A stretch of 23,503 bases of DNA from a virus. The translations under genes were made by a program, and so were the position numbers. Numbering within the stretch: position 1 is the first letter of the stretch; the number at the start of each line of letters is the position of its first letter. The notes below the pieces were generated by a model. The model was not told where the DNA came from. It saw only the letters and a program-made list of their open reading frames with translations, and made no database searches. The stretch covers positions 1 to 23,503 of IMG/VR virus record IMGVR_UViG_3300006916_005240. The stretch is one strand, 5' to 3'. This document shows, in pieces, positions 1 to 23,503 of the stretch.

Positions 1-37
1 GAAGAATCAGTAGAAGAATCACGGAAAGGAACTAACA

Positions 38-325
38 ATGCGTAAAGTAATCGACAACAACTACACTAACACAATGCTCACAGCCTTCCAGTACGTACAT
101 GACGTAGTTAAATCTGGAGGCCTCGCCTATGAAACAAAGAGTGCTATCTGGGTTTACGAAGTAGAGCGTGATAGAGTAATGCTCATCGTCAAATCTCCTG
201 CTAACATGTCTAACAGGTTTATTGACTATGTCAAAGGAGATAAGCACTTTCAGAGTCACAAAGACAGGATTATCAAGCTTACTAACGCTAAGCCTGTGGT
301 GACTCGTTACGAAATTGCGTCTTAA
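38..325 (+). CDS. Hypothetical phage protein, 95 aa
   Basis: I do not recognise the family. The ATG at 38 follows an AAAGGA-type ribosome binding site (AAAGGA about 10 bases upstream), the same signal used by most genes in this block. The product is a small soluble-looking protein with mixed charge, no membrane segment and no obvious catalytic motif. It lies directly upstream of the tRNA in the rightward early/replication block, so an early accessory role is possible, but this is only positional inference. An antisense frame over the same bases has no such start signal. Confidence 0.7.
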   Translation: MRKVIDNNYTNTMLTAFQYVHDVVKSGGLAYETKSAIWVYEVERDRVMLIVKSPANMSNRFIDYVKGDKHFQSHKDRIIKLTNAKPVVTRYEIAS

Positions 326-346
326 AAAACACCCTTAAAGGGGGAA

Positions 347-423
347 GGGCGCATAGTCCAATTGGCAGAGACACTGGACTTAAAATCCACACAGTCTGGG
401 TTCGAATCCCAGTGCGCCTACCA
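347..423 (+). tRNA. tRNA with UAA anticodon (predicted Leu), short variable loop
   Basis: A complete cloverleaf can be folded by eye. The acceptor stem pairs GGGCGCA (347-353) with TGCGCCT (413-419), with one G-U pair. The D arm is GTC/GAC with GG in the loop. The anticodon stem is TGGA/TCCA with loop CTTAAAA, giving anticodon TAA at 381-383. The T arm is CTGGG-TTCGAAT-CCCAG (396-412). The discriminator is A (420) and the CCA end is encoded (421-423). UAA reads the leucine codon UUA (and perhaps UUG). The variable region is only about 5 nt (391-395), whereas bacterial leucine tRNAs normally carry a long variable arm. A C-C mismatch sits at the top of the anticodon stem. The gene is clear; the amino acid is inferred from the anticodon. 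Confidence 0.9.
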
Positions 424-440
424 ATTTGAAAGGATATACC

Positions 441-773
441 ATGCTACAAGTAACTCTTAATACAACTGACTATCCACACCTTGACACTGAAGAGGTCTTC
501 GGACTTCTTCCTAACTGGGTCAGGGAATATACCTTGGGTCTCACTGAGGAGAACACACTCAAAGATCACCTTGATACTGCTTATGGCTTTGGGCTGTATG
601 AGTTTGATGGAGAGATACTAGAAGACGGTACCTATCGTAGCCCATATGAAGAAGATGAGGACATCAAGTGGGTAGGTCAAATGAATACTCCCGATGGTAC
701 ACTATACTTCTACAAGTACTCTATTGTAGGTATTCCAACTCAATCAGGTTATTTCTTAACAAGGATGGATTGA
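441..773 (+). CDS. Conserved-looking hypothetical phage protein, 110 aa
   Basis: The ATG at 441 is chosen because GAAAGGA (428-434) lies 6 nt upstream; an in-frame TTG at 426 overlaps the binding site and is unlikely. The protein is acidic in its middle (a run of E/D around residues 68-78) and ends with a hydrophobic and aromatic stretch (YFYKYSIVGIP) followed by GYFLTRMD. I recall similar C-termini in small proteins of T7-like marine phages but can give no function. The stop overlaps the next start by one base (TGATG), which indicates translational coupling. Confidence 0.75.
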   Translation: MLQVTLNTTDYPHLDTEEVFGLLPNWVREYTLGLTEENTLKDHLDTAYGFGLYEFDGEILEDGTYRSPYEEDEDIKWVGQMNTPDGTLYFYKYSIVGIPTQSGYFLTRMD

Positions 774-916
774 TGATAGAAATAATCTGCAAACAGTGTA
801 AAGCAAAACAGTATATCACTGAGTCATTTGCAAAACTTGGCAGACTATACTGTCGTGTTTGTAGTAACGAACTTAACTACGAAAAGGACAAAGATGGAAG
901 AACTAGAGATACTTAA
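773..916 (+). CDS. Small CxxC zinc-ribbon-like protein, 47 aa
   Basis: The start at 773 overlaps the previous stop by one base and has AAGGA about 8 nt upstream. Two CxxC knuckles, CKQC near residue 6 and CRVC near residue 27, spaced about 20 residues apart, form a probable four-cysteine zinc site. The tail is lysine/arginine/aspartate rich. Small phage zinc ribbons often bind nucleic acid or host proteins, but nothing here shows the target. The open frame extends upstream to 668 only by running inside the previous gene, so the short form is preferred. Confidence 0.7.
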   Translation: MIEIICKQCKAKQYITESFAKLGRLYCRVCSNELNYEKDKDGRTRDT

Positions 917-1100
917 CTTTGAAGAGACCGATGATGGCGGTGCGATAATGCACGTATCAATGTCCCCTCTTGCAGTTAAAGTATGTGTAGAACAAGGCAT
1001 ACTTACTATGATTAAGAGGTATATAGACGATGAGGCACGAAGCTTTCATGCTAGAAAGGATGAAGATGGAAGAGAAAGTATGGACAGCAGTCAGTCCTAA
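894..1100 (+). CDS. Hypothetical protein, 68 aa
   Basis: The ATG at 894 follows AAAGGA with a normal spacer. It overlaps the preceding gene by 23 nt and the next by 35 nt. The product is acidic (EELEILNFEETDDGG at the start) with a hydrophobic centre (PLAVKVCVEQGILTMI) and a charged tail. No family is recognised. Its overlaps suggest co-translation with the neighbouring small genes. Confidence 0.65.
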   Translation: MEELEILNFEETDDGGAIMHVSMSPLAVKVCVEQGILTMIKRYIDDEARSFHARKDEDGRESMDSSQS

Positions 1101-1353
1101 ACACTACAAAGAGATTGTCCCTGGACTGCAGTATATGCAGATGATGGATCACATGCTAGCTGACTTTGAGGGCAGTGAAGCGCATTTGATGGGACAGATC
1201 TACAAGTATCTTATGCGTTATGGTAAGAAAGACGCTAAGAACCAAGAACTAGGTAAGGTCTTTTGGTATCTGTGCTACCTGATGATTAACAATGGAATGA
1301 ATAGCGCAGACTTACACTCAACACTAGATGAAATCGAGGAGATGTTCATATGA
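1066..1353 (+). CDS. DUF3310-family protein, nucleotide kinase-like
   Basis: A 95-residue protein with the family pattern PKHY (residues 11-14), then a central segment reading QIYKYLMRYGKKD (an iKYlxRxxxK-type motif), then a leucine-rich helix (ELGKVFWYLCYLM). This matches the DUF3310 family, which to my knowledge includes T7 gp1.7, reported as a nucleotide kinase. That activity is not demonstrable here, and no Walker A motif is visible. Of several in-frame ATGs (1030, 1048, 1060, 1066), 1066 is chosen because AGAAAGGA (1053-1060) lies 5 nt upstream. The stop overlaps the ssDNA-binding gene start (ATGA). Confidence 0.7.
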   Translation: MEEKVWTAVSPKHYKEIVPGLQYMQMMDHMLADFEGSEAHLMGQIYKYLMRYGKKDAKNQELGKVFWYLCYLMINNGMNSADLHSTLDEIEEMFI

Positions 1354-1838
1354 TTACTGAAAAACGTACTGTTATTATTCGTGACGCTGAAATGCATTGG
1401 GCTAAGTTGGGTAAGCCTGTAGAACCATTTGGTACACTTCAATGGGAATTGCAGATCAGAACACGAGATAAAGCAACAGCAAAAGACTGGAAAGATAACT
1501 TCTATCTCACTGTCAAACAAGAAGATGATGACGATGGTGTGTATTGGAAAGCAAATCTTAAGCGCAAAGCCATTAAGAAGGATGGCGAAAAGAATACACC
1601 ACCAGACGTACTTGATGGTGCTAAACAGCCTATTGATGGTACAACCATTGGTAACGGTTCAGTAGGTAACGTTATGCTATTCCAATATCCTTATGATGTA
1701 GGAGGACGCAAAGGCGTTTCAAGTATCCTGTCTAAAGTACAGGTAGTAAATCATAAGGTATATCAACCAGATACAGGAACTGACTTCGATATTGTCGGTG
1801 ATGTAGATGAACCACAAGGAGACGTAACAGATTTCTAA
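1350..1838 (+). CDS. Single-stranded DNA-binding protein (T7 gp2.5-like)
   Basis: A 162-residue protein with OB-fold-like alternating beta pattern, a conserved core with PPDVLDG (84-90) and IGNGSVGNVML (100-110), then GVSSILSKVQVV (122-133). It ends in an acidic tail with terminal Phe (DVTDF). An acidic tail ending in Phe is the hallmark of T7 gp2.5, where it contacts the polymerase and helicase and is displaced by DNA. It is shorter than gp2.5 (232 aa). It would coat ssDNA at the fork and coordinate the DNA polymerase and primase-helicase encoded downstream. The start overlaps the previous stop (ATGA) with GAGGAG upstream. Confidence 0.8.
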   Translation: MITEKRTVIIRDAEMHWAKLGKPVEPFGTLQWELQIRTRDKATAKDWKDNFYLTVKQEDDDDGVYWKANLKRKAIKKDGEKNTPPDVLDGAKQPIDGTTIGNGSVGNVMLFQYPYDVGGRKGVSSILSKVQVVNHKVYQPDTGTDFDIVGDVDEPQGDVTDF

Positions 1839-2143
1839 TGGGAGATGTAATAGACTTTCCTATGAAGGTTGAAGTCGAATTAGAGGATGAGGGGCAAGCG
1901 ATGCTGGAAGCTGGCATCGTTGCCTTGTGGGATCTTATTGGTGGCTCCAATCTAAAGGACAAGCTAGACCATGAAACTTATATGTTCATGTTCTTGCAAT
2001 ACTCAGGTGTCTGCTTTGATTGTATGGAAAAAGAGTTAATCATTGTAGATGAAGATGGAAATCTTGGTATCGATATAAGCATAAAGGAAATGTTACAAAA
2101 TGCGATTACAGACATTGAGACAGAGCTTGCAACCAAGCATTAA
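1838..2143 (+). CDS. Hypothetical acidic protein, 101 aa
   Basis: The start overlaps the stop of the ssDNA-binding gene (TAATG), so the two are probably translationally coupled. The N-terminus (MGDVIDFPMKVEVELEDEG) is acidic, followed by helices including a CFDC cysteine pair around residues 58-61. No family is recognised. The position suggests a replication accessory role, which is inference only. Confidence 0.65.
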   Translation: MGDVIDFPMKVEVELEDEGQAMLEAGIVALWDLIGGSNLKDKLDHETYMFMFLQYSGVCFDCMEKELIIVDEDGNLGIDISIKEMLQNAITDIETELATKH

Positions 2144-2375
2144 AGCACTCACTGAAGCAGCCGATTACTGGTCAGAAATGACTGTTCGAGGTAAAGCAGG
2201 TGGGCATCATTATATAATGCTGGTAAGAGCAATTCAAGACCTTAAGAATTATATTCTTGAAGCAGAAAGGAATGATAATGAAGAATTACGTTTATCTAGC
2301 GGGACCGATGGAGGACTGCTCCGAAGAGTGGATGACACAATGGAGGACGAAGGCATCCCACAGTTTAGACAGTAA
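2100..2375 (+). CDS. Hypothetical protein, 91 aa, extensively overlapping
   Basis: This frame fills the otherwise gene-free stretch 2144-2277. Its central part (AADYWSEMTVRGKAGG, then a helical segment) looks like real protein. The ATG at 2100 is 11 nt after AAAGGA (2083-2088), a long but tolerable spacer. It overlaps the upstream gene by 44 nt and the next gene by 98 nt in another frame, which is more than any other pair here. The last 33 residues are therefore low-quality evidence. No family is recognised. Confidence 0.5.
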   Translation: MRLQTLRQSLQPSIKALTEAADYWSEMTVRGKAGGHHYIMLVRAIQDLKNYILEAERNDNEELRLSSGTDGGLLRRVDDTMEDEGIPQFRQ

Positions 2376-2715
2376 TGGCATTCAATACCTGGACCCAACA
2401 AGGCGTGTGTCGTTTCATGAAGAGCTTTCTCTTAGTGAGCAACACAAGCCTGTTCAGTCTACTTGTAGACGTATCTTTAAAATGGACATGCAAGACATAG
2501 CAAACAGCAATATAGTTCTTGCAGATGTTCGACGTGGTAGTGGAAGAGGTACAGGTACTGCAATGGAACTAATGTTTGCTCACATGAAGAATAAAATCAT
2601 TATCTTGTGGGCAGATAAAGACGACCTTATACACCCATTCTACGAGAGTATCTACACAGAGAAATACTTTACATTAGAAGAATGTCTTGACGCATGTACA
2701 TATTACTTTGATTAG
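2278..2715 (+). CDS. Nucleoside 2-deoxyribosyltransferase-like protein
   Basis: A 145-residue protein. YLAGPM (6-11) is the N-terminal phosphate/nucleoside-loop motif. The later stretch DIANSNIVLADV, then GRGTGTAMELMFA, matches the GTAxE(L/M) signature whose glutamate is the catalytic nucleophile in 2'-deoxyribosyltransferases. The family swaps the base on deoxynucleosides or cleaves nucleotides, so a role in salvage or pool sanitising is likely; the exact substrate cannot be read. The length is typical. The ATG at 2278 is chosen because AGAAAGGA (2264-2271) is 6 nt upstream, although ATG 2272 is also in frame. The dCMP deaminase at 8631 may act in the same pathway. Confidence 0.75.
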   Translation: MKNYVYLAGPMEDCSEEWMTQWRTKASHSLDSNGIQYLDPTRRVSFHEELSLSEQHKPVQSTCRRIFKMDMQDIANSNIVLADVRRGSGRGTGTAMELMFAHMKNKIIILWADKDDLIHPFYESIYTEKYFTLEECLDACTYYFD

Positions 2716-2726
2716 AAAGGAAAACA

Positions 2727-3002
2727 ATGCCTTACATTACTCAAGAAGACCGTAAGAACTTTATGTGGATTGAAAGCGCAATTGAAGATACGCCGCCTAA
2801 TAAAGCAGGTGAGCTTCAATACCTTATTGCTGTCATGATACATCATTTTATACGAGAAAGAGGTCTTAATTATCAGACATGCAATGATGTCATGGGCGCA
2901 CTCACAGGTGCTAACCTGGAGTTCTATAGACGCTTTGTAGCTGACTACGAAGACAGTAAAATCAGAGATAATGGTGATGTCTATTACGAAGTGTACGAAT
3001 AA
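2727..3002 (+). CDS. Conserved hypothetical protein (MPYI... / YEDxKIxxNGDVY type)
   Basis: A 91-residue protein with a strong site (AGAAAGGA) before ATG 2727. The N-terminus MPYITQEDRK and the C-terminal pattern EFYRR...YEDSKIRDNGDVYYEVYE are characteristic of a small family I have seen across many phages and some bacteria; I believe it is a DUF without known function. A hydrophobic helix (LQYLIAVMIHHFI) lies in the middle. It belongs to the small-gene cluster ahead of the DNA polymerase. Confidence 0.75.
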   Translation: MPYITQEDRKNFMWIESAIEDTPPNKAGELQYLIAVMIHHFIRERGLNYQTCNDVMGALTGANLEFYRRFVADYEDSKIRDNGDVYYEVYE

Positions 3003-3052
3003 AGACTCGCTTGGTCGAGAGTGTAATCAACATAAACAAGGAGATAATTTCT

Positions 3053-3280
3053 GTGGCTATCCCAAATGCAATCACTTGGCTACTCAATATCTTCGGAAAG
3101 GAGCGTTGTCTAATGAAGGACGATGGTGGTTATCGAGATGTAACCCAAAGCTTCTTAGGTCGTATGAGGGAAGTGCGTAGATGCCCTGTATGCGGAGAAG
3201 AGTATTGGGAAGGTGCTTTAGATTTTCTATCGGATGAATTTGTTTGTCCGAGTTGTGAAAACGGAAAGGAAGAAGAATGA
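3053..3280 (+). CDS. Zinc-ribbon protein with two possible starts
   Basis: The C-terminal half carries CPVC and CPSC knuckles about 20 residues apart, a probable zinc ribbon, and an acidic EE tail. Two in-frame starts are equally equipped. GTG 3053 has AAGGAG at 3038-3043 and a 9 nt spacer (75 aa). ATG 3113 has AAGGAG at 3098-3103 and also a 9 nt spacer (55 aa, starting MKDDGG). The longer form is given because it closes a 110 nt gap; both may be made. The stop overlaps the DNA polymerase start (ATGA). Function unknown; nucleic-acid or protein binding is possible. Confidence 0.6.
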   Translation: MAIPNAITWLLNIFGKERCLMKDDGGYRDVTQSFLGRMREVRRCPVCGEEYWEGALDFLSDEFVCPSCENGKEEE

Positions 3281-5091
3281 AACTCGTATTTGACATTGAG
3301 ACAGATGGCATCAAAGCTACACGCATTTGGTGTCTTGTTATTCAAGATGTCGAAAGCAAGAGGATCTATAAGTGTTCTGATGTAGATGAGATGTGTCTCT
3401 CAATTAATGAAGGCATAGCTCTGATGCATAAGGCAGATGCACTTATCGGTCACAACATTATTGGCTATGATTTAGCTGTTATTAAACAACTACTTAACGA
3501 AAACTTTTATGATAAGAAGTTGTATGACACCTGGGTTATGAGTCAAACACTCAACTATAAACGCGGACACAAACATGGTCTTGCAGGTTGGGGTGAACAT
3601 CTCGGTTACAGTAAGCTAGACTTTAATGACTGGGATTCATACAGCCTTGAGATGTTAACTTATTGTGTGCGTGACGTAGAACTCAATACACGGGTCTACG
3701 AAATGCTTATCAAAGAATTTAAAGATCAATCAGCAAAGAAACCCTTAATTGCTAAGGGTCTTCGGGCTGAACACGATGCTGCAATCTTTGAGGCACAAGT
3801 AAGAATGCATGGCTGGCTATTCGATGTTGAAGCTGCTAATAAACTGCATCAAGAAATGTCAGATGAGTTAGAAGCAATTGAGTCTCGTGTGCATCCTCAA
3901 TTACCTGAGATGACTATCTATGTAGATAAACAACCTAAGACAGCAAAGTATACTAAGAAAGGAGACTTTACTGCTGTCACAAGGCGTTTGCTTACTGAAC
4001 ATCTTGGGTATGAGCCTGAAGTAGATGACTGGGATCCTGAACAAGAATTCCAACGTCAATATCAAACACAAGTTACTCTTGGTAATATGGAAGAAGTCAA
4101 AGAATACTTGTTTAGTATAGGATGGGAACCAGATGACTGGAACTACAAGAAACAAGGTTATGAGTTTGTTAAGACAAGCCCGAAACTCACAACAACGAGC
4201 CTTACTTTACTCGGAGATATTGGACTCGATATTGACCGATACTACACAACAAGATCGCGAAGGTCTATTCTCGAAGGCTGGCTTAAAGAGGTTAAGGGAA
4301 ATAGGCTATCTGGAAGAATGTGGACTATCGGTACGCCTACATTCAGAGCAAGACACGAAGTAATTACTAACTTACCTAGTGTTGATGCTGCATGGGGCAA
4401 AGAAATGCGTAGTCTCTTTATATGCGAAGACGGATACAAAGTAGTTGGTGCTGACTCTGCTGGTAATCAGATGAGAGCATTGTGTCATTATATTGGTGAC
4501 GATAAATTCACTAAAGAGGTAACGGATGGAGACATTCACACTTATAATGCAGGTATTCTTGGGAGTAGCCGTGGTGACGCTAAGCGTTGGCTTTATGCCT
4601 ATCTATTTGGCGGTGGTGGCCGTAAGCTTGGCACTATTCTCACTGGTAAACCTGATGCTAAGGTGGGAGACGCTAGTAAAAGGAAGTACCAATCGGCAAT
4701 CCCTGGACTTGGAAAAGTCAAAGCAAAACTAGATGAAATCTTTAATCAAACCAGAGCAGGATACGGTGATAGTTTTATCCCTGCACTTGATGGTCGTAGA
4801 GTATATGTAGGCTCTGCTCATCAATCACTTAATTATCTACTGCAGAGTGCAGAAGCAATTACTTGTAAGGCTGCTGTAGGCTATGCTATGCAGAAGATTA
4901 AAGACGAACAACTCGACGCATATCCTGTTATCTTTTATCATGATGAGATGGCTTGGGTTGCTCGTGAAGATCAGGCTGAACGTGTCAAAGAGATTTGTAT
5001 CGAAGCTTTTAGAGAGGCACCAAAGCAATTCAATGTACAGTGTATGGATGGCGATGGTGTCATCGGTAACTGTTACGCAGATGTACACTAG
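3277..5091 (+). CDS. DNA polymerase, family A (T7 gp5-like) with 3'-5' exonuclease
   Basis: A 604-residue replicative polymerase. The exonuclease domain spans about residues 1-145: FDIETDG gives Asp6 and Glu8, GHNIIGYD is at 58-65, and YCVRDVELN contains Asp133, so proofreading looks intact. In the polymerase domain, motif A is VVGADSAGNQMRA with catalytic Asp392, motif B is RGDAKRWLYAYLFGG (Arg432, Lys436, Tyr440 at the T7 Tyr526 position), and motif C is FYHDEMAW with Asp556. The conserved C-terminal His ending (ADVH) resembles T7. It is about 100 residues shorter than T7 gp5, in the exonuclease domain and in the region between it and the fingers where T7 has its thioredoxin loop. It works with the neighbouring exonuclease, primase-helicase and ssDNA-binding protein. 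Confidence 0.97.
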   Translation: MKLVFDIETDGIKATRIWCLVIQDVESKRIYKCSDVDEMCLSINEGIALMHKADALIGHNIIGYDLAVIKQLLNENFYDKKLYDTWVMSQTLNYKRGHKHGLAGWGEHLGYSKLDFNDWDSYSLEMLTYCVRDVELNTRVYEMLIKEFKDQSAKKPLIAKGLRAEHDAAIFEAQVRMHGWLFDVEAANKLHQEMSDELEAIESRVHPQLPEMTIYVDKQPKTAKYTKKGDFTAVTRRLLTEHLGYEPEVDDWDPEQEFQRQYQTQVTLGNMEEVKEYLFSIGWEPDDWNYKKQGYEFVKTSPKLTTTSLTLLGDIGLDIDRYYTTRSRRSILEGWLKEVKGNRLSGRMWTIGTPTFRARHEVITNLPSVDAAWGKEMRSLFICEDGYKVVGADSAGNQMRALCHYIGDDKFTKEVTDGDIHTYNAGILGSSRGDAKRWLYAYLFGGGGRKLGTILTGKPDAKVGDASKRKYQSAIPGLGKVKAKLDEIFNQTRAGYGDSFIPALDGRRVYVGSAHQSLNYLLQSAEAITCKAAVGYAMQKIKDEQLDAYPVIFYHDEMAWVAREDQAERVKEICIEAFREAPKQFNVQCMDGDGVIGNCYADVH

Positions 5092-5103
5092 AAAGGAAGT
5101 ACA

Positions 5104-5319
5104 ATGGGTAAAATGAAAGACTACCTTATAGGACTAGAAGACGATTACTTTGCTATGGCTACAGAAATCGTTAACGAGTGTGAAGATTTCTCTGAGCTTG
5201 TTCAACGCATGAATAAATACCGTGACTGGATGTCATTGCATGATGACGAAAACGTATATACTGTATTAGGTGACATTTGGTCAGAGTATTGGGGAGACTA
5301 CTATGATAGCAGTCGTTGA
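5104..5319 (+). CDS. Hypothetical acidic protein, 71 aa
   Basis: The ATG at 5104 has GAAAGGAAG just upstream, 12 nt after the polymerase stop. The product is strongly acidic and aromatic at the C-terminus (DIWSEYWGDYYDSSR). It overlaps the exonuclease gene by 17 nt, and the exonuclease ribosome binding site lies inside it. No family is recognised. The position between polymerase and exonuclease suggests a replication-linked accessory role, unproven. Confidence 0.65.
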   Translation: MGKMKDYLIGLEDDYFAMATEIVNECEDFSELVQRMNKYRDWMSLHDDENVYTVLGDIWSEYWGDYYDSSR

Positions 5320-5989
5320 TGCCGATAGTTGTATTTATCAAACCGCTTGGCAACAACCAAGTCTTGATAAAGCCTTTGAAAATTATCTAACAATCATGTC
5401 TAAGCACTGGATTGATCCTGTTTGGTCTGATGAACAATTTATTTATTGCGGAGGTAAGGATAACTTTCGCTATGAACTCTGTCCTAACTATAAAGCAAAT
5501 CGTAAAGCACCTCCTGATGATGCTAGTTTGTTTCGTCCACTGATGGCTAAGATAATTGAAGAAGGTCTTGCTATACCGTCAGATGGAATGGAAGCAGATG
5601 ATAGGGTCAGGATTAAATGCACAGAGCTTGCTTCATTAAATAAAGAGTTTACTGTAGTACACATTGATAAAGACCTTGATTGTATTCCTGGGAAACACTA
5701 TAATCCACGGAAGCAAGCGTTCTATGATATCGATGTAAACACTGCTGATCTTCTTTATTGGACCCAGATGCTTAAAGGCGATCCAACAGATAATCTGCCT
5801 GGACTACCTAAAGTCGGCCCTAAGAAAGCAGAGGCAATGCTTAAGGGCGTTCCAATGGGTCGGCGTAAGTCTCGTGTGCTTGCAGCATACAGAGCTAAGT
5901 ATGGTCGGGTTGATTGGAAAGAAAAACTGCTTGAGACTGCTAATGGTATTCATATACTACGCAGTGAAGGCGATTACTTCAAGGTATAG
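5303..5989 (+). CDS. 5'-3' exonuclease / flap nuclease (T7 gp6-like)
   Basis: A 228-residue PIN/FEN-type nuclease. Metal-binding acidic residues are seen in order: Asp6 in VVDADS, EADD (97-100) and IDKDLD (121-126). The YKANR segment (63-67) is the usual DNA-contact helix. A helix-3-turn-helix motif GDPTDNLPGLPKVGPKKA spans 159-176. In T7-like phages this enzyme removes RNA primers and degrades host DNA to feed nucleotide pools. ATG 5303 is chosen because GGGGAG lies 6 nt upstream; an in-frame upstream start at 5270 would only extend into the previous gene. Confidence 0.92.
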   Translation: MIAVVDADSCIYQTAWQQPSLDKAFENYLTIMSKHWIDPVWSDEQFIYCGGKDNFRYELCPNYKANRKAPPDDASLFRPLMAKIIEEGLAIPSDGMEADDRVRIKCTELASLNKEFTVVHIDKDLDCIPGKHYNPRKQAFYDIDVNTADLLYWTQMLKGDPTDNLPGLPKVGPKKAEAMLKGVPMGRRKSRVLAAYRAKYGRVDWKEKLLETANGIHILRSEGDYFKV

Positions 5990-5998
5990 GAGAGTACT

Positions 5999-6682
5999 AT
6001 GTCTACTAATACTCAAGACCACCAGCGTTACGAAGATGTAATTATTAAAGAAGTTACTAACGTAGACGCAGGTGGCTGGGTCGGCATCATAACTGAAGAG
6101 CATGGTGAGATCCGTTGTAAATCTAACTTGCGTACTAAACTTAAGCTTAAGAAAGGATGGGAAGGGGATCTCACAGTATGGGTTAATCCTAATAGTAGCA
6201 CTGTTTGTGTAGCATTTGACCAGAAAGCCTGGAAAGCTACTGGCGCAGACGCTATGCCACACGGTCAGTGGTCTTTATCAGCAGATATCGATGCAATTAA
6301 TCCATATGAATCAGAAGGCTTTGTATATCTTATTCGTGAAAATTCTACGGGTAAAGGCTATGTCGGTAAGAAATCTTACTGGAACTACAGCAAAGGTAAA
6401 CGTGTACGCCAATCTAATTGGAAGACGTATGCGTCATCAGGTGTAGATACTGCACAGAAGGTCTCTGATAATCCAGAGGAATTTGAATACACTATTCTGG
6501 CAGAAGCACCTGATAAGTCTGCGCTTAATTATCTTGAAGTACTATGGCAGATTAAACTTGAAGTGCTTACTTCTGTCGATCATGAAGGCGAAAAGCTTTA
6601 CTATAATAAAACATTAGGTAGTGAGAAATGGATGCTCACTAAAGCGTTTATCGAGGAGTACAATGCGAAATCCAATGTATAA
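5999..6682 (+). CDS. GIY-YIG endonuclease-like protein (SegE-type)
   Basis: A 227-residue protein in two parts. Residues 1-100 form a beta-rich domain of unknown family. Residues 107-200 resemble a GIY-YIG nuclease: GFVYLIRENSTGKGYVGKK supplies the two-strand motif (Tyr110, Tyr121-Val-Gly123), WKTYASS (141-147) matches the WKxYxxSS element of SegE-like proteins, and Glu180 in NYLEVLW is the likely metal-binding glutamate. The family makes DNA breaks. Fixed between exonuclease and primase-helicase, it may be a structural nuclease of replication or recombination (the role of T7 endonuclease I) rather than a homing enzyme. The start has GGAGAG upstream. Confidence 0.75.
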   Translation: MSTNTQDHQRYEDVIIKEVTNVDAGGWVGIITEEHGEIRCKSNLRTKLKLKKGWEGDLTVWVNPNSSTVCVAFDQKAWKATGADAMPHGQWSLSADIDAINPYESEGFVYLIRENSTGKGYVGKKSYWNYSKGKRVRQSNWKTYASSGVDTAQKVSDNPEEFEYTILAEAPDKSALNYLEVLWQIKLEVLTSVDHEGEKLYYNKTLGSEKWMLTKAFIEEYNAKSNV

Positions 6683-6872
6683 TAAAATTCCTGCGCAACA
6701 AGTAATCGATGGTAAAAAGGCAGAGCCTGAGATCACAGATTATGATGATTACCTTGCAGATTATTTAACTACTAAGGAACAAAGACGCAAAAAAGTAACT
6801 AAGCTAAGTAAAACTAGGCAACGAAAGAAGGACAATCGTTATGCCAAAGAAGAAAGACTATACGGAGAGTAA
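6663..6872 (+). CDS. Small charged hypothetical protein, 69 aa
   Basis: ATG 6663 lies after GAGGAG and inside the end of the previous gene (20 nt overlap); its own end overlaps the primase-helicase start by 32 nt. It has an acidic middle (EITDYDDYLADY) and a very basic tail (QRRKKVTKLSKTRQRKK). The split charge suggests a nucleic-acid- or protein-binding adaptor coupled to the helicase gene. No family is recognised. Confidence 0.65.
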   Translation: MRNPMYNKIPAQQVIDGKKAEPEITDYDDYLADYLTTKEQRRKKVTKLSKTRQRKKDNRYAKEERLYGE

Positions 6873-8505
6873 AGAGATTGGTAAAACAAAATGCCCTACT
6901 TGTCCTTCATCAGATGGCTTTGCTATCTATGATGATGGTCATGGCTATTGTTTTGTATGTAATCACTATGAACGTAATGTAGAAGAAAAGGAAGAGGATA
7001 TGCCTCTAGACACGGTTATTAAATCTGTATGGTGTCCTGAAGTATTTAAACAAAATACTGGAGACGCTCGTGGATGTCAAGAAAGACGAATTACAAAGAC
7101 CATTGCAGAACATTACGGTGTACGAGTTGACTATGATGCTAACCGTAATATCACTGCTTATCATTATCCATATTATAAAGACAACGAGCTAGTCGCTTAT
7201 AAGACTCGCAAGTTGCCTAAACAATTTAACACTATAGGAGACTTTAAAGATGTCTGGCCTTTTGGTTGTCAAAGCTTTGGAATGGGAGGCAAACGCCTTG
7301 TCATCACCGAAGGTGAATTCGATGCGATGTCCGTTGCACAAGCCTCGCTCGACCACTATAACAAAATCTATCCTGTCATTTCTGTTGCGTCAGCAAGCAA
7401 CCTCAAGAGTTTGTTGCATGCAAGGGAATGGATCCGTTCATTCGAAGAAGTCGTACTGTTCTTTGATAATGACGTAGCGGGTAAGAAAGCAGTTAAAGAA
7501 GCTGCTAATATTATTGGTATCGATAAAGTAAAAGTTGTAAGCACTACCGCTAAAGATCCCTGTGAACTTTACCTTGCTGCGTCGGCAGCTGGTGTCATGA
7601 GAGCTATCTGGGATGCACAGCCATTTAGTCCTGCAGGTATCGTAGTAGGTCATGAACCTGTATGGGAGCAGTACCTTGCTAGACGCTCTACTGAGTCTGT
7701 TGCTTATCCTGCTTGCCTGAAAGGCATTAACGATAAAATTAAAGGTATGCGCTTTGGTGAGATAACGCTGTTCACTAGTGGTACTGGTAGCGGTAAATCT
7801 ACAGTCATAAAAGAGATTGTACTAGATCTTCTCGATAAAACTGAAGACAAAATTGGTATGATTTCTCTTGAAGAAAGTGTAGGTGACACTGCTGAAAAGT
7901 TTATTCAGATGAAGCTACAACGTAACCTACAAGAGTACGATGTGTCTCTTGAAGAACAGGAGGAAGCATCTCGTGCAGTATTCGGAAACGAAAGGCTGGT
8001 ATTACTTGATCATCAAGGGTCTGTTGGTGATGAGTCTCTCATTGATAAGATTGAGTATATGGCTCTTATGGGTTGCAAGTACCTTATCCTTGACCACATT
8101 ACAATCGCTGTATCTGAGGGAGCTGAAGGATACACTGGTAACGAAGCTATTGATAAGGTCATGTCAGATCTTCTCAAGCTCACTAAGAAGCATAACATAT
8201 GGCTTGGAGTTATCAGTCATCTACGTAAGGTTCAAGGTGGAGGTTCTACCTTCGAACAAGGTAAGCTACCTAGTATGGATGACATTAAAGGTTCTGGTTC
8301 AATCAAACAGATTTCATTTGATATCATCGGATTCGCTAGGGATATGGCTAATGAAGATGAAGAAACAAGAAACACAATTAATTTCATTGTGCTTAAATCT
8401 AGGTTTGCAGGTAAGACTGGACCAGCCGGACACGCTAAGTATAACCATGAAACAACACGGTTGACTTATCATGACCCCCAAGGAATTGATTTCGAGGTAC
8501 TATAA
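6841..8505 (+). CDS. Primase-helicase (T7 gp4-like)
   Basis: A 554-residue bifunctional replication protein. The N-terminal zinc-binding primase module has CPTC (18-21) and CFVC (37-40). The Toprim core has ITEGEFD (Glu157) and LFFDNDVAG (Asp209, Asp211). The RecA-like hexameric helicase domain has Walker A GTGSGKST (314-321), SLEES (342-346), Walker B YLILDH (414-419), GVISHL (457-461) and an arginine-finger region LKSRFAGKTG. It would unwind DNA and make primers for the family A polymerase. The length matches T7 gp4A (566 aa). An internal start at residue 54 has its own good ribosome binding site (see separate entry). The stop overlaps the next start (TAATG). Confidence 0.95.
   Translation: MPKKKDYTESKEIGKTKCPTCPSSDGFAIYDDGHGYCFVCNHYERNVEEKEEDMPLDTVIKSVWCPEVFKQNTGDARGCQERRITKTIAEHYGVRVDYDANRNITAYHYPYYKDNELVAYKTRKLPKQFNTIGDFKDVWPFGCQSFGMGGKRLVITEGEFDAMSVAQASLDHYNKIYPVISVASASNLKSLLHAREWIRSFEEVVLFFDNDVAGKKAVKEAANIIGIDKVKVVSTTAKDPCELYLAASAAGVMRAIWDAQPFSPAGIVVGHEPVWEQYLARRSTESVAYPACLKGINDKIKGMRFGEITLFTSGTGSGKSTVIKEIVLDLLDKTEDKIGMISLEESVGDTAEKFIQMKLQRNLQEYDVSLEEQEEASRAVFGNERLVLLDHQGSVGDESLIDKIEYMALMGCKYLILDHITIAVSEGAEGYTGNEAIDKVMSDLLKLTKKHNIWLGVISHLRKVQGGGSTFEQGKLPSMDDIKGSGSIKQISFDIIGFARDMANEDEETRNTINFIVLKSRFAGKTGPAGHAKYNHETTRLTYHDPQGIDFEVL
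6987..7002 (+). promoter_or_regulatory. Internal ribosome binding site and start in the primase-helicase gene
   Basis: AAAGGA (6987-6992), identical to the site used by many genes here, is followed after 7 nt by in-frame ATG 7000, codon 54 (MPLDTV). Starting there would give a 501-residue helicase without the zinc-binding primase module. T7 makes just such a short form (gp4B) from an internal start in gene 4. The site is visible; its use is inferred. Confidence 0.55.
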
Positions 8506-8621
8506 TGGCAAAGAAAGTTAACAAAGATAAAGTTTATTTTGAACTTAAACCCCGTAAACGAATAACCTTTACGGGAAAGAAATATTCAACGCGTAAGAAA
8601 TACCGAGGACAAGGTCGATAG
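8505..8621 (+). CDS. Very small basic protein, 38 aa
   Basis: The ATG at 8505 overlaps the helicase stop by one base, with GAGG upstream. The frame encodes a 38-residue protein, MAKKVNKDKVYFELK to its end at RGQGR, with about 15 Lys/Arg. It is too short for routine gene finding. Tight packing, the coupled start and the 9 nt gap to the next gene argue that it is real. The charge suggests nucleic-acid binding; no family is recognised. Confidence 0.65.
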   Translation: MAKKVNKDKVYFELKPRKRITFTGKKYSTRKKYRGQGR

Positions 8622-8630
8622 GAGGCTTAT

Positions 8631-9065
8631 ATGTCGGTAAAACAAGAACGCTATGATACTATGTATATGGATATTGCAGAGCGTGTATCTGAAATGTCAT
8701 ATGACACAGACACTAAAGTTGGAGCTATAATTGTCAAAGACGGAAATATTATTTCAATGGGCTGGAATGGAACTCCTTCGGGCTTCCCTAATGATTGTAA
8801 ACACCCTGGTACTGGGGCTACTCTACCTTATGTTATTCATGCTGAAGCTAATGCTATCGCTAAGCTGGCTCGTACTGGAGGCAACGGATTGGATTCCACA
8901 CTCTACTGTACGCTCGCGCCTTGTATGGAATGTACTAAACTTATCTTGCAATCTGGGATCAGCGAAGTTGTGGTTACACAAGCAGATGAACGATATATGG
9001 ATAGCTACAAGATCCTTAAAGAGAAAGGTATGGTAAGGCTATGCAAGTCTACTTCCAAAGCTTAG
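8631..9065 (+). CDS. dCMP deaminase (cytidine/deoxycytidylate deaminase family)
   Basis: A 144-residue zinc deaminase. HAE (70-72) holds the zinc histidine and catalytic glutamate, PCMEC (97-101) gives the two zinc cysteines, and GWNG (44-47) is the usual dCMP deaminase substrate-loop motif. It converts dCMP to dUMP, the precursor for dTMP. A strong AGGAGG-type site precedes ATG 8631. It probably works with the deoxyribosyltransferase and nucleotides released by the exonuclease. No thymidylate synthase is visible in the window. Confidence 0.93.
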   Translation: MSVKQERYDTMYMDIAERVSEMSYDTDTKVGAIIVKDGNIISMGWNGTPSGFPNDCKHPGTGATLPYVIHAEANAIAKLARTGGNGLDSTLYCTLAPCMECTKLILQSGISEVVVTQADERYMDSYKILKEKGMVRLCKSTSKA

Positions 9066-9301
9066 AACATGATCCTAATCATGTTGCCTGGGTTCAATGT
9101 GAACCAGAAGACTTGGATGATGTTAAAGCAATCTTCCCTGTCGAAAAGTATGAGATTTTAGTCGGACTTAAGCCAACTTATGATCCGCTAACTTGTGATA
9201 CTCAAACCTTATACAACCCACCTAGCCCAATCTGGGGCGTAGATGTCAGGAAAAGAGACAATGCAGGACATAAAGACTTATCTCTTGGAGAGAATTCGTA
9301 G
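9041..9301 (+). CDS. Hypothetical protein, 86 aa
   Basis: ATG 9041 sits inside the end of the deaminase gene (25 nt overlap), with GAGAAAGG 12 nt and AAGG 2 nt upstream, so the start is uncertain. The end overlaps the RNA polymerase start by 59 nt. The sequence is acidic early (CEPEDLDDVKAIFP) and proline rich later (NPPSPIWG). No family is recognised. It fills the only gap between deaminase and RNA polymerase. Confidence 0.6.
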   Translation: MQVYFQSLEHDPNHVAWVQCEPEDLDDVKAIFPVEKYEILVGLKPTYDPLTCDTQTLYNPPSPIWGVDVRKRDNAGHKDLSLGENS

Positions 9302-11378
9302 CGAAGATATCGGAGTTAAACCACGGCGTAACCTTCAGCTTATGCGTATGATCGATACGGATGGCGTAGATATGCTTGACTTCCTTATTGAAGATATGAT
9401 TATCTTTGCTCGCAAGTATATTCAGCGTTGCTTTAAACGAAGTAAGGTTGAAGGAGAAACGCCTATTACTCAAGCATCAATGGCTATCGGTAAGTATATT
9501 GTTGAGTCATGGGATCCCACTAATGTAAACTTTAGAGATCATATTCGAGTAGGTGATCTTGTAATTGAAGGCTTTGTAATGTGTGAATACCTCACTATCA
9601 GTGTAGGACATATTAAAAGCCGTAAGCCAGTGACAATCCACGCAACAAAGAAATGGGGCGAGATGGAGATTGTTGCTGGCAAAACTGCTTGTATATCTGA
9701 AGACGCTATCCCGCCTATCACTAGTCTATTTCAAGATAATGGGCGCAGTGTAATTAAGACTTGGGATAAGTCTAAAGAAATGCTGTTTACAAAATACTTA
9801 AATAAGCCATTTGTAAAGGCTATCGACAAACTACAGTCCACTCGCTATCGGGTTAATGAAGGTGTTCACAAGGCTATCCTAGATAACTGGGACCACTTCA
9901 TTGGTAGCGAAGTATTTAAAGGAGACAACGATAAAGAGAACGATAAGCTCTATCAGCGTCAAGCCTCTAAGAACAGGGAGGTAAAAGAGATAATGGCTAC
10001 CGCAGCTAAATGGCTGCACAAGGAGTTTTATTTCTATATTGATGCAGACTATCGTGGTAGGCTTTATTATAGTGAGCCATTCTTTAACTTCCAAGGTTCA
10101 GATATGGCCCGTGGTCAACTGTTGTTTGCAGAAGGTCGTTTGTTCGATCAACAAGCAAGCTTCTGGTTGGCTGTGCATACGGCTTGTTGCTATAATCAGT
10201 CGTATACTATTGACGAGATCCCTGAATGGGTGACTGCTGATTATCGTAGCATACTTGAGTCAGAAGGTCTTGATACTATCTCTGTAGATAAAATGACGCT
10301 TGAAGACAGAGCAATGTGGACTCAGCAGAACATTGATACTATCGTTGAAGCAGGTGAGATGGGTTTCTTCTTTGCAGAAGCTGAGAAAGAAATCTCTTTT
10401 CTTGCTTGCTGTATTGAGTGGTACAACTATTCTACTGCGGAAGGCGACTTCTATACTCACCTACCTATCCCTATTGATGGTGCTAATAATGGTTGGCAAC
10501 ATCTAGGTGCTATGTCTAAGGACGAAAAGACAGGTGAGTTAGTAGGGCTTGTGCCTGTGAATATTCAGAATGACTTCTATGTTCAAATCGCCAAGCGTCT
10601 TACTGAGCGTATGCCAGAATGGTTTGAAGAGCGCAATATACCTATGAAGCATATTCGAAAAGGTATTGCTAAGCGTGCTGCTATGACTCGTGCGTATAGC
10701 TGTGGACAAAAGAAGATGTCGGAGTCAATGTTCTCTGATTGCTATCAGTATGGATACACTGATGAGTATAACATTTCTGAGTACGATTGTATTGATCTCA
10801 GCGGTCAAATCATTAAGGCGATTGAAGAGGTCTGTCCAGGGCCACTCACTACTATGAAGTATCTTCAGAGACTTGCAGATCAAGAGATCAATAATTGGAT
10901 GGGTATGTATGGTACTGATCGAGGGCAAGGTATCGAGTGGATTACTCCATCAGGCTTTCCTGTTATCTATGAGTGTTATCGTACTCGTCCTGCTAAAGTA
11001 GATTGTTACGGCTTCAATACCCCTCATGGCGAGATACGCTTTAAGCATGTCATCAGAGAAAAGACAGACATTCCTGATCGGCGTGGATTTATGTGTGGTA
11101 TCAGCCCTAACTTTGTTCATAGCATGGATGCATCTCACATGGCTCTTGTAATTGCTAATTGGGATGATGACTTTGGTGCTGTGCATGATTCATTCAGTAG
11201 TTATGCTACTCGTACTGAAGACCTTATGACAATTACTCGTGAGAAGTTTGTTGAGATGTACGACAAAGAAAACTTTTACGGAACAATTGAGTTTGGTAAA
11301 GGCTTTAATGGAAAACAACCAACAATAGGTAGTCTCGATATTACAGGAGTAAACAAGTCTAACTATTTCTTCTGCTAA
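9243..11378 (+). CDS. T7-type single-subunit RNA polymerase, 711 aa
   Basis: All catalytic motifs of the T7 family are present: DADYRGRLYY (267-276, T/DxxGR element), motif A PIDGANNGWQH with Asp412, motif B IAKRAAMTRAYS with Lys477 and Tyr485, and motif C PNFVHSMDASH then AVHDSF with Asp649. A specificity-loop-sized region precedes motif C. The C-terminus YFFC is aromatic like T7's FAFA. The N-terminal part is about 150 residues shorter than in T7 RNA polymerase (883 aa), so promoter recognition or melting may differ; total size resembles the two subunits of N4 RNAPII joined. Ser486 replaces the T7 Gly640. Start 9243 is the longest; ATG 9261 is a good alternative with AGGA upstream. It is the last gene before the terminator and likely transcribes middle or late genes. 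Confidence 0.95.
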   Translation: MSGKETMQDIKTYLLERIRSEDIGVKPRRNLQLMRMIDTDGVDMLDFLIEDMIIFARKYIQRCFKRSKVEGETPITQASMAIGKYIVESWDPTNVNFRDHIRVGDLVIEGFVMCEYLTISVGHIKSRKPVTIHATKKWGEMEIVAGKTACISEDAIPPITSLFQDNGRSVIKTWDKSKEMLFTKYLNKPFVKAIDKLQSTRYRVNEGVHKAILDNWDHFIGSEVFKGDNDKENDKLYQRQASKNREVKEIMATAAKWLHKEFYFYIDADYRGRLYYSEPFFNFQGSDMARGQLLFAEGRLFDQQASFWLAVHTACCYNQSYTIDEIPEWVTADYRSILESEGLDTISVDKMTLEDRAMWTQQNIDTIVEAGEMGFFFAEAEKEISFLACCIEWYNYSTAEGDFYTHLPIPIDGANNGWQHLGAMSKDEKTGELVGLVPVNIQNDFYVQIAKRLTERMPEWFEERNIPMKHIRKGIAKRAAMTRAYSCGQKKMSESMFSDCYQYGYTDEYNISEYDCIDLSGQIIKAIEEVCPGPLTTMKYLQRLADQEINNWMGMYGTDRGQGIEWITPSGFPVIYECYRTRPAKVDCYGFNTPHGEIRFKHVIREKTDIPDRRGFMCGISPNFVHSMDASHMALVIANWDDDFGAVHDSFSSYATRTEDLMTITREKFVEMYDKENFYGTIEFGKGFNGKQPTIGSLDITGVNKSNYFFC

Positions 11379-11387
11379 AATAAAATA

Positions 11388-11424
11388 ACCCCACAAGGTT
11401 TCCTAATAGGATTCCCTGTGGGGT
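11388..11424. terminator. Bidirectional hairpin terminator between convergent blocks
   Basis: An inverted repeat with two 17 nt arms and a 3 nt loop: ACCCCACAAGG at the left pairs with CCCTGTGGGGT at the right, and an apical TCCT-AAT-AGGA stem sits on top, with three mismatches overall. A T-rich run follows on the plus strand (11425-11437), and an A-rich run precedes (11377-11387) that becomes the T-run for leftward transcripts. It therefore can stop both the replication block and the late block. The stop codon of the last leftward gene lies in the T-run. Confidence 0.9.
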
Positions 11425-11428
11425 ATTT

Positions 11429-11683
11429 TTATTTTTTAAGCAAGATATCAATCTGCTCTTTAGCTTGAGCGCGAAGCCTTCCAGCTTCTGCTTTTGCTTT
11501 GCCTTCTGGATGACCCATGCTAATAAAACCTTTTATGTTTTTATTATACATACGATTGAGCATTACCTCATTAATCTGAGGTGTATACGCAACTTGTGGA
11601 TCTAGGTTAAATTGTTTAACAAATTCCATGTCATCAATATCAACTCCCTGGAGAGCAAGTCGGTTATAGTTTTTCTTTTCCAT
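11429..11683 (-). CDS. Small late protein, 84 aa
   Basis: The last gene of the leftward block, 10 nt after the 1265-aa gene, with AGGAG before its ATG. It is a basic, helical, cysteine-free protein. The C-terminal third (GKAKAEAGRLRAQAKEQI) is Ala/Lys/Arg rich. No family is recognised. Its place in the late operon suggests a virion or assembly protein. Its stop codon falls inside the T-run of the terminator. Confidence 0.75.
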   Translation of the reverse strand: MEKKNYNRLALQGVDIDDMEFVKQFNLDPQVAYTPQINEVMLNRMYNKNIKGFISMGHPEGKAKAEAGRLRAQAKEQIDILLKK

Positions 11684-11693
11684 ATCTTACTCC

Positions 11694-14600
11694 TTAGTTT
11701 AATTGATATGCAATCTTAGCTAGTTGACTTTCAATACTATCATATCCAAAAGAATCCTGAGTTAAGCTGGCCATTCTTTCTTTATCTAATAGCACTGCGT
11801 TTTCATTTACTTTATAAAAGAATATAAGAAAATTAATTAACGCTTTAATTTCTTTACCAGTTAGCATTGCACCGTCTGCATCCCAATTCTTAAGAAGATT
11901 ACTTAATCTTTGGATTGCTTCCGCTTTTTTAGGATGACGACCTGGCTTTCTAAATATAGTAAACAATTGAGCAAGCTCAGGCGATACTTCTTCACGCTCG
12001 GCGTTAAAAAGTTTAGTATTAATATCTTTTAATGTTGCATGTAATGCTCTAAACTTAGGGTTATTATCGCTAACCATAAATCGTTCATCATCTGCCAGCC
12101 TTGCTTCAAAGTTAGCTTTGGCTTCTAGCAAAGGAATAATTGCAGATTTAATTGGACTATATCCTTTTTCAGTAGGTCCAATTAATTCTTTAAAAATTCT
12201 ATTATAAGCCGAATGATACTCGCCTACAGATCTTGCATCAGTAATAAGCGAATCATGGATATCTACAAAGAATAACGGATTCTTACGGTTCTTATTAACA
12301 TAGTTAATTGTCTTAGCCATTACTGCACCATCAATTGACTGAATAAACAATACAGGTAATTGATTAATTGTTTCTTGTCCAAATGCAGATGGTTGACCCT
12401 TAACTAGTTTACCAATTTCCATATCATAAATAAGAGGAATCTTTGAAGTCCTTTTAGTTCCTGATGGTTGAGTTGCTTTAACTGGACGCTCCATCACTGT
12501 GCCATCGCCTAACGGCACTTGAACTACTTCACCTGTTTCGTATACTTCTCGAGATCCATAAAAAGACTTTTTACCTGTTGGAGTAATAAAATAAGGTGTT
12601 TCACCCATTGCAGCAAATATTCTTGCTTGATCTTTAAAGTGTGATTGATAATCAAGAACAAGAACTTGTTGAAGAGTTGCAGCTAAGACTAGGTTTAAAT
12701 CTGAAATTGCATCTCTGTCAGTATAAGTAGGAATATCTACTTTAATACTTTCAATTGCTTCTGAAAAACGAGAACCAAATGTAGGATGACCTAATAGTGC
12801 CATAACTGTTTCATGTTGAAATCCAATATATGAACCATAAGAGGTCTCCATAAGTGGCGCACGACTAACTGCTTTAGCAAAATCTTTTGCGTTATCAGGA
12901 TCTTGCATAAACGAAGTAAACAATCCTTCGTAAGCTGACTTCTTATCTGCATTTTTAAATATAGAATTAATAGAGGGAATTAAGTGAGTCATATAGTAAT
13001 CACGAATATCGCCTTCATTAATAATATTTGTTTCATCTTCATAGATAAGCCCAACTCGTTTAACCATGTTTTCAATTCCGTAAAGCAAACCATAAATAGC
13101 CATACCACTTTGTTTACCATCGTGTTTAGCTGTTGCTTTTGCCTGGAAAATATAATCATTCTTACGAGTCTTTTGAACAGGTGCAAAGAAAGTTTCTTGT
13201 TCAGCCATAATATCTTTTTCGAGTATTTGGATCTGATCTAGATCTTGCATTTCTTGTGCATCTTGCATCATTGCTTGTAACTGCTGCATACGTACACTAG
13301 TTAATTGACCCTCTGCGGTCAGAGGTACAATAGGAATTAACTCAAGCTCCGCTTTATTTGGATTGATTGTATCTGCGTAATTAGCAAGGTCAATGTACGC
13401 TTGTGACTTAAGACCCCAATCATCTTTATCTGAATAAAGCTTTTGTAAGTCAGCTGGTAACGCCTCAAACAATTCTCTAAATTTAATAGGATCTAGCGTT
13501 TGGGAAAGCTTTCGAATAAGTTTACCTTTAGCAACTAACTCTGAAAACCTTTTACTTTCAGGATTAAAGATTACTTCTTCAGCTAACTTTAGAGTAGCAT
13601 TAAAACCCATGTCTTCTGCACGAGTTGTATTAGGATTTACCGATTGAAAGTCTTCTTTGTTAAGCAACGCTCGTCCAATAATATATTTAAAGTTACGCAT
13701 AATTTCTGCGTCTGGTTGACGAGAATCAATAAAGATTGGATTAGCACTGATAAGCATGTTTCGAACAGCCTTACTGTTCTGAGGATCAAATGCAGAGTTC
13801 CTAAAATGAAAACGGTTATTTGCTGACGCATAAAAACGTTTCATATAAAAAGACCTATCTTTAAACTGGTCTGCTACCATAAGGTTTTTAATACGAAGTC
13901 TTGCTTGCATTGCAATAATTAAATCAGCTTGTTGTGCGGCATCTGCTTCAGTAACACCTTCACGCATAATTGCAGAACGATAATATTTATCCCAATCATT
14001 TTCAGAAATGCCTAACAGAGTAGCGGTTGGGTGTGTCGAACAAAACTTAGTTGGATGCTGATCAATAAAAGCTCTTCGACTAAGAACTACCCTTCTATTT
14101 TTAATATTGTATCTAATGTTAGCATGAACAATATTAGACAAGGTATTTAAACCATTGTCGTTAACTCGCATTGCTGTGCGCCCCATATGATTAAGCGCAT
14201 CGAGTTCTTCGTTACTATCTGATCGTTTGCTTTTAACAGATACATTGCCTGTTTGTTTAAATCCTCTATCTCGCTCTAAACCAAAACCAACGCCATTAGT
14301 TAATGGTGTTAAAGACGGTAAGATAGATCTTTCTGGAAACACATCGTCTAGGACTTCTCGTACACCGTCAAAAAAGGAAATTGCATCCTCTGTAAAGTCA
14401 TAGAAGGTATTCCCTTCGTGTGTAACTTCTTTAATAAACCCTAATTGATTCATTGCCATATAAGACAATCCATCTAAAGCCTCTAAAGATTTTGCATCTG
14501 CACGATCACCTTCACCACCAAATAAAACAGTTGCTGCTCCAACTTGTCCTTGATTTTGTAAAGCACGATTAAGAATACCTTTTCCAAAACGAGACCGTTC

Positions 14601-15491
14601 AAACAATGGATTAATACGCATTCCTGCTTTAGGGCGAGTAATTGGATTTCCAGTTTCTACTTCTTGGAAATAATCTAAAACACTATCTTCTGACATATAG
14701 GAATCTTCAGGATCTAAGCCTTCCATTGTCATTTGATCGCGTCTATTTAATTCGTCTAAAACATTTTCAGCAAATTGTAATGCTAGTACATTACCAAACT
14801 TAAGGCTGACCGTTCCATCTGCATTAAGCAAACCCCCTCGCTGGAGATAGTCCTGTAACTTAGTCATATCTGGATCTGAAGAAGTAAAAGCAGGGGTACC
14901 CACATCACTGATAGCACCAGTAAACGCACGACCAAGATTAACTAACTTGTTAACCGCCCCTGCACTTGCAGTAACAGGTAAGTTAACGCTCTGCATTTCT
15001 GATTTGAACTGATCAATGCTTTGATATTGAAAAGGAATATCTGCGGTAGTTTGAATACCAGACAACTCTTTTGCTTCGTCTAGTAATGAACGTGCTTGTT
15101 GTTCAGTAGGCGAAAACGGACGCCCCTGCTCATCAAACATTTGGGTGCGCATTAGTTCTTTAATTAAAGGATCATCAGACTGTTCTGCTAACATACGTTG
15201 CGAAAGCTCTTGCTCACGACTAACAGGTTGCTGTGGCTGGCCTAACATCTGATCAGCAACCATCTGTGCTTTAGGCGATAAGTCTGCTGTCTCATCTCTT
15301 ACTGGTGTTGCTACACCAATTTGTTCTTCTGCTAACCTTGCAGCTGGCATTTCAAGAAGCGTATTCCGTTTTGCTTCTGCGGCAACAAAATCAGGATCAG
15401 TCGTTAATGCTTCTTCTCTTGTTTGCCTATTAATTTTTTCCTGATTTCTTTTTATATCAGATAACGCTTGAGTCGTTTTAAAACTCGACAT
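11694..15491 (-). CDS. Putative virion RNA polymerase (N4/T7 single-subunit fold), 1265 aa
   Basis: A late-strand giant protein that carries the single-subunit RNA polymerase signature. An arginine element NNRFHFRNSAFDPQ (558-571) matches T7 RGRVY...FNPQ. Motif A is KHDGKQSG with Asp791 (T7 FDGSCSG). Motif B is KAVSRAPLMETSYGS (873-887) with Tyr885-Gly886. Motif C is LFIQSIDG (1048-1055), then VDIHDSL with Asp1080. Spacings A-B (about 86 to the Arg) and B-C (about 203) are close to T7's 94 and 181. About 540 residues precede the core, the first 150 Gln/Glu-rich and probably disordered; about 185 follow motif C. It lies beside transglycosylase and internal proteins, as the virion polymerase does in N4, so packaging and injection are inferred. 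It has one cysteine. AGGAGG precedes the ATG. A catalytically dead internal protein is the alternative. Confidence 0.8.
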   Translation of the reverse strand: MSSFKTTQALSDIKRNQEKINRQTREEALTTDPDFVAAEAKRNTLLEMPAARLAEEQIGVATPVRDETADLSPKAQMVADQMLGQPQQPVSREQELSQRMLAEQSDDPLIKELMRTQMFDEQGRPFSPTEQQARSLLDEAKELSGIQTTADIPFQYQSIDQFKSEMQSVNLPVTASAGAVNKLVNLGRAFTGAISDVGTPAFTSSDPDMTKLQDYLQRGGLLNADGTVSLKFGNVLALQFAENVLDELNRRDQMTMEGLDPEDSYMSEDSVLDYFQEVETGNPITRPKAGMRINPLFERSRFGKGILNRALQNQGQVGAATVLFGGEGDRADAKSLEALDGLSYMAMNQLGFIKEVTHEGNTFYDFTEDAISFFDGVREVLDDVFPERSILPSLTPLTNGVGFGLERDRGFKQTGNVSVKSKRSDSNEELDALNHMGRTAMRVNDNGLNTLSNIVHANIRYNIKNRRVVLSRRAFIDQHPTKFCSTHPTATLLGISENDWDKYYRSAIMREGVTEADAAQQADLIIAMQARLRIKNLMVADQFKDRSFYMKRFYASANNRFHFRNSAFDPQNSKAVRNMLISANPIFIDSRQPDAEIMRNFKYIIGRALLNKEDFQSVNPNTTRAEDMGFNATLKLAEEVIFNPESKRFSELVAKGKLIRKLSQTLDPIKFRELFEALPADLQKLYSDKDDWGLKSQAYIDLANYADTINPNKAELELIPIVPLTAEGQLTSVRMQQLQAMMQDAQEMQDLDQIQILEKDIMAEQETFFAPVQKTRKNDYIFQAKATAKHDGKQSGMAIYGLLYGIENMVKRVGLIYEDETNIINEGDIRDYYMTHLIPSINSIFKNADKKSAYEGLFTSFMQDPDNAKDFAKAVSRAPLMETSYGSYIGFQHETVMALLGHPTFGSRFSEAIESIKVDIPTYTDRDAISDLNLVLAATLQQVLVLDYQSHFKDQARIFAAMGETPYFITPTGKKSFYGSREVYETGEVVQVPLGDGTVMERPVKATQPSGTKRTSKIPLIYDMEIGKLVKGQPSAFGQETINQLPVLFIQSIDGAVMAKTINYVNKNRKNPLFFVDIHDSLITDARSVGEYHSAYNRIFKELIGPTEKGYSPIKSAIIPLLEAKANFEARLADDERFMVSDNNPKFRALHATLKDINTKLFNAEREEVSPELAQLFTIFRKPGRHPKKAEAIQRLSNLLKNWDADGAMLTGKEIKALINFLIFFYKVNENAVLLDKERMASLTQDSFGYDSIESQLAKIAYQLN

Positions 15492-15507
15492 ATAAACCTC
15501 CTAGAAA

Positions 15508-15532
15508 GGAAGGGAGCTTAGGACTCCCCTCC
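15508..15532 (-). other. Intergenic hairpin between the two largest late genes
   Basis: GGAAGGGAG (15508-15516) pairs with CTCCCCTCC (15524-15532) around a 7 nt loop, with one mismatch in nine. On the transcribed minus strand it lies just after the 1609-aa gene stop and about 10 nt before the AGGAGG of the 1265-aa gene, followed only by TTTCT. It could be a leaky terminator, an mRNA processing or stability element, or a modulator of translation of the polymerase gene. Confidence 0.55.
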
Positions 15533-15536
15533 GTAG

Positions 15537-18500
15537 TTAGTTGAATAAATAATCTTCAATTGTTCTTGCAGGATTTTGACCAGATAAAATATCAGTAGTC
15601 GCCCCTGCAGCTGCTCTTCTAGATTCAGAAGCGGGTCCAACAAATGGTAATGTCTTGTATATATTTGATACACCACGGGTTGCGTCCGATTGATCTTCTG
15701 CACCGATGATCTGCCCCATACCTGTAACAATATTAGAGATATTCCTAGCTGTAGGCCCAGCCTCGCCTACTAACAAGCTAAATAACCAGTCATCTCTATC
15801 AGGATATAGCGGGAACAATGCATCTACTACACGCTCACCTTGACCCAATACACCTGAAGCATATAATGCACGTTGAATATATGCTTGTGTTGCATTTTCT
15901 TTATCATTCATATAAGGAGAAGCACCAAGCGTATCCATATCTTCCAGACCAAATTTCAATAAGTCTTTAAGATATTGAGAACCGCCGCCTAATGCTAACA
16001 TAGTAACAATCAAAGCAAAAGTATTGTATTTGACTTGAGGTGTTCCTTTCATTAGATAACGTTGCCATAACTTTGGAATAACAACTGCTGTAAATGTACT
16101 AATAAAACCGTTGAACTGTGTTAATAATTGATAACGCGGATCCTGAAAAAACAATGGCCTATTTGTTGCTTGAGGATTTTGAACTCGTTCAATAACAAAC
16201 CGATAAACTGCTGTTTCAATTTGATCCTTCATAAATGTTTCAATTTCTTTTGCTTGCTCGATTATTTCGGCTTGCTCTAGAGTTGGATTTTTGTTTTTTA
16301 AGTTATCAATGATTGCTATTTGTTGCGGTGAAAGCGGAATAGAGTATTCATATGCTTCACGATAACTGGACTCATTAACATTAAACATCTGATGGCGTTC
16401 TAATACCTGCATATCCATCATCTTAGTAACAAAGCCCTCAACATCCATACCTAAATCAGAAAGCATAGTATAAGCTTCTGCATCAAACGCATCAAACTTT
16501 TCGAAGTCAAATTCAATATTTGGATTTGCTTCTTTAGATTTGATTTCTTTTAACGGTGCAGACAAAAGAATTTCTGCTCTATAACGAATTGTATCAAGTG
16601 CAGTAGCTGCTGCTGCTTTTCTTTGGAAATGAGTTATATGTTTAATACCTACATATTTAAAGAAAGATTCATGCAGCTGAACCATTGAAACATCTCTTTC
16701 ACCTGTAGCAAAGCGATCAACAATAGTCGTATTATTAATAGGTAAGCCTACTGTATTAAGTAACTTTGTTGTATCATCTACTTCTTTTGTTACTGCTTCT
16801 TTAAATGTCTTACCTAGTTCTTTAGCCAGGTTATTTGTTGCAGACTTCCATTCATCATCATCCATTAATGCGTAATAAACCATTGCGGTTTCTGGCATTG
16901 AAGAAATAGCTGACAAAGAAAGACCTGCAAATATAGACCAAGTAACTAAGAAACGATTTACAGCTGCCCAAGTAGGATTCTTAATTGGGTTAAAGTTACC
17001 GTAATTAGAGTCGATACCTGCTTTATAATAATACGCAAATTGTTCTACGTCTTCTTTAGTCATCTTAGACCCAGACTGTGGATTATTAACTTCCTCTATC
17101 ATTTTATGCAGCAAGTAATCTAGCTTACGTCCAGCATGACCAAAGTATTTTGTAATCGTAATATATTTTGCAGCATCTTTAGCCATAAGATTAATATGCT
17201 CAAACATATTTTCATTTGCAAACTCTTCAAACCCTTTTGAAGTTTGTAGCAACCTAAACTGTGTTTCTACAAACCCTGGATAAAAGGTATAGTTACCATC
17301 TACTAAGGAAAAGTCGTCTAAGAAAGTAGCTTGGCCTTTGTATGCAATATTTTGCCAAAGTATTTTAGCATATTCCGCATCAACTCCTGCATTGATTGCC
17401 CACTTAATAAATTGGTCTTTCTTATCTCTGACCTTTCTAAAGTCAAAGCCTTGGCTTCTGTACCACCAATCTCGCGGTAAACTAAATGCATTTGGTACAC
17501 CTGTTTCTTCTTGATGCGCCGCATTTACTTCTTCTAATATTTTTAAAGATTGTTTTTGAATTAACCCTGTGGCAGCTAATAAACCTCTCGCTTCATTTAG
17601 AGTTAAGTCTCTTTCAATCTCTCTGCCATTAACTTTACTTTTAATTTTAAAACTAAACTCATCAGGTTTTTTACGATCGTTAATAAAACGCTGAGTATAA
17701 GTTGCCGCACCAGACGTAATAAAAGTTCTAATACGATAAGACATCTCCTCAATATTTTTATGAGTAGCTTTTTTATAGCCAAGTAGCTTAGCTATCTTTT
17801 GCTCATCGACGTATTGAGTAAGGTCTGCTAACTTCTCATCATTAAATTGCCTAAAGCCTTTGCCATGATGAAAAGAACCTGTGGTATACTGACTAAAACG
17901 AGCTAACAAATCACGAGCAGCTGGACTACTCATTATTTTTGTGATGTCGCCTAATGCTTTTTCAAGGGCTTGATAAAGCCGCTGAATACCAGTTGCTGTA
18001 GAAGTTATGTAATCATATACATCTTTGTTATTCTTAAGAAAATTAGGAATTCCTTTTTTAGTTTTTGAAAATGTATTTGCAGCTTTAGCAAACTTATTTC
18101 CTTTGAATTCCTGTTTGTCTTTCTTTTTATCAGCTTCTTTTTGTTCTTCTGTCTTAGATTCAGAGTTAACATAGTCTGTTAACGCTTCAACTTCATCATT
18201 TGTAAGAGGCTTTCCTCCTGCTTGACGTCGAGCTAACTCTGTTCTTGCTGCTGCCTTTACAGCCTCATCTGTTGTAGATGCTCGCCCTGACAATTGGGTA
18301 GTTAATTCGTCTAATCTTTGCGCTTCTGCTCTAGCTTCTCTATACTCTCTATATTCGGCTGACTCACGCTTAAGTCGATTACCTTCCTCTTTTGTGATAC
18401 GACCAGCATCAACATCATTATCTATCTTTTCGTTAAGAGTATCTCTAGCTTTTCTAGCTTCTTCTACTCGTGTTTTAGCAGCTTCATACTGTTTATAAGT

Positions 18501-20366
18501 TTCACCAAAAGGATCTGTGATTAAATCAATTAGGTCTTGATTAGACCGTTTTGCTACATCAACAAATGACTTAAGCCTTTCAATAGGAAACTTATTTATT
18601 AGACTTGACAATACACTACTGCTTTCAATAGTTTCTACTGTCTTATTAGAAACATTCTTATCAGTTAACCTACGTTGAACAATGTTATTATTAGGGTTAT
18701 ATTGGTTTTTATCGATATCATCTTGATAATTAATATCTTGTTGAGCAATGTTTTCATCAACAGAGTTAACACCCCCCTGTTGATCCATTACTTCCATTCG
18801 CTTTTGGTTAACAACACTATATCTTTTCTGATCCATCTTTTGAAAACCAGTTTGATATAGCTTTGATTTACCTTGCTCATAAATGTTACCTGCAATAGAT
18901 AACCCACCACCAAGAGTACCACCCGCAATACCTGCATTAATCAGTCGATTATACATTTCATCAGCGGTATACGAAGCATCTGATGCCGCTGCAGCTGCAC
19001 CCATCTGAACAATTTCTTGAGCAATCTCTGTACCAGATTCTCGTAATGCACCTTGCAATCCATGCAATGCTACATCTTTTGCACTAAAAGGCTTACCATA
19101 TTTTTTAATAATGCCTTTTATATTCTCAGTTTTTGCAAGTGCTTTTAAGAATCGTCCTTGCTCTCTAAGAGTTGCACTATAAACTTCTTTACGGGCATCC
19201 TCTAGCGATATTGTATAGTTAAGCTTTTTGCGATACGCCTTTGCAGCTTGCTCCATGCCTTCTTTGGTCATTAGGTTAACGCTAGGTGCAATTAAACCTT
19301 TTAAACCTAAACGATCTAATGCACCAATTGTAACACCTGCCATACTTGCAGTAACAAATTGACCGACTCCACGGTCGCCCTCCATTTCATTCCATACTTG
19401 ACCAGCATAGATAAATGAAGTTGGAAGTAAAGCTGTGCTTGTAGCGGCTACCCCACCAATAATAGGGTTGCCTGTTAAAACAGTAGTTGCAATACCTACA
19501 GGAACTGCAGCTGCCATTGCACCAAAGGTTGTAACCATATATGGTGCTGCCATTGCTGCATTATTAAGTAAGTATTGAAAGGCATTTCCAATACTGTCAA
19601 TTTCACGATAATCAAGGATAACTTCAGGTGCAGTTCTCATTTGATCTCTAGCACGAAGAACACCTTGATCACCGATATTTTCAATCATCTCAATATCAGT
19701 AGTTTCACCGATAGCATCAAGATAACCGTAAAAGCCTTCTTTAACGCCTAACCAACCTTGATCCCATGCAGTACCTACTTGACCCCAAACACCTTTGGCT
19801 TCGTTGTCTAGTGTTCGACTATGATCCCTAAACATTACACCTGAATGCAAAGCAGGATCATAAGTTGATTCGTCTAACGCATCATCTTTAAATCCAACGC
19901 CATAATCAAACATAACGTCTTGTACATTACGACCGAGATCATCAAACGCAGTTCCTTGTAATCCTAATGCTCTATTTAATTCTGCAGCATTAAGTGCGTC
20001 TAACGAGTCTTGGTCTGTAAATAGATTAGGCAGCATAATCCCTGATGCAATAGCAACTTCAGAAAGGCGGTCTCCCTTTTCATTATAACGCTCAATAATT
20101 TCACGACCATACTTGTCGTAATTACCTGTGCGTTCTTTATAAATAAAACCGCCTTCCTCAATAAGTTGTTGCATTGCACGAGTCTGTTCAATTGCACCTA
20201 CTTCAGTAGGAGAAAAATACTCTTCGCCATACTTATCTTCTTTAACGCTTGCTTCTTCACGAGCATTAATTCCGGCATGACGTTGAGATCTACCAAGAAT
20301 ATCTACTTCGGTATCACCATCGATAAGTTCGGATGGTAAACCTTTGTCATCGAAAATGGTAGCCAT
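15537..20366 (-). CDS. Giant internal virion (ejection) protein, 1609 aa
   Basis: Identified from size, position and composition, not from a recognised family. The N-terminus is acidic. Residues 265-325 contain two or three hydrophobic, Ala/Gly-rich segments (for example MAAPYMVTTFGAMAAAVPVG), and more follow at 335-350 and 476-493, suited to forming or lining a channel. An Asn/Gln-rich linker and a long charged coiled-coil region with KKDKQEFKGN-type lysines follow in the middle. The C-terminal 250 residues have aromatic and hydrophobic helices (GFISTFTAVVIPKLW). It contains no cysteine. T7 gp15/gp16 and the N4 internal proteins are functional analogues: packed in the head and ejected through the envelope. 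AGGAG precedes the ATG. Confidence 0.75.
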   Translation of the reverse strand: MATIFDDKGLPSELIDGDTEVDILGRSQRHAGINAREEASVKEDKYGEEYFSPTEVGAIEQTRAMQQLIEEGGFIYKERTGNYDKYGREIIERYNEKGDRLSEVAIASGIMLPNLFTDQDSLDALNAAELNRALGLQGTAFDDLGRNVQDVMFDYGVGFKDDALDESTYDPALHSGVMFRDHSRTLDNEAKGVWGQVGTAWDQGWLGVKEGFYGYLDAIGETTDIEMIENIGDQGVLRARDQMRTAPEVILDYREIDSIGNAFQYLLNNAAMAAPYMVTTFGAMAAAVPVGIATTVLTGNPIIGGVAATSTALLPTSFIYAGQVWNEMEGDRGVGQFVTASMAGVTIGALDRLGLKGLIAPSVNLMTKEGMEQAAKAYRKKLNYTISLEDARKEVYSATLREQGRFLKALAKTENIKGIIKKYGKPFSAKDVALHGLQGALRESGTEIAQEIVQMGAAAAASDASYTADEMYNRLINAGIAGGTLGGGLSIAGNIYEQGKSKLYQTGFQKMDQKRYSVVNQKRMEVMDQQGGVNSVDENIAQQDINYQDDIDKNQYNPNNNIVQRRLTDKNVSNKTVETIESSSVLSSLINKFPIERLKSFVDVAKRSNQDLIDLITDPFGETYKQYEAAKTRVEEARKARDTLNEKIDNDVDAGRITKEEGNRLKRESAEYREYREARAEAQRLDELTTQLSGRASTTDEAVKAAARTELARRQAGGKPLTNDEVEALTDYVNSESKTEEQKEADKKKDKQEFKGNKFAKAANTFSKTKKGIPNFLKNNKDVYDYITSTATGIQRLYQALEKALGDITKIMSSPAARDLLARFSQYTTGSFHHGKGFRQFNDEKLADLTQYVDEQKIAKLLGYKKATHKNIEEMSYRIRTFITSGAATYTQRFINDRKKPDEFSFKIKSKVNGREIERDLTLNEARGLLAATGLIQKQSLKILEEVNAAHQEETGVPNAFSLPRDWWYRSQGFDFRKVRDKKDQFIKWAINAGVDAEYAKILWQNIAYKGQATFLDDFSLVDGNYTFYPGFVETQFRLLQTSKGFEEFANENMFEHINLMAKDAAKYITITKYFGHAGRKLDYLLHKMIEEVNNPQSGSKMTKEDVEQFAYYYKAGIDSNYGNFNPIKNPTWAAVNRFLVTWSIFAGLSLSAISSMPETAMVYYALMDDDEWKSATNNLAKELGKTFKEAVTKEVDDTTKLLNTVGLPINNTTIVDRFATGERDVSMVQLHESFFKYVGIKHITHFQRKAAAATALDTIRYRAEILLSAPLKEIKSKEANPNIEFDFEKFDAFDAEAYTMLSDLGMDVEGFVTKMMDMQVLERHQMFNVNESSYREAYEYSIPLSPQQIAIIDNLKNKNPTLEQAEIIEQAKEIETFMKDQIETAVYRFVIERVQNPQATNRPLFFQDPRYQLLTQFNGFISTFTAVVIPKLWQRYLMKGTPQVKYNTFALIVTMLALGGGSQYLKDLLKFGLEDMDTLGASPYMNDKENATQAYIQRALYASGVLGQGERVVDALFPLYPDRDDWLFSLLVGEAGPTARNISNIVTGMGQIIGAEDQSDATRGVSNIYKTLPFVGPASESRRAAAGATTDILSGQNPARTIEDYLFN

Positions 20367-20378
20367 ACTTTTCTCCTA

Positions 20379-22625
20379 TTATTTATTTTCGTTATAAAAC
20401 TGAACAGCAGGATTATTCGGATCCCCGTTTGCTAGCTGGAAGTTACGAACAAACCAAAGAAAGCCATTGTAACCATCTTCAGCTTTTTCGTCTGTAAATC
20501 CACGCATATTAGCTTTCTTTGCTTGTGCGCTAAAGTAAATACGCTCTAACTCTTTCCAATATGCCTGATATGCTTCTGTTGAAGGCAATCTGTTTTCAGC
20601 ATACTTATGAACCTCTAAAATAAATTGGGGATCAGTGTCACCAAACTTAGTAGGCATAAGCCCTGTCGTTTGTGTAATTGTTTCTGCAACAAAGAAAGCC
20701 TTTAAGGAGTTAGTAGGATCAGTATCTCTGTTTCCTGTTTTGTATGCAAATACAGCATCACCCCACTTTTCTAATGCACGAGTCATAGCTGTTTTAACTT
20801 TAGACGCATTAGCAGGATCTGCTCCATAGCGCATCATCATATCAAAGTAAAGATCTTTAGCTGCATCAGCAGTTGTTGCACTATCAAGGTCAACTCGCTT
20901 TTCCTTTTCACGCCCACTATTAACTCTGTTTTCAATAAGCTTCATTCTTTCAACAAACTGATTGAATACTGTTTCAGAATCATGCAGAGAATCTTTTGCT
21001 TTAACAGCTCCTGCATTAATTGCGTTAATTAATTTAGGAGGTGTGTTAGGATCATCATCATGGTCTACCCTAATATATGGAACATCATTAATAGTAACTG
21101 CTTGTTGTAATCCATAATCAGGAGTATACATCATATCGCCTAATTTCTGTGTTCCTGGTTTTGGAATTAAATCATCAGGGTTTAATGTTTGCATAAATCG
21201 ATTATAAGATTGTACAGTATACGCAGAACGGTTAGCTTCAACAGCATCTACCATTCGCTTTTGCTGATCTTCATTTCGAGTCACATAGCTTTTTGCTGCA
21301 TAATTAAGAGATCCCTTATGGTCGTAACCTAATGCACGAGAGCCAGCATAGTTAATTGCCATCCGCGCAAGTTCTTTACCATCAAACATTTCACCTGCTG
21401 CTTCCCTAATAAATCCAAAGATTCGTTGTGCAAGAGAAGGATCACTTTCAATTAAATCTCGACCAGCTTTAGAAACTTGATCACCCTCACCTGCTCCAGG
21501 CGAGTTGCTATCTTTAGTATCTTCAATTATCCCTTGAATTAATGCATCATTTTCTGATACTGGTTTTTTCTTTTCTTTTTCTTTAGGGGGCGGTGGAGGT
21601 AAGTCTTCCATGCCTGTAGATGCACCTTCATCTAGAGAAGGATCACCACTTATGCCTAGTCCTGGCCTATTAATTGGTATTTCTTCTTCATCTAAAGCGG
21701 CATTATCACTTACAGCTACAACAGAGGGTTCTGCAGTAGGAGGAATAACTGTTTCTGCTTTATATTCACCAAATGTTGCGCCTTCATCAAGCGATGGATC
21801 TCCGCTAATCCCAACCGCTGGAACAGGCGGCTGTTCCTCTGCAGGAACTTCCGGTACTATTGTAGCTGCTTCAGCTGTACTAACTGGATTTAGCATTGAA
21901 AGAATACTATCAACAATTCCAGGCTCTTTTTTTGTCTGAAGATTAGCCATAACTTTAATAGGGTATTCAATTGTTTCCTGAGTAAGCGGATCGCCTTCTC
22001 CTGCTTTAAACCTAGCAATACGTCCTGGACCTGCATTATAAGCTTGAAGAACCTCTTCCATTGTATAGTCAGGATTATTTGCAGCAATCCCTGCAAGGTA
22101 GCTGCGAGCAAACTCTCTTGACTTTACAGGATCAGTTAATTCTTCTTGACTTAAAGGAGTTACTCCATATCCAGGCTGAGCTGCAGTGGCTGGCATAATT
22201 TGGTAAGGACCAAGTGCTCCCGCAGAAGATTTTGCTTCAACATCACCTCCAGACTCTACTTGCATAATGCTATCTAACAACTCATCCGTTAGCCAGCTAG
22301 GTGTGCTACCACCTTCTGCACGATATAAAGAAGATAAGTTATTTATCATACCACCACTAAACACATAACTAGGAATACTACCGCCTTGAGCCGCTTGCAT
22401 TTCCTTTCCTTCTTCATTTATTTCTTCGAGAAGAGGTTCATACTTGCGAGTAGCTTCTGCATTAATAACATATTCTCCAGGAGTTAACCATGCTGGAACT
22501 GTATCTGTGCCTTTAGGGTCTCCAGGATGATCATATTTAGGGGTCATCATAGGAGGCACTTCAGCGAACTCTACAGCAATCTCATTGCCATAGCGATCCT
22601 TTTGCATAAAGCTTTTAATTTGCAT
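20379..22625 (-). CDS. Lytic transglycosylase fusion, virion-associated, 748 aa
   Basis: Residues 115-210 are a soluble-lytic-transglycosylase (SLT, goose-lysozyme-like) domain: SIMQVESGG with catalytic Glu124, then SAGALGPYQIMPATA and QAYNAGPGRI, all typical. It would cut peptidoglycan locally so DNA and internal proteins can cross the wall. Residues 38-65 carry a TDTVPAWLTPGEYVINAEA segment seen in many phage tape-measure or internal proteins. Residues 240-360 are a Pro/Glu/Ser-rich linker with repeats (separate entries) and a PPPPP run. The remaining helical half is unassigned. There are no cysteines and no signal peptide, which fits delivery from the virion rather than export. The start overlaps the upstream gene by one base, with GGAGG upstream. 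Confidence 0.88.
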   Translation of the reverse strand: MQIKSFMQKDRYGNEIAVEFAEVPPMMTPKYDHPGDPKGTDTVPAWLTPGEYVINAEATRKYEPLLEEINEEGKEMQAAQGGSIPSYVFSGGMINNLSSLYRAEGGSTPSWLTDELLDSIMQVESGGDVEAKSSAGALGPYQIMPATAAQPGYGVTPLSQEELTDPVKSREFARSYLAGIAANNPDYTMEEVLQAYNAGPGRIARFKAGEGDPLTQETIEYPIKVMANLQTKKEPGIVDSILSMLNPVSTAEAATIVPEVPAEEQPPVPAVGISGDPSLDEGATFGEYKAETVIPPTAEPSVVAVSDNAALDEEEIPINRPGLGISGDPSLDEGASTGMEDLPPPPPKEKEKKKPVSENDALIQGIIEDTKDSNSPGAGEGDQVSKAGRDLIESDPSLAQRIFGFIREAAGEMFDGKELARMAINYAGSRALGYDHKGSLNYAAKSYVTRNEDQQKRMVDAVEANRSAYTVQSYNRFMQTLNPDDLIPKPGTQKLGDMMYTPDYGLQQAVTINDVPYIRVDHDDDPNTPPKLINAINAGAVKAKDSLHDSETVFNQFVERMKLIENRVNSGREKEKRVDLDSATTADAAKDLYFDMMMRYGADPANASKVKTAMTRALEKWGDAVFAYKTGNRDTDPTNSLKAFFVAETITQTTGLMPTKFGDTDPQFILEVHKYAENRLPSTEAYQAYWKELERIYFSAQAKKANMRGFTDEKAEDGYNGFLWFVRNFQLANGDPNNPAVQFYNENK
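21621..21656 (-). repeat. Copy 2 of a 12-codon repeat in the transglycosylase linker
   Basis: Encodes GISGDPSLDEGA (residues 324-335), identical in protein sequence to the copy at 21777-21812 but different at eight bases, all silent third positions. Confidence 0.85.
21777..21812 (-). repeat. Copy 1 of a 12-codon repeat in the transglycosylase linker
   Basis: Encodes GISGDPSLDEGA (residues 272-283). Looser relatives of the motif lie at residues 304-315 (AVSDNAALDEEE) and 355-365 (PVSENDALIQG), all in the proline-rich linker. Confidence 0.85.
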
Positions 22626-23503
22626 TATTTGCCTCCACTACTACTATTATCGTCGTTTGATTTCATTTTAGCAGCATCAGTATATCCATATGCAGGATGA
22701 TACTCTTTTGCTATTTCACTCTTAATAACTTCATTGGAGCCTTTAGTCGAATAACCACCATCATCTTGTTTAGTCAATAAAGAAACTGACTCTCCGGATA
22801 ATGGATTAGTTGTTTGAACTAGAGTACCAGATTGGCCCTCTAAAGACCCTGTATCTGAAACAATATACGGTTGATAACTGTCTCCAGAAATAAATACATC
22901 ACCTTTATCCGCTCCAATCTTACCTGTAAGACCTGTTTCAGGAATACCGTAATCTCTTTCCATTGGATTAAAGCCAAGCATTTCAGGAGTAATTTTTTGA
23001 AAGTCATCTCCATATGCTTCATTAATTGTATTATCTCTTAGTAAAGAAGCAGTACTTCGTAGACCTGCTTTGCTTGAAGGTGTAATTCCTTTCATACGAT
23101 CTACTCTACTTATATTATAAATAGAATTATCATAGCTGCCTAACGCAGAACTGATAGGGCTTTCTCCTTCCTCACGAAGCTTAGAGTATCCCTCTCCAAC
23201 AGTATTAAACATGCTACCCTTATCTTTATAAGAAGCTGCAGGTGCTCCTGTTACAGGATCATAAGCTCGTCCTTCACTACCGAAAATATTTCCTTGAGCA
23301 TCATAAGTACCTTCTGTTCCATATGCTGGCTTGCCTGACTGGTCTAATGATTCTGAAGCTTTTTCTGCAAAGCCTCCAATAAAAGGAATTCCAGTAGCTG
23401 CACCTAATACTGTGCCTATACCTTGTGCAATATTGCTTTTTGGTTGTTGATAGCCTAATGTCTGTGCTACACCTGTTTTATTTACAGAAAAATCTACATC
23501 ACC
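22625..23503 (-). CDS. Late virion-module protein, N-terminus outside the window (partial)
   Basis: The frame is open from the window edge to the stop at 22625-22627, giving 292 visible residues. An internal Met at 23212 could be mistaken for the start, but the 97 upstream codons are open and protein-like, and no good ribosome binding site precedes that Met, so the gene begins beyond 23503. The visible part has a Gly/Ala-rich hydrophobic stretch (IGTVLGAATGIPFIGGF), then a Ser/Gly/Asp-rich, probably extended region, and ends DDNSSSGGK. There is no cysteine. No family is recognised. Position immediately before the transglycosylase in a coupled operon suggests an internal or tail protein. Confidence 0.75.
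   Translation of the reverse strand, partial: GDVDFSVNKTGVAQTLGYQQPKSNIAQGIGTVLGAATGIPFIGGFAEKASESLDQSGKPAYGTEGTYDAQGNIFGSEGRAYDPVTGAPAASYKDKGSMFNTVGEGYSKLREEGESPISSALGSYDNSIYNISRVDRMKGITPSSKAGLRSTASLLRDNTINEAYGDDFQKITPEMLGFNPMERDYGIPETGLTGKIGADKGDVFISGDSYQPYIVSDTGSLEGQSGTLVQTTNPLSGESVSLLTKQDDGGYSTKGSNEVIKSEIAKEYHPAYGYTDAAKMKSNDDNSSSGGK

Follow-up and report, generated by a model that had tools for sequence, protein, structure and literature searches.

The window analysed here (the whole stretch of DNA, 23,503 bases, which is the entire virus record) comes from a marine phage and carries one tRNA gene. This gene very probably codes for a functional phage tRNA that is charged with leucine by the host LeuRS, reads UUA as well as UUG, is one of a class I family with many members, widespread in phages, and supplements the decoding of UUA, above all in the late virion genes. 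According to this model, the tRNA would be transcribed along with early or middle genes and matured at its encoded CCA end, the host LeuRS would charge it via A73 and the D/T corner, and the charged tRNA would be used at UUA codons, which peak in the virion genes, and at UUG codons, which a UAA anticodon also decodes via wobble. The family as a whole would have kept the leucine core, i.e., a D stem of 3 bp, unpaired positions 13/22, A15-U48, G18G19, A20a and A73, with a short variable loop replacing the long arm.

Structure and leucine determinants of the tRNA

ARAGORN calls tRNA-Leu(taa) as the sole tRNA of the window, and the covariance model of Rfam places it in the tRNA family (RF00005) with a score far above chance (gathering threshold 29 bits, E = 3.1e-10); both programs yield a cloverleaf. 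The coordinates of the gene, its parts and its two neighbours are collected in the table.

Features in and around the tRNA gene of the window
Feature	Position	Strand	Basis or remark
Upstream neighbour ORF, 95 aa, no family match	38..325	+	homologues in 19/63 loci searched
Class I tRNA-Leu(UAA) gene, encoded CCA	347..423	+	ARAGORN; Rfam RF00005, 57.5 bits
A15 of the A15-U48 Levitt pair	361..361	+	position parse
D-loop G18 G19 C20 A20a	364..367	+	position parse
Anticodon UAA, T381-A383	381..383	+	ARAGORN and position reading; UUA codon read
Variable loop ACAGU, 5 nt, U48 = 395	391..395	+	position parse
Discriminator A73 = A420	420..420	+	position parse
Downstream neighbour ORF, 110 aa, no family match	441..773	+	adjacent to the upstream neighbour in L273, no tRNA between

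The acceptor stem (GGGCGCA/UGCGCCU) contains a G1.U72 wobble, which was ruled out as a peculiarity of this tRNA, as it is present in 80 of 179 viral leucine tRNAs. U8, A14, A15, G18G19, C20, A20a and a T arm are found at the standard positions, the D stem comprises 3 bp with C13 and A22 unpaired, the anticodon loop reads CUUAAAA, and the CCA end is encoded at 421-423. With its 5 nt the variable region falls short of the variable arm of bacterial class II tRNA-Leu (10 nt or more), and the UAA anticodon combined with a short variable loop makes the gene a class I tRNA-Leu(UAA); its loop, ACAGT, is the commonest one in the viral class I Leu(TAA) set with 5-nt loops (27 of 117). Every point of the first-pass annotation that could be compared with ARAGORN, Rfam and the position parse proved correct, namely the anticodon TAA, the discriminator A, the variable region of about 5 nt and the mismatch at 27-43 (C374 x C390, i.e., C27 x C43). 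Neither of the two findings that it had named as fatal to this reading was made, in that the anticodon is indeed UAA and a thermodynamic refold of the unmodified strand gives no long variable arm. The same refold (-24.5 kcal/mol; z = -2.71, with 6 of 200 shuffles equal or better) is not a cloverleaf, the D-arm strand pairing with the anticodon-stem strand.

With respect to leucine identity, it had been presumed that the long arm sets it in bacteria. This was overstated: according to a review (PMC9976931, section 12, on leucine), in E. coli A73 is crucial and A15-U48, G18G19 and A20a are essential, the anticodon and the long arm are not, variants of tRNA-Leu without the long arm are active, and LeuRS can dispense with that arm. 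A15-U48, G18G19, A20a and A73 are all present in the window tRNA, and its unpaired positions 13/22 correspond to a D arm of the leucine type. Of the options raised for its charging, leucylation in spite of the unusual shape is well supported, and the tRNA most likely accepts leucine.

These five features (A15-U48, G18G19, A20a, A73 and 13/22 unpaired) were scored in larger collections. The first collection comprised 1,092 distinct parsed sequences of viruses and genomes from 1,351 ARAGORN calls, the remainder being duplicates or unparsed. On its viral side, the full set of five is present in 59/84 class I Leu(TAA), 51/59 other class I Leu and 28/33 class II Leu tRNAs; among viral class I tRNAs of isotypes other than Leu, Ser and Tyr they are found in 7 of 449 (2 Ala, 2 Lys, 1 Met, 1 Pro and 1 Arg). 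A second viral set with 5-nt loops, in which 8 sequences were left unparsed and which may share some sequences with the first, gave 86/117 for class I Leu(TAA), 21/23 for other class I Leu, 8/9 for class II Leu and 7/386 for class I tRNAs of other isotypes, and the corresponding numbers for the genome sequences of the first collection are 63/75 for class I Leu(TAA) and 3/218 for class I tRNAs of other isotypes. Except for the 13 BLAST-derived loci described below, the way the sequences were collected does not impose this agreement, since the pattern scans fix the anticodon loop and the T arm but neither the D arm nor position 73.

Distribution in viruses and bacteria

A blastn search with the 77 bases of the gene matches 763 phage records, and in 379 of these the match spans 80% or more of the gene. 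In 13 of these loci (L002-L014) ARAGORN finds 12 leucine tRNAs (6 taa, 5 tag and 1 caa), which at a length of 75-79 nt are too short to include a long arm, and one tRNA-Trp; the tRNA of L013 adjoins an integrase gene and may be an attachment site. Pattern scans of IMG/VR returned at least 120 loci with 5-nt loops, all 120 of those listed being Leu(taa) according to ARAGORN, and at least 120 loci with 6-nt loops, of which those listed comprise 89 Leu(taa) and 31 without a tRNA call. The 6-nt pattern likewise has at least 120 matches in bacterial genomes (80 Leu(taa), 35 without a tRNA call and 5 others among those listed), these numbers confirming the patterns rather than giving frequencies. 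Titles are available for 80 of the 120 listed matches, and the 52 confirmed loci among these 80 belong to Actinomycetota (38), Nostoc-type cyanobacteria (11) and other groups (3), the phylum labels being based on the titles and on general knowledge.

In evenly drawn genomes, a pattern with loops of 4-6 nt has raw matches in 68 of 396 genomes from the phylum of Janibacter (Actinomycetota) and matches in 2 of 398 from that of Alteromonas (Pseudomonadota). Neither of the latter two is called as tRNA-Leu, the Alteromonas match (L155) being reported by ARAGORN as tRNA-???(aaaa) and the other showing no cloverleaf by eye. Being narrow, the 4-6 nt pattern does not pick up members whose anticodon loop or T arm has other letters.

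Eight actinobacterial genomes chosen for their class I match were searched with a broad pattern for any UAA tRNA. Among the 13 matches ARAGORN calls a UAA tRNA at nine, all of them with loops of 5-6 nt and at least one per genome, and none at the other four. A long-armed UAA tRNA was found in none of the eight, with the proviso that the pattern would miss a divergent T loop and that the assemblies may be incomplete; that it can detect class II genes is indicated by its match to a sequence with long-arm spacing in Alteromonas. These bacteria would therefore depend on the class I form for UUA, which they presumably read as leucine. Their class I tRNA-Leu(UAA) resembles the window tRNA in the kind of D arm, in the core and in having a loop of 5-6 nt, but it is a cellular gene and differs in the acceptor stem, which is GCCCCCG in 6 of 9.

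The closest described counterpart from a phage is tRNAL2 (tRNA-Leu, UUA) of the T5-like Salmonella phage 5 (AJ604531), which, judged by eye, shares with the window tRNA the UAA anticodon, the 5-nt loop, A15, U48, G18G19, A20a, A73, G1.U72 and the CCA end, and which is 77.1% identical to it over query bases 8-77. The record gives 'codon recognized: UUA' and states that with a changed anticodon tRNAL2 is an 'effective amber suppressor'. It differs in its setting: the Salmonella phage, one of the Demerecviridae, has tRNAL2 in a region of tRNA genes, whereas the window tRNA is the only one in a genome that encodes a T7-type RNA polymerase. For mycobacteria, a short-loop tRNA-Leu(TAG) encoded in a tRNA cluster is already in print, as far as the available part of PMC6582537 goes; it has the class I body and a leucine anticodon in common with the window tRNA but differs in its anticodon, UAG, and in belonging to a bacterial tRNA cluster. 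None of the papers among the literature matches listed deals with class I tRNA-Leu(UAA) from phages, although older work on T5 may describe it, and none presents the class I tRNA as what reads UUA in Actinomycetota or reports a class difference between related phages; the available parts of PMC7609411, PMC5733544 and PMC4810235 do not describe class I tRNA-Leu(UAA) either. Though unusual by the textbook, the window tRNA is thus a typical representative of a class that is widespread and in part already described.

Related phages, genomic setting and codon demand

The plus strand of the window includes genes for a gp2.5-like single-strand binding protein, a DNA polymerase, a primase/helicase and a T7-type RNA polymerase, and the minus strand those for a virion structural protein and for a protein with a transglycosylase domain. 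The best named relatives of the DNA polymerase are those of Pelagibacter phage Kolga (37.8%) and Roseobacter phage CRP-7 (36.9%); in the case of the RNA polymerase, CRP-7 (33.6%) is followed, among the matches listed, by phages of other Pseudomonadota (at most 28%). From these Pelagibacter and Roseobacter phage relatives we infer an alphaproteobacterial host.

Three further observations concern the gene content and the surroundings of the tRNA. In the late protein of 1265 aa (11694-15491, minus strand), residues 1045-1095 weakly match single-subunit RNA polymerase (phrog_414, 23.9 bits; Pfam RNA_pol 12.2 bits, which is below the cut-off) around VDIHDSLITDA, which resembles polymerase motif C. 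The protein is a possible divergent virion RNA polymerase, in addition to the T7-type enzyme encoded at 9243-11378. At 2278-2715 on the plus strand a nucleoside 2-deoxyribosyltransferase-like protein is encoded (PF05014, 35.2 bits, cut-off 28.8), possibly acting in nucleotide metabolism. Just upstream of the tRNA, a terminator-like inverted repeat with a T run (329-352, minus strand) opposes the direction of the genes; it is one of three such sites in positions 1-1000, where 0.6 would be expected.

A scan with the DNA polymerase led to 62 related loci, many of them short fragments, so that 'without tRNA' applies to the stretch covered (for CRP-7, which carries a tRNA-Arg, 50,000 of 58,106 bases). 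A tRNA is found in three, L256, L257 and L272. The first is nearly the same phage (30 mismatches in 12,000 bases compared) with an identical tRNA. In L257, whose polymerase is 92% identical, the class I tRNA has two substitutions, one at D-loop position 17 and one at position 43, where the 27-43 pair becomes C x U. The upstream ORF of L257 reads into the tRNA (974-1050) and ends at a TAG formed by tRNA bases 8-10; that of the window stops 21 bases short of the tRNA. L272 (polymerase 80%) carries instead a class II tRNA-Leu(UAA), which shares with the window tRNA the anticodon, the neighbourhood and, letter for letter, the acceptor arm including G1.U72, but which has a long variable arm and a different D stem. 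It precedes the homologue of the upstream neighbour ORF, with another short ORF in between, whereas the window tRNA follows that ORF.

Homologues of the upstream neighbour ORF occur in 19 loci, of which only three have a tRNA, and in L273 the two ORFs that flank the tRNA in the window are adjacent without it. The acceptor arm is joined to a Leu-like body in four viral contigs, one of which (L348) has a class II tRNA and belongs to a phage with a single protein match to the window (39% over 95 residues). The simplest reading is that of a mobile tRNA gene whose body class was changed by recombination, the anticodon and acceptor arm being kept; a separate acquisition of two tRNAs by related phages is the less simple one.

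A leucine tRNA with a body unlike that of the host might also be kept mainly because it evades a host nuclease or toxin attacking the long-armed tRNA-Leu(UAA), in which case the different body would be the point of the gene. Phage tRNAs that evade tRNA-targeting defence have been described (available parts of PMC10264068 and PMC11555353), and given the two pattern matches in 398 Pseudomonadota genomes mentioned above, neither of them a tRNA-Leu, a host from this phylum would have a tRNA unlike the phage one. However, the defence system and the cleavage are hypothetical and the host is deduced from phage relatives; moreover, the available part of PMC10264068 names tRNA-Leu(tta) among the known RelE targets with reported avoidance, and its title refers to changes in the anticodon loop, not to body shape. 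Evasion as the main role is putative and, in our judgement, unlikely.

The preferred reading, in which the tRNA supplements UUA decoding, can be viewed against the use of leucine codons. In the late genes TTA is the commonest leucine codon, with 130 of 304 (43%), compared to 28 of 256 in the plus-strand genes (ORF 895-1100, read in a frame with an internal stop, is not part of this count); T-ending codons are likewise more frequent in the late genes, along with a general bias of T over C. Such usage would suggest a demand for the tRNA, but late-strand ORFs, taken as any reverse-strand open stretch of at least 400 codons and not as curated genes, are richer in TTA than the replication genes in all 27 loci compared, 25 of which are without a tRNA-Leu in the stretch covered. 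In the five replication genes the share of TTA among leucine codons is 0.073 in the window, 0.080 in L256, 0.120 in L257 and 0.217 in L272, compared to 0.123-0.398 in 60 loci without a tRNA-Leu. A regression of TTA on base composition (52 loci, r2 = 0.61) places the window at z = -3.1, L256 at -2.9, L257 at -3.4 and L272 at -0.9, with one of the 52 other loci at -3.2. Because the window, L256 and L257 are one lineage, their TTA-poor replication genes count as one event, and the low TTA of the tRNA-bearing lineage is only suggestive. Simple codon compensation was rejected as an explanation, as the late enrichment of TTA is also seen without a tRNA-Leu and the tRNA-bearing lineage is poor in TTA in its replication genes.

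The same usage could be taken as a stage switch, in which the replication genes of this lineage avoid UUA to a greater degree than those of all 60 relatives examined that lack a tRNA-Leu and the late genes use it for 43% of their leucines, so that virion synthesis would depend on the phage tRNA, the class I body at the same time making it insensitive to host effectors directed at the long-armed tRNA-Leu(UAA). We regard this combination as rather improbable.

Integrity of the tRNA and the meaning of UUA

The first-pass annotation had also considered a decoy, and the gene might in this sense be degraded or nonfunctional, e.g., a recombination relic or a bait for a tRNA nuclease. The C27 x C43 mismatch, which is C x U in L257, would fit such a role, as would the unmodified fold, which is not a cloverleaf, and the sporadic presence of the gene among relatives. 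Yet all loops, the D/T tertiary residues and the CCA end are intact, neither of the two substitutions in L257 affects a formed stem pair, positions 27-43 are also unpaired in 9 of 117 and 18 of 83 viral class I Leu(TAA) of the two sets, and the same architecture is chromosomal in Actinomycetota. With little beyond the 27-43 mismatch in its favour, a decoy or relic is very unlikely.

If the tRNA were charged with another amino acid, as had also been proposed, UUA would be recoded wholly or ambiguously in the phage proteins. Site by site, the proteins of the window were compared with those of relatives without the class I tRNA (L258-L317 and CRP-7, with L272 and its class II tRNA among them), alignments above 92% identity being excluded and ORF 895-1100 being retained as a query. 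In the plus-strand genes, leucine is the majority residue of the relatives at 22 of 28 TTA sites, compared to 77/96 for CTT, 39/46 for CTA, 30/37 for CTC, 19/23 for CTG and 26/26 for TTG. Counted by aligned residues, TTA has a somewhat smaller share of leucine (0.645 of 964 cells) than the other leucine codons (0.722-0.838), with no single substitute taking its place (Ile 0.085, Val 0.071).

The late genes, represented by 58 gene-locus pairs of which 28 stem from one short protein, are weakly informative, since leucine is the majority residue at only 37 of 111 TTA sites and the values for other leucine codons are similarly low (CTT 30/79, CTA 6/28, TTG 12/29, CTG 2/10). By cells, leucine accounts for 0.30 of 740 at TTA, where it is still the commonest residue, 0.31 of 213 at CTA, 0.39 of 583 at CTT, 0.40 of 240 at TTG and 0.15 of 73 at CTG. 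Scans with two late proteins found one relative, which is identical, for that of 748 aa, and eight for that of 1609 aa, one identical and seven at 29-38%.

At the UUA sites of conserved proteins no one residue other than leucine is thus favoured, the late genes contributing little to this result. Recoding can point to the class I body without a long arm, to the lower frequency of leucine at TTA than at most other leucine codons in the plus-strand genes, and to the lower late-gene value for TTA than for CTT and TTG; it is opposed by the resemblance of TTA to CTT sites in majority residue, by late-gene values for CTA and CTG that are similar or lower, by A73, A15-U48, A20a and a leucine-type D arm, and by the class I form being the sole UAA tRNA type found in the eight bacterial genomes. 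For the plus-strand genes recoding was accordingly rejected on the majority residues, despite the lower frequency of leucine by aligned cells, and it is contradicted there and unsupported both in the late genes and by the identity elements, which leaves it highly improbable.

By far the most probable reading remains that of a leucine tRNA which would supplement the decoding of UUA and whose body lacks the long arm. As related phages carry class I and class II versions with one shared acceptor arm, they provide a natural test of the role of the long arm. The presence of this arm is often used as a rule to judge tRNA calls, but it seems to be dispensable in nature as it is in E. coli mutants.
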